A stretch of 64,000 nucleotides of DNA, from the NCBI RefSeq assembly GCF_020097815.1, contig NZ_CP083664.1, forward strand, positions 186,001-250,000, read 5' to 3'. The number at the start of each line of letters is the position of its first letter. The first letter of the stretch is position 1. Below, piece after piece: positions 1 through 64,000 of the stretch. The position numbers and the translations under genes are program-made. The notes beneath the pieces are model-generated. The model was not told the DNA's origin. It was given only the letters and a program-made list of their open reading frames with translations, and searched no databases. This stretch comes from Haloprofundus salinisoli. Its GTDB lineage: Archaea; Halobacteriota; Halobacteria; Halobacteriales; Haloferacaceae.

Positions 1-184
1 ATCCGGTATTCACACCGTAGACGGCCTGACCGGACTCGACGATGTCGACGATGCGTTCGCGTGACTCGCGGACGCGCTCGCGTGCCTCGTCGGGGACACG
101 GACGGTCGCTCCCTCCTGGGCGACGCGTTCGACGGCTTCCGGCGTAAGCGATTCGCCGTCGACGATGACCGGGCCGTCAGTCAC
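1..184 (-). CDS. hutH: Histidine ammonia-lyase, N-terminal part (cut by window edge)
   Basis: Only the first 61 codons are in the window. The product would deaminate histidine to urocanate, the first step of the Hut pathway. The visible end reads VYGVNTGF, the conserved segment ahead of the MIO-forming region of the HAL/PAL family. The chosen start is a GTG that overlaps the last 8 nt of hutI, which implies translational coupling at the end of a hutU-hutG-hutI-hutH operon. The catalytic Ala-Ser-Gly triad lies outside the window. Confidence 0.9.
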   Translation of the reverse strand, partial: MTDGPVIVDGESLTPEAVERVAQEGATVRVPDEARERVRESRERIVDIVESGQAVYGVNTG

Positions 185-1394
185 GGTGGACCACCTCCCC
201 ACCTTTGACGACCGTCTCGACGTTCCGCACGCCAAAATTGTACGGGAGGTGCTCGTAGTCGGGTACGCCGGCGACGACCAGGTCGCCGGGCGAATCTACC
301 TGAAGCGTGCCCGTACCGTCCGTTCGGTCCAGCGCCTCGGCGGCCGTCGCCGTCGCGCTGCGAATGGCCGACGCGGGCGACATCCGCATGCCGTTGCAGG
401 CGAGCTCGATTGCGAACTCCATACTCTGAGAGTAGCAGTTCGGGTTAAAGTCGGTCGCAATTGCGACCGGAATGTCGGCCGCCTCGAATGCGCTCGCATC
501 GGCGTAGTCAGTCGCCAAGGAGAACGCGGTTCCCGGGAGGAGAACGGGCGTCACGTTCGCTTCGCCGAGCGCCGAGATATCCTCCGTCGTCGACTGCAAG
601 AGGTGGTCTGCACTCGTGGCTCCGATTTCGGCAGCCAACTGTGCGCCGCCGAGCCGTTCGAATTCGTCGGCGTGAATCTTCGGCTTCAACCCGTGTTCTC
701 GTCCCGCTTCGAGGACGCGACGGGACTGTTCGACCGAGAAAACGCCCGCCTCACAGAAGACGTCGCAGAACTCGGCGAGGCCGCGCTCCGCGATTGCGGG
801 TAACTGCTCCTCGACGACTCGGTCGACGTATGCGTCGGCCTCCATGTCCTCTGGAACCGCGTGTGCACCCATGAACGTCGCAACCACGTCAATCGGGTGA
901 CGGTCGTTCGCTTCGGCGATGGCTTCGAGCATCTTCACTTCCGTCTCGACGTCGAGTCCGTAGCCGGACTTCACCTCGACTGTCGTCGTCCCGGAGGCGA
1001 GCATGACATCGAGCTGCTGAAGGAGATTCTGCACGAGTCCGTCCCGAGTGGCTTCACGCACCGCTCGAACAGTTCGCAGGATGCCGCCCCCTTCAGCGAG
1101 GATTTCTTGGTAGGTTGCGCCTCTGAGTTTCGCGGAGAACTCGTCGGCGCGGTCGCCCGCGAACGACGCGTGGGTATGAGGGTCGACGAAGCCCGGCAAC
1201 ACCGTCTTCCCGGAAGCGTCGATAGCGGCCGTCGCGTTCTCTGGCGGACGTTCTCGGGCGACTTCGTCAGTCGGTCCGACCGCGACGACCGCGCCGTCTT
1301 CGATGGCCACGGCACCGTCACGAATCGTCTCGAGTTCGCTGCCGTCGGTCGGCGTTACAACCTGCGCCGCATCGTGGACGACGAGGTCGGTCAC
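177..1394 (-). CDS. hutI: Imidazolonepropionase
   Basis: Hydrolyses 4-imidazolone-5-propanoate to N-formimidoyl-glutamate, the third step of histidine degradation. The 405-residue amidohydrolase has the metal-binding [11 protein letters not shown] motif near residue 75, a later HADEF motif and an IATDFNPN motif near the C terminus. The frame is open upstream, but the GTG at 1394 overlaps the hutG stop as GTGA and the protein then begins MTDLVVHD, as expected for the family. Cytosolic, with a Zn or Fe cofactor expected. Confidence 0.94.
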
Positions 1395-2305
1395 GCAGAC
1401 CACCCCGACAGGAAGTGTGCAATCGTCCGCGCAGCGGCGTCGACGGTCCGTCCCTCGGCGTCGAGTGATGGCGCGCACTCGACGAGTTCGAAGCCCGCGA
1501 TTCGCTCGTCGGCGGCGACGAGGCGGACGAGTTGGAACAACTCCCGCGGCGTAAGACCGCCGGGCGTCGGGGCGCTACACCCGCAGTAAGTCGCATCGAG
1601 GACATCTATATCGACGCTGCAGTAGAGTCGATCGACGGAATCGAGACCCGAGAGCGCTCGGTCGACGGCCGCAACTAAATCCGCCGCGACTTCCTCTGCC
1701 GTCACGACGGTGCCACCGTTTTCGCGGACGTAGTCGTGGTAGGCCGTACTCGTCTCGAAGTGTCGAGCGCCGATACAGGCGTAGCCGTCGAGCCCGGCCT
1801 CGTGTAACTGGCGATAAGGTGTCCCGCTCGTCGGCCCGTTTCGGACCTCTCGAACGTCGAGGTGCGCATCGATGTTGAGCACTCCGATGCTCGCCGCTTC
1901 GAGCAACGGTGCGACGTTCGGGACGGTCACCGAGTTGTCGCCGCCGAGAAACACGGGAAGCGCATCGAGTTCATGAACCGCCTCGACGGCCTCTCGGATG
2001 GCGTCTTGCACTTCCGGGACCGACCCTGCAGGAACCTCCACATCGCCGAGGTCAGCGATGCTATCGACGGGGCCTACATCGAAGTGATGCGTCTTCACGG
2101 CTGCCAACGCGTCCCTGATAGCCGACGGACCCTCCGCGGCTCCGCGCCGGGAGATGACCGCTCCGTCGTACGGTTCGCCGACGAGGACGATGTCGTATCC
2201 GTCCGCGCTCGCGAGGTTCGAACTCTCGACGACATCGCCGAACTGTTCGTCGATGGGGTCCGACGACGTTCCCGTCCAGTCGACCGGTTCGGTGAGAGTG
2301 CTCAT
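1391..2305 (-). CDS. hutG: Formimidoylglutamase (ureohydrolase family)
   Basis: Converts N-formimidoyl-L-glutamate to glutamate and formamide, the last Hut step. It is 304 residues, normal for the arginase/agmatinase fold. The Mn-binding signatures are NIDAHLD and SVDIDVLD. The first ligand motif reads GGDNS rather than the usual GGDHS, so the first metal ligand is Asn instead of His. The start ATG overlaps the hutU stop (ATGA) and the stop overlaps the hutI start (GTGA), so it sits inside a tightly coupled operon. Confidence 0.92.
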
Positions 2306-4047
2306 TCCTCCTCCCGCATCGGGATGTGAACGCCCGACGCCGCTGCTTCCTCCACTGCGTCCTCGTACCCGGCGTCTACGTGGCGGACGATACCCATACC
2401 GGGGTCCGTCGTGAAGACGCGCTCGGCTTTCTCGGCGGCGAGATCGGAGCCGTCGAGGACGACGTGGTTGTTGGCGTGGAGCGAATTTCCGATGCCGACG
2501 CCGCCGCCGTCGTGGACGCTCACGATATCGGCGCCGGCCGCGCAGTTGAGCAAGGCGTTGAGAATCGGCCAGTCGGCGACGGCGTCGGAGCCGTCTCGCA
2601 TCGCCTCAGTTTCGCGGTTCGGGCTGGCGACGCTGCCGGCGTCGAGGTGGTCGCGCGTGACGACGACCGGCGCGGTAATCTCGCCGTCGGCTACGAGTTC
2701 GTTGATACGGAGGGCGAACCGCGCACGCTCGGTGAGACCCTCGTCGTCGGTCTCGTATCCGAGCCAACAGACGCGACTCGGCAGACCCTGAAACGACACC
2801 TGCTCCTGTGCGAGGTCGATCCAGCGGTGCAGCTGCTCCTTCTCGGGAAAGAGCTCCGTCACCGCTCGGTCGGTCCGATGGATGTCCGCCTCCTCCCCGG
2901 AGAGAGCGACCCAACGGAACGGCCCCTTCCCACGGCAGAACAGCGGTCGGATGTACGCCGGGACGAATCCCGGGAAGTCGAAGGCGTTCTCCATTCCGCG
3001 GTGTGTCTGCACCTGTCCGCGGATGTTGTTGCCGTACTCGAAGGCCACCGACCCTCGTTCCTGCATGGCGAGGATACCTTCGACGTGCCGTTGCATCGTA
3101 TCGAGACTCTCCTCGACGTATCGTTCTGGGTTTTCCTCGCGCAGCGCGTCGGCTTCTTCGACGGTGTACCCCGCCGGGTAGTAGCCTTCCAGTTCGTCGT
3201 GTGCGCTCGTCTGGTCGGTGACGACATCCGGGACGAACTCGCGTTCGAGCAGTCCGTCGAACATATCGGCGGCGTTCGTGTGCACGGCGATAGAGAGCGG
3301 CTCTCCGTTCTCCGCGGCTTCCTCGGCGAGTTCGATGGCTTCGTCGAGGTCGGCCGTCTTCTCCATACAGTACTCCGTCTCGATTCGCCGGTCGATTCGG
3401 TCCTCGTCGACTTCGGCGGCGATGCAGACGCCGTGGTTCATCGTCACGGCCAACGGCTGGGCTCCGCCCATACCGCCGAGGCCGGCGGTGACCGTGATCG
3501 TCCCCCTGAGCCCTTCGCGGTCGGGGAAGTGTTGACGTGCCGTTTCGGCCAACGTCTCGAACGTTCCCTGGATGATGCCCTGGGTTCCGATGTACGCCCA
3601 CGACCCGGCGGTCATCTGCCCGTACATGATGAGCCCTTTCGATTCGAGTTCGTGGAAGTGCTCCCAGTTGTCCCACGCGCCCACGAGATTCGAGTTCGCA
3701 ATCAACACCCGAGGTGCGCGCTCGTGGGTCGTGAACCGTCCAACTGGTTTCCCGGACTGGACGAGCAGCGTCTCGTCGTCGGCGAGCGTTCGGAGTTCCG
3801 AGAGGATGCTGTCGTACGCGTCCCAACTTCGGGCCGCCCTGCCGGTCCCGCCGTACACCACCAACTTCTCGGGGTTCTCTCCGACTTCCGGGTCGAGGTT
3901 GTTGTTGAGCATCCGGAGGGCGGCCTCCTGTCGCCACCCTTCGCACTCGATCTCCGTTCCCGTCGGTGAGCCCCGATATTCGAGCCATTCCGATGAGGGG
4001 GTCCCGACTCCGTGCGCTGATTCGGTCTCGGAGCGTTGGTCAGTCAT
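2302..4047 (-). CDS. hutU: Urocanate hydratase
   Basis: First gene of the minus-strand hut operon. It hydrates urocanate to imidazolone propionate using tightly bound NAD+. About 581 residues, slightly longer than bacterial urocanases because of a short acidic N-terminal extension. Visible family signatures are [30 protein letters not shown] for NAD binding, and the catalytic region [11 protein letters not shown] with its Cys near residue 427. I prefer the ATG giving MTDQRSE; an in-frame ATG 15 nt upstream (4062) is the alternative. Confidence 0.93.
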
Positions 4048-4104
4048 GCGTACGTATACCATAGACCAGTGAACCCATAGTTTGGACTCTCCATGCGGAA
4101 AGGG

Positions 4105-4113
4105 ATTTAAATA
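4105..4113. promoter_or_regulatory. TATA element between hutU and the regulator gene
   Basis: ATTTAAATA lies about 25 nt upstream of the ATG at 4134, the spacing expected for a leaderless haloarchaeal transcript of the regulator. Its ATTTAAAT core is palindromic and sits 58 nt from the hutU start. It could therefore also serve the divergent hut operon with a short leader; that second role is inference. Confidence 0.6.
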
Positions 4114-4133
4114 ACGGGGGCTAGTACGAGACG

Positions 4134-4778
4134 ATGCACAAGGCGGTGTTCCGAATCAGGAGTGACAGTCCCTACGCGAGTGCAACGGCGGGGAACGACA
4201 CTCGAATCGAACTGTGGTGCAACGACCACTGCGACTTACTTCACGTCGAAGGTGACCTGCAGAGCGAGGTCGTCGGACGCGTCGAGACAACGGTCGGCGT
4301 CCGAGAACAGATCGAAAACGGTGACGATCGGACCATCATCACGGAGGCGTGTCTGAAAGAGCACCGAGACGACTATATCGAACGTCACATCGCCGCAAAC
4401 GGGTGTCTTCTCCTGCCGCCTTTGCGGTACGAACACGGCGCGAAGATCGTCCGCGTGCTCGCGCTGGACTCCTCGAACCTCGCGGCGTTGTACGGCGACA
4501 TCTCGGCAGCGCACGAAGTGACGGTCGAGTCGAAGCAGGAACTGACGTCGATCAGGTCCGAGACGCCAGTCCTCTCGGCCAGCACGTTCCTTCCAGCCCT
4601 TTCTGAACGGCAACGAGAAGTGTTTCTCACCGCGTACGAGCACGGTTACTACGAGATTCCCCGCGGAACGACGACCAGCGAACTCGCAGACGTGGTGGGC
4701 GTCGGCCGTCGAACGGTCGAACACCACCTCAGACGCGCCGAGGAGAAACTCGCCACCGCGTTCGCCGAGTATCTGTGA
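4134..4778 (+). CDS. Bat-type HTH regulator, probable hut regulator
   Basis: A 214-residue haloarchaeal regulator. Residues 1-150 form a ligand- or partner-sensing domain with no recognised catalytic motif. Residues ~155-214 form the bacterioopsin-activator HTH (HTH_10), from LSERQREVF through [26 protein letters not shown]. It is divergently transcribed from hutU across an 86-nt gap, so control of histidine degradation is the likely job. That assignment rests on position only. The promoter is leaderless. Confidence 0.85.
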
Positions 4779-5302
4779 TATACTCACAGCGCTGAGCAAC
4801 GAGCTGTCACTCGGGTTGAGGCAACGTTCGTAGCACGAGAGAGACGACCGACGTGGGCTAGAACGAAGAGCGGCCGAGGGCGGCCCTGGGTGTCCTCTGA
4901 CACAGGGAAGGGGGTGGTAAACAACCGCGGGTCAGGTGACCCAGGGAACTCTCGCTGTTTTCTTTTAGATTTTATCTGAAACGAGGGAAGGAAGGGGAAA
5001 GTGGGGAGTACCCCTCGCGGTGTGGTACAGTTGCCGACGTAGGAGTGAAAGCCATCTGATGGATTCCCGGGACGAAGGCTTACTTCCGGAGCGTCGACAA
5101 CTATGCAAGAGGTTCACGACTACGTCAATAGTTGTTCGTATTCGACAATGCGAGTGAATCTTAAAACGTTCTTCTGGTAATACAATACCAAACTCGGCTC
5201 GAATTGACTGCTTTGAATACAGCGATACTGAGTACAAACCCTATATGTAGCACACTTTGTCGTCCGCTCAAACCGAGAGCGGTGTCATTCAACACCACTG
5301 AG
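4779..5302. other. Gene-free stretch with two small inverted repeats
   Basis: About 520 nt between the convergent regulator and kinase genes, with no supported coding frame. Two hairpins can be drawn. One is CCCTGGGTGTC/GACACAGGG (4884-4906, two unpaired G). The other is GGGTCA/TGACCC (4929-4942), followed by a T-rich stretch near 4957-4972. These fit transcription end points between convergent genes, although archaeal terminators often need only a T tract. Confidence 0.4.
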
Positions 5303-8300
5303 TCATGAATCGTGGGAACGTGCGGCTGAAAGCGTGAACGAGAACGTCGTCCCCTCACCGGGAGTGGAGTCTGCCCAGATTTCGCCTCCGTGGCGCTCGG
5401 CGATTCGCTCGCACAGCGCCAGGCCGATGCCGCTCCCGTCGTATTCGCCACGTGTGTGAAGGCGTTGGAACACATCGAAGATGCGGTTTTGGTCGTCTGG
5501 ATCGATACCGATTCCCTCGTCGCGAACCGATACGGTCCACCTGCGGCCGTTGCGTTCGGCCGAGACGTGGATCCGCGGCGGTTCATCACCGCTGTACGTG
5601 ATTGCGTTCTCGAGCAAGTTCTGGAACACCTGGCGGAGCTGACTGGCGTCACCCTCGACGCGGGGGAGGTCGTCGGCGGTAATCTCGGCGTTGTGCTCTT
5701 CGATCTGCAACTGGAGGTCCAACAACACTTCGTCGAATACCGCGTTGAGGTCGAGGGGTTCGAGCGGGTCGCCATTCGTCTCGACCCGTGAGTAGGCGAG
5801 CAGTCCCTCGATCATACTGCGCATTCGATCGGCGCCGTCTACTGCGAACTCGAGGAACTCTTCGCCCTCCTCGTCGAGCACGTCCTCGTACCGCTGTTCG
5901 ATCAATTGGAGGTACGCTGAGACCATCCGCAGAGGCTCTTGAAGGTCGTGAGAGGCAGCGTAGGCGAACTGTTCCAGGCGCTCGTTCGTCTCTTCGAGCC
6001 TGTCGATCACCTCTTCTAATCGCTGTTCGCGCCGATTGCGTTCGGTGATGTCCTGGGCGGCCCCACGGAGCGACACGACATCGCCATCAGTGGTCTCGGG
6101 TACCCCTTGAATCCGAAGCCAGCGCAGCTCGCCGCTGGGCGTTTGGAATCGGGCTTCGACATCGAAAGGATCTCCCGAGTCGAGTGCCTCCTCGATAGCA
6201 GTCCTAACGACTGGCCGGTCGTCCTCGTAGTAGATATCGAGGGCTCGGTCCAGTGGCGGTTCCTCGTCGAGGTCCACTCTCAGAAGCTCGAAGAGGTAGT
6301 CGGTCCAGAACACCTCCATCGACTCCGGCTTGATCTCCCAGCCGCCGACATCTGCGATGCGTTCGGTCTTCTCGAGCATATCGAGTGCCCGTTCGAGTTC
6401 GCGTTCGCGCTCTATCTGCTCTGTGACATCGCGCGTTAACGCCACATGGGTGATAGAGTCGTTAGGGCTTTGCAGAGGAGCTGCATGCGTTTCCATATGT
6501 CGGCGCGTGCCCTCTAGACCGATGATGTCGAACTCCAGAGTCCCGCTTTCACCCTGACAGATCCGCTCGTTGAACTCACGGAACATCTCGCGGTGTTCGG
6601 GGGCGATCAGATCGTAGATGCAGTTGCCGATCACGTCCGAGTCTGAGTCGGCTTCCACCATGTCCAGTCCGGCGGGGTTCATCTGGAGCAGAGTACCGTC
6701 GGCGGCGACGGTCTTGATGCATTCGGGTGTGGTCTCGACGAGCGCATTGAGATGCTCAGTACGCTCGCGCAGCTCCTGTTCACGATTGCGGCGTTCGAAT
6801 TCGTACTTCACCCACTGGCCCATCAGGCGGTGGAACACGCGTTCAGTCTTCGAAAATCCGGCTTCGCGCGGGGTATTCGAGACGAACCAAAACGTTCGGT
6901 CAAGATCCTCCTCGAATTCGAGGTGCGAACCGAAGTACGTCCGAACACCGAACTGCTCATAGCAGAGCTTGTCGGCGAATCCGTCGTGGATGGGGTCGGT
7001 GACTGAAACCGGGTCGGCTTCAGTCTCTTCCGAGTGAGCATCAATGGGAACCCGGCAGTAGGTCTCTGAGAGGTCGGTCCGCGCCCCGGGGACGAGGTGG
7101 TCGTGGTCGCCGCTAACGTACTCGACTTCCAACAGGTCGGTCTCCGGGTCGACTTTGGCCACCCCGCCCACGTCCAGGCTGAAACACTCACAGCCCAGTT
7201 GAAGGATTGCCTGGAGTTTTTCGGGGAACGTCTGATCGGGATCGGACGTGATCTCGTACAGTCTCCGTTGGACTCGTTCCCATTTTCTGCGCTCGCTAAC
7301 GTCACGGACTACCGCGAGCATGGCTGGATGACCGTTGTGCTCCATTCGAGACGCAGATATCTCGGTTTGAATTTGGTGACCCTCTTTGGTCTCACAGGTG
7401 AGCTCTGCTATCCACCCTGTATCCTCCTCGAACACTTCCCTGACGAATTCTCGGAACTTGTCGAGTTCGTGGGGGTGTATGTCGGCGGGACTCAGATTCA
7501 GCAGTTCGTCATACGTGTAGCCGAGCATCTCGGTCGCGGTCATATTCGCGTCGACAATCTCGTCCGCCTCGGGGTCGACGACGATAATGGCATCGTGGCT
7601 GCTCTCGACCACTCGCTCGAGATACTCTCGCCGTTCCTTCGACTTCGCCTTCACCTCGGTCCGCTCTTGCAGCGTCTGCATCATACGGTCGACCTTCGTC
7701 TCCATCTTCTCGGAGCCGAAGAACTTCTCGGGTGGTGTGTAATAGAAGTTCTGCGAGACGGTACTGTCGGCGATGATGTACGGGTGGGTCTTGATAATGC
7801 CGTGGATGACGGACGCCGGGAACCGCTCTCGGTTGTACTGACACATCACGACGTAGTCTTCGGCCCGATAGAGCGAGTTGAGCATAGCCTCGTACTCGAC
7901 GAGATCGTCGGTGCTCGTCTCCCCATCCAGTGCCCACGTCATCTCGGCGGCCGCTCTGAGTCCTGTATAGCCGCTTTCGTCTTTTGCCTCTTCGAGCGAC
8001 TCCTCCCAAAACGTCAGCATTGTGGTCCGATCGAATTCGCCGTTCCGCCGGTACGTGTCCGCCGGTGTGACGACGGAGAGCGCGCCTGATTCGAGGGCGG
8101 CGTCCACGTCGATGCCGTGGTCCCCCATCGCCGTCAGGACGTCTTCTCTGGAGTTGTCATCGGCGACGTACAGACAGCGCTCGCCCTGATCGAGCCCCTG
8201 GCAGATGAATGGAATCGCGGACGCGAACTGGTCGTCGCGATTCTCGTAGATGAGAGCGAAATGATCCGTCGAGTGGTCATGGTCATCGAGGAGTTCGCTC

Positions 8301-8395
8301 GGGTCACGAGACGCAAAGCTCTGACGCCGTCCTTCGAACTCGCTCTCAGAGCCCCGCTCCTCCCGATGGTTGCTGCACCTGACTTCGTTACTCAC
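5303..8395 (-). CDS. Large sensor histidine kinase: MEDS-PAS-GAF-PAS-PAS-HisKA-HATPase
   Basis: A 1030-residue soluble kinase with no membrane segments. Order: MEDS domain (~40-225, beginning HFALIYENRDDQF, as in DcmR-type regulators), PAS (~255-375), a GAF-like region of the bacterioopsin-activator type (~380-545), PAS (~550-675), PAS (~680-795), HisKA with phospho-acceptor His816 in ASHDLQEPLRM, and HATPase with N box ENAITYSGDEP, G1 DEGIGIDP and G2 GSGIGLAL. No response regulator is adjacent, as is common for haloarchaeal kinases. The ligand is unknown; MEDS domains are associated with hydrocarbon derivatives or redox cofactors in other proteins. Confidence 0.93.
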   Translation of the reverse strand: MSNEVRCSNHREERGSESEFEGRRQSFASRDPSELLDDHDHSTDHFALIYENRDDQFASAIPFICQGLDQGERCLYVADDNSREDVLTAMGDHGIDVDAALESGALSVVTPADTYRRNGEFDRTTMLTFWEESLEEAKDESGYTGLRAAAEMTWALDGETSTDDLVEYEAMLNSLYRAEDYVVMCQYNRERFPASVIHGIIKTHPYIIADSTVSQNFYYTPPEKFFGSEKMETKVDRMMQTLQERTEVKAKSKERREYLERVVESSHDAIIVVDPEADEIVDANMTATEMLGYTYDELLNLSPADIHPHELDKFREFVREVFEEDTGWIAELTCETKEGHQIQTEISASRMEHNGHPAMLAVVRDVSERRKWERVQRRLYEITSDPDQTFPEKLQAILQLGCECFSLDVGGVAKVDPETDLLEVEYVSGDHDHLVPGARTDLSETYCRVPIDAHSEETEADPVSVTDPIHDGFADKLCYEQFGVRTYFGSHLEFEEDLDRTFWFVSNTPREAGFSKTERVFHRLMGQWVKYEFERRNREQELRERTEHLNALVETTPECIKTVAADGTLLQMNPAGLDMVEADSDSDVIGNCIYDLIAPEHREMFREFNERICQGESGTLEFDIIGLEGTRRHMETHAAPLQSPNDSITHVALTRDVTEQIERERELERALDMLEKTERIADVGGWEIKPESMEVFWTDYLFELLRVDLDEEPPLDRALDIYYEDDRPVVRTAIEEALDSGDPFDVEARFQTPSGELRWLRIQGVPETTDGDVVSLRGAAQDITERNRREQRLEEVIDRLEETNERLEQFAYAASHDLQEPLRMVSAYLQLIEQRYEDVLDEEGEEFLEFAVDGADRMRSMIEGLLAYSRVETNGDPLEPLDLNAVFDEVLLDLQLQIEEHNAEITADDLPRVEGDASQLRQVFQNLLENAITYSGDEPPRIHVSAERNGRRWTVSVRDEGIGIDPDDQNRIFDVFQRLHTRGEYDGSGIGLALCERIAERHGGEIWADSTPGEGTTFSFTLSAARSHDS

Positions 8396-8716
8396 TGTAA
8401 AAGGAACCTTATCGAACGCCCTTAACAGTAGGCATTACCGAATCGCACAATACCATTTTGTTCTCTCACCGTCTCAGGGGAAACTCTGGCGCAATCTCTG
8501 CTGAGCACACCCTTTCTATTCAGTACGCGATTTCTGTCGCGAATTACGGATTTCAACCGAGCCGTCTATCTACATCCATACCGTCGGACTGTGTCTTGGT
8601 CACCCGTTCTCGGCGATTTACCTGAATAGGGGATACGAATCGTCGCCATGCGCGCTGGCGGGTCCGACACTCCAACAGCTATTTATCGCCCCGAACGCGA
8701 CTCGTGGCCGTAACTC

Positions 8717-8771
8717 GGGCAATGGAGTCTGCCTGACCCAACCGCCGAACTCGTCGGCTGATGACTCCTTC
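8717..8771 (+). promoter_or_regulatory. Fluoride riboswitch (crcB motif)
   Basis: The 5' leader of the crcB pair carries the crcB RNA motif. P1 is GGC/GCC around AATGGAGTCT (8718-8733). Then comes ACCGCCGA pairing with TCGGC around a short loop (8741-8757). It ends with the hallmark CTGATGACTCCTTC (8758-8771), whose GACTCC pairs back with GGAGTC. It lies 15 nt before the crcB start, where it could control start-site access or termination. The match to the family pattern and the downstream fluoride channels make this a strong call. Confidence 0.9.
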
Positions 8772-8786
8772 TCGTCAGCGTCATCT

Positions 8787-9182
8787 ATGTCAGAGGCTAC
8801 TCGCCATCCGCTCGTCCGGCTCGAATCGCTCACACTCGTCGCAATCGGCGGGTTCGCCGGGTCGAACCTTCGATACTTCGCGGACCTCGCTTTGCCGGGA
8901 CTGCTCGGAACGCTCGTCGTCAACGTGGTCGGGAGTACGGTCCTCGGGTTCATTCTGTACGAGACGCTGTACTCGGGTATCTTAGCGAAGGAGACCCGTG
9001 TCGTCGTCTCGACGGGCTTTCTCTCCTCGTTCACCACCTACAGCACGTTCGCGCTCCAGTCCGCGCAGGCACCGCCGCTGTGGCTCGTTGCGAACGTCGT
9101 CGCCAACTACGCGCTCGGGTTCTCCGGCGTCCTCGTCGGGCGACAGATGGCTCGGTCCGTCGACCGGCGGTGGTCGCGGTGA
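8787..9182 (+). CDS. crcB: Fluoride channel subunit, copy 1
   Basis: A 131-residue CrcB/Fluc membrane protein with four predicted membrane helices, which exports fluoride as an antiparallel dimer. Family motifs: GGFAGSNLRYF early, NVVGSTVLGF in the second helix, and STGFLSSFTTYSTFALQ in the broken third helix that supplies the phenylalanine box. The stop shares one base with the next start (TGATG), so the two copies are co-translated and could form a heterodimer. Preceded directly by a fluoride riboswitch. Confidence 0.95.
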   Translation: MSEATRHPLVRLESLTLVAIGGFAGSNLRYFADLALPGLLGTLVVNVVGSTVLGFILYETLYSGILAKETRVVVSTGFLSSFTTYSTFALQSAQAPPLWLVANVVANYALGFSGVLVGRQMARSVDRRWSR

Positions 9183-9541
9183 TGGAGGTCGACCCCGCCC
9201 ATCTCGTCGGCACCGGCGGGGCCATCGGTGCGTTGCTTCGACAGTACGTCAGCCGAGCCGTCGACTCCGAGTCGTTTCCGCTGGGAACGCTCACCGTGAA
9301 CGTGCTCGGTACCTTTCTACTCGGCTTCGCCACGTTCCTCGGCACGGATTCGACTGCGCTATTGCTGCTCGGGACCGGTGTCTGCGGATCGTTTACGACG
9401 TTCTCGTCGTTCTCGGTGCAGACCGTTCGACTCTGGGAGACGGGTGACCGTCTCCGGGCGGTCGGAAACGCCGGCGCAAACCTGCTCGGGGCAGGCCTCG
9501 CACTCGGTATCGCGTGGGCTCTCGTTTGGGTACTCGGCTGA
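9182..9541 (+). CDS. crcB: Fluoride channel subunit, copy 2
   Basis: The second Fluc protein, 119 residues, with the same four-helix plan. It has GAIGALLRQYV near the N terminus, LTVNVLGTFLLGF in helix 2 and GVCGSFTTFSSFSVQT in helix 3. The start was set at the ATG overlapping the copy 1 stop; the frame is open upstream, but that part is arginine-rich shadow sequence. Tandem unequal copies typically form obligate heterodimeric Fluc channels, in contrast to single-copy homodimers. Confidence 0.95.
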   Translation: MEVDPAHLVGTGGAIGALLRQYVSRAVDSESFPLGTLTVNVLGTFLLGFATFLGTDSTALLLLGTGVCGSFTTFSSFSVQTVRLWETGDRLRAVGNAGANLLGAGLALGIAWALVWVLG

Positions 9542-9627
9542 GTCTCGCCCGTCTCCAGAAGTAAACTTCCCCAGACTCGGTGCTAGTTGAAAAAGACCGA
9601 AGAGGGTCACGCGCAGAGAGACGATCA

Positions 9628-10977
9628 ATGACCTCCAACTCACAACCCGCGACCGGCGAACACCCCCCTGGCCCCGACGGGTTCCCGGTCGTCGGGTCTG
9701 CCATCGCCTCGATTCGCGGTGGGCTGACGTTCAGCGAACGGATGGCACGTGAGTACGGTGACGTCGTCCACTGGGAGGACCCGACCGGTCACGTCTACCA
9801 ACTCAACCATCCCGACGATATCGAACGCGTTCTCGTCCACAACAACCAGAACTACGAGAAGGGCGACGAGTTCCAGAAGATTCTGGGGCCGCTGACGGGC
9901 AACGGAATCTTGAACAGCGAAGGCGAGACGTGGCGACGGAACCGCCGCCTGGTCCAACCGTCGTTTCACCCCGATCGGATTCAGGTCTACTCGGAGATGA
10001 TGACCGACCTCACCGGGAAGATGCTCGACGGGTGGACGGACGGAGAGGCGTACTCCATTCACGAGGAGATGATGGAACTCACCCTCCGAATCGTCACGAA
10101 GGCGCTGTTCGGCGTCGACATAGACGAGTACGTCGACGAAATCGAAGCGGCGATCGAGGCGTTCCTGCCCGCGACGGCTAGCCTGCCGAACGTACTGCTT
10201 CCGGAGGACGTACCGCTTCCCTCGCGTCGGCGGATGGCGAACGCCCGCGACACGCTCGACCGTGTCGTCGACGATATCATTCGGCAAAAGAAGCGAACTC
10301 CCGGTGAACACGACGTCATCTCGATGCTTCTCGCGGCGCGCGACGAAGACGGAGAGCCGCTCGCGGAGAAACAGATCCGAGACGAGGCGATTACGCTTCT
10401 CACCGCCGGTCACGAGACGACTGCCGTTTCGATGACCTACACCGCGTTCTTGCTCTCGCAGCACCCCCAGACCGAGGCGAAACTGGTCGCGGAACTCGAC
10501 CGCGTACTCGGCGGTGAGCGGCCGACGATGGCCGACCTGCCGGAGCTGACCTACACCGAACAGATAATCAAAGAGTCAATGCGGCTGTACCCGCCGGTGC
10601 CTCGCATCGTTCGCGAGTCCGTCGACACCGACGTCCTCGGCGGCTACCGCGTCCCGCCGCAATCGAAGATCATGCTGAACCAGTGGGTCGTCCACCGCGA
10701 CGCCCGGTGGTACGACGACCCGCTCGCGTTCGACCCGGAACGGTGGACCGGCGAGTTCGAGCGATCGTTACCACGACTGGCGTACTTCCCCTTCGCCGCC
10801 GGGCCGCGGCGCTGTATCGGTGACCGATTTGCGATGCTGGAAGCCCGCTTGATACTGGCGATGATGTACCAACAGTTCCACCTCGAACTCGTTTCCAGTC
10901 GGACTATCGAGGTCATCCCCACGGTGACTTCGCGTCCGAAAGAAGATATCCTCGTGACGGTTCACGAGCGGCAATAG
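9628..10977 (+). CDS. Cytochrome P450 (long, class with FAAGPRRCIG haem loop)
   Basis: A 449-residue haem-thiolate monooxygenase. I helix oxygen-binding motif LLTAGHETTAVS (~residue 255), ExxR in KESMRLYPP (~310), and the haem loop FAAGPRRCIGDRF with the Cys ligand (~395). There is no fused reductase and no ferredoxin partner next door, so electrons must come from elsewhere. The start at ATG 9628 gives MTSNSQ followed by the proline-rich PPGPDGFPVVG segment typical of P450 N termini. The substrate is not predictable. Overall style is close to haloarchaeal CYP174-like enzymes, which is inference. Confidence 0.92.
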   Translation: MTSNSQPATGEHPPGPDGFPVVGSAIASIRGGLTFSERMAREYGDVVHWEDPTGHVYQLNHPDDIERVLVHNNQNYEKGDEFQKILGPLTGNGILNSEGETWRRNRRLVQPSFHPDRIQVYSEMMTDLTGKMLDGWTDGEAYSIHEEMMELTLRIVTKALFGVDIDEYVDEIEAAIEAFLPATASLPNVLLPEDVPLPSRRRMANARDTLDRVVDDIIRQKKRTPGEHDVISMLLAARDEDGEPLAEKQIRDEAITLLTAGHETTAVSMTYTAFLLSQHPQTEAKLVAELDRVLGGERPTMADLPELTYTEQIIKESMRLYPPVPRIVRESVDTDVLGGYRVPPQSKIMLNQWVVHRDARWYDDPLAFDPERWTGEFERSLPRLAYFPFAAGPRRCIGDRFAMLEARLILAMMYQQFHLELVSSRTIEVIPTVTSRPKEDILVTVHERQ

Positions 10978-11063
10978 CCGTTGGAAAATCGAGGATTCGC
11001 TATCGGTAACTCGATGGCCATGTAATGTTCAGTGTGTTCATCCATCGAGTACACTAGACGTGT

Positions 11064-11252
11064 TCATTGAATGGGCCGTTCGAGAATGAGGAACTTCGTA
11101 CCGCCGCCGACGTATTCGATCGTCTCGACGAGTCGCCAACCATCGGCCGCGTACTCGTTCAAATCTTCCTTTGGATCGGCGGACTCCTTCTTCGTCGCCT
11201 CACGCGGAACTCGAAGACTCTCGTACTCGAAGCGGGCGGTGTCTCGGCTCAT
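11064..11252 (-). CDS. Small DUF4177-like protein
   Basis: A 62-residue acidic cytosolic protein. The pattern FEYESLRVPREATKKE ... LNEYAADGWRLVETIEYVGGGTKFLILERP matches the DUF4177 family: a small beta-alpha-beta domain with the conserved LNEyaadGWrLv core. Function unknown in all members. It stands alone between the P450 and a convergent lipoprotein gene. Confidence 0.8.
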   Translation of the reverse strand: MSRDTARFEYESLRVPREATKKESADPKEDLNEYAADGWRLVETIEYVGGGTKFLILERPIQ

Positions 11253-11344
11253 GTGTGATGGATAGAACGCAGACGCTCCTAAAGATGGGCCTCACCTCGA
11301 ACGGAGGCGATGGCCGATGTATCGAGTCACGCCGGACCGGGCCG

Positions 11345-11743
11345 TCACGGATACGTCGACCCGCCGACAGTCACGTTCTGTCGGGCGACGACAGTTCCGT
11401 TGACGGTGTTGACGGCGTAAATCTGTGCCGTCTGGTTGGTCGGCAGTACCACCGAGACGTCCGTCTGTCCGGTGTCGACCGTCGTCGTGTAGAACGACTC
11501 GCCGCTCTCGGAGATCACCCCCACTTTCGTGACGCCGCGTTCTGTCGTCGCCGTGGGAGTCAACGTCACCGATGCGTCTATCGACGACGTTCCCCAGTGG
11601 TCGGTCGTCGAGACGTTTGCGAAGACGGTCGGATCGCTCGACTGCGGACTCACCGTGGGTGAGACGGTGAGACAGCCACTACAGACGAGAAGCGCCAAAC
11701 TGAGAAGTGCGAGCCGTCGTCGCCACACTGTTGAATACTCCAT
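11345..11743 (-). CDS. Small secreted lipoprotein
   Basis: 132 residues. MEYSTVWRRRLALLSLALLVCSGC is a signal peptide with lipobox (Cys ~24), followed by a Thr/Ser/Val-rich beta domain of about 100 residues with no recognised family. The single-Arg-pair N terminus could use Sec. The frame extends upstream, but ATG 11743 is the only start that puts the signal peptide at the N terminus. Function unknown; cell-surface location expected. Confidence 0.72.
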   Translation of the reverse strand: MEYSTVWRRRLALLSLALLVCSGCLTVSPTVSPQSSDPTVFANVSTTDHWGTSSIDASVTLTPTATTERGVTKVGVISESGESFYTTTVDTGQTDVSVVLPTNQTAQIYAVNTVNGTVVARQNVTVGGSTYP

Positions 11744-12067
11744 ACCTACGAGTAGTTCAGGAATCGTTATTACAGCAGTGGCTCCGGTGGCCCACAGTGA
11801 GTCGGCAGGTACAAAATCTCCGGCCGACGTGAACCTTTTGGACGCAAACTCAAGTGGAGGGACGCTGTCGATACGGTATCTACAGATGAACCAAACAGCC
11901 AAGCGCCGTTCGGTTGTCGGCTGTCGACCCTCCTTCGACCATCGGTCGTGGGATTCGATACCGACTCCCCCGAAGCCGAACCCCCCCTCGCTCCTCCGAG
12001 AGGACGTCCAGACGAGCGTATCGGGATATGTGATAGCTGACTCGAACGTTCTGCGGGTATCGTCTCG
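11744..12067. other. Gene-free divergent intergenic region
   Basis: About 320 nt between the minus-strand lipoprotein and the plus-strand membrane protein. It must hold both promoters. A run of Cs around 11975-11990 and TATA-like ATATGTGATAG near 12025 are visible. No coding frame looks real. Confidence 0.4.
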
Positions 12068-13141
12068 ATGAGCGACGACACCTCAGACAACATCGACACG
12101 CAGGAGGAAGACCCGAACTTCAACCTCACCGTCGGTGAAGACATCAGCACCGCGAACACGATGCGACAGCGCAGCGGCGAGACGAAAATCAAGATGTGGG
12201 TGGTGCTCGAGGGTTCCCGCCTCGTCGTCACGGGCTTGCTCGCCATGTTGATCTTCAGTGTCTTCGTCTTCGGCGGGACGCAGTTCTATCGGCACTTCCT
12301 CACGGACGTACAGAACCAGGACACCCTTGAGACGCTGTTCTCGACGATGATAAGCGCCATCATCACCGGCGTCACGCTGGTATTGACGATCACGCAGATC
12401 GTCATCTCCCAAGAGAACGGCCCGCTCGGTGACCAGCGGAGGCGCATGAGCGACACGATGGACTTCCGCGAGTACACCGAAGAGATAATCGGTTCGCCAA
12501 CGCCCGCGGACCCGTCGGCGTTCCTTCGCGCGCTCGTCCTCCAGAGCAAAGCGTACGCCGAGCAACTCCGCAAATCGGTCTCCGGTACCGACAACGACGA
12601 ACTCCGCGAGGAAGTCGACGAGTTCACGAACAGCCTCATCGGCAACGCCGACGCCGCAGCAGACAAACTCGAAGGCCGCACGTTTGGCACCTACACTGTC
12701 GTTTCGGCGGCGCTGGACTACAACTACGCCTGGAAAATATTCCAGGTCGAGCGTCTCGCAGACGACTACGTCGACACGCTCTCGCCGGAGACGATGTCGA
12801 TTCTCGACGAACTGAAGACCTCGTTGACGATGTTCGGTCCCGCTCGCGAACACATCAAGACGCTGTACTTCGAGTGGGAACTCATCAGCCTCTCGCAGAA
12901 CATCCTCTATCTCTCGGTGCCGGCGCTCATCGTCGCCGGATTCACTACGACGTATCTGGGCGGAAACGCGCTCCCCGGCGGAACGCTGGGCGTTCCGAAC
13001 CTCATCTGGTGGACGTCGGCCGCGTTTGCCATCACGTCGATGCCGTTCCTCCTGCTCATCTCGTACATCGCCCGCATCGCGACAATCGCAAAGCGGACAC
13101 TCGCCATCGGTCCGTTCATCCTCCGGGACTCACAGCGCTGA
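12068..13141 (+). CDS. Uncharacterised four-helix membrane protein, paralogue of 56734-57864
   Basis: 357 residues. An acidic N-terminal tail (1-40), two membrane helices at ~48-68 and ~85-115 (MISAIITGVTLVLTITQIVIS), a long soluble helical region (~120-275), and two more helices near the C terminus ending in SYIARIATIAKRTLAIGPF. The protein at 56734-57864 shares this layout, including ITVNQLTVSQ at the second helix and RIATIAKRT at the end. No known catalytic motif. Conserved in haloarchaea by my reading, function unknown. Confidence 0.85.
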   Translation: MSDDTSDNIDTQEEDPNFNLTVGEDISTANTMRQRSGETKIKMWVVLEGSRLVVTGLLAMLIFSVFVFGGTQFYRHFLTDVQNQDTLETLFSTMISAIITGVTLVLTITQIVISQENGPLGDQRRRMSDTMDFREYTEEIIGSPTPADPSAFLRALVLQSKAYAEQLRKSVSGTDNDELREEVDEFTNSLIGNADAAADKLEGRTFGTYTVVSAALDYNYAWKIFQVERLADDYVDTLSPETMSILDELKTSLTMFGPAREHIKTLYFEWELISLSQNILYLSVPALIVAGFTTTYLGGNALPGGTLGVPNLIWWTSAAFAITSMPFLLLISYIARIATIAKRTLAIGPFILRDSQR

Positions 13142-13206
13142 CCGGCGACTCCGCCTGTCAGCGTCGCACCGACCGAAATCGATTCTTCGAGAATCGCCGA
13201 GAGAGA

Positions 13207-14364
13207 TTAGCTCGGGAGCCGACCTGCGCGCTCGAACACTACGAGAACGAGGATACTGAGCCCGAGTGCGACTGCGGCGTTCGCAAACACCGTATCGTAG
13301 GTGTAGCCTCGCTCGATTAGCGTCCCGACCGCGGACGAGCCGAGCGCTTGCGTCAGCATCCACACCGAACTGAACACGGCGTAGGCACTCCCCCGCGTGG
13401 AGTCCGGAAGCGTGTCGAGGAGATACGTGTCCACCGCCGGGAACACGGCGTGAGCGACGAATCCGAGGAGACACGTGACGACGCCCACGACCAGCAGTCC
13501 CTCCACTATCGTCAACAGGTACACGCAGGCGGCGAACACACCGACGACGCCGAGCAGATACGGAATCTGCGGCAATCGGTCGGCAAGGTCGCCTCCGACG
13601 AAGAACGCCGGTACGCCCGCGGCGAACACGATAGCCAACATCGCTCCCGCCGCCCCGTCCGAGAGGCCCTTCGCCTGCATGTACAACTCGTAGAAGTTGA
13701 ACAGCCCTTGCCAGACGAACACCGCCGCACCGACGATTGCCAGCGACGTGACGATGATACGCCACTCCGAGAGCGCGCCGGCGATGAAGTCACGGTCCGC
13801 CTGCCCCGCCGTCGGCATGTCGATGCGACTCGCGGCAATCCACGTGTAGGCGGTCACCACCGCCGCGCCGGCGGCGATCGCCCACAGCGAGAGTCGCCAG
13901 TCGACGAGCAACGTGAGCGCGACCAGCGGGGCGGCTATCACCGCCGCAATCTGACTCGCTACGCCGTGGATGCCGATGACGCGGCCGACCCGCTGCGGAT
14001 ACAGTTCGCTCAACAGCGGGTTCGCCGAGACGAAGTACACGCCGGAGGCGATGCCCATCAGAAACGCGCCGACCATGAGATGCGGAATCGTCGTCGCGGT
14101 AGCCGCGAACGCCGACGACAGCGCGAGAATGACGCCGGAGACGACGACGATGTGATGTCTCGGAACTTTGGTCAACAGCCACCCGGTCGGCAGTCGGAGC
14201 GACGCGCTTCCGACCCACGCGAGCGTGACGATGAGCCCGGCGGTCCCCTCTCCAATCGAAAATTCGGCGATAAATACGTCCAATAGCGGTGCGAAGACGA
14301 TTCTGGCGAGGTTGAGCAGAAAGACGAGGCCACACAGAGAGCCGAAGAGACGAGCACGAGACAC
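13207..14364 (-). CDS. MFS transporter
   Basis: About 385 residues with roughly twelve hydrophobic segments. The cytoplasmic loop 2-3 has LPTGWLLTKVPRHHIVVVSG, a degenerate MFS A-motif, and another loop carries PAFFVGGDLADRLPQ. The substrate is not identifiable. The GTG at 14364 (MSRARLFGSLCGL) starts right at the first helix. The frame extends to 14448, but the extra residues look non-coding in character. Downstream it converges on the membrane protein at 12068-13141. Confidence 0.85.
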   Translation of the reverse strand: MSRARLFGSLCGLVFLLNLARIVFAPLLDVFIAEFSIGEGTAGLIVTLAWVGSASLRLPTGWLLTKVPRHHIVVVSGVILALSSAFAATATTIPHLMVGAFLMGIASGVYFVSANPLLSELYPQRVGRVIGIHGVASQIAAVIAAPLVALTLLVDWRLSLWAIAAGAAVVTAYTWIAASRIDMPTAGQADRDFIAGALSEWRIIVTSLAIVGAAVFVWQGLFNFYELYMQAKGLSDGAAGAMLAIVFAAGVPAFFVGGDLADRLPQIPYLLGVVGVFAACVYLLTIVEGLLVVGVVTCLLGFVAHAVFPAVDTYLLDTLPDSTRGSAYAVFSSVWMLTQALGSSAVGTLIERGYTYDTVFANAAVALGLSILVLVVFERAGRLPS

Positions 14365-14467
14365 AGGTTCTGGTTTTCCGTAGGAAGCCTCAAGGTTTCC
14401 GTTTCCGGAAGTTCTACGGTAACGATTCGCGCAATTCGGTCCTGCCACCGATTCCGCTCTCGCCCAT

Positions 14468-14764
14468 TCAGAATTCGTCGGAGTCTCCGTCAGGGTCTTC
14501 CTCGGGCAGACGTTGGGAGAGTTGGTCGAAACGGTTCTGTGCAGATTGGCGTCGTTCGCCGGTCATCTCTGCGTCGTACCGGAGTTCGACGCGCGTATCG
14601 TCCGGACGCCCGAGCGAGAAAATCGCATCCTGATGTTGGCCGTCAGTCGGCAGCATCGCCGTCGGTAACACGAGTTCGTCGACGAGTTCGCCGTCTTCTT
14701 CGACCAACAGTACGGCGTCGTCCCCCTCGAAGCGGTCGACGACGAGTAGTGTGGATTCGTCCAT
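14468..14764 (-). CDS. DUF3006 family protein
   Basis: A 98-residue acidic protein. MDESTLLVVDRFEGDDAVLLVEEDG is the DUF3006 signature, a small beta-rich domain. Its ATG shares one base with the stop of the upstream metallo-hydrolase gene (TGATG). DUF3006 genes commonly accompany ComEC/Rec2-type metallo-beta-lactamase proteins, so the two probably act together. Role unknown. Confidence 0.8.
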   Translation of the reverse strand: MDESTLLVVDRFEGDDAVLLVEEDGELVDELVLPTAMLPTDGQHQDAIFSLGRPDDTRVELRYDAEMTGERRQSAQNRFDQLSQRLPEEDPDGDSDEF

Positions 14765-16302
14765 CAGTAACGCTCCTCTAATACTACCGTCCCGGCGTCG
14801 TCGCTTACGCGTATCGTATCGCCGCCGTTGTTCCAGACGGCGCTGCCGGACCCCCAGTACAGTTCGGAGTCGGTGTTGGACCCCTCACCCGTGTACAACG
14901 TCACTTGAGCATTGGGAGCGAGCGTGAACCCCGCTGGGAACGTGTACGTGTGACCGGCGTCGTCCTCGACGGTCCATCCCGTGACGTCGAGCGGTTCGTC
15001 ACCCGTGTTCTCGAAAACTAGATACTCTCCGTTCGTGTTCTGGTGGTCGTTACCGGGAGCGTCCGCTCGGACCGTCACGAGAGACAGCTCGGCAGTCGTT
15101 TCTCCGTCGGTGTCTGTAGTCGTCTCCGTCTCCGCGGTGGAATCGGAAGCGCCGGTCGTCTCTTCGGTCTCGCCGGACGAACTGGACCCGTCAGACGAGG
15201 GTTCGTCCGCCGTCGGCGTGCTCACTCCGCCGTCGGTCGCCACCGGCATCGGCGTGGCCGAGACGCCGCCCGTGAGCGTCACCCGCTCGACGACCGGATC
15301 GCTGGTTCCGGGTTCGAGCGGAGGCGCGGTGCGCAACTCCGTCGCCGACGTCGTCGCGTTTCGCTGCGTCGCAACCGTCAGATTACGCCCGTCACTCGTG
15401 AGAACGGTGTGTCCGTGGACGGCGGTCCAGTAGGTCGAAATCGAACGCTCGCCGAGACGTGCGAGCGTCTCTTCGTGCGGGTGCCCGTACTGCGACTCGT
15501 AGGCGCTCGAGACGACCGCAACCTGCGGCGAACTCGCGTTGAGGAGCGCGTCGCCCGTGCTGGAGCTGCTGCCGTGGTGTCCCGCCTGGAGGACGGTCGC
15601 GTTGAGTTGTTCGCCGTACGTCTCGACGAGATACCCCTCACCGGCGGATTCGGCGTCGGCGGTGAACAGGAAGCGCTGTTCGCCGTGAGTCACCATCAGG
15701 ACGATGCTGTTCTCGTTTCGTTCTCCACCGGCGAGCGGCTCTGAGGGCGGTCCGAGCACGGAGACGTTCGCTCCCGCGACCGGGAGCGTGTCGTTCGAGA
15801 CGACCCGGTAGAGGGGAACGTCGTACTGCTCAACCGCGTCGAGATACGCTTCGTACGTCCGCGAACTCGACGCGATACCCGGGTCGTAGACGGCGCCGAC
15901 GCCGTCGGCTTGCGTTTCGTAGTACTCGATGACGGTCGCGTGTCCACCGATGTGGTCGGCGTCGGCGTGGGAGGTGACGAGGTGGTCTATCCGGGTGACG
16001 TTCTGCGATTGGAGATAGGCGAGCACGTAGCGACCGTCGTCGCGCCAGTCACCCGAGTCGATGAGCATCGTCTCGTTTTCCGGCGTGACGACGAGCGTAC
16101 TCGTGGACTGTCCGACGTTGATGTAGTGGACCTCCAACGTCCCGTTCGCCGTCGACGCGGCGATAGACTGTGACGCGGCGGCCGCCTCGGACGCCGATTC
16201 GGTTCGCGGTTCCGAGGGCGCAACCGTCTGACCACCAACGCAACCCGACAGTACGACGAGAAGTACGACGACGAAGACGGTAGAGATGCGCCGAGTGAAC
16301 AT
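14764..16302 (-). CDS. Secreted ComEC/Rec2-like metallo-beta-lactamase lipoprotein with lamin-tail domain
   Basis: 512 residues. Signal peptide with lipobox VLSGC (~residue 21). MBL-fold hydrolase at ~50-330 with HYINVGQST, VTSHADADHIGGH (Zn ligands) and AGHHGSSSS. Then a Ser/Thr/Glu-rich linker at ~345-400, and a C-terminal lamin-tail domain (~405-510) with EYLVFENTGDEPLDVTGW. The family includes extracellular or competence-associated nucleases; here the whole enzyme would sit outside the cell, anchored by lipid. Coupled to the DUF3006 gene. Nuclease activity is inference. Confidence 0.88.
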   Translation of the reverse strand: MFTRRISTVFVVVLLVVLSGCVGGQTVAPSEPRTESASEAAAASQSIAASTANGTLEVHYINVGQSTSTLVVTPENETMLIDSGDWRDDGRYVLAYLQSQNVTRIDHLVTSHADADHIGGHATVIEYYETQADGVGAVYDPGIASSSRTYEAYLDAVEQYDVPLYRVVSNDTLPVAGANVSVLGPPSEPLAGGERNENSIVLMVTHGEQRFLFTADAESAGEGYLVETYGEQLNATVLQAGHHGSSSSTGDALLNASSPQVAVVSSAYESQYGHPHEETLARLGERSISTYWTAVHGHTVLTSDGRNLTVATQRNATTSATELRTAPPLEPGTSDPVVERVTLTGGVSATPMPVATDGGVSTPTADEPSSDGSSSSGETEETTGASDSTAETETTTDTDGETTAELSLVTVRADAPGNDHQNTNGEYLVFENTGDEPLDVTGWTVEDDAGHTYTFPAGFTLAPNAQVTLYTGEGSNTDSELYWGSGSAVWNNGGDTIRVSDDAGTVVLEERY

Positions 16303-16441
16303 ATGTTTGACACGCAGTGACAGGAGAAAAAGCGTGACAATAGTCCACGCACGCTACTCTCTTGGGTACAGATACGAACGAGCAGGGAGTTACCCCTCCA
16401 AGCTCCGGTTCATCGTAGGCGCAACGACTGGATTCGACCGC

Positions 16442-17125
16442 TCAGACGTCGAGTGCGTCTGCCAACTCGAAGAACGTCTCGATAGTGAGATCGGGTTCTC
16501 CGCCGAACGTCTCCCACGGCGACCCCTTGCGGTCGACCCAGGCGCTCTGCATCCCGGCGTGTTTCGCCCCCATGACGTCGAACCAGCCGGCGGTCACGTG
16601 GACGATCTCGTCGATCGGCGTTCCAGCCCGGCCCGCGGCGTGTCTGTACAGGTCGGCGGCGGGTTTGAACGTCCGTATCTCGTCGGCACTGATGGTGTCT
16701 TCCAGGAGGTCGCCGATGCCGGCGTGGGCGACCATCGAATCGAGCATCTCCGGGTTGCCGTTCGAGACGACGTAGCAGTCGTAGCCGCCGTCGCGCAGCC
16801 GTTCGATACCGTCTCTGACGTCGTCGAACACATCCAGTTCGTGGTACACCGCGAGAATTTCGTCGCGCTCGTCGGTGCCGATGTCGGCGTCGTAGGCGTC
16901 GAGCGCGTACTGCAGAGCATCCCTGTTCATCTCGTAGAACGGCTGGTAGGCGTCGGTCTGGTTAGCGACGAACGTGTATTCGAGCGATCGCGACCGCCAG
17001 AGTTTCGATACCGGTTCCGGGTCGTCGACCCGTTCGGCCAACGCCTGCTCGGCGGCGTCGACGTCTACCAGCGTGCTGTACGAGTCGAACGTCACCGTCG
17101 ACACCCGCTCGGCATCAAACGTCAT
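16442..17125 (-). CDS. HAD hydrolase, type II haloacid dehalogenase-like
   Basis: A 227-residue HAD-superfamily enzyme. Motif I is TFDSYSTLVDVD, with the nucleophile Asp followed by S-Y-S-T-L as in type II dehalogenases (instead of DxDGT of phosphatases). Motif II is CYVVSNGN, motif III has the Lys in RTFKPAADLY, and motif IV is HVTAGWFDVMGAKHAGM. The helical cap lies at ~20-95. It would hydrolyse 2-haloacids or related compounds; the natural substrate is unknown. Monocistronic. Confidence 0.87.
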   Translation of the reverse strand: MTFDAERVSTVTFDSYSTLVDVDAAEQALAERVDDPEPVSKLWRSRSLEYTFVANQTDAYQPFYEMNRDALQYALDAYDADIGTDERDEILAVYHELDVFDDVRDGIERLRDGGYDCYVVSNGNPEMLDSMVAHAGIGDLLEDTISADEIRTFKPAADLYRHAAGRAGTPIDEIVHVTAGWFDVMGAKHAGMQSAWVDRKGSPWETFGGEPDLTIETFFELADALDV

Positions 17126-17342
17126 ATCGGTACCGTACGGTCGTCTTCGTCTTAGCTCTCCGGAGGGTGTGCGGCGGGGTCGACAGTCCGGGTGAGTCCT
17201 CCGAACGGCTCGACGACCGGCGCGACGGAGTCCGTCCTCGAGTGGAGGTGCACCCTGTCAGTGTACGCTAACGTCGGGACGCTAAATCTGAACGGCGATT
17301 TTAACGCCTTCGTCGATTCGACGGCAGAAGGTGGTCCACTGA

Positions 17343-17365
17343 CAAGCCCACGACTTCAGTCGTAG
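17343..17365. repeat. Possible relic of an IS200/IS605-family element end
   Basis: CAAGCCCACGACTTCAGTCG followed by TAG forms a small hairpin (CGACTtcAGTCG). It resembles the conserved terminal hairpin that follows tnpB genes of haloarchaeal IS605/IS1341-type elements, where CCCACGAC pairs with GTCGTGGG. Here the 3' arm is degenerate (GTCGTAG). No tnpA or tnpB remains nearby. Similarity is from memory, not a search. Confidence 0.35.
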
Positions 17366-17386
17366 TTCACTGACGAGTGTCCGGCT

Positions 17387-17824
17387 TCAATCGTCGGTCG
17401 TCGATTCGTTCGGGAAGTACTCGTCGAAGAGCGCGGTGACTCTGTCTTCGATTTCGTCTCGAATCTCGCGGACGCGTTCGACGTCCTGACCGTGCGGGTC
17501 ATCGAGATCCCAGTCTCGAACTTCGACGTCTGCGTCGAGTTCGAGCGTCGAACAGCCCATCGTGGCGACAACGTCGCACTCGTTGAGTTCCTCGTCGGAG
17601 ACTTCCTGAGGGACGCGACTCGACAGGTCGATATCCAGTTCCTGCATCGCCTCGACGACTTCCGGGTGGACCTCGTCGGCCGGCATCGTCCCGCCGGTGA
17701 GGATTTCGACGCGTTTTTCGAGGTTGCGTCGTCGCCGTTCTCGCTCCGCGAAGGCGGCCGACATCTGACTTCGACCGGCGTTCTGCACGCACACAAACCC
17801 GAACCGTACCGAGGCGTCGCTCAT
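17387..17824 (-). CDS. Low-molecular-weight phosphatase / arsenate-reductase-like protein
   Basis: 145 residues. The N-terminal P-loop VCVQNAGRSQMS has the CX5R catalytic loop (C12 to R18), and the Asp in WDLDDPHGQD near residue 104 supplies the general acid. The fold covers both LMW protein tyrosine phosphatases and thioredoxin-coupled ArsC enzymes; the family split cannot be made by eye. No arsenic genes adjoin it. Cytosolic. Confidence 0.85.
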   Translation of the reverse strand: MSDASVRFGFVCVQNAGRSQMSAAFAERERRRRNLEKRVEILTGGTMPADEVHPEVVEAMQELDIDLSSRVPQEVSDEELNECDVVATMGCSTLELDADVEVRDWDLDDPHGQDVERVREIRDEIEDRVTALFDEYFPNESTTDD

Positions 17825-18055
17825 ACCGATGTTCGAACAACTGCTAAAATAACGCTTGCTAAGATTGCTATAGAGAGCACTGTTAGCTGAGTAGTCGCCC
17901 GGTACTTTCGCCAGCGACGACCTTTCGCTTTCGGACGAGGCCAGCGTCGGTCAGCGCGGCGAACGCGGTAGACAAACGATTTATCCGATGAGTCCGAGCT
18001 ACGGCCGAACGTCGCCGACGGCGACCCAGTCGCTCACGGTCGACTCCCGCACAAG

Positions 18056-18586
18056 ATGGACGCCATCGATACCTCCTACTACGCGATAGACGCAACGGCG
18101 TCGGTAACGGAGTTTCTCGCCGTCTCGAAGCTGTACGCCCGCGAAGTCGTCGAGCACTACGGGCTCACAGCCTCGGTCAGTGACCTGGAGTGGACGGTGA
18201 GCAAGCGGGCGAAGCGGCGAGCGGGTGCGGTCACCTACCGCGACGGAGTACCGAAGTCCGTCTCACTGACGTGGGAGTTCTTCGAGACGCACGGGTGGGA
18301 GGCGACCGCCGAGACGATTCGCCACGAACTCATCCACGTCCATCTACTCAACGAAGCGGGCGACGGCTCCCACGGCGACCGATTTCGGGAACTCGCTGAC
18401 GAACTCGACACGCACGTCCACTGCGAGCGATTCGCCGAACCGAACTGGTGGATACGCTGTGACGCCTGCGGAACCGAGCTCGCCCGATACCGACGGTCGA
18501 AACTCGTCGACGAGGTCGACTCGTATCGGTGCGGCAACTGTGGCGGCGGACTTCGGGCGATCGAAAATGCGGAAAAGGGGCGATAA
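18056..18586 (+). CDS. SprT-like zinc metalloprotease domain protein
   Basis: 176 residues. The SprT/Spartan domain carries the active-site HELIHVHLL (HExxH) near residue 89, with a third His in GSHGDRFRELA. The C terminus is a zinc ribbon with CDACGTEL and CGNCGGGL. Eukaryotic SPRTN cleaves DNA-protein crosslinks; archaeal SprT proteins are presumed to act similarly, which is inference. The start at ATG 18056 follows a normal promoter-sized gap. Confidence 0.88.
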   Translation: MDAIDTSYYAIDATASVTEFLAVSKLYAREVVEHYGLTASVSDLEWTVSKRAKRRAGAVTYRDGVPKSVSLTWEFFETHGWEATAETIRHELIHVHLLNEAGDGSHGDRFRELADELDTHVHCERFAEPNWWIRCDACGTELARYRRSKLVDEVDSYRCGNCGGGLRAIENAEKGR

Positions 18587-18619
18587 CCGTCGCCCGAGGC
18601 GGGCGAGGTTTCGTCGACC

Positions 18620-18919
18620 CTACGCCCCGAGCCACGATCCGGTCGGAATCTCGCTGCCGTTCTCCCGACAGATCCTCGCCCCCTCCTTTCTGACTTCTCG
18701 ACTCGTCGGGAACCGCTCTTTCTCCGCGATGTACTCGCCGATCCACGACTGCAACTGCCGCATCTCGCCGGTGCCCGCCACCTGCCGCATCTCGCGCAGC
18801 GACCGTTCGTAGACGTTTCGCCGCGAACCCTCCTTCTGCTTCGCTTGTCGGCGCGTCTGTAGGTCGAACGTCTCCGTCACCACGTCGTCGATATCGTCGA
18901 GTGCAGCTGTGACCGACAT
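18620..18919 (-). CDS. Conserved hypothetical protein
   Basis: A 99-residue helical cytosolic protein with basic middle (QTRRQAKQKEGSRRNVYERSLREMRQV) and a C-terminal part, WIGEYIAEKERFPTSREVRKEG, that resembles a small winged or helical bundle. Codon use is like that of the neighbours. I do not recognise a family. It faces the sprT-like gene convergently and lies upstream of nothing obvious. Confidence 0.68.
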   Translation of the reverse strand: MSVTAALDDIDDVVTETFDLQTRRQAKQKEGSRRNVYERSLREMRQVAGTGEMRQLQSWIGEYIAEKERFPTSREVRKEGARICRENGSEIPTGSWLGA

Positions 18920-18979
18920 ACGCGTACAGACGACCGCCGACTACGAAGAGTTAGGGGTCGATGACAGCGTACTCGCGTC

Positions 18980-19966
18980 TCAGATCCATCCGTGGCGACG
19001 GAAGTGGACGAGCATGATGCCGGCGAGGAGCCCCATTCCGAGCATCGTCGCCGGATAGCCGTACGTCCAGTAGAGCTCCGGCATCGCGTACGGCGTGTCG
19101 GCGAAGTTCATCCCGTAGACGCCGACGACGAACGTGAGCGGGATGAAGATCGTGGCGACGACGGTGAGCGTCCGCATCACCTCGTTCGTCGACTGCGAGA
19201 CGGCGTTGAGATAGATGTCTCTGGAGCCGCTCGTGAGGTCGCGGTAGGTCTCGATGAGGTCGACCACCTGGATGAGTTGGTCGTGGACGTCCCGGAAGTA
19301 CTTCTCGTTCCGTTCGGCGACTTCCGGGATGTCTCCCCGAGAGAGCGACGAGAGCGCTTCGCGGGCGGGCCAGGTGACTTTCCGAAACGCGAGGAGGTCG
19401 CGGCGGACGTCGTTCAACACCCCCAGCATCTGCGGGTCGGGCGTCTCCAACACGCGCTCTTCGACCGCTTCGATGTCGTCTTCGATCTCGTCGAGCACGC
19501 CGTAGTACTGCTCGACGATCGCGTCCACGATTCGGTAGGCGAGAAAGTCCGTCCCCCTGTCCGCGAACCGACGACCGTTCCTCGTCCACTGCGTCGCCGA
19601 GAGGTCGACGACGTCGATGTCGGACGTCGACATCGTCACCAACCACTCCTGGCCGATGAAGAACCCGACGGGCTGGGTTCTGACCTCTTTGTGGAACTGG
19701 ATGTCGTCGCGCTGGCTGAGTTGTGCTGTCTTCAGTAAGACGAACGAGTGAGTGTCGTACTCTGCGACTTTCGGCCGTGTCTGCTCGCGTAAAACGTCCT
19801 CAACGGCGAGCTGGTGGATGCCGAAGCGATCTTTGAGCGCCTGTATCTCGCTCGACTCGAGGCCGTCGGCGTGAACCCACGTCTCGCCGGTCGCCGAGAG
19901 CGCCGAGTCGATATCGTCGTAGCGCTCGACGCCGTCTGCCGTGTACACCATCGCGTGCAGACTCAT
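18980..19966 (-). CDS. corA: CorA family Mg2+/Co2+ transporter
   Basis: 328 residues. A large cytosolic funnel domain (~1-260), then two C-terminal membrane helices separated by YGMNF, the signature GMN selectivity motif (~residue 284). The protein ends in a basic tail FRRHGWI. Pentameric channel for Mg2+ or other divalents. Its ATG overlaps the stop of the upstream 56-codon gene (ATGA), so the two are translationally coupled. Confidence 0.93.
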   Translation of the reverse strand: MSLHAMVYTADGVERYDDIDSALSATGETWVHADGLESSEIQALKDRFGIHQLAVEDVLREQTRPKVAEYDTHSFVLLKTAQLSQRDDIQFHKEVRTQPVGFFIGQEWLVTMSTSDIDVVDLSATQWTRNGRRFADRGTDFLAYRIVDAIVEQYYGVLDEIEDDIEAVEERVLETPDPQMLGVLNDVRRDLLAFRKVTWPAREALSSLSRGDIPEVAERNEKYFRDVHDQLIQVVDLIETYRDLTSGSRDIYLNAVSQSTNEVMRTLTVVATIFIPLTFVVGVYGMNFADTPYAMPELYWTYGYPATMLGMGLLAGIMLVHFRRHGWI

Positions 19967-20133
19967 GTGTGCTCTGCCCCGGTCGACGCCCGTCCGGTTG
20001 CGAGAAGTGCGATACCTATCATGACCGCGGTGAGAGAGAACGCACGACCCGGGTACGTCACGTAGATGCCGACGATGTAGCCGACGACACCGGCGACGAA
20101 CAGACAGAGGCCGGCGAGTATCCGTCGATTCAT
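19963..20133 (-). CDS. Small two-helix membrane protein upstream of corA
   Basis: A 56-residue protein read from the ATG at 20133: MNRRILAGLCLFVAGVVGYI, then a second hydrophobic segment AFSLTAVMIGIALLATG and a hydrophilic end. Two membrane helices with a short loop. The stop overlaps the corA start by ATGA, which argues that it is a real gene. Small regulators of magnesium channels are known in bacteria, but this one is not recognised. The role is inferred from coupling only. Confidence 0.72.
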   Translation of the reverse strand: MNRRILAGLCLFVAGVVGYIVGIYVTYPGRAFSLTAVMIGIALLATGRASTGAEHT

Positions 20134-20253
20134 ACGTACTCCGAAATCACCAAGACAAAAGAACGTACGGTGTGGATGCTTCTCGACGGGCCCTTTCCGA
20201 CGGTCGATGTAGCGATGCAGTGCTCTGGCAGCGTCGGTCCGGCGACGAACCGG

Positions 20254-21159
20254 TTAGGACGCGTCGAGTTCGCGGGCGCGTTCCAGAATCAACTCGTCGT
20301 CGACGTGGTCGAGAAGTCGACGTTGACTTCGTTCGTCCCGCGTATCAATCGTTTCGTCGGAGACGTACGCATCGAGCCGACGCTCGATTTCGGCTTCGCG
20401 TAACTCGGTCCAGCGCGACGCGTCGACGTCGTGCTCGTCGGGTCGCTGTGCGTCCAGATACTCGCGCCATCGCTCGGGGTCGGCCCACTCGTCGGTGAGT
20501 TCGGCGGTCCGACGGACCCAATCGTACGGTTTTGCGACGTCGCCGAAGTAACCGCGCTCACGCCGGAGGTCCTCGATTAACGTCAGTGCGACGCGGGCAC
20601 CGCGACCGGCGGCGATAATCGCCTGTCGGTCCGACTCTTCGGACGGAGAGGTGACGTACAGACCCGCGACTGGCGTCGACCCGTCGGCGTCGGCGTACGA
20701 GCGGTCGAACTCCTCGTCGGGCTCGCCGCCGTGCTCGCTCTCGACGAACATGCCGTCGTCGAGTGGTCGAAGATACGAGCCGTCGTACCGCGTCGCAGCG
20801 ACGACTCGTCTCGCGGTGACGGCGTTGCCTTCCTGCGGGTCGACGACGAACCCTTCGCCGGCGTCTCTCCGAGTCACCGACTCCACGAGGTCAGAAACGA
20901 GCGTGCACCCGGCTTCTTCGACGTGGTCGTGCATCAGGCTGTACAGCGTCTCGATACCGATGCCCGCGGGAAACCCGAGATAGTTCTCCAGGTGTGCGCA
21001 CCGCTGTAAGGAGGACCGACCGCGGTCGAACACGAGCGTGTCGAGGCCGTAGCGAGCGGTGAAGACGCCCGCCGAACAGCCCGCCGGGCCGCCACCGACG
21101 ACGACGACGTCGTAGTCGCAGTCGTCGGACTGGACCGCCGACGTCTCAGTGTCACTCAT
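20254..21159 (-). CDS. FAD-dependent oxidoreductase, thioredoxin-reductase-like
   Basis: 301 residues. The N-terminal Rossmann motif VVVVGGGPAGCSAGVFTARYG binds FAD. The middle and C-terminal parts are shorter and divergent from true thioredoxin reductase, and the CxxC redox pair is not visible. The start lies 8 nt inside the preceding substrate-binding protein gene, so it is co-translated with an iron-regulated gene. It may act as a ferric-siderophore or flavin reductase, which is inference. Confidence 0.85.
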   Translation of the reverse strand: MSDTETSAVQSDDCDYDVVVVGGGPAGCSAGVFTARYGLDTLVFDRGRSSLQRCAHLENYLGFPAGIGIETLYSLMHDHVEEAGCTLVSDLVESVTRRDAGEGFVVDPQEGNAVTARRVVAATRYDGSYLRPLDDGMFVESEHGGEPDEEFDRSYADADGSTPVAGLYVTSPSEESDRQAIIAAGRGARVALTLIEDLRRERGYFGDVAKPYDWVRRTAELTDEWADPERWREYLDAQRPDEHDVDASRWTELREAEIERRLDAYVSDETIDTRDERSQRRLLDHVDDELILERARELDAS

Positions 21160-22390
21160 CGCCGACGTTTCCGTTGATAACGTCCGCGACTCGCTGGCGG
21201 TCGAACAACTGCTCGTCTTCGGGGATTTCAGGGTACGGACCGTCTTCGTAGGTCGGCCAGGTACCGAACTGCTCCGGATACAGCTGTTTGGCCGTCATCT
21301 CGAGCTGGAATAGATTTAGGATAGGGCCCTGATAGCGCGCTCCTTGAGGGTGGAGACGGCCGTTTTTCACAGCCGTGATTTCGGACCCGACGGGGTGTGA
21401 TTCGAGCGTCGACCGGAGGTCGGGCATACTCGTCCCCGGCTGCATTCCGCCGAGGAACAGCATCACATCCGGGTCGGCTTCCAGCAGCGTCTCGAAGTCG
21501 ACTGTCGAGCCGGATTCGACGGTGCCGTCGAACGCGTCGTGGGGACCGAGCGGCCGCGTGTGGGCGGTTAGAAATCCGGGATTGTCCAGCGTGTACGCGT
21601 AGATATCCTGTTCGAGGTCGCTCGCACCGACCATTACGACCGTCGGCCGCTCCGACGCTGCCGGGAGTCCGTCCGCAAACGTGTTCAACATCTCTTGGCG
21701 AACCGAGTCGAGCGCTCGAAACCGAGCTTCCTCCTTGAACGCCTGCGCGACCTTCTCGAACTGTTCCCACAGTCCGTAGTACTGGTACCTGTCGGCCCAC
21801 TCCGTGGGTGGGTCCTGATGGCGGTCGCTCAGCGAGTTCCCGAACCACGGCGAGATGGTATCGCGAATCTCTTCTATGTCGGCCATGCTCCAGCTCCCGA
21901 GCTGGAACACTGACGCAGGATCGGCGAGATGTACGTCGTTGTCGAGTTCGTACAGTTTCTCTTTCGTCGGCTCCCACGAGGAGTACAGCCCCGACCAATC
22001 GAGAGAGACGCCGGGCAGTCGCTCGACGAACTGGTTCCAGAGCGCATCGTAGTAGTCGGGCGCGTGCATCGCGGTGACCCCGTCGCCACGGCCGAGTGCG
22101 AAGGCCATGTCCGCGTGATGAGTGAGCCGAGTGAACACCGTTTCGGGCGGCGACTCGAACGTGACTTCGCCGACCGGCGACATCGACACCGTATACGAAC
22201 CGCCTTCGGCGGTCGTGGCCGCCGGTTCCGTCCCTGCAGTCTGTGTCTGATTCTCGGCGTTCGCCGGTTCGGCGTCGGATGTGGAGTCTCCAGTACACCC
22301 CGCGAGGAGTCCACCGAAGAGTACCGTACCGCCGTACTTGACGTATTCGCGGCGGGTCGGGCTGCGATGAGCCTCCGTGTTCCGTCTCAT
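21152..22390 (-). CDS. Iron/siderophore ABC transporter substrate-binding lipoprotein
   Basis: 412 residues. Tat signal TRREYVKYGGTVLFGGLLAGC with lipobox (Cys ~32), acidic Thr/Glu-rich linker (~33-65), then a two-lobed class III binding domain (~70-395): PPETVFTRLTHHADMAFALG, and later EADPDVMLFLGG. No permease or ATPase genes are adjacent. The ATG lies just downstream of a DtxR-type palindrome and TATA box, consistent with iron repression. It is coupled to a flavoprotein gene. Confidence 0.88.
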   Translation of the reverse strand: MRRNTEAHRSPTRREYVKYGGTVLFGGLLAGCTGDSTSDAEPANAENQTQTAGTEPAATTAEGGSYTVSMSPVGEVTFESPPETVFTRLTHHADMAFALGRGDGVTAMHAPDYYDALWNQFVERLPGVSLDWSGLYSSWEPTKEKLYELDNDVHLADPASVFQLGSWSMADIEEIRDTISPWFGNSLSDRHQDPPTEWADRYQYYGLWEQFEKVAQAFKEEARFRALDSVRQEMLNTFADGLPAASERPTVVMVGASDLEQDIYAYTLDNPGFLTAHTRPLGPHDAFDGTVESGSTVDFETLLEADPDVMLFLGGMQPGTSMPDLRSTLESHPVGSEITAVKNGRLHPQGARYQGPILNLFQLEMTAKQLYPEQFGTWPTYEDGPYPEIPEDEQLFDRQRVADVINGNVGDE

Positions 22391-22393
22391 GAA

Positions 22394-22409
22394 TTTAGGC
22401 TTGCCTAAA
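22394..22409. promoter_or_regulatory. DtxR/IdeR-type iron operator
   Basis: TTTAGGCTTGCCTAAA is a perfect 7-bp palindrome with a 2-nt centre, matching the TTAGGC/GCCTAA half-sites of DtxR-family iron repressors. It lies between the TATA box and the start codon of the minus-strand binding-protein gene, where bound repressor would block initiation. A lone half-site GGCCTAAAA follows at 22438-22446. Confidence 0.78.
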
Positions 22410-22410
22410 C

Positions 22411-22419
22411 ATTAATAAC
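22411..22419 (-). promoter_or_regulatory. TATA box of the iron-binding protein gene
   Basis: Minus-strand reading TTATTAATG lies 21-29 nt upstream of the ATG at 22390, the spacing of a leaderless haloarchaeal promoter. The iron operator sits directly downstream of it. Confidence 0.6.
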
Positions 22420-22492
22420 AGTTCCGGAGTTTTGGTTGGCCTAAAAGACGGTGTGTCGTCGAGCATCCGCTTCGTTGACGGCGAGTGTCCGC

Positions 22493-22668
22493 TTACGCCT
22501 CGCCGAGTACGCGCCGCGGATTCTCGTAGACGACCTGCCGTATCGTTTCCACGTCGATGCCCATGCAGTACAACTCAAATATCGTCTGGCGGGGTTTCCA
22601 ACTGGTATCTTGATGACCGTCGCTGGTCACACACTCGCGGACTATCCAACGTTTCACCGGATCCACCG
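22493..22668 (-). pseudogene. C-terminal relic of a metal-dependent TIM-barrel hydrolase
   Basis: The minus strand encodes about 58 residues ending at TAA 22493-22495: VDPVKRWIVRECVTSDGHQD, then TSWKPRQTIFELYCMGIDVE, then TIRQVVYENPRRVLGEA. The end is typical of amidohydrolase or TatD-like enzymes, whose last helix reads VxYENPRRVLG. No start codon or upstream homologous region remains, because the neighbouring Rieske gene occupies the space. I read it as a gene truncated by rearrangement. Family assignment is from motif memory. Confidence 0.62.
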
Positions 22669-22685
22669 TTCGGTGACACCGCCGT

Positions 22686-23102
22686 TTAGAATCCGATGTG
22701 AGACGTCGAGTCGGGGCCCTCGTCGTCCTCGATACCGCCGTCGTGGAGGTAGCTGTAGTTGTCGTCGGTGAGAAACACTTCGCCGTCTACGATGGCGATT
22801 TCGACTCCCGGGAGCGTCGTTCCCGCGGCCTCGCCGTTGTCGCAGGCCCCCGAACAGGTGTCGAACATCGACCCGTGTTTCGGACAGACTATCTCGCTGT
22901 TACGCATCGCAGCGCCCGACCCTCGGTCGAGTCGCTGATTCTCATGCGTGCAGTTGTTTATCCACGCCTCGATACCGGGGTCTCGCTCGCAGTGGACGAG
23001 GATCACTTCGCGTTCGTTGGTGAACGCGTCTTCGGCGGTGAACAGGTACGACCCCGGAGAGGGAACGTCTTCGACGCTGGCGATTCGGGTTCCGTCGACC
23101 AT
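22686..23102 (-). CDS. Rieske-type [2Fe-2S] protein
   Basis: 138 residues. Cluster-binding motifs CTHENQRL (~residue 51) and CPKHGSMFD (~74) give the C-x-H ... C-x2-H ligand set of Rieske ferredoxins. It is soluble with no signal peptide or membrane anchor, so it is more likely an oxygenase-type ferredoxin or nitrite-reductase small-subunit-like protein than a bc1 subunit. No partner enzyme is adjacent. ATG 23102 is preferred; a GTG three codons upstream is possible. Confidence 0.88.
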   Translation of the reverse strand: MVDGTRIASVEDVPSPGSYLFTAEDAFTNEREVILVHCERDPGIEAWINNCTHENQRLDRGSGAAMRNSEIVCPKHGSMFDTCSGACDNGEAAGTTLPGVEIAIVDGEVFLTDDNYSYLHDGGIEDDEGPDSTSHIGF

Positions 23103-23342
23103 CGTCTTCACGTACCCCTCAAACGAGCAAATAAACCCGAGTTTCTGGGGGCGAGAGGTATACCGGTCCGCCGAGGGTCCAACACACGTTCCGCAACGTC
23201 GTCGACGGCGTCGGTGACGCTCCGCTTTCGAGACCGGACGGTCCCGTCACTCGGGCGCGGAGCTATCGAGCGACGCACCCGAAGTACCGCTTCGAGGAGT
23301 TCTGCGCGCGGTACGTAGACCAGCCGATGCCGGAGGAAAAAC

Positions 23343-24053
23343 TCAATCGTTCAACTGCGCGTTGTCGAACGGGTCCGAAGGCAGACGAAGTTCGTCGAGG
23401 CCGGGGAGGCTCTTGACGTTGTAGACGACTTTCATCTCGTCGGTGACGGGGCTGCTGATACAGGAGAGTTGGATGCCGTTGTCGGTCATCGACGGCGGCA
23501 GAATGTGGTTCGACGGCATCTCGACTGCGCCGTCGACGACGGCGATAGCGCAGTTCGCACACGCGCCGCCTCGACAGGAGTACGGCCACGAGAAGCCGCG
23601 GTTCTCGGCGGCTTCGAGAAGGTTCTCACGGGGACCGACGAAGAACCGGCCGTGGTCCTCCGGGTCGAGGTCGGCCTCCGAGGCTTTCTCGAAGAGATTG
23701 TCGTCGTCGATCTGCCACCCGTGGTCTGCGAGCGTCTCGTAGTTGAGAAACTCGACTTTCGACCCCGTCTCTTCGGGTTCCGCCGCCTCGGGGTCGGACG
23801 TGGAGGGGCCGTCCGCCGACTCCGTCCCGGCGACCGTTTCACTCTCGTCGGATTGGTTCGTCGACGCGACTTCGAGTTCGGCGTCGGTGTTGCCCGCCAT
23901 CACCTGCCGGTAGGCGGTGTAGACCAGCTGGAACTCCCTCGCAGAGCCACCGTGGTCGGGATGGGCCTCTTTCACCCGTCGGCGGTACGCACGCTCGATT
24001 TCGTCGTCGTCCGCATCCGGGTCGACCTCTAAAACATCGAACGGGGATGCCAC
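23343..24053 (-). CDS. J-domain / [2Fe-2S] ferredoxin fusion
   Basis: 236 residues from a GTG start. Residues 1-55 form a J domain with KEAHPDHGGS (the HPD motif that stimulates Hsp70 ATPase). An acidic Glu/Ser/Thr linker covers ~56-105. Residues ~105-236 are a plant-type ferredoxin with SCRGGACANCAIAV and the fourth Cys in QLSCISSP. Joining a chaperone-recruiting domain to an electron carrier is typical of haloarchaea; the function of the pairing is not established. It follows the Rieske gene on the same strand with a 240-nt gap. Confidence 0.9.
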   Translation of the reverse strand: MASPFDVLEVDPDADDDEIERAYRRRVKEAHPDHGGSAREFQLVYTAYRQVMAGNTDAELEVASTNQSDESETVAGTESADGPSTSDPEAAEPEETGSKVEFLNYETLADHGWQIDDDNLFEKASEADLDPEDHGRFFVGPRENLLEAAENRGFSWPYSCRGGACANCAIAVVDGAVEMPSNHILPPSMTDNGIQLSCISSPVTDEMKVVYNVKSLPGLDELRLPSDPFDNAQLND

Positions 24054-24255
24054 GGCTACCGCTAGGGAATGGCGAGTATAAATCCCCTCGCTCGGAGCGA
24101 GACGGTGCGTCCCCGCGTCGTCTACTCCCTCCGAATACGATCTCGAAGTGCAAACACGACCGACGCGATATCGACTGTACCGCGAAGTCAGTGTCAGGGT
24201 GCATAATCAGTATATTAACAATGGAGGTACTCGTACGGGCAGAAACGAGCAAAAA

Positions 24256-24693
24256 ATGGACGTCTCTGGAAATTTATTGTGTCTGTGCACTGCAACGGTG
24301 GAGGAGCGGAACGGATCGTACGTCATCGAACTTCCCGACCAGGAGATCGAACTGGGTGACGTGACCGTCGGCGAGACGTATCGAGTGGCGGTTCTCGGAA
24401 CGAACGCCGACACCGACTACGCCGCGACTCGAGACACCGCCGAGTCGTCGAACCGTACCGGTAGTCAGACCGACTCTCAGTCGCCGTCGCCGCCGGTCGA
24501 AGTCGGCGAGCAGCGAACGGTCGATATCGAAGGACTCGGCGAACAGGGCGACGGCATCGCCCGCGTCGAACGCGGGTACGTCGTCATCGTCCCCGACACC
24601 GAGGTGAACGAACGCGTAACCGTCGAAATCGAAAAGGTGACTGAGAACGTCGGCTTTGCGACCGTCGTCGAGCGCGAAGCGTACTACCAGTAG
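24256..24693 (+). CDS. TRAM domain protein
   Basis: A 145-residue protein. The C-terminal ~60 residues form a TRAM domain: EVGEQRTVDIEGLGEQGDGI, then VIVPDTEV, ending FATVVERE. An N-terminal beta segment with DQEIELGDVTVGETYRVAV looks like a second, divergent OB-like unit, joined by a Ser/Thr-rich linker. TRAM proteins bind RNA and in archaea can act like cold-shock chaperones. The frame is open upstream, but ATG 24256 follows a TATA-like GTATATTAA (24210-24218). Confidence 0.87.
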   Translation: MDVSGNLLCLCTATVEERNGSYVIELPDQEIELGDVTVGETYRVAVLGTNADTDYAATRDTAESSNRTGSQTDSQSPSPPVEVGEQRTVDIEGLGEQGDGIARVERGYVVIVPDTEVNERVTVEIEKVTENVGFATVVEREAYYQ

Positions 24694-24742
24694 TTCGGTG
24701 ACACGACAGTCCGGTCGCTTCAGTTCGAGTACCGCCGTTGCG

Positions 24743-24985
24743 TCAGTTAGGGCTCTGCAGCGAGTAGACCCGCTTTCGCGCGTCTTCGAGACAGATATCT
24801 TTGTTCACTAACTTCGCAGACTCCAGTCGATTCAGGGCGTTTCGGACCGTCCGAGGGGACAGTTCCGTCCGGTCTATGAGTTCGCCCTGTGTGAGCGGGG
24901 ATTCCTGCTGCAGTACCATGTGAACTAACTTTGCGCTGGGTGTCAGATCGCCAAAGTTACTCGCGTTTCGTGTCGATTGTGCCAT
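24743..24985 (-). CDS. Winged-helix transcriptional regulator (MarR-like)
   Basis: 80 residues: a single wHTH with LTPSAKLVHMVLQQE, the recognition helix region LSPRTVRNALNRLESAKLV and a wing ending RKRVYSLQ. There is no effector domain. The ATG at 24985 gives MAQSTRNASNFGDL; the longer upstream frame has poor codon character. It converges on the TRAM gene. Target unknown. Confidence 0.85.
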   Translation of the reverse strand: MAQSTRNASNFGDLTPSAKLVHMVLQQESPLTQGELIDRTELSPRTVRNALNRLESAKLVNKDICLEDARKRVYSLQSPN

Positions 24986-25285
24986 AGGTGGGAGTTCGCG
25001 TTTGTTATCCGCGTCGTGGTATCGAGCGAGTCGACTGGGAATGCAGTCCGGGGAGAATGGGAACGGGCTACCGATTCGCCGACCACTGGTCTTCGCCGAC
25101 GCAGTGTCATACTCGCTCGTTGCCAGCCACGGAGAGTCGTACGTGGTCACAGTATATAGTGATTCGACGGCAACGGTGTCACCCGGTAACGTCGATGTCA
25201 TCGGCCGTCTGGGTTAGCTCTGTCGCTACGCGAACATCTCGCTGCTTGCTCGGGCGACTTATCCGTTAGGAACGTACGGAGAGAC

Positions 25286-26776
25286 ATGGTCACCGAAATC
25301 TCGACGAGGGCCGACTGGAACGCACTCTACATCGACGGCGAATGGGTCGACTCCGAGGGCGGCGAGACCATCGACGTCGAAGACCCATCCACCCGCGAGA
25401 CCGTGTGGGAGGTGCCTGCGGGCGTCGAGTCCGACGTGAACGCCGCCTACGAGGCCGCGGCCGAAGCCCAAGAGGAGTGGGCCGACCAGCCACCGGCGCG
25501 ACGCCAACAGGTCGTCCAGAAGGTACTCGGGGCCCTCGACGAGCACGAGGAGGAAATCGTCGAACTCCTCGCGACTGAAGCCGGCGGGACCGAGATTATG
25601 GGTCAGACGTCGCTGCAGATCACTCGTGACCACGTGAGCGAGGCGGCGACGCTCCCGAACCGGATGAAGGGCCAGCACGCCGACTCCAACATCCCCGGCA
25701 AGGAGAACATCGTCCGACGCATCCCGAAAGGCGTCGTGACCGCTATCTCGCCGTGGAACTTCCCGCTGAACCTCTCGATTCGAGCGGTCGCCCCCGCCAT
25801 CGCGACCGGCAACGCCGTCGTGCTGAAACCGGCGACGAACACGCCGGTCACCGGCGGACTCCTCATCGCCAAACTGTTCGAGGAGGCGGGACTGCCCGAG
25901 GGCGTCTTGAACGTCGTCACCGGACGCGGTTCGGACATCGGCGACCGAGTGGCCGGCCACCCCGAGAGCGACGTGGTCGCGTTCACCGGGTCGACCGCGG
26001 TCGGTCGACAGGTCGCCGCCACCGCCGCCGAGAACCTCGCCATCCAGGCGATGGAGCTCGGCGGCAACAACGCCCACGTCGTCACCGCCGACGCCGACCT
26101 CGACGCCGCCGTCGACAGCGCGGCCTTCGGAAGTTTCGTCCACCAGGGACAGGTCTGTATCTCCATCAACCGCCACGTCGTCCACGAGGACATCTACGAC
26201 GAGTACGTCGAACGGCTCACCGAGCGCGCCGAGGGACTCACGGCGGGCAGCGCCCACGACGCCGAGACGGTCGTCGGACCCATCATCGACGAGTCCCAGC
26301 GCGAGGAGATGCTCGGCTACGTCGACGAGACGGTCGAGGCGGGCGCGACGCTCGAAACCGGCGGCGAGACGGTCGAAGTCGACGGCGTGGACGACTCGCT
26401 GGTCGTTGCGCCGACAGTGCTATCCGACGTGACCAACGACATGGCCGCCGCCTGCAACGAGCACTTCGGGCCCATCGCGCCAGTCATCTCCGTCTCGGAC
26501 GTCGACGAGGCAGTCGAGGTCGCCAACGACACCGAACACGGTCTCTCGGGGGCTGTCCACGCCGGCGATGTCGGCACCGCCATGGACATCGCCGACCGCA
26601 TGGAGACCGGCCACGTCCACATCAACGACCAACCGATCAACGACGAGGCGCACGTCCCCTTCAGCGGTACCGCGGCGTCGGGCATGGGTGGGTACAACAG
26701 CGACACCATCCTCCACGAGGTGACCGAGACGAAGTGGGTCTCGATTCAGCGCGAGGAGCGAGAGTACCCGTTCTGA
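25286..26776 (+). CDS. NAD(P)-dependent aldehyde dehydrogenase
   Basis: A 496-residue ALDH. Catalytic Glu in AMELGGNNAHVV (~residue 257), catalytic Cys in FVHQGQVCISINRHV (~290), and cofactor-binding FTGSTAVGR (~235). The C terminus PFSGTAASGMGGYNS is typical of the aromatic or benzaldehyde-dehydrogenase-like branch. It oxidises an aldehyde to the acid; the substrate is unknown. Monocistronic, with the nearest wHTH gene oriented away. Confidence 0.93.
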   Translation: MVTEISTRADWNALYIDGEWVDSEGGETIDVEDPSTRETVWEVPAGVESDVNAAYEAAAEAQEEWADQPPARRQQVVQKVLGALDEHEEEIVELLATEAGGTEIMGQTSLQITRDHVSEAATLPNRMKGQHADSNIPGKENIVRRIPKGVVTAISPWNFPLNLSIRAVAPAIATGNAVVLKPATNTPVTGGLLIAKLFEEAGLPEGVLNVVTGRGSDIGDRVAGHPESDVVAFTGSTAVGRQVAATAAENLAIQAMELGGNNAHVVTADADLDAAVDSAAFGSFVHQGQVCISINRHVVHEDIYDEYVERLTERAEGLTAGSAHDAETVVGPIIDESQREEMLGYVDETVEAGATLETGGETVEVDGVDDSLVVAPTVLSDVTNDMAAACNEHFGPIAPVISVSDVDEAVEVANDTEHGLSGAVHAGDVGTAMDIADRMETGHVHINDQPINDEAHVPFSGTAASGMGGYNSDTILHEVTETKWVSIQREEREYPF

Positions 26777-27050
26777 GCAGGGCGGTACTACCTTCGTTCT
26801 CAGCTCAGAGGCCCACATTGTACACACGTGAGTACGAGAAGTAACGCGTTCAATCCCGTGCAGAACTACGTTCCCTTTCCGCACCTGCATAGCAAGTTGA
26901 GGAGTTAGAAACTGGTGACTTTCTCCTCATAGCTGAAGATTATCCAATTAAGCCTTCAGAAGAGTGGCGAGGAGGTCTGGTACTGTGCTGCGAACCTCTA
27001 CGCCAAAATCGTTCAGGAACTCGAAGCATTCAAAGAGAGACCTTCTTCTG
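26777..27050. other. Gene-poor stretch of lower GC
   Basis: Sequence between the dehydrogenase stop and the small frame described next is AT-richer than its surroundings (for example around 26900-26960). Short open frames in it lack the acidic, GC3-rich character of real genes here. Probably decayed or horizontally acquired material; no insertion-sequence end could be identified. Confidence 0.35.
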
Positions 27051-27221
27051 TCATTCTCCGCCGAACCCCGGCAGAAAACGCTCAGGTTCGACGCCCGGAG
27101 GACAGATCGACGGTCTATCGTCCTCCGCGTTCTGCACCCATCGAATTTCGTCGCTATGGAGGATATCATCCTCTTCGACCCCTGTCTTCGGTTGCTCGGT
27201 CTTCAGCGAACGATCACCCAT
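27051..27221 (-). CDS. Possible small acidic protein overlapping the traB-like gene end
   Basis: A 56-codon frame starting ATGGGTGA, so that its start overlaps the last 8 nt of the upstream TraB-family gene. The product begins MGDRSLKTEQPKTGVEEDDI and ends in a proline-rich segment ERFLPGFGGE. The acidic composition and overlapping start favour a real coupled gene. Codon third positions are less GC-rich than neighbours, so it may be spurious. No family recognised. Confidence 0.35.
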   Translation of the reverse strand: MGDRSLKTEQPKTGVEEDDILHSDEIRWVQNAEDDRPSICPPGVEPERFLPGFGGE

Positions 27222-28080
27222 CGTCGCCCGGACACCGTAAACTGACGAACGGCGGTTTCTCGGCGTCGGCAGCAAAGGTCCCGTCTTCGAAGTGTCGACG
27301 GATTCCCTCGACGTGTGCTTTTCCGACCACGGCCACCACGTCGTCGCCCTGCTGACGCAGATATTCGAGACGGCGGGCCATGTACGCGTCGCGTTCTCGG
27401 ATCATCACGCGGACGAACTCGGGGGCGATGCGTTCGAGGGCCTCTTGGAACGACGCCACCTGCTTCGGCGAGAGGCGTTCCATGACGGCCGCCTTTGCCG
27501 CCGGGCCGTCCGCGGTCAGCGTGCCGTACCAGAAGTGGAGTCCGAGCAGGTGCGCCAGACCAGTAGCCGGTTCGGTCCCGTTGACGAGGATCCCCGAAGC
27601 CAACTCGCCCCACTCGCCCTCGAAGGCTTGGTCGAGTCGGCGTCTCGTCGACGCGTAGGCGTCGTTTACACCGGAGCGAGTCACCGCCGCGAGTTCGTCG
27701 AGCGTCTCTTCGATAGGCCGGTCGATAGCCGCGATTCGTCGTCCCGACGACTCGGCGGCATCGATAGCAGCGAACATATCGCGGTCGTCTCTGTCGACGC
27801 CGGTGTCGTCGTTGTACGACTGCTGGGAGAGTTTGAACAGCACGTTGAGCGCGAATCCCGAACGCGAGAGCGAGCGGTAGCTCTCGGCGAGGTTGCGGAG
27901 TTTCTGTCTCGTCGTGTTCGGCGCGTACAGGTGCCGCAGGCGCATCGAACAGAGTTCGACGGTGACGACGTCGGGATCGTGTCGCTCGATCGCTCGACGA
28001 ACGTTCTCGCCGCTCTCTTCGGTGACGTGAACCGTCCCGACGAGTACTACCGTTCCGGTGTCGTCGTTCGCGTGGACCAT
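27214..28080 (-). CDS. TraB-family protein (pheromone-shutdown domain)
   Basis: 288 residues. The TraB/GumN-like domain has VVLVGTVHVTEESGENV at the start, later SMRLRHLY and IAAIDRPIEETLDEL, and ends VVAVVGKAHVEGIRRHF. It lacks the C-terminal membrane helices found in many archaeal TraB proteins. The family belongs to the EreA/ChaN/TIKI putative metalloprotease clan with conserved His and Glu. ATG 28080 begins right before the domain, so the upstream frame was trimmed. Function in archaea unknown. Confidence 0.85.
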   Translation of the reverse strand: MVHANDDTGTVVLVGTVHVTEESGENVRRAIERHDPDVVTVELCSMRLRHLYAPNTTRQKLRNLAESYRSLSRSGFALNVLFKLSQQSYNDDTGVDRDDRDMFAAIDAAESSGRRIAAIDRPIEETLDELAAVTRSGVNDAYASTRRRLDQAFEGEWGELASGILVNGTEPATGLAHLLGLHFWYGTLTADGPAAKAAVMERLSPKQVASFQEALERIAPEFVRVMIRERDAYMARRLEYLRQQGDDVVAVVGKAHVEGIRRHFEDGTFAADAEKPPFVSLRCPGDDG

Positions 28081-28482
28081 TCTCTCGTCGTTTGGGCGTC
28101 TCGATTCAAGAGTATTCGCATCACGGGACGCCGATACGCCGGTCCGGGGAGGTAGAATTGTCCGAAGGCGGGTCAAATCGAGAGCACTGTCGGAATCATC
28201 GGAACCTCGGAATCGCCGGAATCCGGCTTCGGAACCGCTACACCGCGCTGCATCGGTACTTCGAACTCCTGGATTGAGGACGTGGCGGCCGCTACCGGAG
28301 CACGTCGGTCGGTAAGAAGTGTGGGAACCTCCGCAACGCGGGTTGTGTGGTGTGTCAGTGAGAGAGTGCGTATCGAGGGAGTGTTCCCAACACCTCAGAA
28401 TTAGGCATCCGATACAAATGTCTTTCGAGCATTTTCGTTCGGCAGTCCGACTACGTTTCGCCGCCGAACCCGAGTAAACGAC
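28081..28482. other. Gene-free stretch upstream of the TraB-family gene
   Basis: About 400 nt with no credible coding frame. It must hold the promoter of the TraB-family gene. AT-richer tract near 28400-28440 (TAGGCATCCGATACAAATG) could be a plus-strand promoter for the structured element that follows. Confidence 0.35.
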
Positions 28483-28624
28483 GGGACGCGGTGGCCGCGG
28501 TCACCGCGGCCGTCGTCCCCAGAGACGGGCAAGCCGGTCCCCTACCGGCGTGGTTGTCGGCGCGACAGACGACTCCCACCTCGCCTGTCCCCCACCGCTC
28601 GTAAGAGACAGCACCGACAACCAC
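28483..28624. other. Nested inverted-repeat region, candidate structured RNA
   Basis: Three strong stem-loops lie in a 142-nt non-coding tract. The first is GGGACG...CGTCCC enclosing GGCCGCGG-TCA-CCGCGGCC (28483-28519). The second is GCCGGT-ccccT-ACCGGC (28533-28549). The third is an 11-bp perfect stem GTGGTTGTCGG/CCGACAACCAC (28550-28560 with 28614-28624), whose interior holds GACAG/CTGTC (28564-28589). Adjacent stems could stack end to end. It matches no RNase P, SRP or riboswitch signature that I recognise. It lies at the 3' side of the thi operon, so it could also be an elaborate 3' end. Confidence 0.45.
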
Positions 28625-28714
28625 GTTGACGTACTACCGGCACCGCTTTAGATATTGTCAATCGTTAGACTTTACGAACGATGCCACCCCACCGCGAACG
28701 AGTCAGCGGGAGTT

Positions 28715-29548
28715 TCAGTCCCAATGGGTGGAATCGACGAGGTGGTCGACGCTTCCGGGTCCGCTCCCGACGTCGGCGGGGCGGGCGATCGCGGCGTGGG
28801 TGAACGCGATACCTCGTTCGACGGCCGTCGACAACTCGTCTCCGTGCGCGAGCCGAGACGCGATCGCACTCGAGAGCGTACATCCGGACCCGTGCGTTCG
28901 TTCGGTCCGTATGCGTGGATTCGTGAACTCGACGACCCGGTTGGGAGTGGCGAGCGTATCTCGAACGGTGCCCGCACCGGTATCGACGTGGCCACCTTTG
29001 AACAGGACAGCGTCGGCACCCCAGCCGAACAGCGTCTCGGCGGCCTCCGCTCTCGACCGCTCGTCGTCCGGATACACGCCGGTAAGACGCGCTACTTCGT
29101 CGGCGTTCGGCGTGAGAAGCGTCGCTCGCTCGAACAGGCGGGTGTACGCGTCGACGGCGTCGTCTTCGAGGAGTTGGTCACCCGAAGTGGCGACCATCAC
29201 TGGGTCGAGAACGACCGGGCTGTCGTACGCACGAAGGCAGTCGTCGACAGTTTCCACCGCCGACGCCGTCGCGAGCATCCCCAGTTTGATCGCTCCGACG
29301 TCGAAGTCGCCTGCGACCGCCTCGAACTGCGCACGAATCTCTTCGTCGGGAAGAACGTACGTCGAGTCGACGCCGCGGGTGTGCTGTGCGGTAACCGCGA
29401 CGACGACGGACCCCCCGTACACGCCCAGTCGGGTCATCGTCTTCAGGTCGGCCTGTATCCCCGCGCCGCCGCCGGAGTCGCTGGAGGCGATAGTCAGCGC
29501 GTACGGTCGCTTCGTCGGTGACTCCGGGACGGGTTCCGTGGACGTCAT
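28715..29548 (-). CDS. thiD: Hydroxymethylpyrimidine / HMP-phosphate kinase
   Basis: 277 residues of the ribokinase fold. [19 protein letters not shown] near the start binds HMP, and the C-terminal [14 protein letters not shown] holds the catalytic Asp-equivalent/anion-hole region of PfkB-type kinases (here GSGC). It phosphorylates HMP twice for thiamine synthesis. The start ATG overlaps the stop of the SDR gene (ATGA). The C-terminal ThiN domain found on many archaeal ThiD proteins is absent, which fits the presence of a ThiE in the same operon. Confidence 0.93.
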
Positions 29549-30273
29549 CGAAACTGCATCCCTCCGTTGACGTTGAGAATCTCGCCCTGCGCGAAGGAAC
29601 TGTCGAGGAGATAGCGAACGGCGCGCGCGATCTCCTCGGGCGAGCACGCGTAGTCGGGGTGGTGGGTGTCGAGGTTCTCGTGGCCCAGGAAGTCGGTCGA
29701 CTCCAGGTAGTCGACGATGACGTCGTTCATCGACGTGTCGACCGGGCCGGGAGCGATGGCGTTCACTCGAACTCCGTCGGAACCCAGTTCCCTCGCTAAC
29801 GCGCGAACGAGACCGTGAAGTCCCGATTTGCTCGCCGCGTAACTCGTGTCGACGGTCCCGGCGGTGCCGCCGATGCTGGAGAGAAAGACGAGCGACCCCG
29901 CGGAGACACGCAGATGCGGAACCGCCGCCTGTGCGACGCGGTACGACCCGACCAGGTTCGTCTCGACGACGCGAGACCACTGTGCGTCCGTCGAGTCCTC
30001 TATCGTCGCCGGGTCGACGACGCCGACGGTGTGGACGACGGCGTCGATATCGTCGAGTCGGTTGGTCGCTGCGTCGAAGAACGACGCGACCGAATCGGCG
30101 TCGGTGACGTTCATGTGGAACGCGCTTCGCTCCGAGCCTTCCGGCGCGTCGTCCACGAGCGCGTCGGCAGCCTCGCCGTCGGTCAGATAGGAGAACACGA
30201 CGTCCTCCTCCGTGAGCGTCTCCACGACGGCGCTTCCGATGCCGCCGGTGCCGCCTGTGACGACGACCCCCAT
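29545..30273 (-). CDS. SDR-family oxidoreductase inside the thiamine operon
   Basis: 242 residues of classical short-chain dehydrogenase. The cofactor motif is [16 protein letters not shown], the catalytic Ser in FLSSIGG (~137), and the YxxxK pair in TSYAASKSG (~150). FabG-like in length. It is locked between thiM and thiD by 1- and 4-nt overlaps, so it is surely co-expressed with thiamine salvage, yet no SDR step is part of the known pathway. Substrate unknown. Confidence 0.9.
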
Positions 30274-31103
30274 CAGGTCGTCGCCTCCCGAACGCGGTCC
30301 GACGGGTCGAATTCGGCGTCGTCAGCCATCCCGGCGACCGAATCGAGGAACGCGATCTTGTAACTTGCCGGTCCTTCGTACTCGCCGTACTCCCCTGCAG
30401 CTGCCCGTTCACCCGCGAGCCCGTACGCCGCGGTTCCCGCGAGCGCCGCTCGGAGCGGGTCCGCTATCGCGGCGGCGAACACCGCCAGCGTCGCGCCGAG
30501 CATACAGCCGGTGCCGACGACGGTGCCCATCATCGGGTCTCCGACCTCGACTTCGTACGCCCGCTCGGCGTCGGCGACGACGTCCCTTTCGCCCGAGGCG
30601 ACGACGACCGCCTCGGTGCGCCGGGCGCACGCGATTGCCGTCTCCGCGATGTCGGCGTACTCGCCGACCGACTCGACGCCTCTCACCTCTGCGTCTTCGC
30701 CGGCGAGCGCGGTGATTTCGGCGTGATTGCCGTTGACGACCGTGACGTCAAGCTCGGTGACGAGACGGTCTGCGACCGCCGAACGCGTCGGCGTCGCACC
30801 GACACCGACGGGGTCGACGACGACCGGGACGTCCTCGTCGTTGGCGGCGCGACCGGCGGTCAGCATCGCCGTCTCGCCGCGTTCGCTCACGGTTCCCATG
30901 TTCAACAGACAGCCGTCGGCGATCGCCACCATGTCGGCGACCTCCCGCGTGTCGTCGGACATGACCGGCAGGCCGCCCCAGTGGAGCGTAACGTTCGCAA
31001 CGTCGTTGACCGTGACCTCGTTCGTCAACGCGTTGATGAGCGGTGCGTCTGCTTCGACGGCCGAGAGCGCCTCGGCTACGTCGAAGCGGGACCCGTCGGT
31101 CAT
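30273..31103 (-). CDS. thiM: Hydroxyethylthiazole kinase
   Basis: 276 residues. PLINALTNEVTVNDVANVTL (N-terminal substrate loop, with usual ThiM HxITN appearing as NALTN) and the anion-hole/catalytic GTGCMLGA near residue 207. It phosphorylates salvaged hydroxyethylthiazole for ThiE. The start overlaps the thiE stop, and the stop shares one base with the SDR start. Cytosolic. Confidence 0.92.
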   Translation of the reverse strand: MTDGSRFDVAEALSAVEADAPLINALTNEVTVNDVANVTLHWGGLPVMSDDTREVADMVAIADGCLLNMGTVSERGETAMLTAGRAANDEDVPVVVDPVGVGATPTRSAVADRLVTELDVTVVNGNHAEITALAGEDAEVRGVESVGEYADIAETAIACARRTEAVVVASGERDVVADAERAYEVEVGDPMMGTVVGTGCMLGATLAVFAAAIADPLRAALAGTAAYGLAGERAAAGEYGEYEGPASYKIAFLDSVAGMADDAEFDPSDRVREATT

Positions 31104-31744
31104 CGTGCCTGCCTCCCGGCTTCGACGGCCGAAGCGAGTCGGCGCGTCGCCGTCGCCGGGTCCGACGCGCCGGTTATCTCGGAGATCACCGCGACCCCGT
31201 CCGCACCGGCTTCGACGACGTCGCTCGCATTTTCCGCCGTGATGCCGCCGATTGCGACGAACGGAACGTCAACGGCGTCCGCGATGGCCGCGACGGTCTC
31301 GACGCCGATGTTCGACTCCTCCTCGGAGACGTCTTTCGAAGACGTGGAGAACACGGCACCGACGCCGAGATAATCCGCCCCCGCTTCGACCGCTCGCCGC
31401 GCCTCTGCGACGGTCGACACCGACCGGCCGACGAGCGCATTCTCGCCGAGCTGTGCCCGTGCGGCCGAGACGGGGAGGTCGTCGTCGCCGAGGTGGACAC
31501 CGTCGGCGTCGGCGGCGACGGCGATGTCGACGCGGTCGTTGACGACGAACGGGATTCCCACTTCGGCCGTCAGGTTGCGCAGCACCCGCGCGAGCCGGTA
31601 CCGTTCCCGCGCGCTCGTCTGTTTCTCCCGCAGTTGGACGACGTCAACGCCGCCCTCGATTGCTTTGCGGACCACCGTCTCGCTAGACCGTCCCGCAGAG
31701 AAGTTCGCCTGCGTGACCAGGTACGTGTTCATCGGAGTATTCAT
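31100..31744 (-). CDS. thiE: Thiamine phosphate synthase
   Basis: Up to 214 residues. The TIM-barrel enzyme couples HMP-PP and thiazole phosphate. Signatures: DVVQLREKQTSARE, FVVNDRVDIAVAADADGVHLG and IGGITAENASDVVEAGADGVAV. It is the first gene of the thiE-thiM-SDR-thiD operon. Two ATGs are possible. The inner one (31732, MNTYLVTQ) is favoured by a TATA-like AATACT about 20 nt upstream, so I would not rely on the first four residues. Confidence 0.92.
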   Translation of the reverse strand: MNTPMNTYLVTQANFSAGRSSETVVRKAIEGGVDVVQLREKQTSARERYRLARVLRNLTAEVGIPFVVNDRVDIAVAADADGVHLGDDDLPVSAARAQLGENALVGRSVSTVAEARRAVEAGADYLGVGAVFSTSSKDVSEEESNIGVETVAAIADAVDVPFVAIGGITAENASDVVEAGADGVAVISEITGASDPATATRRLASAVEAGRQAR

Positions 31745-31882
31745 TGGTAGTATTCGCAGGTGATGTACGGGTCGACAAAACCCTTGCTATCCGATGTCGA
31801 GGGGGGCGAGACACGCCGCCGCGGAACGCGGATTCGAGAAAAATCGGTGAGGATTTTCGGCGTCTTCGGTCAGTCGGTACGG

Positions 31883-32245
31883 TCAGAGTCGTCCGACTAT
31901 CGGGTCCTTCAGCGCGACGACTTCGTCCATGATACGCTCGATATCGTCGTCACCGACGCCGTTTTCGCGCAATGCTCGTTCGAGATGGACGCCGACGGCG
32001 TCGAACTCCGCCTCGTCGATGTCGAGGTGGGCGTGCGTTTCGTGCATGTTGTCGCCGGTGTATTCGACCGGCCCACCGGCGACCGAACTGATGAACTGGA
32101 TTTGGTGGGCCCGGAGCCGTTCCATCTCCATTCCCTCGAAGAACTCGACGAGTCGATCGTCCGCAAGTACACGGTCGTAGAGGTCGTCCACAACGTCTTC
32201 GACGGCGTCTTTCCCACCGATTCTTCGGTACATGGATTCGGACAT
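31883..32245 (-). CDS. Group I truncated haemoglobin
   Basis: A 120-residue 2-over-2 globin. MYRRIGGKDAVEDVVDDLYDRV is the N-terminal helix pair, VEFFEGMEMERLRAHQIQF the E helix, and HETHAHLDIDEAEFDAVGVHL holds the proximal His. It binds haem and O2/NO. It is next to a Bat-type regulator on the same strand (103-nt gap), which may control it. The start could also be the Met at residue 5. Confidence 0.9.
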   Translation of the reverse strand: MSESMYRRIGGKDAVEDVVDDLYDRVLADDRLVEFFEGMEMERLRAHQIQFISSVAGGPVEYTGDNMHETHAHLDIDEAEFDAVGVHLERALRENGVGDDDIERIMDEVVALKDPIVGRL

Positions 32246-32348
32246 CGAGTGGTCGTCACTTCGTCCGACGGACGGATATGGATTCCCGCTAAGACACTCG
32301 GGTTTTTATTTAATCCGCAAGATTGAGCCGCACGGTGTGCGCTACGTT

Positions 32349-32993
32349 TTAGTGAGTAGTCAGCAACTGGTCGAGGAGTTTCTCTTGGGTGACGGCGAGA
32401 TGCTCGCTGAACGTCGCCACTGAAATTCCCAGTTCCGACGCGACCGCCGCCGAGTCCGCTCGTTTCGGACGGGCGAAGTACCCCATCTCGTGGACCGTTT
32501 GCAGCACTTCGTACTGGTGGTCGGTGAACGCCTGACGATTCACGAACAGGAGTCGCCGTCGAGCAGTCGGGGTCGACTGCGTCAGCCGTTGTACTCGCAC
32601 CGTGTCGCAGCAGGCCTGAAGGTCGGTGACTATCGACTGTAGCGTCCGCACGTTTGGCGCGATAAACGACAGAGAGAGCGACCCCGAGTCGGCGCGAACT
32701 TCCCGAACGGGACAATCGTGGTCGGGGATGCGACCGCAGGGACAGTCGCCAGCCCGATTCACGAACCGATACACCGACCGTGTCTCGTCGGCGAACACCC
32801 GCTCTACGTCCTCGAGCGTTCCTTCCTCGGCGGCCGTCCGGTCGACGGTGACGTCGCCCACGACGGCACCGCCTCGGGACTCCGTCCGTCGGTCGACGAC
32901 GACGGACTCGATCTCGAAGTTCTCGCTCATAGACGCGGCGGGACACCCTTCGACACCGCTCACTGCGGTCTGTGCGTGGATTCCGCCGTCCAT
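32349..32993 (-). CDS. Bat-type HTH regulator with a Cys-rich sensor segment
   Basis: 214 residues from the ATG placed 26 nt after a TATA box. The N-terminal sensor domain contains CPCGRIPDHDC (~residues 93-103), and further CC in LQACCDTVRV, so a metal or thiol switch is plausible. The C-terminal HTH_10 domain is FVNRQAFTDHQYEVLQTVHE, then ADSAAVASELGISVATFSEHL. Such regulators (Bat, DmsR) control redox or anaerobic genes. A role in regulating the adjacent globin is inference. Confidence 0.85.
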   Translation of the reverse strand: MDGGIHAQTAVSGVEGCPAASMSENFEIESVVVDRRTESRGGAVVGDVTVDRTAAEEGTLEDVERVFADETRSVYRFVNRAGDCPCGRIPDHDCPVREVRADSGSLSLSFIAPNVRTLQSIVTDLQACCDTVRVQRLTQSTPTARRRLLFVNRQAFTDHQYEVLQTVHEMGYFARPKRADSAAVASELGISVATFSEHLAVTQEKLLDQLLTTH

Positions 32994-33014
32994 AGCTCGA
33001 AGGAGGGCCTGCTC

Positions 33015-33022
33015 GGTATAAG
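33015..33022 (-). promoter_or_regulatory. TATA box of the Bat-type regulator
   Basis: Minus-strand CTTATACC is centred about 26 nt upstream of the ATG at 32993, fixing that start and implying a leaderless mRNA. Confidence 0.55.
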
Positions 33023-33137
33023 TCGACCGTGAAACATCTCTTACGTCGCGACTGTTAGAGACGTGTCGATACACAGCTACACCTGCGATGGATCTTCGTT
33101 CACCTCGCATTCGTCGGGACGCGAAGGCCAGCGGTCG

Positions 33138-33659
33138 CTACTCGTCGAACAGTTCGTCGTGTCTGTCGACCAAGTTACCGTACTCGCCGGAAGAGTACGT
33201 GGAGAAAATCTCCTCGGCGCTGATCTGCTCTTCGGAGAGCGGCGTGACGCGGGCCGGGACGCCACGGATGAACGACTCGGCGGGGATGTCGTACTGTTCG
33301 GGTATCACCGCACCCGCGGCGACGACGCTCCCCGCGCCGACGCGGACGCCGGTGTTCACCGTCGAGTTGAATCCGACGAGCGACCCTTCTTCGACCGTCG
33401 CCTCGTTGATGACCGCGCCGTGGCCGACCATCACCCGGTCGCCGACCGTCGACGCGTGGACGACGGCGTTGTCGCCGATGTGTGATTCGCGGCCGATTCT
33501 GACCGGTCCGATGTCGCCGCGGAGGACGACGCCGGGCCAGACGCTGGCGTCGGCGTCGACGACCACGTCGCCGACGAGCGTCGACTCGCGGCTCACGTCG
33601 GCGTCTTCGTGGATCTCCGGTTCGACTCCCTCGAAACTGTAGTGGCGTCTGTCGGGCAT
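33138..33659 (-). CDS. Gamma-carbonic-anhydrase-like hexapeptide-repeat protein
   Basis: A 173-residue left-handed beta-helix. Repeats such as VVVDADASVWPGVVLRGDIG, IGRESHIGDNAVVHAS and RVMVGHGAVINEATV are seen, ending in a C-terminal helix. The first two Zn-ligand histidines are present (VVHAS and VGHGA), but the position of the third, usually VxLHGC, reads AVINEA, so Asn replaces His. Carbonic anhydrase activity is therefore doubtful; a scaffold, different metal or acyltransferase-like role is possible. Confidence 0.87.
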   Translation of the reverse strand: MPDRRHYSFEGVEPEIHEDADVSRESTLVGDVVVDADASVWPGVVLRGDIGPVRIGRESHIGDNAVVHASTVGDRVMVGHGAVINEATVEEGSLVGFNSTVNTGVRVGAGSVVAAGAVIPEQYDIPAESFIRGVPARVTPLSEEQISAEEIFSTYSSGEYGNLVDRHDELFDE

Positions 33660-34048
33660 AGGGGTGTGGACAGAACCGACGGGTAAAGCCGTTCACCCGA
33701 CGAGACGCCGATGACGAAAGAAAGAGAGAGTGGCGAGGGTGGAAAGGAGGGGCGAAAGGCGACCGGGACTAACGCTCCTGAGAGATGCCCAAGGCGGTGG
33801 TGGTCCAATCGCCCGTGATGGGTCGACCAGTGGTCACCGGAGAAGGGCCGACCGCGGATTGTCGCTCGGCGGTGAGGCTCCTGTGGCGACTCGCGGAAAC
33901 CGAGAGTTCGCCGGGTAGTTCGCGGTCGGCGGACCGAAGAGGAGAGGTGAGGGGAATGACGGGGTACGTGAACTTATTGTTCGGCTGTCGGGCCTGCCGG
34001 AATCGTCCGGTCGAGGCGAAACGACCACAGTCAACGTCGTGAACTCGA
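33660..34048. other. Gene-free stretch between the beta-helix protein and rtcB
   Basis: About 390 nt. Plus-strand open frames here lack homology-like features and acidic composition. It holds the promoter of the minus-strand beta-helix gene and the 3' end of rtcB. Nothing else seen. Confidence 0.4.
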
Positions 34049-35500
34049 CTACTTCGCTTTGAGATTATGCACGACGTCTAGTCGCTCGACGATTTCGGCC
34101 GTCGGTTCCAGCGCCGCTGCGATGGCATCGGCGGATTTGTACGCCATCGGCGCTTCGTCGAGTACCGACTCGACGACCGACTCCGAGTAGATGCCGTCCA
34201 TCGCCTCGTCGAACTCGTCGAGCGAGAGCGTCTCGAAGGCGGCGGTCCGACTCATCACCCGGCCCGCGCCGTGTGGAGCCGTCGAGTGGTACGCCTCGTT
34301 GCCTTTCCCGCGGGCGAGTATCGACCCGTCGGCCATGTTGAACGGGACGACCAGTCGCTGCCCCTCCCGCGCCGGGGTCGCTCCCTTTCGGATCGTCAGG
34401 TCGCGGAAGTCGATGAAGTTGTGCGTCGACTGGAAGCGGTCGACGGCGTCGACGCCGAGCGCCTCGCAGACGGCGTCGCTCATCCGGTCGCGGTTCCACC
34501 GGGCGTACTGCTGGGCGAACAGCATGTCGACGAAGTAGCCGTGGGCCTCTCTCCCTTCCAGCCAGTCGAGGTCGGACTGCGGGCGGTCCCCGTCGGTCGA
34601 TGGTCGGATGCCGGCGAGTCTGTCGAACGCGTGCTCGATGTCCTTCCCGTCGAACGCCTCGCGGACGCGGTCTTTGCGGATGAACGACTCTCCTTTCCCG
34701 CCGGTAACCCACTCGAAGAGGTCTGCGTCGCTCACCGTCTCCGGGTCGAACTTCAGGAAGCGCTCGTCGCCCTCGGCGATGGACTCGCGGATGACGTCGG
34801 CGGCGCGATACTCGGAGGCTCGACGCTGCCAGTACTGCGCGACCGCCAGTCCGAGGTACCGAGAGCCGCTGTGGATGACGAGCCAGTACTCACCCGAGTC
34901 GCGCGTGTGAGCGAACTCGACGAAGTGGTTGCCGCCGCCGAGCGTTCCCGCGCTCTGGATGATGTGGCCCATCGACGGGCGGCGGCCCGCGAGCACGCGC
35001 CGGCAGAGAGACTTGAAGTACTCCCCGTCGTAGCCGTCGAACTCGAACTCGATGGGGTCGATCGGCTCGCCGAACTGCTCGCGGTAGGCGGCGTCGAACC
35101 GCTCGAAGCGCTCGTTCGTCCGCTCGAACGGGAACTCATCGACGAGGTGCGGCGCGTCGTCGTAGTCGTGGACGTCCTGTCCCATCGGGACGGCGTCGCG
35201 GACGCGCCGCTCGCGTTCGGCGTCCGACAGCGGGAGGTCGTCGCCGAGGTTCGTCGCACACATCCCGCATCCGATGTCGACGCCGACGATGTTCGGGACG
35301 ACTCGCTCGCCCAACGGCATCGTGAATCCGATCGGTGCACCCGCCCCCCAGTGGGTGTCCGGCATCACGCGCACTGGTTCGGTGAACGCCGGGTGATCGA
35401 CGAGCGTCTGTATCTGCTCCAAACAGCCGTCCTCGACGAGACTCTCGTCGTCGACCATCACGCGGGCAGTGGTGTACTCCCCGGTCAACTCTATCGGCAT
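34049..35500 (-). CDS. rtcB: RNA-splicing ligase RtcB
   Basis: 483 residues. It joins 2',3'-cyclic phosphate (or 3'-phosphate) and 5'-OH RNA ends with GTP and Mn2+, the tRNA-splicing ligase of archaea. Visible: VRVMPDTHWGAGAPIG, metal ligand Cys in VGVDIGCGM, GTLGGGNHFVEF, and STAPHGAGRVMSR with the His that becomes guanylylated. No Hint/intein domain is present. ATG 35500 gives MPIELTGEYT; the longer open frame is trimmed. Stand-alone gene. Confidence 0.95.
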   Translation of the reverse strand: MPIELTGEYTTARVMVDDESLVEDGCLEQIQTLVDHPAFTEPVRVMPDTHWGAGAPIGFTMPLGERVVPNIVGVDIGCGMCATNLGDDLPLSDAERERRVRDAVPMGQDVHDYDDAPHLVDEFPFERTNERFERFDAAYREQFGEPIDPIEFEFDGYDGEYFKSLCRRVLAGRRPSMGHIIQSAGTLGGGNHFVEFAHTRDSGEYWLVIHSGSRYLGLAVAQYWQRRASEYRAADVIRESIAEGDERFLKFDPETVSDADLFEWVTGGKGESFIRKDRVREAFDGKDIEHAFDRLAGIRPSTDGDRPQSDLDWLEGREAHGYFVDMLFAQQYARWNRDRMSDAVCEALGVDAVDRFQSTHNFIDFRDLTIRKGATPAREGQRLVVPFNMADGSILARGKGNEAYHSTAPHGAGRVMSRTAAFETLSLDEFDEAMDGIYSESVVESVLDEAPMAYKSADAIAAALEPTAEIVERLDVVHNLKAK

Positions 35501-35701
35501 GGTTCCTATCCGTTGCTCGCAGTGGTCGGTTATCAACTTGGCCCGTGTGAGAGATTCTACTGCACGGTGTCGACAGACCACGGGAGCTGAGAGTGGCTCG
35601 GCAAACTTGTTATCAGGATTGTAATGAAATATTTTATGAATAACAAAAAATCAGAACGATAGCGTGCCACCTTTATGCTCGAACCCTCTTATCGTCCTCG
35701 T

Positions 35702-35941
35702 ATGTCCAGAGTCGAACTGACGCTGCCGGACGATCTCTCCGACCGTATCGATCTGCTCGTCGAACAGGGGGAGTTCCTGACTCGCCAGAAAGCCATGGAG
35801 GAGTTGCTCTCGATGGGTATCTCCACGTACGACACCGTCGAGGACGACGACCCCCAGATGGAGGAAGGACTGTTCAACCAGGCGGTGACCGATCAAAAGG
35901 ATCCGGCCATGCGCGACGAGGGCGACGAGCAAACCTTCTGA
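35702..35941 (+). CDS. Ribbon-helix-helix (CopG-like) protein
   Basis: 79 residues. SRVELTLPDDLSDRIDLLVE is a classic RHH strand-helix pattern, followed by FLTRQKAMEELLSMGI, and then an acidic C-terminal tail. Likely a dimeric DNA-binding repressor. There is no toxin partner. ATG 35702 lies about 25 nt after CTTTATGC, implying a leaderless transcript. The AT-rich tract at 35610-35650 upstream separates it from rtcB. Confidence 0.82.
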   Translation: MSRVELTLPDDLSDRIDLLVEQGEFLTRQKAMEELLSMGISTYDTVEDDDPQMEEGLFNQAVTDQKDPAMRDEGDEQTF

Positions 35942-36064
35942 CCGATTCCGCGTATCCTTTTCGGGTGTCTGCGTCTGAATCGAGTGAGTCATCCACCCAT
36001 GACATACGTTAGCAAAGATTTAGGTAGTAGGACCGCTAACCAGTTACCGTAACAGAACGAAACG

Positions 36065-36388
36065 ATGCCCTCAATAACCAACGACGCGCCAACGGTCGAA
36101 CTCGAACTGAGCCTCGAAGAGCAGTGGGTGGTCCACCACGTCCTCACCGAGTATATTGACGTCGCAAGCGGCGATGACACGGAACTTCCGAAGCCGGTCG
36201 TCGAAATCGCCCTCGCCGAGAAGGTCGAAGCGGGGACGTTCGCGTTCACCGCCTTCGAACTGGAGAAACTCCGGTTCAGATGTCGGTTCCACGCGCGAAA
36301 CGACACCGCGCCCGACGCCGACCGACCGGTGGCGCGAGCGTTGGCCGACCGAATCGACCGCGTCCACGGAGAGTCGGTTCTTCGGTAG
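36065..36388 (+). CDS. Conserved haloarchaeal hypothetical protein
   Basis: A 107-residue acidic, mostly helical protein: LELSLEEQWVVHHVLTEYID at the start and TAFELEKLRFRCRFHARNDT in the middle. The composition and codon use are those of a real haloarchaeal gene. No known domain. It stands alone between the RHH gene and a convergent halocyanin. Confidence 0.72.
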   Translation: MPSITNDAPTVELELSLEEQWVVHHVLTEYIDVASGDDTELPKPVVEIALAEKVEAGTFAFTAFELEKLRFRCRFHARNDTAPDADRPVARALADRIDRVHGESVLR

Positions 36389-36643
36389 CGAGCGGTCTCT
36401 CGGCGACTCTCATTGCAAACACCGAGCGAGAATCCGAAGGAGCGACGCGCGGGCGTCGGGGCGATACTGTTCGTAATCGCGGCAGCAATCAGCAACGCGC
36501 TGGTGCGCAGCGTCGATGGAAGTTGGTTCATCCTCGACAGCACATCCGGATCGTGGCGGCGGTGCCCGAACTGGTAGGCGTCGGGCTCGTCGTCACTGCC
36601 AGACGAGAGTGATTGGTCGACTCCGGAACAGTCGCTATGAGGG

Positions 36644-37213
36644 TTACGACTCGACGACGACGGCACCTTTCATCCCCAGTTCGCGATGTGGTGTACAGTA
36701 GTACAGATACGTTCCCGGTTCGTCGGCGGTGTACTCGAACGTCGCGTCGCCGGTAGAGTACAGTTGACTCTCGAACGCTCCGTCCTGTTCGACGACATTG
36801 TGCGCGCCGCTGGCGGCGACCCACTCCCAGACGACGGTCGTTCCCGGAGAGACGCGAACCGCCGCCGGGTCGTAGGCGTACGGTCCGTTCGCGGAGTCAG
36901 CACCCACTCTGACAGTGACGCGGTCGGTCCCCGTTTCGTCGACGATGCCGTCGTAGTTGCGTCCGTCACTCATCCACTCGTCGACCGTGGCCTTCGAATC
37001 GGCGGCGTCGCCGCCGGCGGTCGAATCGGAGCCCTCGGAGTCGTCGGAACCGGTGGAACCGACGGATTCGTTCGTCCCGTCACCACCGCCCGGAGTCGAC
37101 GACGTCTCGTCGAGACACCCCGCGAACGACGCACCGCCGGTTACCGCCGCGAGCGCGAGAACTCGGCGGCGCGTCATCCCCGTGTCGGAGTCCAAAAAAG
37201 CGTTCGAGACCAT
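36644..37213 (-). CDS. Halocyanin-type blue copper protein
   Basis: About 189 residues from ATG 37213. Tat signal TRRRVLALAAVTGGASFAGC with lipobox, a Ser/Gly/Asp-rich linker (~35-75), then a plastocyanin-like domain with copper ligands in SGAHNVV (His), YYCTPHRELGMKG (Cys, His, Met). Lipid-anchored electron carrier at the outer face of the membrane, able to serve haem-copper oxidases such as the one at 50-51.6 kb. Other in-frame starts (37240, 37177) are possible. Confidence 0.9.
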   Translation of the reverse strand: MVSNAFLDSDTGMTRRRVLALAAVTGGASFAGCLDETSSTPGGGDGTNESVGSTGSDDSEGSDSTAGGDAADSKATVDEWMSDGRNYDGIVDETGTDRVTVRVGADSANGPYAYDPAAVRVSPGTTVVWEWVAASGAHNVVEQDGAFESQLYSTGDATFEYTADEPGTYLYYCTPHRELGMKGAVVVES

Positions 37214-37391
37214 GTGCGGGCTTCGACGAACAGCACTCATAACGCTTCCTAAGCGTGCACGTGAGGGTGTAGCCCGGTCGTCGAAAATAGTATGTGAGCG
37301 GATATGCTCGTGGAGTCTGTTCGTCTTCGCGGCCCTCCTTGCGACCGGACTGCTCGTCGTCGCCGGACTGCTGTTCATCGGCGACGAGAGC

Positions 37392-38090
37392 CTACTGAAC
37401 TCTGGTCGCGTCGATGCGCGAGATGAACGGATTCGCCTGGTCGACGGTCGTCCCCTGAACGACCATCGTCACCGATGTACCGTCCGTGATGCCTTGCAGC
37501 ACCGCCCCTTCGGCGATGGCCTTCGGGAACGGAAGCGGCGGAATTCCCGGTGCGACCACCGTCGGTGCGTTGACGAGATTCGGCACGACGGCCTTGTCGC
37601 GATGGGAGTTGACGAGCGTTCCGGAGAACTCGGTCAGTTGCTGGTTACCCTGAATCTCCCAGTACTGCAACAAGAGCGGACCGGGATTCGGGTTCGGAAT
37701 CGTCGGGTCGAACGGGACTTCCGAGACGGCCGCAGACCAGACGTCGACGGCCCCCGGAGCGCTCTTGTCGTCGGCCCCGGCGACGAGGTTGAACGGGTTC
37801 GTTTCGACGGAGACGCCGTCGGAGACGGGTGCAGAGGCTATGAACGTCGCCGAGTGCTGGAACGACTGGATTCCGAGCGACTGCCCGGAGAGCGGGTCGA
37901 TGGTGTCGATGTCGGTGGACTGCGTCCCGACGAACACCTGGCTGGCGTTCTGGGCTGTGACGGATGCTATCGACGTCCCGCCGAGTGTACCGAGCGCCAA
38001 GAGACCCCCAGAGGCCCGAAGGAACGTCCGGCGTGACATCGGGGACGTCGACGGACGAGTCTGTCGTGGTGTAATGGTAGTAGATACCAT
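37392..38090 (-). CDS. Tat-exported protein of unknown function
   Basis: 232 residues. SRRTFLRASGGLLALGTLGG is a strong Tat signal ending near SVTAQ, with no lipobox, so it is released or wall-bound. The mature domain (~45-232) is rich in Val, Thr, Pro and Asn, with no recognised fold: SFQHSATFIASAPVSDGVSV, DPTIPNPNPGPLLLQYW. A second ATG at 38039 would place the twin arginines at the very N terminus. The upstream region (38100-38140) is AT-rich, as for a strong promoter. Confidence 0.72.
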   Translation of the reverse strand: MVSTTITPRQTRPSTSPMSRRTFLRASGGLLALGTLGGTSIASVTAQNASQVFVGTQSTDIDTIDPLSGQSLGIQSFQHSATFIASAPVSDGVSVETNPFNLVAGADDKSAPGAVDVWSAAVSEVPFDPTIPNPNPGPLLLQYWEIQGNQQLTEFSGTLVNSHRDKAVVPNLVNAPTVVAPGIPPLPFPKAIAEGAVLQGITDGTSVTMVVQGTTVDQANPFISRIDATRVQ

Positions 38091-38340
38091 GATAGCGTAA
38101 CGACCGCCATAACAATCAATATTCTTACATTACAGCACATCGGATACTCAGACAGCTGAACCAAATCTGGCGAGAGGAGAGTCTAACGCGCGAATGACAT
38201 CATCCGACGAGTTCCACTGTCGACACTGACATCGTTTAAAGAGCTGTCACACAGACAAGGTTTGGTCTCCAGATTCGCCTCTCATCGGTCTGTGTCGTTG
38301 ACGACGGGAGACGGAACACCGTTTTCACCTCGGGCGACGA

Positions 38341-39312
38341 ATGGTGCACGTGAACGACGAGGGTTCCCGACCAGCACGGACGCGAGACGACTCCTCACGG
38401 CTCGTCGGCGCGAACGGACACCGGCGTGTCGTCATGAACCCGACGAGCGGCGGGGGCGAGCACATAGAGACAGTTCACGCGCTGGCCGACGAGTACGGAT
38501 ACGACGTCGTCGAGACCACTGGACCGGGAGACGCGACGACGCTTGCACGCGCGGCCGTCGAGGACGACGTTCGTCGACTCGCCGTCGCCGGAGGAGATGG
38601 AACCCTTCACGAAGTCGTCACGGGACTGTTCGAAGCCGACGCGCTCGATGACGTGACTATCGGTATCGTTCCCGTCGGGACCGCCAACATCTTCGCGCGA
38701 AACGTCGGCGTCGAAGATATGGAATCGGGGTTCAATCTCCTCGAAAACGGCGAGAAGCGGCGAATCGACCTCGGGATGGCGGGCGAGGAACCGTTTATCG
38801 TCTCGGCGGTCGCCGGACTGACCGCCGAAGCCAGTACAGCGACGAACACCGAGCTGAAAGAACGTCTCGGATCGCTCGCGTTTCTCTACACGGGTATCAA
38901 GAAGTCGATGGAGTTCGAGAGCCTGCAGTTAGAGGTCGAAGCGATCTCGCAGGGCGAGGAGACGACGTGGAGCGGGGAAGCGCTCTGTGCGCTCGTCGGC
39001 AACGTCCGACAGTTCGCCAAAGAAGGCGGGCAGGCGAACAGCGAGGACGGACTGTTCGACGTCGTCATCGTCGAGGAGATGCCGCCGCAGAACGTTCTCG
39101 CCGAGGCCGCTGCCCATCGTGTGTTCGGCAAAGGAACGGAACACGTCGTCCACCTCCGCGCGAGTCAACTGACCGTCGAGGGACGGACGAGCGAGACAAT
39201 CGTGTTCAGTCTCGACGGTGAAGTGAGCAATCACGAACAGCTTGTCCTCTACTCCAAACCGCGGACGCTCTCAGTAGCTGTCGGCCCGACCTACGAATCA
39301 AACCCTCACTGA
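38341..39312 (+). CDS. Diacylglycerol-kinase-family lipid kinase
   Basis: 323 residues. Catalytic domain with VVMNPTSGGGEH (~31), the nucleotide-binding AVAGGDGTLHEV (~84) and VGTANIFARNV (~115, where the canonical GTxNDFA is altered), then a C-terminal beta domain ending LDGEVSNHEQLVLYSKP. It phosphorylates a lipid such as diacylglycerol or an archaeal core lipid; membrane-associated cytosolic. An internal Met at residue 32 could be the real start, but would begin too close to the first motif. Confidence 0.88.
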   Translation: MVHVNDEGSRPARTRDDSSRLVGANGHRRVVMNPTSGGGEHIETVHALADEYGYDVVETTGPGDATTLARAAVEDDVRRLAVAGGDGTLHEVVTGLFEADALDDVTIGIVPVGTANIFARNVGVEDMESGFNLLENGEKRRIDLGMAGEEPFIVSAVAGLTAEASTATNTELKERLGSLAFLYTGIKKSMEFESLQLEVEAISQGEETTWSGEALCALVGNVRQFAKEGGQANSEDGLFDVVIVEEMPPQNVLAEAAAHRVFGKGTEHVVHLRASQLTVEGRTSETIVFSLDGEVSNHEQLVLYSKPRTLSVAVGPTYESNPH

Positions 39313-39423
39313 GGGGCGGTAACTACGCCAGAGTCGACTCTCTGACCGGTCGTCGCGTCGAGAAATGGAGTCGGAGGCCGAGAGAACAACGCTATGAGTT
39401 ATCAAAAACTCCGAACGGGCCCG

Positions 39424-39702
39424 TCACTCCAGCGAGACGTACTGGTTCTCCCAGTCTCGTCGCGTCCGAAGGCTCTCGCGTCCCTTCTCGGTTATCGCGT
39501 AGTAGTTGGTTCGGCGGTCTATCGGACCCTTATCGACGTACGATTTGTTCACGAGCGTGTCGAGATTCGGGTACAGTCGGCCGTGGTTGATCTCACCCTC
39601 GACGTACTCTTCTAACTCAGTTTTCACTTCTTGGCCCGACGGTTGTTCTTTGCCTGCGATTACCCACAGCAGGTCGCGTTGAAAGCCGCTGAGGTCGTTC
39701 AT
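39424..39702 (-). CDS. PadR-family transcriptional regulator
   Basis: 92 residues. LSGFQRDLLWVIAGKEQPSG, EGEINHGRLYPNLDTLVNKS and DRRTNYYAITEKGRESL form the winged helix of the PadR family; the usual C-terminal dimerisation helix is reduced. It is a close relative of 49572-49946. Target unknown. It converges with the lipid kinase gene. Confidence 0.88.
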   Translation of the reverse strand: MNDLSGFQRDLLWVIAGKEQPSGQEVKTELEEYVEGEINHGRLYPNLDTLVNKSYVDKGPIDRRTNYYAITEKGRESLRTRRDWENQYVSLE

Positions 39703-40103
39703 AGGCTACCGAACCAGAGTCCTACGTAAAGTTGCTCGTAAAGTCGTGTTTCGCATACAATTATTGAAATTGATAAATGACGGAGCTTCAGTCGACCACT
39801 CGCCGTCGGTCGATTCGGAGAGATACCGCCGGTCCGGTAATGACAAGCAGTACTCTCATGATATCCGTAATTTATCCGTTAGTTGACTGTCGAAGTGTAC
39901 CTGATCTCGCCCAATCTGGTGTCAAGGGGGAAGTGGATTCACGTCTGCTGACTTCGACAGTCGCGATACTATACCTTGCAGCCCTACAAACTGTGCGAAT
40001 TCGCGGAACGTCAACGTTCGGCAACTTCGTCTCGGAGGCGTTCGCGCAGTCGTAGTCGATTCCAGACACCGCGAGCACACCCCGCCATTCCCCTTCAAAT
40101 CCG
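39703..40103. other. Gene-free stretch with AT-rich segments
   Basis: About 400 nt between the PadR gene and the MFS transporter stop. AT-rich around 39740-39780 (promoter side of padR). A plus-strand frame of about 90 codons from 39777 is open but has no haloarchaeal protein character. Nothing supported. Confidence 0.4.
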
Positions 40104-41402
40104 TCAATCTCCCGCAGTCGCAGGTTCACTGAGGCTGTAGCCGTCGCCCCATCTGACGACGATGCCGCCGGCGACCGCAGCGACGCCGAGCGCGACGACG
40201 GCGATGGATGCGAACGCGACTCGGAAACCGAACACTTCGATGAGGACGCCGAAAAGCGGCGGTGCGACGGTGCTGCCGACCATGATGCCAACAGTGACGA
40301 CGGCGAAGTTCCGCCCGAGGTCCGCCCGTGCCGAGAGGACGTCCGCCAGTTTGTCGCGGGCAGGTGTGCTCAGACTCCCGACGCTCCCGCCGACCACAGC
40401 GGCGACGACGGCGGCGGACGGCGGGAGGACGAACGACGCGAGCAGCACGACGAACGCGGCGACGAGGACGTAGCTACCCAGGATGAGCGGAGCGGGCGCA
40501 AAGCGGTCCGAGAGGTCGCCGCCGACGAGCATGAACACTGCTCCGACGCCGAACATCACCGAGAGGGTGAGACTCGCCGTCGACGATTCCACGCCGTATC
40601 CCTGCTCGAGCAACGTGACGACGAACGACGTGATTCCCCACATCGCCGTCGAGGCGACGAGCGCCAACAGTCCGAGTGCGAGGATCTTCGGCGAGTCGAG
40701 CAACGCGACGACCCCCGAACGCAGTCTGTCTGCCAGCGACGGCGTCTCCGTCGACGTCGCGTCTCCCCCTGCGACTGAATCGTTTACTACGTTCGGGCGA
40801 CGGACGGTCCGGGGAACGTATCGAAGTAGGACGAACACCGCGAGAATTGCGTACAGCAGTCCGACGCCCCCGATGACGGCGAACGCGTGCCGCCAACTCA
40901 GGCCCGTAATCGAGGTGAGCGCGACGATGACCACCGGCGGGGCGGCGAAGCCGACGTTGCCCGCGAATCCGTGGACGCTGAACACTCGACCGCGATTCGT
41001 CTTCGTCGTCGCATCCGCGAGAAGCGGGTAATGTGCGGGATGGTGGCCGGCGACGCCGACGCCGAGCAGAATTTGTCCGACCAAGAGCCACTCGAACGTC
41101 GGTGCGGCCGCGAGAACGAACGCCCCGAGACTGCCGAGAACGAGACAGAGACTCAGCGTGAGCGTACGGTCGTACGTGTCCGAGAGATAGCCGAACGGCA
41201 GCTGAAAGACGGTGTTGACGAACGCTTGCGCACCCATCGCGAACCCGAGCGTCGCAAGCGTCACGTCGAACTCCGTCGCCAACACGCCGAGAATCGGCGG
41301 AAAGAGCACGAGATACATATGGTTGATGACGTGCGACCCGCTCACCAGACTCAAGACGACGAGCGCCTCTCGGGGGAGCGTCCGCAGCGAACGGAACGAC
41401 AT
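40104..41402 (-). CDS. MFS transporter
   Basis: A 432-residue carrier with about twelve hydrophobic segments. The MFS A-motif region is QLPFGYLSDTYDRTLTL. A Ser/Thr/Asp-rich central cytoplasmic loop divides the halves, and LVGGDLSDRFAP marks the second half. It resembles the fosmidomycin-resistance/NNP-like group by layout, but the substrate is not defined. ATG 41402 gives MSFRSLRTLPREA; the frame open upstream overlaps the promoter of the divergent MBL gene. Confidence 0.87.
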   Translation of the reverse strand: MSFRSLRTLPREALVVLSLVSGSHVINHMYLVLFPPILGVLATEFDVTLATLGFAMGAQAFVNTVFQLPFGYLSDTYDRTLTLSLCLVLGSLGAFVLAAAPTFEWLLVGQILLGVGVAGHHPAHYPLLADATTKTNRGRVFSVHGFAGNVGFAAPPVVIVALTSITGLSWRHAFAVIGGVGLLYAILAVFVLLRYVPRTVRRPNVVNDSVAGGDATSTETPSLADRLRSGVVALLDSPKILALGLLALVASTAMWGITSFVVTLLEQGYGVESSTASLTLSVMFGVGAVFMLVGGDLSDRFAPAPLILGSYVLVAAFVVLLASFVLPPSAAVVAAVVGGSVGSLSTPARDKLADVLSARADLGRNFAVVTVGIMVGSTVAPPLFGVLIEVFGFRVAFASIAVVALGVAAVAGGIVVRWGDGYSLSEPATAGD

Positions 41403-41528
41403 GCGGGACCGGTAGCGTTCTTGGCAGTTAGTTCTGCGTGAACCGGAAGGAGACTCCGTGCCTGCGGCGAACGGGACGCGAGGTCCGTGCGGCACTCATT
41501 TTATCCGACCGGACGTAGCCGAGCGAAC

Positions 41529-42482
41529 GTGAGTCGAACCCGCCGAATCGAGGTAAGCGAAGGAAGTCCAGAGGGAACGAACAGCGCCTACGTCCTCCCG
41601 GACCGCGGCGTTCTCATCGACCCGGGCCCGCCGGCCGACGGGGCGTGGGACCGTCTCGTCTCCGGCATCGGTGAGGCCGGCCTCGAACTCGCGGACGTGT
41701 CGTCCGTTCTCGTCACCCACTGGCACGCCGACCACGCCGGACTCGCACCACGACTCTGTGAGGCGAGCGGCGCGACGCTCTACATGCACGAGGACGATGC
41801 ACCGTTCGTCGCAGACTACGCGACGGCGAGAGCGAATCGAGTGAGGCGAGACGCGCGGCGACTGACCGAATGGGGCGTCCCCGAGGAAACCGTCGACGCG
41901 GTAGTCGAAGGAGATAGACCGTCTCCGATGCCCGAAGAGTATCCGGTGGAAGCACTCACCGACGGCGACGCCGTCGCGGGGGTCGAAACGGTTCACACGC
42001 CCGGACACACGCTCGGTCACGCCGCATTCGTCGCAAACGGTGAGGAAGGCAGCGGCGATTCGCTGTTCGTCGGTGACGCGGTGTTGCCCACCTACACTCC
42101 GAACGTCGACGGCAGCGACACCCGCGTCGACGACGCGCTTCAGACGTACCGAGAGACGTTAATTCGACTCCGAGAGCACGCCAAGACGTCGAATCTACCG
42201 GAGACGGCGTACCCGGGCCACGGGTCCCTACTATCGCTCGTCTCGCGCATCGACGAGATTCTATCACATCACGAGACGCGGACGGAGCGGATGTACGACT
42301 GCGTCGAGGAACACGGTCCGCTCACCCCGTGGCAGGTTGCCACCCACCTGTTTGGCGAGATGCAGGGAATCCACGTGAAGATGGGCGCCGGTGAGGCGGC
42401 CGCACACCTCTCGACGTTGGCGTCGACTGGACGCATCGAGCGGATGGGCGAGGAACGTGTCGTCTACGCGGTCGAATCGTAA
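41529..42482 (+). CDS. MBL-fold hydrolase
   Basis: 317 residues from GTG 41529. Metallo-beta-lactamase motifs are THWHADHAG (~60), HTPGHTLGHA (~159) and VGDAV, followed by a C-terminal winged helix-like region with ADTLARR-free acidic sequence (GPLTPWQVATHLFGEM). The layout is like LACTB2/glyoxalase II-type enzymes. A TATA-like TTTTATCC (41498-41505) about 27 nt upstream supports this leaderless GTG start over the longer frame. Confidence 0.87.
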   Translation: MSRTRRIEVSEGSPEGTNSAYVLPDRGVLIDPGPPADGAWDRLVSGIGEAGLELADVSSVLVTHWHADHAGLAPRLCEASGATLYMHEDDAPFVADYATARANRVRRDARRLTEWGVPEETVDAVVEGDRPSPMPEEYPVEALTDGDAVAGVETVHTPGHTLGHAAFVANGEEGSGDSLFVGDAVLPTYTPNVDGSDTRVDDALQTYRETLIRLREHAKTSNLPETAYPGHGSLLSLVSRIDEILSHHETRTERMYDCVEEHGPLTPWQVATHLFGEMQGIHVKMGAGEAAAHLSTLASTGRIERMGEERVVYAVES

Positions 42483-42531
42483 CGCGAACTCCGGTGAATT
42501 CGGACGACGGACCGACACCCTCGCAAGAAGG

Positions 42532-43968
42532 TCACTCCTCGATAGGTGCGAACTTCGCGCCGTACCGCGGCACGCCCTCCTGCTCGTACAGTTTCCGGAC
42601 GACCGCCCGAACCTCGTCGCCGACCCCGACCGTTCCGGAGTCGACGTCCGTCAGTTGCGCCGGCAGCGTGACCGACTCGCCCCCGTGTTCGAGTTCGACG
42701 AGCGCGACGTCGTACGCCCCGTCGCGTCGCTGCTGTTCGGCGAACTCCGGCGGCGCGCCGCCGTAGCCGATAGCGGTGACCGCACGGACGAGACCGGTTC
42801 GAGAGAGTTCGACGCGTTCGAACTCGACGCGGCGGTGGCAGGTTCCGCACGCGCCCTCCGGCGGGAACGTGAGCGCCTCGCATTTCGGACAGCGGCCGGC
42901 CGCGAGCCGGTAGCGCTGGTCGAGCGAGCGCTGCCAGGTGGGGAGGCTGACGTGTGCGCCGCCGCCGGCGACGTCGACAGTGCCGACGTAGCCGCGCTCG
43001 CGGAGGTACTGAGGATACGTAACCGCGGAGCCACCATCGAGTGCAGCGTCGAGTCCGCTTTCGACCCGACCCTCGAACAGCATCGCCGTCGCGCCGCCAC
43101 CGCTACCGAAGAAGACCGCAAGCGTCCGGTCCTCGTCGTCCGCGGCGTCGAACGCGGCAGCGAGTCCGAGTGGAACACCTGCCGCGCCCGCATCGCCGAT
43201 CCGGCCGACGACGGTCCCTCGTGCGAGCGCCTCACGAGGAATCGATAGGTTCCCCGTCGCACGCGAGGGCATCCGAGCGTCGGGTTGGAACACCGCTGCG
43301 CCGTCGACGGCGGCGTCGTCGAAGTCGACGCCGTTGACGTTCCCGGCTAATCGTTCGGCCGCACTCGTCACGCTCTCTCGAATCGTGTTTCGCTCGTAAC
43401 CGGTGATGTCGAGTCCGCGCAGTTCGTCGGTGCCGCGTTCGCGGTAACTGATGCCCGCGAGTTCGTCGACGTGACTTGCCGAACCGAGCCGTTCGACGGA
43501 CCCCGATTCGGTGAGGAGAAACGCCGCGGCACCCGCACCGAAAGGATGGTCTGCGTCCGCCGGGTCGCCGCGGGGAGCGTCGGCGGCGACGACGAGGGCG
43601 GGGCCGTCGGCGTCGAACCCCGAATCGAGGGCCTGCGCTCCCGCGAGCGTACTCTGTGTGAACGTCCGCGTCGTCGTCGACGGCGGTAGTCCGAGCGCGC
43701 GGACGAGTCGCGGGGCTATCTCCTCCGTATCGAGTGGCGGTGTGGTCGTCGCCAGAGAAATCACGGAGATGTCGGCCGCGGCGACCGACCCGCGAGTCAG
43801 CGCCGACTCCGCTGCTTCGACGGCGAGCGTCAGTGCGTCTTCGTCGGCTGCCGCGACGGTTTTCTCCTCGATTCCGGCACCCGAGTACCGACCCCACGCG
43901 TCGGCGATTTCGGCCGTCGAAATTCGGAGTCGCGGGAGTGCGACCCCGACGGCGGCGATTCGGTTCAT
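42532..43968 (-). CDS. HMG-CoA-synthase-like protein fused to a DUF35 OB-fold domain
   Basis: 478 residues. Residues ~1-345 have the thiolase/HMG-CoA synthase fold (MNRIAAVGVALPRLRI). Residues ~350-478 form a DUF35 zinc-ribbon/OB domain with Cys360, Cys363, Cys374 and Cys377 (CPKCEAL...CGTC). The catalytic Cys region reads FTQSTLAGA and the catalytic His region reads VFQPDARMP, where active synthases have Cys and HQP. This copy therefore looks catalytically degenerate. It overlaps the thiolase gene by ATGA. In other archaea thiolase, DUF35 and HMG-CoA synthase form one complex. Confidence 0.85.
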   Translation of the reverse strand: MNRIAAVGVALPRLRISTAEIADAWGRYSGAGIEEKTVAAADEDALTLAVEAAESALTRGSVAAADISVISLATTTPPLDTEEIAPRLVRALGLPPSTTTRTFTQSTLAGAQALDSGFDADGPALVVAADAPRGDPADADHPFGAGAAAFLLTESGSVERLGSASHVDELAGISYRERGTDELRGLDITGYERNTIRESVTSAAERLAGNVNGVDFDDAAVDGAAVFQPDARMPSRATGNLSIPREALARGTVVGRIGDAGAAGVPLGLAAAFDAADDEDRTLAVFFGSGGGATAMLFEGRVESGLDAALDGGSAVTYPQYLRERGYVGTVDVAGGGAHVSLPTWQRSLDQRYRLAAGRCPKCEALTFPPEGACGTCHRRVEFERVELSRTGLVRAVTAIGYGGAPPEFAEQQRRDGAYDVALVELEHGGESVTLPAQLTDVDSGTVGVGDEVRAVVRKLYEQEGVPRYGAKFAPIEE

Positions 43969-45140
43969 CGCTCACCCCCGTCGGCCCGCTCGAACAGGTG
44001 GACCGTCGCACCGCCGCCGCTGCCGCCCACGTTGTGCGCGAGGCCGTATCGCGGACTGTCGACCTGCGTGTGCGCCTCACCGCGGAGTTGTTCGAATATC
44101 TCTGTGATTTGGCCGGTGCCGGTCGCGCCGATGGGGTGACCCTTCGATTTCAAACCACCGGAGGTGTTGACCGGGAGTTCGCCGTCGGGGTCGGTGACGC
44201 CCTCGCGGAGCAGCGTGGCGCTCTCGCCGGCGGCGCAGAAGCCGAGATCCTCGTAGGCGACGAGTTCGGCGATGGCGAAGCAGTCGTGGACTTCCGCGAC
44301 GTCGACGTCGCTCGGACCGATTTCGGCTTCGTCGTAGGCGGCTTCGGCGGCGCGGCGAGTCGCGGGAATGCTCGTGAACGTGTCGCGCTGAAAGAGACCG
44401 ACGTGGCCGCTCGACGCACCCATTCCGGCGACGCGGACCGGGTCGTCGCTGAGTTCGAAGGCCACCTCTTCGCTGGCGACGATGACGGCGCTCGCGCCGT
44501 CGGTCGTCGGACAGCAATGATAGAGATTCAGCGGGTCGGCGACCGTCGGCGCGGCCATCGCATCCTCCAGCGAACACTCGAAGCCGAGGTGAGCGTTCGG
44601 ATTCCGTGCGCCGTTGGCGTGGTTCTTCACGGCGACGCGCGAGAGATCCTCCGTGGTCGTTCCGTACTCGTTCATGTGGGCGCTGGCCATCTGGGCGTAC
44701 ACGCCGGAAAAGGTCGTCCCCGAGAGACGCTCCCACTCCGTCTCGCCGCTGACGCCGAGCCACCACTTCGTGTGGTCCGAACTCGTATCGGTCATCACCT
44801 CGTATCCGCCGGCCAGCGCCACGTCGGCCAGTCCCGCTCGGACCGACGCGACGGCGCTTCTGAAGGCGTAGCCGCTGGCGGCACAGGCGTTCTCGACGCG
44901 TGTCGTCGGGATGCCGTGGAGACCGACGTGTTCGGTCACCGCCGGCCCGCTCAGGCCGAGTTGGCGGCCACCGACGCCGAGCGTGCCCACGAACGCCTCG
45001 TCGATTCGCTTGGGGTCGAACTCGGCGTCGACGCTCGCCGTCGCGCAGTCGAACGCCGTCTCGAACAGGGAGCGATAGCTCTCGTCGGGAAACGACCCGA
45101 ACGGTGACTGCCCCGCGCCGACGACGTACGCCTCTGTCAT
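43965..45140 (-). CDS. Thiolase (acyl-CoA acetyltransferase family)
   Basis: 391 residues. Nucleophile Cys86 in VENACAASG, HDCFAIAE, and the GHPIGATGTGQI loop with its His; the second catalytic Cys position near the C terminus reads VGGSGGG, typical of the SCP-x/thiolase-like archaeal branch that lacks it. It would condense or cleave acyl-CoA together with the fused DUF35 partner encoded downstream. Divergent from an enoyl-CoA hydratase gene, consistent with fatty-acid or branched-chain catabolism. Confidence 0.9.
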   Translation of the reverse strand: MTEAYVVGAGQSPFGSFPDESYRSLFETAFDCATASVDAEFDPKRIDEAFVGTLGVGGRQLGLSGPAVTEHVGLHGIPTTRVENACAASGYAFRSAVASVRAGLADVALAGGYEVMTDTSSDHTKWWLGVSGETEWERLSGTTFSGVYAQMASAHMNEYGTTTEDLSRVAVKNHANGARNPNAHLGFECSLEDAMAAPTVADPLNLYHCCPTTDGASAVIVASEEVAFELSDDPVRVAGMGASSGHVGLFQRDTFTSIPATRRAAEAAYDEAEIGPSDVDVAEVHDCFAIAELVAYEDLGFCAAGESATLLREGVTDPDGELPVNTSGGLKSKGHPIGATGTGQITEIFEQLRGEAHTQVDSPRYGLAHNVGGSGGGATVHLFERADGGER

Positions 45141-45256
45141 ATCCCGAGAAGGGACCGAGACCGAGAAAAAACCATAGGACGCGACGAAGGCCGGGCTTTC
45201 GGTCAGATCGCGAAATGGGAGGCCACGTTTAACATCGACCGCTCGGTGGGTTCCGC

Positions 45257-46024
45257 ATGGTACGCACCGAAGTCGATGGACGCGTGTGGGCGCTCACGTT
45301 CGACCGTCCGGAGGCGCGAAACGCGTTCACCGAGTCGACGGCGCGGGAGTTGGTCGCGGCGCTCGAAGCGGCGGCGGACGACGACGCGCGGGCGGTCGTT
45401 CTCACCGGCGAAGGCAAAGCGTTCAGCGCGGGCGGCGACCTCGAAGCGATGCGCGACCGAGAGGAGACGCCCGCGGAGGCGTACACCCGCGTCAGCGAGA
45501 CGCTCAACGCCGTCGTCGAGACGGTTCTCACGGCACCGTACCCGGTCGTCGCAAAGGTCAACGGTGACGCCGTCGGTGCGGGGACGAACGTCGCCGCCGC
45601 CTGCGACTTCGTCGTCGCCGACGAGCGCGCCCGGTTCGGCGAAGTCTTCGTCAACGTCGGCCTCATTCCCGACAGCGGCGGGACCGTGCTCTTACCGCAG
45701 TTGGTGGGCCTCCGCCGGGCGAAGGAGCTGACGATGACCGGGCGACTGTTCGACGCCGAGGAGGCGCTGGAGATGGGCCTTATCAACGACGTCGTTTCGA
45801 GCGACGAGTTAGACGACGCCGTCTCGGAGCTGCTCGACACGCTCGCGTCGAAGCCGACCGAGACGCTCGCGTTGATAAAACGTGGACTGCACGAGAACGT
45901 CGGTCGACCGTTCCGCGACGGGCTCGACCGCGAAGCGCATCTCCAAGTACAGGCGTACGGGACCGAGTCGCACACGGAGGGCGTCGACGCGTTCCTGGAG
46001 GGTCGGTCACCGACGTTCGAGTAG
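45257..46024 (+). CDS. Enoyl-CoA hydratase/isomerase
   Basis: 255 residues of the crotonase fold. EGKAFSAGGDLEAM forms the first oxyanion strand, and the second is AVGAGTNVAAACD. The catalytic Glu pair region reads GEVFVNVGLIPDSGG, with one acidic residue replaced by Asp. It hydrates or isomerises enoyl-CoA; substrate undefined. Divergent from the thiolase gene across 116 nt, sharing a regulatory region. Confidence 0.9.
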   Translation: MVRTEVDGRVWALTFDRPEARNAFTESTARELVAALEAAADDDARAVVLTGEGKAFSAGGDLEAMRDREETPAEAYTRVSETLNAVVETVLTAPYPVVAKVNGDAVGAGTNVAAACDFVVADERARFGEVFVNVGLIPDSGGTVLLPQLVGLRRAKELTMTGRLFDAEEALEMGLINDVVSSDELDDAVSELLDTLASKPTETLALIKRGLHENVGRPFRDGLDREAHLQVQAYGTESHTEGVDAFLEGRSPTFE

Positions 46025-46192
46025 CACACGCGAGCGTGGGGTCTATCCACCTCAGACGAACGACTCGAACATACAAAGTCGGCGGTGTCGCAGAGCGATT
46101 GGAGAGATAGCGCTACTGTCCGTCTGACGCTACCTTCTCTTCGATGGATTTCTTCGTGAACGTTGATTGGGCCGTCTTTCGTACATTCTCCG

Positions 46193-47440
46193 ATGAGTTC
46201 AGCTAATCCCCAAGGGCTGCAAGCGTTCCCCGACGAACTCGCCGGACGTGAGTCGTGGCTCGATCCGTTCGAGTGGTACCGAGAGATGCGAGACGACGCG
46301 CCCGTTCGTTACGACACGTCCCGAGGGTCGTGGGACGTGTTCCGCTACGACGACGTGAAACGGATTCTCGACGACGACGAGACGTTCTCGGTCGATCCCG
46401 AACGGGCGAACGACTACGTCGAACCCGAAAACGAGGGCGAGGGTTTGATTCTTCAGACGATGCTGTTCGAGGATCCGCCCCGGCACGACGCCCTCCGCGG
46501 CGTCGTCGACGACCCGTTCCGACCGCGCGCGATTCGGCAACTCGAACCGCGGATACGGGAGTTGACCGCGGAGATTCTGGACGAGGTGCTCGACGAAGGG
46601 AGCTCCGCCGGCGTCGAGGGCGAGATGGACATCGTCGACGACCTCGCCTATCCGCTTCCGGTGATGGTCATCGCCGAACTACTCGGTGTTCCGGCTGAGA
46701 AACGCGACCAGTTCAAGACGTGGTCGGATACGCTGGTCGAGGCAGCGAGCGACGACACCGACGCCCAGGCGTACGTCGACGAACAGCGACAGGTCCAGAT
46801 GGAGATGGCATGGTACTTCCTCGAACTCATCGAGGACCGCCGCGAGAACCCGCGCGACGACCTCATTTCGCAAATCGTCACCGCCGAACTCGACGACGGG
46901 TCACATCTCTCCCGCGAGGAGGCGCTCGGAACGTGTATCCTCCTGCTCGTCGCCGGTAACATCACCACGACAAATCTCGTCACGAACGCGATTCGGTGCT
47001 TCGACGAGGCCGAACAGTTCGACGCCGTCCGCGGCGACGACCGGACGCTCTCGACGGCTATCGAGGAGGTACTTCGGTACCGGTCGCCGGTGCAGGCGAT
47101 GACGCGGATCGCTACGAGAGACGTCGCGGTTCAGGACGCGACGATCGAAGCGGGAGACCGAATCGTCGTCTGGCTCGGGTCGGGCAACCGCGACGAACGC
47201 ACGTTCGACGACGCGGGAACGTTCGTCCCCGACCGAGCGCCGAACCAGCATCTCGGCTTCGGCCACGGGACGCACTACTGTCTCGGTGCGCCGTTAGCTC
47301 GTCTCGAAGCAAAAGTCGTCCTCTCGGAGCTGCTGGACCGAGTCGCCGAACTCCGAGTTGCCGAGTCAGAGCTGTCGCCGACGCGGAGTTCGTTTATCTA
47401 CGGCGTCGAGTCGCTGCCGGTCGAGTTCGAGAGGCGGTAA
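46193..47440 (+). CDS. Cytochrome P450 (bacterial soluble type)
   Basis: 415 residues. I helix LLLVAGNITTTNLV, ExxR in EEVLRYRSP, and haem loop LGFGHGTHYCLGAPLARLEA with Cys ligand. The length and haem-loop style match soluble CYP105/CYP107-like enzymes, unlike the longer P450 at 9628. No ferredoxin or reductase gene adjoins. Start ATG 46193 gives MSSANPQGL; an ATG 30 nt upstream is possible. Substrate unknown. Confidence 0.92.
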   Translation: MSSANPQGLQAFPDELAGRESWLDPFEWYREMRDDAPVRYDTSRGSWDVFRYDDVKRILDDDETFSVDPERANDYVEPENEGEGLILQTMLFEDPPRHDALRGVVDDPFRPRAIRQLEPRIRELTAEILDEVLDEGSSAGVEGEMDIVDDLAYPLPVMVIAELLGVPAEKRDQFKTWSDTLVEAASDDTDAQAYVDEQRQVQMEMAWYFLELIEDRRENPRDDLISQIVTAELDDGSHLSREEALGTCILLLVAGNITTTNLVTNAIRCFDEAEQFDAVRGDDRTLSTAIEEVLRYRSPVQAMTRIATRDVAVQDATIEAGDRIVVWLGSGNRDERTFDDAGTFVPDRAPNQHLGFGHGTHYCLGAPLARLEAKVVLSELLDRVAELRVAESELSPTRSSFIYGVESLPVEFERR

Positions 47441-47586
47441 CGGAGGCGACATCAGCAACGCTCACCGACGCCGACGACACTCACCGACTCAGAGCGTTCG
47501 CGGCTATCTCCACTCGGTCGGCACTGCTTCCTACGGCTCAGCCGCACGAGACCACAGGGCATTGCCGAAAAGAGACCACGGTACCA

Positions 47587-47904
47587 TCACCGAAAGGACT
47601 CCTTGTGTTCACGGTAGAGGACGAGCGTGAACAGCGCGAACGGGAGGAGGCCAACGACTGCGAGCGCCAGTCCGACCTGAAGAAGCAGCGGGAGCGTCGT
47701 GCTCGACACTAGATACAGCACCACTATGGCACCTGTGGCGATGAAGGAGACGACGCTCCCGATTGCGAGTCCGAAACTCAGTTTTCGCGTCCGCCACGCC
47801 AGGTTCTCCGAGCGGCGGAGCATCTTGATGAGGACGGCAATCGGTGGAATCGTCAACGCGACCAACTGCAGCAGTCCGAGTGCAATGTCTTGAACCAGCG
47901 TCAT
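47587..47904 (-). CDS. Small membrane protein coupled to a beta-propeller gene
   Basis: 105 residues with three hydrophobic helices (~5-25, 43-66, 72-97) and short charged loops. No family recognised. Its ATG overlaps the stop of the upstream propeller gene (ATGA), so the two are made together. It may serve as a membrane partner for the propeller. Confidence 0.75.
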   Translation of the reverse strand: MTLVQDIALGLLQLVALTIPPIAVLIKMLRRSENLAWRTRKLSFGLAIGSVVSFIATGAIVVLYLVSSTTLPLLLQVGLALAVVGLLPFALFTLVLYREHKESFR

Positions 47905-48977
47905 CGACCGTCCCCGGATCGCTCGACGATTGCGCCGCCGTTTCCGACGGCGACGTCCACGTCACCGAGCGCGACCGAGCGAAGCTTCGACTCCACCGGC
48001 GACGAGCGTTCGCTCCACCCTTCGTCCGCTTGTCGGTGGTAAATTGTGCCCCCACCGCCGACGGCGACGGCGCTCTCGTCCCGACAGTCGATTGCGAACA
48101 GCGCCGACTCGCCGACGGCGACGGGCGTCCATCCGCCGCAGAGACGGTCGTAACGGTAGACGAGTCCGCCACCGCCGCTGACGAGTAACGCCCGTTCGGA
48201 GGCGTAGAGGTCGTGGAAGTTTACCTGTGCGTTCTCGATACCGATGTCGGACCACCCACCGTCGCTTTGCCCGTCGGCAGTTCGCTCGAAGACGTTGCCG
48301 CTCGTGTCGATGGCGTACGTGACGCCGCCGCCGAACGCCAGGGCAGGAATCGTCGACCCGCTACCGGGCTTGACCACCTCGCCGAACGACGGACATCCGT
48401 CCTCGTCGATGGTCGCCGAAAGCACTTCGCCCGACCCGTTGGCGACGAGCAGTCGCTCGTTCCCGCCTATTCCGCCGACGGCGATGGCTTCCCACGTGCT
48501 CGTCTTCCCGCCGGGACCGGAGTAATCGTGTTTCTCGCCGGTTTGGGTGTCGTACATCCCGAGCGCGCCGCTGGACCCGGCGAACCAGACTCGCTTTCCG
48601 TCGTCGGTCACGTCTACGTCTGTCAGTTTGTTCCGCTTCGTCGCCGGTCCCGCGGGGACGACGACGGTCCACGTCCCGTCGTCGCGACGACGGAGTACCT
48701 TCCCGCCGGTACCGACGGCGAACGGCCCCACGCTCGTCTGAACGACGCCGGTGAGCGTCTTCGCCACCGGACTCTCGACGGCGGTCCACTCACCACTGGT
48801 CGTCTCGGTCCTGTCGTTCGATGAGTTCTCCGTCCACCGCGACTTATCAGTGTGGGGCTGGGACACCGACCCGTCACCGCCGTCGGCGGTCGACTGTCGG
48901 GTTGTCTGTTCGGATTTTTTCGTGGCTGTACTCGTCATATTTCGGACTCTCGAGAGCAGTGTCTCTATCGGATTCAT
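47901..48977 (-). CDS. Ycf48-like beta-propeller protein, copy A
   Basis: 358 residues. A Ser/Thr/Lys-rich N terminus (~1-60) without an obvious signal peptide, then about six blades with repeats such as VDVTDDGKRVWFAGSSGALG and AIDCRDESAVAVGGGGTIY. The blade pattern resembles Ycf48/HCF136 assembly factors. It is a clear paralogue of 54763-55737, which does have a Tat lipoprotein signal. The start may be ATG 48938 (MTSTATKKSEQ). Suggested role: assembly of a membrane complex, from context only. Confidence 0.8.
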   Translation of the reverse strand: MNPIETLLSRVRNMTSTATKKSEQTTRQSTADGGDGSVSQPHTDKSRWTENSSNDRTETTSGEWTAVESPVAKTLTGVVQTSVGPFAVGTGGKVLRRRDDGTWTVVVPAGPATKRNKLTDVDVTDDGKRVWFAGSSGALGMYDTQTGEKHDYSGPGGKTSTWEAIAVGGIGGNERLLVANGSGEVLSATIDEDGCPSFGEVVKPGSGSTIPALAFGGGVTYAIDTSGNVFERTADGQSDGGWSDIGIENAQVNFHDLYASERALLVSGGGGLVYRYDRLCGGWTPVAVGESALFAIDCRDESAVAVGGGGTIYHRQADEGWSERSSPVESKLRSVALGDVDVAVGNGGAIVERSGDGR

Positions 48978-49159
48978 CGGTTTAGTTTTGAAACTTCGTT
49001 CGGCAAGCTATGCGTTCGAGACGGTTCCGGACCGCCCACTTTCGACGATTCGAGAGGCTGTCGGCGACGACTGGGGAGTTTCCGGAGGTTCGGACCCGTT
49101 TCCAATCGGGCAGCCGATTTCGAGTCGCACCGTCCGGCGTCATCTGGTTGGTTTGCCGG

Positions 49160-49489
49160 TCAAACCGCGAGTCTGACGCCTGCGAAGAGGACGACGGTGA
49201 GCGCCCAACTCAACCCGCCGACGAGGGCGGCGACGTGCCAGTCGGGGTCGGTCACTCGCTTCACGACCACGACCCACACCGCGGGTGAGAGAAGCGGCCC
49301 GACGAGCGGAATCCAGCCGAAAAGCAGGCTGACCAAGCCGCCGAGGAGAATCCCGAGCACCGCGGTGAGGGCCGCATCTTCGTACGTGGACTGAAACGAC
49401 CCCGGCCGGAGGTGCAGGCTGATGTGAATGATCGGCGCGACGACGAGGAAACTCGCGACGAAGCCGACGACGACGTTCAATAGAAACAC
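49160..49489 (-). CDS. Hypothetical four-helix membrane protein
   Basis: 109 residues from a GTG start, almost entirely hydrophobic: MFLLNVVVGFVASFLVVAPI, a loop with RPGSFQSTYEDAA, then LLGGLVSLLFGWIPLVGPLL and a last helix. No known family. It sits between the propeller gene and a PadR regulator, all on the same strand. Confidence 0.7.
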   Translation of the reverse strand: MFLLNVVVGFVASFLVVAPIIHISLHLRPGSFQSTYEDAALTAVLGILLGGLVSLLFGWIPLVGPLLSPAVWVVVVKRVTDPDWHVAALVGGLSWALTVVLFAGVRLAV

Positions 49490-49571
49490 GCGTCACGACT
49501 CCCATTCCGACCATCGCCGTCGTAATTTTCGCCGTCGCGACTGGCGCTTCGCTCTATCATTCCGCAGCGTC

Positions 49572-49946
49572 TCATACGACGAAAAACGGGTGCGGTTCCC
49601 CTACAGTGTCCACACACGCGTCGGTCCACGCGGCGTACGCACGAAGGCCGTCACTCGACGTTTCGGTGACGGCGTAGGCGTTCGTCCGTCCGTCTATCGG
49701 GCGCTTCGCTAGCAGGTTCGCGTCGACGAGCGTCCGAAGGTTCTGGTAGACGCGTCCGTTCGTCACTTCGCCCTCGTAAAGTTCGTCGAGCGCCTCCGAG
49801 ATGGCGACGCCTGTTGACGCGGTCTCGTCGAGTGCGGCGACGATACAGAGCGTATCGCGCTGAAAGCCGGTCAGCGGCGTGATGACCGCCGCCGCATCCG
49901 GTGGTACTACACACGGTTCGTTCGTCTGTCGGTTGTTCCGTCGCAT
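49572..49946 (-). CDS. PadR-family transcriptional regulator
   Basis: 124 residues. LTGFQRDTLCIVAALDETAS, EGEVTNGRVYQNLRTLVDAN and DGRTNAYAVTETSSDGLRAY match the PadR winged helix and parallel the regulator at 39424-39702 almost motif by motif. It lies immediately downstream of the oxidase subunit I gene (125-nt gap), so it may control the copper/oxidase block. That is inference. Confidence 0.85.
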   Translation of the reverse strand: MRRNNRQTNEPCVVPPDAAAVITPLTGFQRDTLCIVAALDETASTGVAISEALDELYEGEVTNGRVYQNLRTLVDANLLAKRPIDGRTNAYAVTETSSDGLRAYAAWTDACVDTVGEPHPFFVV

Positions 49947-50070
49947 CGAATTTCACTGGCGGTCGAAACCGCCACGGTCGCGCCCGGGCGTCGAACCCGG
50001 GAGGTGGCCTCTGATACCAAACGCGACTGCCTCGGGGTCGGCCCGTAAGGTCGTGCTCCCATCGCCCCGC

Positions 50071-51621
50071 TCATCGGTCCGCACCCGGTTCCCATTCGGG
50101 AGTTCGTTGCCCAGTTCGACCGAGTTCCCACGGGTCGGTCGTGTCGACCGGGTCACCCGCCACTGCCGAGGCGAGGGCGTTCCAGACGAACACCAGTTGC
50201 CCGACGCCGAGGACGTACGCCCCGAGAGTAGCGACGTAGTGCAAGGGCGCGAACTCGGGTGGATACGCGGCGACGCGCCGGGGAAGTCCGCCCATCCCGA
50301 CGAGGAGAAAGGGGAGAAACGTCGCCGGAACGCCGACCGCAGAGAGATAAAAGTGCGCGCGTGCGAGTCCGCGGTCGAACCACCGCCCGGTCAGAAGCGG
50401 GAACCAGTAGTAGCCTCCGGCGAAGAGGCCGAAGACGATGGTTCCCACGAGGAGAAAATGGAAGTGGCCGACGACGTAGTAGGTGTCGTGGAGCACGAGG
50501 TCGACGGGAATCGAGGCGAGGAACACGCCCGTCACGCCCCCGATAACGAAGTTCCCGACGGCGGCGACGCAGAACAACATTGGTGCAGTCAGTCGAATCG
50601 CCCCGTTCCAGAGCGTCGCGATCCAGTTGAACGTCTTGACGGCGCTCGGAGCGGCGATAGCGAGCGTGACCGCCATGAAGGACGCGCGGAGGCGCGGGTC
50701 GAGGCCGGTGGCGAACATGTGGTGCGCCCAGACGCCGAACGAGAGGACCCCGATGGCGAGCGTCGAGTAGACCACCGCGCGAAAGCCGAACAGTTTACGT
50801 CCCGCGAATTGCGGGAGGACGTGGCTCACGATTCCCATCGCCGGGAGGACGAGGATGTACACTTCGGGGTGGCCGAAGAACCAGAAGAGATGTTGCCAGA
50901 GCACCGGACCGGCGTCGACGGCGAAAAACGTCGTTCCGAAGTTGCGGTCGGCGAGGAGCATCACCATCGCACTCCCGAGAACGGGAAACGCGAACAGCAC
51001 CAACCCTGCCGTCGTCAGCATCGTCCACGAGAAGATGTCGAGCGACGCCCACGACACCGAATCGTCGCGGACAACGGCGATCGTCACGACGAGATTGACG
51101 CTGCTGGCGATGGTGCTCACGCCGCCGAGATGCAGTCCCAGGAGGACGAGGTCGACGCCGTGACCGGCCTGCTGTGTTGCGAGCGGCGCGTAGAACGTCC
51201 ATCCCGTCGCCGGTGGGGCGAGGTCAGGAATTCCGAGCAGTTGGCCGACGATACCGGCACGAGCGAGCAGTAACGCGGGCGGCAGCAGCCAGAATGCGAC
51301 CGCGTTGACGCGCGGGAACGCCATGTCATCGGCGCGGACGAGCAGCGGGACGGCGTAGTTCGCCAGTCCAAGCGCGACGGGCGTCGCGAAGAAGAACAGC
51401 ATTGTCAGCCCGTGCGTCGTGAAGAACGCGTTGTAGGTCGCGGCGTCCCAGACGGCGAGGCCCGGCGAGAGTAACTCCGTCCGAACTGCCATCGCGTCGG
51501 TCGCACCCCATACTCCAGCGACCGCGCCGAAGACGACGTACATCACCCCGATGTCGCGGTGGTCGAGCGTCGTCAGCCACCGAACGACCGGCGTCTTCGG
51601 AACGGAACCGGGTCGGCTCAT
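50071..51621 (-). CDS. coxA: Haem-copper oxidase subunit I (orphan)
   Basis: 516 residues, twelve membrane helices. Haem ligands are His70 (TTHGLTM) and the GHFHF pair His386/His388; CuB ligands are His251 with Tyr255 (GHPEVY) and His300-His301 (AHHMF). K-channel Lys329 (SAVKTFNW) and Glu253 mark an A-type oxygen reductase, not a NO reductase. It reduces O2 at the membrane. The start ATG overlaps the preceding MFS-like gene (ATGA). No subunit II (CuA) or III gene is within the window, so a partner must be elsewhere or the enzyme differs in electron entry. Confidence 0.93.
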   Translation of the reverse strand: MSRPGSVPKTPVVRWLTTLDHRDIGVMYVVFGAVAGVWGATDAMAVRTELLSPGLAVWDAATYNAFFTTHGLTMLFFFATPVALGLANYAVPLLVRADDMAFPRVNAVAFWLLPPALLLARAGIVGQLLGIPDLAPPATGWTFYAPLATQQAGHGVDLVLLGLHLGGVSTIASSVNLVVTIAVVRDDSVSWASLDIFSWTMLTTAGLVLFAFPVLGSAMVMLLADRNFGTTFFAVDAGPVLWQHLFWFFGHPEVYILVLPAMGIVSHVLPQFAGRKLFGFRAVVYSTLAIGVLSFGVWAHHMFATGLDPRLRASFMAVTLAIAAPSAVKTFNWIATLWNGAIRLTAPMLFCVAAVGNFVIGGVTGVFLASIPVDLVLHDTYYVVGHFHFLLVGTIVFGLFAGGYYWFPLLTGRWFDRGLARAHFYLSAVGVPATFLPFLLVGMGGLPRRVAAYPPEFAPLHYVATLGAYVLGVGQLVFVWNALASAVAGDPVDTTDPWELGRTGQRTPEWEPGADR

Positions 51622-52940
51622 CCGTCGTCCTCCGCCCACGTCGGCGTCCTCCCGACGAGGAGACGCAGGTACTCGCGGAGCGCGAGACCGCCGACGGCTG
51701 TCGCAATGCTGAACGCGAGCACGGGGCTGTACCAGAAGAGCACACCGCCGACGACGGGCGCGGGAACGACGACGAGGTCGCGGGCTGCCCGATACTCGGC
51801 GGCGGCCGTCGCGGACCGTGTGCCGACCGCGGCGTCGACGAGCGCACGACGGGCCTCGGTACCGACTCGCCGGAAGCCGAACCCGAGGAACAACAGCGAC
51901 AGTCCCGGAAGACTCGCCGGTGCGGTGACCAACAATACTGGAAACAGCGCTGTCAGCGCCACCGAGACGGCGGCGACACGTTCCCGACCGACCGTCCGCG
52001 TTGCCCATCCGGCGACGCGCCGACCGAGCGTTTCGCCGAGCAGTTCGAGACATAGGAGGACGCCGAATACCGCGTCAGGGGACAGCGTCGACCCGAACAC
52101 CGTCACCGCCGGTGCGTGAAACGAGACGACGGTGACGACGACGAAGACGACGACGAGCGCGAGCGAGAGTCGCCGAAGGAGGTCACCGACGAGCACCGCA
52201 CGGCGTCGGCCGGTCGTCGTCTGGAGCGGAACCAACGAGAGCTGTATCGGCGGTGACGACGATCGGCCGTCCGGCTGTCCGTTATCGGTTTCGCCGGCTC
52301 TTCCGAAGCTCCCGATTTCGCCACTCGCCGCCAGCGCCAGCGCCGCGACGCCGACGGTCGCGGCGAGAAGCGAGAGTATCTGTACGCCGGGGCGCACCGC
52401 CGCTGCAGTCATCACTGCAGTCGTTACCACCAGCGCACCGAACGTCCAGACCGTCCGATCGACGTTGCCATCGTCCAGTCGCGACCCCGTGGTCGCGATG
52501 CCGACCGCGCCGCCGAGCGTCGCCGGGAGCGCATATCGGACGCTTATCAGACCGAGACCGACGAAGACGAGCACCCATCCCGGTATCGCCGACCGAGATG
52601 CGACGAGCGGGACGACCGACCAGAGACCGACGCCGACGACCACGAACGCCAGTGAGCGTCTCAACCCGACGACTACCGATGGCCGCCCCCGACTTCGAAA
52701 CAGAAGTGCGAGCGCGATACCGAGGGTGCCGTAGAGGCCGATAACCGTCGGTCCGGCACCGAACGACCGGAGGAACTCGGGGACGAACCGACCGACCGCG
52801 TAGGTGAGTCCCTCTAATCCTGCGACGGCGACGGCGAACGCTGCTGGTGTGTTCGTCTGTCTACTGTCACAGTCGCGCGCGGCTCCGACGATATCCCGAA
52901 CCGCCGACCGAATCTCGTCGAGCGCCGATTTCTCGCTCAT
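51618..52940 (-). CDS. MFS-like membrane protein in the oxidase cluster
   Basis: 440 residues with about twelve hydrophobic segments and a Ser/Gly/Pro-rich middle loop (~215-245). Loop motifs such as RSRGRPSVVVGLRRS and GRRVAGWATRTVGRERVA fit MFS carriers. Overlaps on both sides (ATGA with the permease and with coxA) place it firmly in the operon. Candidate copper or metabolite carrier feeding the oxidase; function not provable from sequence. Confidence 0.82.
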   Translation of the reverse strand: MSEKSALDEIRSAVRDIVGAARDCDSRQTNTPAAFAVAVAGLEGLTYAVGRFVPEFLRSFGAGPTVIGLYGTLGIALALLFRSRGRPSVVVGLRRSLAFVVVGVGLWSVVPLVASRSAIPGWVLVFVGLGLISVRYALPATLGGAVGIATTGSRLDDGNVDRTVWTFGALVVTTAVMTAAAVRPGVQILSLLAATVGVAALALAASGEIGSFGRAGETDNGQPDGRSSSPPIQLSLVPLQTTTGRRRAVLVGDLLRRLSLALVVVFVVVTVVSFHAPAVTVFGSTLSPDAVFGVLLCLELLGETLGRRVAGWATRTVGRERVAAVSVALTALFPVLLVTAPASLPGLSLLFLGFGFRRVGTEARRALVDAAVGTRSATAAAEYRAARDLVVVPAPVVGGVLFWYSPVLAFSIATAVGGLALREYLRLLVGRTPTWAEDDG

Positions 52941-54379
52941 TCGTCACCCTCCGCGGTTCCTGCCGTTTCGTCGGTCGCCTCCGCGTTCGGTCGGCTCCGC
53001 CACCGCCGAATTGCTCGGAGCCGGGCGCGTCGAACCGTCTCCCGGGAGCGTCCGCCAACGTCGTAAAGCATCTCTCCGAGCGCGTCGAGGACGTTGGCGA
53101 CGACGCCGACGGCTGTTCCGAGCACGGCCACCGTGCCGACGATCCATTCGGCGAGGCGCAGGAATTTCGCCGCGCCCGTCACGAGTCGCCGCTCGATGCC
53201 GTCACGACCGAACGTCACGTACACCTGCGCGAGAAACACCGGCGTCAACGCGAGGTTCAGCACCGTCGTGTACTCGCCCGAGAGCGTTCCATCGACGGTT
53301 CCCTGCGGCGGAATCAGCCCAATGCCGTCGAAGACGACGTGGACGACCGCGCCCGCGACGACTGCGGAGAGAAACAGTGACAGCGAGAGCGCGGCGGCGA
53401 GTCGCCAGCCGTAGTACTTGCGATAGAGGTTCACGAGCGGCGGGATGAGCAGATCACCGTAGATGAACGCTAGAATCCCGCCGAACGGCAACCCGTTCGT
53501 CCAGAGGACGAGCGCGAACGGGACGTTCCCGACCGAACACATGAACGTGAGAACCCCGATGACGACGCCGAGAACGACGTTGACGACGACGGCCTCGAAA
53601 CTCCCGTCGGCGCTGAACAGCGCCGTCCACCACGCCGTCGGAACGAACGCGCCGACGAGACCCGCGACGACGAAGCCGACGGCGATGTCGTCCCATAGCA
53701 TCTCCCAGTCTTTCGTCGTGGCGCTCGCGGCGCTCTTCCATCCGGCACGAGAGAGGACGCGCTCGCCAAGCGAGCTATCGCCTGCGACATCGGTACGCGC
53801 CTCGTAGGCGGTGAGACAGCCCTCGCAGCAGAAGACCGCATCGGGAAACGCGTCGACGTACACCGCATCGTCGTCGCCGGCGTCCATACCGCAGGCGGCG
53901 CACTCGTCGTCGTCGTGTGCTCGGACGCGTTCGCGCGCGTCCTCGAACCACGATTGGGGGACGACGTACCGGAACGCGGCGACCATCACGGCGACGGCGA
54001 CGAGGCCGCCGACGTACTCGCCGAGGACGAACTGCCAGCCGAGAAGCACCCATATCACGAGGCCGAGTTCGAAGACGAGGTCGGTGCTCGCGAACATGAA
54101 CGCAGCGAGCGCGGCGACGCCGGATGCGCCTTTCTTGAACAGTGTGCGAGCGGTGCCGACGGCCGAGTACGAGCAACTCGACGCCGCCGCCCCGAAGGCG
54201 GTGCCGAGGGCAGCCTCTCTCCAGCCGTCGTCGCCGAGTATCTCGGTCATCCGCTCTTCGCTGACGAACGCCTCGACGGCCCCCGAGAGGGTGAAGCCGA
54301 GGACGAGCGCCCACCACGTCTCCCAGGTCATTCCGACGATGAGTTCTGCTGCTCGAACGGTCTGGTCTCCTATCGACAT
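52937..54379 (-). CDS. UPF0718/ArsP-type permease with inserted TRASH-like metal site
   Basis: 480 residues. Two halves of a DUF318-type permease carry ASSCSYSAVG (~67-76) and CSVGNVPFALVLW. Between them (~155-195) lies a cytosolic TRASH-like zinc/copper motif: ECAACGMDAG...FCCEGCLTAYEA with Cys160, 163, 184, 185 and 188. A metal-binding module in the loop suggests copper or similar ion export or delivery. Coupled by ATGA to the MFS-like gene. The metal identity is inference. Confidence 0.87.
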   Translation of the reverse strand: MSIGDQTVRAAELIVGMTWETWWALVLGFTLSGAVEAFVSEERMTEILGDDGWREAALGTAFGAAASSCSYSAVGTARTLFKKGASGVAALAAFMFASTDLVFELGLVIWVLLGWQFVLGEYVGGLVAVAVMVAAFRYVVPQSWFEDARERVRAHDDDECAACGMDAGDDDAVYVDAFPDAVFCCEGCLTAYEARTDVAGDSSLGERVLSRAGWKSAASATTKDWEMLWDDIAVGFVVAGLVGAFVPTAWWTALFSADGSFEAVVVNVVLGVVIGVLTFMCSVGNVPFALVLWTNGLPFGGILAFIYGDLLIPPLVNLYRKYYGWRLAAALSLSLFLSAVVAGAVVHVVFDGIGLIPPQGTVDGTLSGEYTTVLNLALTPVFLAQVYVTFGRDGIERRLVTGAAKFLRLAEWIVGTVAVLGTAVGVVANVLDALGEMLYDVGGRSRETVRRARLRAIRRWRSRPNAEATDETAGTAEGDE

Positions 54380-54487
54380 GAGTTGGCTCTGTTGTATCGC
54401 ATGGATTCGGACGAAAATGGTGGAGGGAACGTCCGGACGACGCCGGACACGTCAGCGGGAATCGGGTACCATTCTATTGTGTGTGCC

Positions 54488-54691
54488 TCAGTTTGCGACG
54501 CCGTACCCGGCATCGGTGATGGCCCTGTGGACGTACTCCACCGAGTCGTCGGTGCAGCGAACGTGGACTTTCCCCGTTTCCGCGTTCGCGGTGACTTCCC
54601 GGACGCCGATGACGTTTGAGACGTTCCGGGTGACGATTCGTTCGCAGCCGTCGCAGTGCATGCCAATTACCTCGAGTGTGTATCCTCGCAT
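54488..54691 (-). CDS. HMA-domain metallochaperone
   Basis: 67 residues: one heavy-metal-associated domain with VIGMHCDGCERIVTRNV (CxxC metal site) in a ferredoxin-like fold. A soluble copper chaperone that could feed the permease encoded 108 nt downstream. The start is set at ATG 54691 (MRGYTLEV); the longer frame would add a hydrophobic leader. AT-rich promoter-like sequence lies upstream (54720-54765). Confidence 0.9.
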   Translation of the reverse strand: MRGYTLEVIGMHCDGCERIVTRNVSNVIGVREVTANAETGKVHVRCTDDSVEYVHRAITDAGYGVAN

Positions 54692-54762
54692 CGCAGTCGA
54701 TACGAGGAATGGCGCGGCAATAAATAAGGAGTAATGCAAATATAATTCAACTTTATTCGAAT

Positions 54763-55737
54763 CTAACTAAACAGTTCGAGGACCATGCCGTTCGCGCCGA
54801 CGGCGACGTCTGCGTAGGACGCAGAGCCGAGCGCACAGCCGTGGAGCGTGTTCGAGGTCGGCGACTCCTGCGACCGCCACTGGCTGGCGTCGAGCGATTG
54901 GATGGCCCCACCGACACCGACGGCGAGGCCGCGCTCGGACCGTCGGTCGATAGCGTGCAGTGCCGACTTCCCGGTCGTAACCGAGAGCCAGTTGTGGCCG
55001 TTGTAGGCGTAGATTTCGCCTTCTTCGGTGGTCACGTCGACGAGCGCGTCGTCGACGACTGAGAGGTCGGTGAGCGAGACGCCAGCGCCGCGAATACCGA
55101 CGGTCCGCCAGCCGTCTCCGGTCGTCCGGTAGACGCCGCCGCCGGTGTCGGCGACGAAGCCGGTACCGTGGCGGACGTCGATGGCAGCGACGCTCTCGCC
55201 GCCGCTCGGCTTAGTGACCGCGCCCCAACTGACGGTCCCACCGCCGTACGTTCCGGGCAGGAGTTCGCCGGAACCGTTGACGGCGTACACTGACTCGTTA
55301 CCCGACCGACCGTCGACGGCGACGCCCTCCCACGAACTCGTCTTCCCGCTCGGCGCGGAGTAGTCCGTAATCCGCCCCGAGACGACGTTCAGGCGGCCGA
55401 TAGCGCCGCTGTCACCGGCGAACCAGACCGCGTTCCCGTCGTCGGTCACGTCAGCGGCGACGAGACCGTTCGACGCGCCGCCTGGCCCATTTTCGGTAAT
55501 CGCCTGCCACTCGCTCTCCCTGCGGCCGACGACGACACCGCCTTCACCGACTGCGACCGGCCCGTCGAGCGTCATCACGACGTCGTACAGCGCGCCGTCG
55601 GTAGGGGCGTTCACCTCGTTCCACCCGTGACTGGGTCGCGTGCCGCCGAGGCAGCCAGCCATCGTCGCGAGCACGGCTGCGCCCGTCGAAATCGCCGCGC
55701 GTCGGGTTATCGCTCGGTTCGACTGCTCCCCGCTCAT
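54763..55737 (-). CDS. Ycf48-like beta-propeller Tat lipoprotein, copy B
   Basis: 324 residues. Tat signal TRRAAISTGAAVLATMAGC with lipobox (Cys ~29), then propeller blades such as AADVTDDGNAVWFAGDSGAIG and AVGVGGAIQSLD that align by eye with the propeller at 47901-48977. Ycf48-type propellers chaperone assembly of large membrane complexes, so a surface assembly factor for the oxidase is plausible. The start overlaps the DUF2182 stop (ATGA). Confidence 0.85.
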   Translation of the reverse strand: MSGEQSNRAITRRAAISTGAAVLATMAGCLGGTRPSHGWNEVNAPTDGALYDVVMTLDGPVAVGEGGVVVGRRESEWQAITENGPGGASNGLVAADVTDDGNAVWFAGDSGAIGRLNVVSGRITDYSAPSGKTSSWEGVAVDGRSGNESVYAVNGSGELLPGTYGGGTVSWGAVTKPSGGESVAAIDVRHGTGFVADTGGGVYRTTGDGWRTVGIRGAGVSLTDLSVVDDALVDVTTEEGEIYAYNGHNWLSVTTGKSALHAIDRRSERGLAVGVGGAIQSLDASQWRSQESPTSNTLHGCALGSASYADVAVGANGMVLELFS

Positions 55738-56543
55738 ACGAAGAGTGGCAGGCCGACGAACAGGACGAGCATTCCCGCGACTCCGGCGGTGACGCCCGTC
55801 GCGATGGCGATATCTTCACCCCAGACCGGGAGGCGCTCGATGGTGACGACCCCGGTGAGGACGGCCATCCAGAAGAAGTTCATCGACCCGATGGCGACCA
55901 TGAGCGCGAAGATAGGCCACGTACAGCGGACGCATTTTATCCCGTGACGGAGACCCCGACGGACACCCGTGCCGAGCATTGCCGCGGGGGCGTCGACGGC
56001 AGTGCAGCAGTCGCGGAGCGAGCGGTGTTTGAACGCCGTGAGCTGGTAGAGGCCGACGAACCCGAGCATCACGCCGTAGACGAGTCGGCCGTTTCCGGTC
56101 ACGGCGGCGTGGATGCCGACGAGGCTGTCGAGAGCCAACGGGACCGCACCGGTGACCGTCCAGACGAAGCTATATGCGAGGAGGAATTCTCCGACGGCGA
56201 GACTTTTCCGGGCCGGAGTACCGTCGAGTTGCTGGACGTACCGGCGAACGAACGGCGTCATCGCGGGGTACATCATCGCCGACATCATCACGCCCCACAT
56301 CAGGAGGTAGGCGACGGCACCGGAGACTCCGTTCGCAGTGCCGATGGCTTCGGGAACGCCGGGTGCCGACATCGGTCCGGGCGCGCCCACCATCGGCATC
56401 GGGAGCCAGCCGTTCAGCAGGACGGTCCATAGGACGGCCGTCGTGGCGAGCATCGCCGTCGTAGTTCGGGGGAACCCACCGGCGGATACCGCGGAAATCT
56501 GTTCGATACGACGCTTCATTGTCTGTCGGAAAGTCTCTGACAT
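55734..56543 (-). CDS. DUF2182 metal-binding integral membrane protein
   Basis: 269 residues with about seven helices. Met/His-rich signature segments MWGVMMSAMMYPAMTPFVRR, GIKCVRCTWPIFALMVAIG and SMNFFWMAV identify DUF2182. Family members are predicted to bind a metal, probably copper, inside the membrane. It heads the gene series that ends in coxA. ATG 56543 (MSETFRQTM) was chosen, since the frame upstream runs through Arg-rich shadow sequence. Confidence 0.88.
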   Translation of the reverse strand: MSETFRQTMKRRIEQISAVSAGGFPRTTTAMLATTAVLWTVLLNGWLPMPMVGAPGPMSAPGVPEAIGTANGVSGAVAYLLMWGVMMSAMMYPAMTPFVRRYVQQLDGTPARKSLAVGEFLLAYSFVWTVTGAVPLALDSLVGIHAAVTGNGRLVYGVMLGFVGLYQLTAFKHRSLRDCCTAVDAPAAMLGTGVRRGLRHGIKCVRCTWPIFALMVAIGSMNFFWMAVLTGVVTIERLPVWGEDIAIATGVTAGVAGMLVLFVGLPLFV

Positions 56544-56733
56544 TGCTGGTCTCTGAGAACTGGGTGCCCCGATTTCGGGGCGGTTTCGGAGAACTGTTCG
56601 ATTCGGGGGCTGTTCGAGCGTCTTCGTGCAAATGCGATGCGGTGGTGGTTCTCGCACGCCGCGCGCTCCGGTGGTGGCAGCGAGTGCCAACACGCTGCGT
56701 TTCGGTCCGTCACGGTCCGGTAGGCTACCGGAT

Positions 56734-57864
56734 TCACGGTTCCTCCGGCCGGTTCGTCGCCATCTTCGGCGACTCTCGCCGCGGCGTGAACGCGCCGGGT
56801 GCGGCCGTCCGCTTCGCGATCGTGGCGATGCGGAGGACGAACGAGAGCAGAATGACGAACGGAATCGTCTCCAGCGTGATTGCGAGACTCACGAGTCCGT
56901 CGAGAAGCACGGGGGCGTTCGGCAGCGGTTCGCCGTTAGCGAACACCATGATGACGTACATTGCGACGAAGAACGCGCCGACGCCGGAGTAGCCGATGAG
57001 CCGCGAGAGGTTCGACAGTTCCTGCTGGATGTAGATGGCTTTGAAGTACTGTCTGAGCACGTCGAGCGAGAGCAGTAGTTCCTCCAGTTCGTCTAGGAGG
57101 TCCGTCGCTCTGCCCGGCAGTCGGTCGTAGTGTTCGGCCCGAATCCGCCGGATCCGATTTATCGACTCCGAGTACGGGTCACCCATCATCGGCAGCAACA
57201 CGACGATGAGTCGGAGATGACTCCCGTTGAGTCGCGTCCGAATCTCGTCGGTCTCTCTGTCGACGGTGGCGACGAGTTCGTCGATCGAATCGACCAGTTC
57301 TGGATCGCCGACGCGTTCGACGACGGTTCGGAGTTCGACCGTCCGCGTCACAACGCTCTCGACCACGTCGCTCAGAAACAGCGCCGGTTCCGTCGGCGGG
57401 GGGCCGTCGCCCGCCTGTAGTTCAGCCATCTCCGAACGGAGAGTGCGAACGCCCCGTATCTGCTCGCGCAGGCCCTTCGGCGACTCCATCAACTGCGATA
57501 CGGTGAGCTGATTCACCGTGATAACGATGGGGACGAACGAGAACAGCCCGGAGATGAACGCGCTGAACATGTTGGTCACGAACCCGCTCTGCCCGACGCC
57601 GAAGACGTCGGTGCGCGCGAGGACAAAGGTCGCGAGGAAGACGACGGCGGTGATGCCGCCGACGATAGCCCAGCGGTCGCCTTCGAGCAGGAACCACTGT
57701 TTGAACGCCCGACGGCGGTCGTCGTCGGTCACCAGTGCGACGCCGACGGCCAACCCTGCGACGACCACCTGACCGAATCGCATGAGGAGAGCGAGGGCGC
57801 CGTATGCGACCGTCGCGGCATCTCTCAGTCGCTCGCCCGCCTCTTCCTCTTCGCTGTCACTCAT
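56734..57864 (-). CDS. Uncharacterised membrane protein, paralogue of 12068-13141
   Basis: 376 residues. Acidic N terminus, an amphipathic first helix, membrane helices at ~68-88 and ~100-130 (MFSAFISGLFSFVPIVITVN), a long soluble helical region (~135-300) and two C-terminal helices ending in SFVLRIATIAKRTAAPGAF. It shares the QLTVSQ/QIVISQ and RIATIAKRT landmarks with the 12-kb protein. Overlaps the DUF389 gene by ATGA. Function unknown; the order resembles large mechanosensitive or ion-channel-like proteins only loosely. Confidence 0.83.
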   Translation of the reverse strand: MSDSEEEEAGERLRDAATVAYGALALLMRFGQVVVAGLAVGVALVTDDDRRRAFKQWFLLEGDRWAIVGGITAVVFLATFVLARTDVFGVGQSGFVTNMFSAFISGLFSFVPIVITVNQLTVSQLMESPKGLREQIRGVRTLRSEMAELQAGDGPPPTEPALFLSDVVESVVTRTVELRTVVERVGDPELVDSIDELVATVDRETDEIRTRLNGSHLRLIVVLLPMMGDPYSESINRIRRIRAEHYDRLPGRATDLLDELEELLLSLDVLRQYFKAIYIQQELSNLSRLIGYSGVGAFFVAMYVIMVFANGEPLPNAPVLLDGLVSLAITLETIPFVILLSFVLRIATIAKRTAAPGAFTPRRESPKMATNRPEEP

Positions 57865-58910
57865 CGGAGCACCTCCGCCAGACGCTCGACCGAAGTCGTG
57901 TCGACGACGTCCAAGAACGCGACGAGCGCGACGATACTCACTCCGAGCACCGCGACGCGGACGAGCATCTGCGTTCGCGTCTTTCGGAGGTGTGCCCAGC
58001 TATCGGGATGATAGCCGAGGTACCACAGCGTGAGTATCGACGCGAGACAGACCGAGAGAACGTTGATGAGGACGACGGCCGACGCGCCGAAAACCGCCGC
58101 CGGCCGACCCCACGCGATACCGACTCCCGCGACGCCGACCGGCGGGACCACCGCCGCGGCGATCATCACGCCAACGAGGTCGAGCGTGCCGCTCGTCGAG
58201 ATGCTGAGAGCGCCCGCGATACCTGCGCTGAATGCGATGACCAGTAAGAGCACCTGTGGTGCGGTGTGGCCGCCGACTCGAACGAGTTCGGTGACCTCGA
58301 ACGTTCGGGTGACGAAGGTCGTCTCGCGGACAAGCGCGGCGAACAAAACCGCGCTCACGAGTGCGGTAACGCCGCCGACGGCGTGGTAGTGGAGGCTCCG
58401 ACCGAACAGCGACTGGTCGTCGAGCACTGTCCCGACGCTCGTCGCCATGAGCGGTCCGATGATGGGGGCGATGACCATCGCGCCGACGAGCACCGTCGCC
58501 GACCCCATCAACACGCCGGCGGTCGCGACGAACGCACTGATCGCCGTCATCACCGCGTACGTTCCGAGGTCCGGGATGAGGTCGGCCGCTTTCGAATCGA
58601 GCTCGCTTCGAGAGATACCGCCGTGTTCGAGGCCCTCGTACCGGCCGTACGCCCGTTTGCCGTCTTCGGTCGTCGCGACGACCGCCTCGGGTGCGACGAC
58701 GACCGTGTACATCTCGTCGGCGTCGAGGGTTTCGAGACGGCTCTGAACGTGCTCGACCGTCTGCGTGGGGATCGGCACCGAAACGATGCCCGGCGCGCCG
58801 GGGCTGTCGGTGTGATCGGTGACGACGTAGTCGAGACCGTCCTCTTCGAGGAGTGCAGCGACTTCGTGGTGCGTCGACTCCGAGAACGTCATCACTTCGA
58901 GCAATCGCAT
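57861..58910 (-). CDS. DUF389 (TIGR00341) membrane protein
   Basis: About 349 residues from ATG 58910. The N-terminal regulatory domain (~1-110) begins MRLLEVMTFSES, followed by hydrophobic helices with VLMGSATVLVGAMVIAPIIG and MIAAAVVPPVGVAGVGIAWG, the two landmark repeats of the family. An ATG at 58946 (MPREMPDM) is also possible. Function unproven; some members are linked to mechano- or ion-related roles. Translationally coupled to the next gene, and 119 nt after the zinc-ribbon gene. Confidence 0.86.
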   Translation of the reverse strand: MRLLEVMTFSESTHHEVAALLEEDGLDYVVTDHTDSPGAPGIVSVPIPTQTVEHVQSRLETLDADEMYTVVVAPEAVVATTEDGKRAYGRYEGLEHGGISRSELDSKAADLIPDLGTYAVMTAISAFVATAGVLMGSATVLVGAMVIAPIIGPLMATSVGTVLDDQSLFGRSLHYHAVGGVTALVSAVLFAALVRETTFVTRTFEVTELVRVGGHTAPQVLLLVIAFSAGIAGALSISTSGTLDLVGVMIAAAVVPPVGVAGVGIAWGRPAAVFGASAVVLINVLSVCLASILTLWYLGYHPDSWAHLRKTRTQMLVRVAVLGVSIVALVAFLDVVDTTSVERLAEVLR

Positions 58911-59029
58911 GTCTTCGTGCATCATATCGGGCATTTCGCGGGGCATGGCTGGGAGGGTCGGTTGCGGACGTGAGCGACAGCGGGGCACACCTATCGCTCT
59001 GAACGGACGGATACGGCTTCGAAAACAGT

Positions 59030-59599
59030 TCAAAACGTGAGTAGGTCGTCGACTCCCGGACCATCGTCGTCGGGGTACGTCGCCGCGTATAGGTTCGCGA
59101 CGAGCGTCCGAATCTCATCGAGGCGGTCGGCGTTGTCGTCGGTGCAGTCGACGACGCACGTAGCGAATATCTCTCCCGACCCGCAGTCGGTGTAACGGAG
59201 TCGTCCGCCGCAACGGGGACAGCGGAGGTCGACGTGTGCGAGCATCCACGTCGCGTCGTGGCCCTTCCGGTCGAGTCGAGCGTGCAGTGCGAACCAGACG
59301 ATATCGTCCCACTCCTGCCGACCGGTGGCCGTCGTCTTCAGGCGCCGTAGTGCGAGCGTCGCCGTCCGGTACAGCGCCGTATCGGCGTCGAATTGACGCT
59401 CGTGGCTCCGCCGGAAGTACCGGAATAGCGCCGTCCGCGACGACCGCTGCGCCCCGTTGGTGAGTTCGCCGACGGTTCCGGCCCGGCGAGACGCGCTATC
59501 GTCTTCAACGGCGCGTGCCGCACGGCCACAGTGGTCGTAGTGTCGATTCTTCGAGAGCGGTGCGCCGCTCTTCGGGCAGAATGCGTTGTCTCCTCTCAT
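59030..59599 (-). CDS. Zinc-ribbon hypothetical protein
   Basis: 189 residues. An N-terminal zinc ribbon, FCPKSGAPLSKNRHYDHCG, a basic middle helical region (FRYFRRSHERQF) and a second Cys cluster DLRCPRCGGRLRYTDC with further Cys in FATCVVDC. The type is common in haloarchaea, probably nucleic-acid or protein binding. No known enzyme family. It lies between DUF389 and the origin-protein gene, same strand. Confidence 0.75.
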   Translation of the reverse strand: MRGDNAFCPKSGAPLSKNRHYDHCGRAARAVEDDSASRRAGTVGELTNGAQRSSRTALFRYFRRSHERQFDADTALYRTATLALRRLKTTATGRQEWDDIVWFALHARLDRKGHDATWMLAHVDLRCPRCGGRLRYTDCGSGEIFATCVVDCTDDNADRLDEIRTLVANLYAATYPDDDGPGVDDLLTF

Positions 59600-60032
59600 C
59601 TGTCTATTGTTATCACTGTCTCGGTCAGGAGGTCATCCGCGCCGAAGCGCGTCGTCCGGACCGGATGCACTAATCGGATACGTCGCATATAGTTATATAT
59701 CTCACACATTCCGAAAATAACCCCACAATCTGGGTGAACGTTTCTCCGTTCGTCGGTGGCGAGATATATGTCGGTCAGCCTCCATTTGGACCATGAACCG
59801 GACTACTCCCCGGAGTCGGTTATACCGTTCAGAGGCGTTTCCGGAAATTCCGGTATCGACCCGACAGCCGTCTCGAAGCGCTCCGAAAGAGACGACGAGA
59901 ACACGCAAAACTACTGCGACGACAGACGAATCTCTCGATTTCGGCCGCCAATCTAGCGCTCTTGACAGAACTTCATCTCGCTTTTCCGCTCTCATTCGGT
60001 CCCGTTGTCGTTTTCCGCTTCGACCTGTCCAG
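59600..60032. other. Intergenic region next to the Orc1/Cdc6 gene
   Basis: About 430 nt. It holds an AT-rich palindromic tract ATATAGTTATATAT (59687-59700), a direct repeat TTCCGGAAATTCCGG (59838-59852) and a plus-strand frame of about 62 codons at 59768 that is not convincing. No clear haloarchaeal origin-recognition box with its G-run was recognised. Confidence 0.4.
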
Positions 60033-61034
60033 TCAGCGCGGGCGATACGTTCGGTTTCGTCCGTTGCCGTCTGAGACGACGAGTTTGTAGTGGTCCATCT
60101 TCGAGAGGTAGTTACGAATCGTCCGCCGCGTCTTCGGGTTGTCGACGCGCTCGCAGTACCGGTCGTACAGGTCTCCCGGCCGTATCTCCCCCGCCTCGGT
60201 GAGAACGCCGTAGAGTATCCGTTGGTGGTCCGTGAACTGCTCGATGGTCTTCTGTCGTACCTCGTCCTTGCCGTCCGGAATCGATTTGTGTACGATATCC
60301 ATCGAGATCTCGTCGACGCCGCGGCGAGACGCCCGGTGGGCGGCGTTCCGGAGGATACCGATAGCCACGCGAGCGTCGCCCGCCGCGGCGTCCGCGATGA
60401 GCGCGAGATGTCGTCTCTCGACGGCGCCCGCTGTCAGTCCCCATCGTGCGCGCGCAGAGAGTATCGACACCAGTTCGTCGAGTGTGTAGCGTTCGAACTG
60501 GATGCGAACGGCGCTCCGGAACCGACTGGTGAGTCGCTCGTCCATCTGGGCGAACAGTTCCGCTTCGCGGTTCGTGATGAGTACCATCGAGATATTTCGT
60601 ATCCGATAGAGGTCGTACAACACGCGCCGGTCCTCTAACTGGTCGACTTCGTCGAGGATGACGACGTACTGCGGTCCGTCGTACTGTCGGAGCCGCTCTA
60701 ACAATTCGTCGCGCGGAGTCGACTGTCTGTGAACGTCGGCCGCCCGGCCGATACCTTCGAGGATGCGGTAGAGGACACGAAAGCGAGTGTAATCCTCCCA
60801 ACAGTTGACGTACTGCTGATTAATCTCTTCGACCGCTTCCTGTAGTCGCCCGACGGTGAAACGCGCGATACAGGTCTTTCCGGCACCGGAGGGACCGAAT
60901 ATGAGCGTCGTTTCGGCCGGGTGGCCCGCCATAATCGGGTCTAAAGCGTTCGACAGCACGTCCACCTCCTGTTCACGATGCTCGAGTTCTTTCGGACTGA
61001 ACTCAGCTTGAAGTACTCGAGCTTCGGTAATCAT
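60033..61034 (-). CDS. Orc1/Cdc6-family replication initiator
   Basis: 333 residues. AAA+ ATPase with Walker A GPSGAGKT (~50), Walker B YVVILDEVDQL (~125), sensor region VLITNREAELF and arginine-finger stretch LTSRFRSAV. The C-terminal winged helix is RILYGVLTEAGEIRPGDLYD and ends TIRNYLSKMDHYKLV. Shorter than chromosomal Orc1 (~400+), as in many accessory haloarchaeal copies. May define an origin of this replicon or regulate others; no ORB repeats were found next to it. Confidence 0.9.
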   Translation of the reverse strand: MITEARVLQAEFSPKELEHREQEVDVLSNALDPIMAGHPAETTLIFGPSGAGKTCIARFTVGRLQEAVEEINQQYVNCWEDYTRFRVLYRILEGIGRAADVHRQSTPRDELLERLRQYDGPQYVVILDEVDQLEDRRVLYDLYRIRNISMVLITNREAELFAQMDERLTSRFRSAVRIQFERYTLDELVSILSARARWGLTAGAVERRHLALIADAAAGDARVAIGILRNAAHRASRRGVDEISMDIVHKSIPDGKDEVRQKTIEQFTDHQRILYGVLTEAGEIRPGDLYDRYCERVDNPKTRRTIRNYLSKMDHYKLVVSDGNGRNRTYRPR

Positions 61035-61206
61035 GATTACACTAAGGAAGGCGTTATTGATAAAACCGCACTGGCGAGGCGACCACGTAACGCGTACCGT
61101 GTCGCTCGTAGAAAACGCGCTTCACGGCGTGATTTCGAACGTTTCGGCGTTCTCGGCACGGCTTCGAGAAGCTACCGCGAGCCGGTACCTCTCGACGACG
61201 GTGCGT

Positions 61207-61890
61207 TCACTCGAGTGACAACGAGAATCCCCACGCCGCCTGTTCCTCGGAGTCCATCGACTCCGAGAGCACGGTGTAGGTCGCCTCGAAGCGGAACTCG
61301 CCGACCGGGAGACAGGCATCCTCGCGGGGCGTCGCGTAGAGGTCGACCAGTTCCTCCTTCGACGCGCCGGGTTCGAGCGTGACCATCCGGTACTCCTCGG
61401 TTATCGCAATCGGTTCGGCGAGACGCCAGCACCCCGGCTCAGCGTCGTACTCGTCGCCCGTGGGCAGGAGCGTCAGGTAGTTCTCGGTGTCGGCGACGTA
61501 CTGAAAGAACACGTCTCGACCCTCTCCGAGTCGGACTGTCCGGTCGCTCTCGTTGGTTATCGTCACGCGGAGTTGCGGGGGGTGTTCGTCGGTGGCGACG
61601 TCCTCGGTCAGTTCGACGCTCGGGACGACGGGGAGCTCGGGCGCGTCGTCGGTGTCGGAGATGACGACGCCCGGACCACCGGTGCCAGCCGGACGCGTGT
61701 CGCCCGAACCGCCGGAGTCGTTACCACCCGGCAGGTTGGACTCGTTTCCGTGGTTACCTGAGCCGTTGCTTCCGTTCTGGCCGTCCGAATTGCCGCCTCT
61801 GGGAGTTTCTGTGATCGACGTACAACCGGCGAGTGCCGCGATAGAGAGCATACCGGCCGCCTTCAACGTCGTTCGTCGTGTCGGGGACAT
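61207..61890 (-). CDS. Tat lipoprotein of unknown function
   Basis: 227 residues. TRRTTLKAAGMLSIAALAGC carries twin arginines and a lipobox (Cys ~23), a Gly/Asn/Ser-rich linker (~24-75), then a compact beta domain: LRVTITNESDRTVRLGEGRD and later FRFEATYTVLSE, resembling an Ig-like or BsuPI-type beta sandwich. The function is not known. ATG 61890 was chosen over the longer frame. Confidence 0.78.
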   Translation of the reverse strand: MSPTRRTTLKAAGMLSIAALAGCTSITETPRGGNSDGQNGSNGSGNHGNESNLPGGNDSGGSGDTRPAGTGGPGVVISDTDDAPELPVVPSVELTEDVATDEHPPQLRVTITNESDRTVRLGEGRDVFFQYVADTENYLTLLPTGDEYDAEPGCWRLAEPIAITEEYRMVTLEPGASKEELVDLYATPREDACLPVGEFRFEATYTVLSESMDSEEQAAWGFSLSLE

Positions 61891-61974
61891 ACAGGTAGAT
61901 TGTCCGGTGGGGAGATAACCACGGCGTAAGCACAAACGTCTCTTTGAGTCTCTGGAGGGGTGTCAGTCCCGCAT

Positions 61975-62109
61975 GAAGACGAGCTGAATCGACTGAATAG
62001 ATATCACATTGAAGTCTATCATAAAAGAGATACTCTTTATTCCCATGTTATTTTCTGTATAAACACAATAAAAATTTATTCATAACGCTGATTTAGAAGC
62101 ATAGAAAGA
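61975..62109. other. AT-rich tract upstream of a small gene
   Basis: About 135 nt of strikingly AT-rich DNA in a GC-rich genome (for example AACACAATAAAAATTTATTC at 62064-62083). It contains a plausible TATA box (AATTTATTC) about 30 nt before the ATG at 62110. The tract could be a strong promoter, or an unwinding element linked to the nearby Orc1/Cdc6 gene; no supporting ORB repeat is visible. Confidence 0.5.
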
Positions 62110-62220
62110 ATGCCTTCTACGCGCAATATTGACTCGTTCGCCGTCACGGTCACGCTCGTTTTCGCCCTTCTCACTGCGGCTGGCGCGGCGGATCGCTCGA
62201 AGCGACCCCAGAACCGTTAG
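62110..62220 (+). CDS. Possible 36-residue membrane peptide
   Basis: Reads MPSTRNIDSFAVTVTLVFAL then LTAAGAADRSKRPQNR before a TAG stop. One hydrophobic helix (FAVTVTLVFALLTAAGAA) with a basic C terminus, GC-rich third positions (GTC ACG CTC), and an AT-rich promoter-like tract with TATA about 30 nt upstream. Not recognised; could still be fortuitous. Confidence 0.4.
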   Translation: MPSTRNIDSFAVTVTLVFALLTAAGAADRSKRPQNR

Positions 62221-62895
62221 CGACGCTCGGAAACGCGTTCGATTGCCGACCTCGACACGTCGCTATCGCTCGTGTATCGACAGCGGGGACGATTTGGAAC
62301 AGAAAGGTGGGCGGGGAGTATCAGTGCAAGAACCTAACCAAACACGGTACCTTCCGCCCATCCTTTGGTACCGACCAGACAATTATCAATTTGTCGGCAA
62401 AGACCGCTGCCACGGGTCCTCCGTGATCGGAAATTGAGGTATCGACACATCGAGAACCGGGAGCGACGAAAAGCCCGTCTGCGGGGACAGAGCGATGATG
62501 GGTGCCTCTGTGATTCCAGCGTGAGATCGGCCCTCACCCCGGCAAGAGACGTGTGGAGTGGAACCATCAAAACTCTGAGCATATCCTACAACGCTGATAC
62601 ATGTCAGACGATGGTATCCTGCTACTCGGTCCGTAAATTTACAGTTTCGAGGCCACACCGAGAATTAGTGTTTGGTCGAGTTGGTTCTAACTCCAACTCG
62701 GTCTATGGTTCTGTCTGACGAATCGTCACCCTCGCCGCGTGATCGGCAGTAGCTTCGGGCCCGTTCGATTTCAACTATAGGTCTGTTTTTACTGCTAGAA
62801 CTAACTGGTAGTTGTGATTAGAGTACTGCAACTAGTCGTTTATCGCGTCGGTTTCGGACAGTTACTTCGCTATCTAGATAGTAATCGAAAAACCG
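62221..62895. other. Gene-poor, AT-richer region of decayed sequence
   Basis: No credible frame on either strand. One inverted repeat CGAGTTGG/CCAACTCG with an 8-nt loop lies at 62678-62700. Base composition and the pseudogene that follows suggest old, degraded or acquired DNA. No transposase relic was recognised. Confidence 0.45.
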
Positions 62896-63619
62896 GTAAC
62901 CCGCGCGGACGACGGTGCGGTATCGATCCGACTCGAAGTAGAACTCGTTCACTACCCGTTCTCCGCCGAACGTGAGCTGACACTCCACGGTAACGAACCG
63001 AAGCTACACAGTTGCGGAAAGGTAATAAACTAAGTCAAAGTTGAATCTAAGGATGTTTAACGACAACACACGCACTCGGTTCACTTCTCGCACCCGGTGC
63101 GCGTCTGGACGTCCCCGCCAGTCGCGGCGTCGTCGAAGACTACGGTGACGGCTATCCGAACCGACGCCTTCAGAGCAGAGCGGAGTTCGACTGGCCGAAC
63201 GTACCGGGTCACGACGGCAGTGAGGTAGATTTCTCGACAGATATCCCAGGCCAAGATGCCGAACTCCACGACCTCGCCCACGCTATCGATTTGAGTGAGG
63301 GTTGGTACGCGCTCACGAACCCGGATCTTGACCTCGGGTTCGTACTGCGATTTCCGACAACCAATTCGAGTCACTGCGGTACTGGCAACCCTTCAGCAGA
63401 TACGCCGAATCTCCGTTCTGGAGTCGAACGTATAACGTCGGACTCGAACCGACGACGGCATACCCTGGTGATACGTGTGGCCAACGCGCGTCCGGGACCA
63501 TGAAGATGCCCGCTTCCGGTGAAACCGTCAAAGCCGAGTTCGTCGCTGCGACGTATGGGAGCTTATCCGCAGTCGATTCGCTCTCTACCGACGGCGTGGT
63601 CGATGGACCTACGCGGTGA
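62896..63619 (+). pseudogene. Frameshifted aldose-1-epimerase-like (DUF4432-type) pseudogene
   Basis: Three plus-strand pieces in different frames read as one family. Piece 1 (62896-63030): VTRADDGAVSIRLEVELVHY then PFSAERELTLHGNEP, stopping at TAA. Piece 2 (from about 63060): LLAPGARLDVPASRGVVEDY through GWYALTNPDLDLGFVLRFP. Piece 3 (63363-63619): FESLRYWQPFSRYAESPFWS through TMKMPASGETVKAEFV, ending TGA. A deletion separates pieces 1 and 2 and a -1 type shift (about 63350-63365) separates 2 and 3. No start codon is visible. A sugar mutarotase/epimerase function is lost. Confidence 0.75.
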
Positions 63620-63704
63620 GCGGTGTCCTCGTCGGAGCGGGTCGCGTCGTCCAGCAGTGTGATTCATTACCGATGGCCGTAGAGATGGTGGCGAGTGCCG
63701 AGCC

Positions 63705-64000
63705 ATGGAGTACGAATCCACTATCTACGACGAGTTGGGCGTCCCGAACGTCGTCAACGCAGCGGGTACGAAAACGCGCATTGGCGGCAGTCGAATCCGA
63801 CCGGAAGCGGTCGAGGCGATGAGTCGGGCGGCGGAGGCGTTCGTCCGCCTCTCCGATTTACAGGTCCGGGCGGGAGAACTCATCTCCGAAGTCACCGGTG
63901 CAGAGGCGGGATACGTCGGCAGCGGTGCGGCCGCCTGCATGACACTCGCGGCGGCAGCGGCGATCGCCGGCGACGACCTCGGAACGATGGCGAGGCTCCC
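63705..64000 (+). CDS. SelA/DgaE-like PLP-dependent enzyme, N-terminal part
   Basis: The first 98 codons are in the window, and the gene runs off the end. MEYESTIYDELGVPNVVNAA, then TKTRIGGSRIRPEAVEAMSR and TGAEAGYVGSGAAACMTLAA match the aminotransferase-class-V-fold group containing selenocysteine synthase SelA and D-glucosaminate-6-phosphate ammonia-lyase DgaE. The neighbouring epimerase-like relic makes a sugar-acid catabolic role more likely than selenium metabolism. The PLP-binding Lys is beyond the window. Confidence 0.85.
   Translation, partial: MEYESTIYDELGVPNVVNAAGTKTRIGGSRIRPEAVEAMSRAAEAFVRLSDLQVRAGELISEVTGAEAGYVGSGAAACMTLAAAAAIAGDDLGTMARL

Follow-up and report, generated by a model that had tools for sequence, protein, structure and literature searches.

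The six open reading frames at positions 50071-56543 singled out in a preliminary description are all present on the minus strand and exactly where they had been placed. They form the middle of a larger cluster of 12-13 genes that extends over approximately 47587-59599 of the window, which is the whole stretch of 64,000 nucleotides of Haloprofundus salinisoli analysed here (Table 1). The replicon carrying the window measures 356 kb and the genome 3.4 Mb; judged by the cluster locus, the closest named relative is Haloprofundus marisrubri. The original extent was too narrow, since the cluster also takes in DUF389 and TMup on its upstream side and, on the downstream side, PadR, TM109, the second propeller and TM105. 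The close packing described for the six genes, mostly with overlaps of 1-4 nt, was borne out at three junctions by 4-nt ATGA overlaps (PpoB2/PROP, PERM/MFS and MFS/CoxA), but the HMA gene is flanked by gaps of 71 and 108 nt. TM105 and the second propeller gene also overlap by 4 nt. Beside the cluster and on the opposite strand, a by-eye reading of positions 46163-47440 gave a cytochrome P450-like gene, which is also present in a Haloprofundus relative (L036).

Table 1 Genes of the cluster listed from its upstream end (positions in the window; loci, presence by tblastn)
Product	Position	Strand	Basis	Loci
ZnR5, Zn-ribbon protein (cluster's upstream end)	59030..59599	-		36/40
DUF389/TIGR00341 membrane protein	57861..58910 (start codon uncertain)	-	PF04087, 104 bits; TIGR00341 above cut-off	37/40
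TMup, all-helical membrane protein	56734..57864	-		39/40
PpoB2-family (DUF2182) integral-membrane copper chaperone	55734..56543	-	PF09948, 148 bits (gathering score 28.7)	26/40
PROP, exported beta-propeller-like (YCF48-related) protein	54763..55737	-		40/40
HMA-domain CxxC metallochaperone (MHCDGC)	54488..54691	-	PF00403, 49.5 bits, CopZ-like	9/40
PERM, ArsP_1/SO_0444-like permease with inserted TRASH-like Cys5 site	52937..54379	-	PF03773, 230 bits	40/40
MFS-fold carrier, fast-evolving	51618..52940	-	predicted structure	40/40
CoxA, divergent A-type haem-copper oxidase subunit I	50071..51621	-	PF00115, 472 bits	40/40
PadR-family regulator	49572..49946	-	PF03551	37/40
TM109, small membrane protein	49160..49489	-		10/40
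Second propeller-like protein	47901..48977	-	PF23366, 29 bits	33/40
TM105, small membrane protein	47587..47904	-		34/40

Several products could be placed only partly in known families. ZnR5 had no Pfam family above cut-off. TMup gave an AF2 model with a pLDDT of 79 and no Foldseek match at E<=0.001; the PGAP label "cbb3-type cytochrome c oxidase subunit I" carried by the TMup of a Natrinema zhouii plasmid (L126, 11689-13164) had no NCBIfam support and was discarded. The protein upstream of CoxA had no match in Pfam or, by sequence, in PDB, and was assigned to the MFS fold from its AF2 model (pLDDT 83; Foldseek MFS E ~1e-6). The exported propeller starts with an RR motif and a lipobox (RRAAISTGAAVLATMAGC and equivalents in most orthologues) and is for this reason probably a lipid-anchored surface protein. 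The N-termini of the second propeller have no signal peptide and it is probably cytosolic. The Natrinema orthologue of the exported propeller has been named YCF48-related by NCBI, and no Ycf48 model appeared among the Pfam and NCBIfam matches of the window protein. Like Ycf48, a photosystem II assembly factor, the cluster protein would be a lipid-anchored accessory protein of propeller type; unlike it, it has no significant match to a Ycf48 model and its partner is not a photosystem, so that a Ycf48-like assembly role is proposed by analogy only.

Conservation across the Halobacteriales

The permease was used as bait in 394 Halobacteriales genomes, and 62 neighbourhoods, a subset of the permease matches plus two met while gathering CoxA genes, were mapped by tblastn. 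The gene frequencies obtained in this way are not a census because the loci fetched were mostly the higher-scoring permease matches. The PROP-PERM-MFS-CoxA core was complete in 40 further genomes from several families, and the cluster order was found in named genera including Haloprofundus, Halosimplex, Halomarina, Haladaptatus, Natrinema, Natrialba and Halobiforma. Conservation of the gene order was one of the checks named in the preliminary description, and its persistence in 40 other genomes rules out a chance array specific to one strain. The most constant members among the 40 loci were the four core genes together with TMup, DUF389 and PadR, and PpoB2 and HMA were among the least fixed in position. 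Some Natrialbaceae have the stretch running from the Zn-ribbon gene through the exported propeller in the opposite orientation relative to the permease-MFS-CoxA block, and eight clusters have in addition a cation antiporter with TrkA_C. On a plasmid of Halorussus aquaticus (L128, 7869-15204) a TMup homologue is found near CoxA, a cation antiporter and a TrkA_C gene with neither permease nor propellers, possibly another layout of the same theme.

This pattern might reflect an oxidase complex of unusual make-up, in which TMup, DUF389, the MFS-like protein, TM105 and the propellers would be structural or regulatory partners of CoxA, the metal genes would be add-ons, and O2 would be consumed with little or altered proton pumping. 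The identity of the most constant genes, the antiporter of some clusters and the Halorussus aquaticus arrangement all speak for such a complex, which we hold to be possible if rather unlikely; the strict tie of the permease Cys insert and of PpoB2 to the cluster (see below) points instead to metal handling.

The CoxA subfamily and the question of subunit II

The CoxA of the window has the PF00115 domain with its six His ligands (haem a, haem a3 and CuB), the cross-linked Tyr and the K-channel Lys by which an A-type subunit I is recognised, confirming the complete ligand set described previously. It also keeps the D-channel Asp position, the HPEVY Glu and the Mg-site Asp, with both Mg-site residues intact. 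In being full-length and having all the haem, CuB, Tyr and D- and K-channel residues it resembles the A-type (aa3) CoxA/CtaD. It differs from them in scoring below the cut-off of the NCBIfam CtaD_CoxA equivalog TIGR02891 (612 vs 671 bits), and the cluster CoxA as a whole differ in forming their own group in the tree, in the relaxed Mg-site Asp and D-channel of many of them and in the conserved genes around them, which do not encode oxidase subunits. In a tree of 50 sequences, a single branch with support 100/96 separated 29 cluster CoxA from 21 other haloarchaeal CoxA, and none of 500 shuffles gave a value as low for this split. On sequence grounds the cluster CoxA is a distinct A-type subfamily, and we consider both the gene cluster and its tie to this subfamily solid. 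Three genomes of the same genus lack the cluster permease, and two of them (G084 and G145) carry other CoxA genes, so that CoxA in general can do without the set.

No substitution was seen in any of the 29 cluster CoxA at the His ligands of haem and CuB, at the cross-linked Tyr, at Lys and Ser of the K channel or at the two Arg. The Mg-site Asp has become Gly in 24 of the 29, whereas 19 of the 21 other haloarchaeal CoxA have Asp. An acidic residue occupies the D-channel Asp position in 24/29, and the HPEVY Glu, also of the D channel, is kept in 23 and lost in six. An intact active site and K channel combined with losses at the Mg site and the D channel are again consistent with the complex of unusual make-up and its altered pumping.

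As previously described, no subunit II or III is encoded in the window cluster, and a CuA motif scan of the window found no hidden COX2. The preliminary description had read the set as a self-contained route of copper loading into an oxidase encoded as a single subunit; in such a reading CoxA would work without subunit II and take electrons from another donor. The frequent change of the Mg-site Asp, located at the interface of subunits I and II, would fit this idea. However, the genome contains four COX1, one COX2 and one COX3 (G000:C1 270-271 kb and COX1 loci L004 and L076-L079: four CoxA against one CoxB and one CoxC), and none of the four COX1 genes adjoins the sole COX2, making an orphan CoxA ordinary in this genome. 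The single CoxB gene adjoins haem A synthesis genes in the form of a CtaA-CtaB fusion (read from the sequence, without a family search), and subunit II may be common to several of the CoxA. Furthermore, a subunit II gene occurs within or alongside the cluster in three relatives, each time with CuA-type C-x3-C-x3-H-x2-M ligands: L069 (2095-2973), Halobiforma nitratireducens (L114, 12201-13046; also L144) and Saliphagus infecundisoli (L115, ~12054-12737), these being Natrialbaceae-type loci; tblastn found none at the remaining cluster loci. One of the three, L069, has an altered Mg site, and the window CoxA retains both Mg-site residues. Given that orphan CoxA genes are the rule here and that three clusters encode COX2, the single-subunit oxidase is improbable and was rejected as the best reading.

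Metal-handling proteins and the role proposed for the cluster

The Cys5 insert reported in the permease (CAACGM...FCCEGC in the window) was found to be confined to cluster copies among the permeases fetched. Inserts of the type CxxCGM...FCCxGC are present in the window protein and in 35 of the 38 other cluster permeases listed, the exceptions (L052, L055 and L069) having altered forms, and no Cys insert was seen in the permeases of 22 fetched non-cluster loci. The nearest characterised permease relative, although distantly alike, is SO_0444, a proposed Cu/Zn efflux protein (PMC3219624). The cluster permease is likewise of the ArsP_1 type and matches the SO_0444 model NF033936 partially (61.7 bits, under the 300-bit cut-off), and differs in its extra Cys5 insert and its oxidase context. 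Its place in an SO_0444-like efflux group could suggest that permease, HMA, PpoB2 and PadR make up a copper/zinc efflux and stress module fixed by chance beside a CoxA gene. We consider this very improbable since CoxA accompanies the permease in 40/40 loci, and the closely related permeases fetched from outside the cluster have neither the Cys insert nor CoxA.

PpoB2 was found in 83 of the 394 genomes, namely in 41/41 with the cluster vs 42/353 of the others (Fisher p = 9e-33, counting genomes as independent and ignoring kinship). These others were only partly screened for variant clusters, and a rearranged cluster turned up in one of the 42 (G232). The gene lies within 12 kb of the permease in 29 of the 41 cluster genomes, and the window copy is the sole PpoB2 of its genome. 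A Pfam search of this genome detected its positive controls and no Cox11, Sco1 or Caa3_CtaG. In Marinomonas PpoB2 transfers copper specifically to tyrosinase (PMC2855505). The PpoB1-PpoB2 tyrosinase operon of Marinomonas mediterranea resembles our cluster in that a COG5486/DUF2182 membrane copper chaperone is encoded beside a copper enzyme, but here the partner is an oxidase subunit I and many more genes take part. At four loci where PpoB2 lies apart from the cluster (L152, L158, L159 and L160), it comes after an HMA gene, which hints that the two form a portable pair.

The MFS-fold carrier invites comparison with CcoA, the MFS copper importer of cbb3 oxidase biogenesis, since it is encoded beside a CuB oxidase subunit. 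CcoA requires MxxxM and HxxxM motifs (PMC5829832). Unlike CcoA, the window protein lacks both and has few Met, His or Cys; among its orthologues MxxxM was matched in 2/26 and HxxxM in 0/26. Import of copper in the manner of CcoA was accordingly rejected.

We give about even credence to the reading that this is a conserved haloarchaeal cluster serving a distinct A-type CoxA subfamily with its own metal-supply and assembly proteins. Metal handling is suggested by how strictly both the Cys5 insert and PpoB2 go with the cluster, and delivery of copper to the cluster CoxA is the inference we prefer. In this scheme Cu(I) would be handled at the membrane by the HMA protein, which is cytosolic, and by the Cys5 permease, and PpoB2 would hand copper to CoxA within the membrane, filling CuB in place of the Cox11/CtaG route absent from this genome. 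The lipid-anchored propeller would steady the nascent CoxA at the outer face. CoxA itself would be an accessory O2 reductase, most likely working with a subunit II made elsewhere, from the single CoxB gene beside the haem A synthesis genes. The copper theme of the preliminary description is supported by the Cys insert, by PpoB2 and by the absence of Cox11, CtaG and Sco1 from the genome, but not by the MFS protein, and most core genes have no known metal role. Several observations count against copper supply: HMA is present at only 9/40 loci and PpoB2 is not always near the permease, whose nearest characterised relative is a proposed efflux protein; the MFS protein is poor in Met and His and without CcoA motifs; the cluster is dispensable for CoxA in general; and DUF389, TMup, the two propellers, TM105 and PadR are without known metal role.

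The statement that no system of this composition had been described agrees with the literature that we searched (DUF2182, Ycf48-like archaeal proteins and haloarchaeal oxidase clusters, subscription papers being mostly outside the search), in which no account of the cluster was found. Copper would probably be supplied to the oxidase by a route new to the literature. The stronger version, a new CuB-maturation pathway in which PpoB2, the Cys5 permease and the lipoprotein propeller replace Cox11/Sco for a dedicated archaeal A-type oxidase that is losing Mg-site and D-channel residues and hence pumps protons differently, seems to us unlikely as a whole. The cluster provides, in haloarchaea that are in culture, named and deletable candidates for the CuB copper route in organisms without Cox11. 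The CoxA subfamily, with an intact active site and relaxed Mg-site and D-channel residues, would be useful to test the requirements of proton pumping, and very conserved membrane families such as TMup, TM105 and DUF389 gain a functional context from the cluster.
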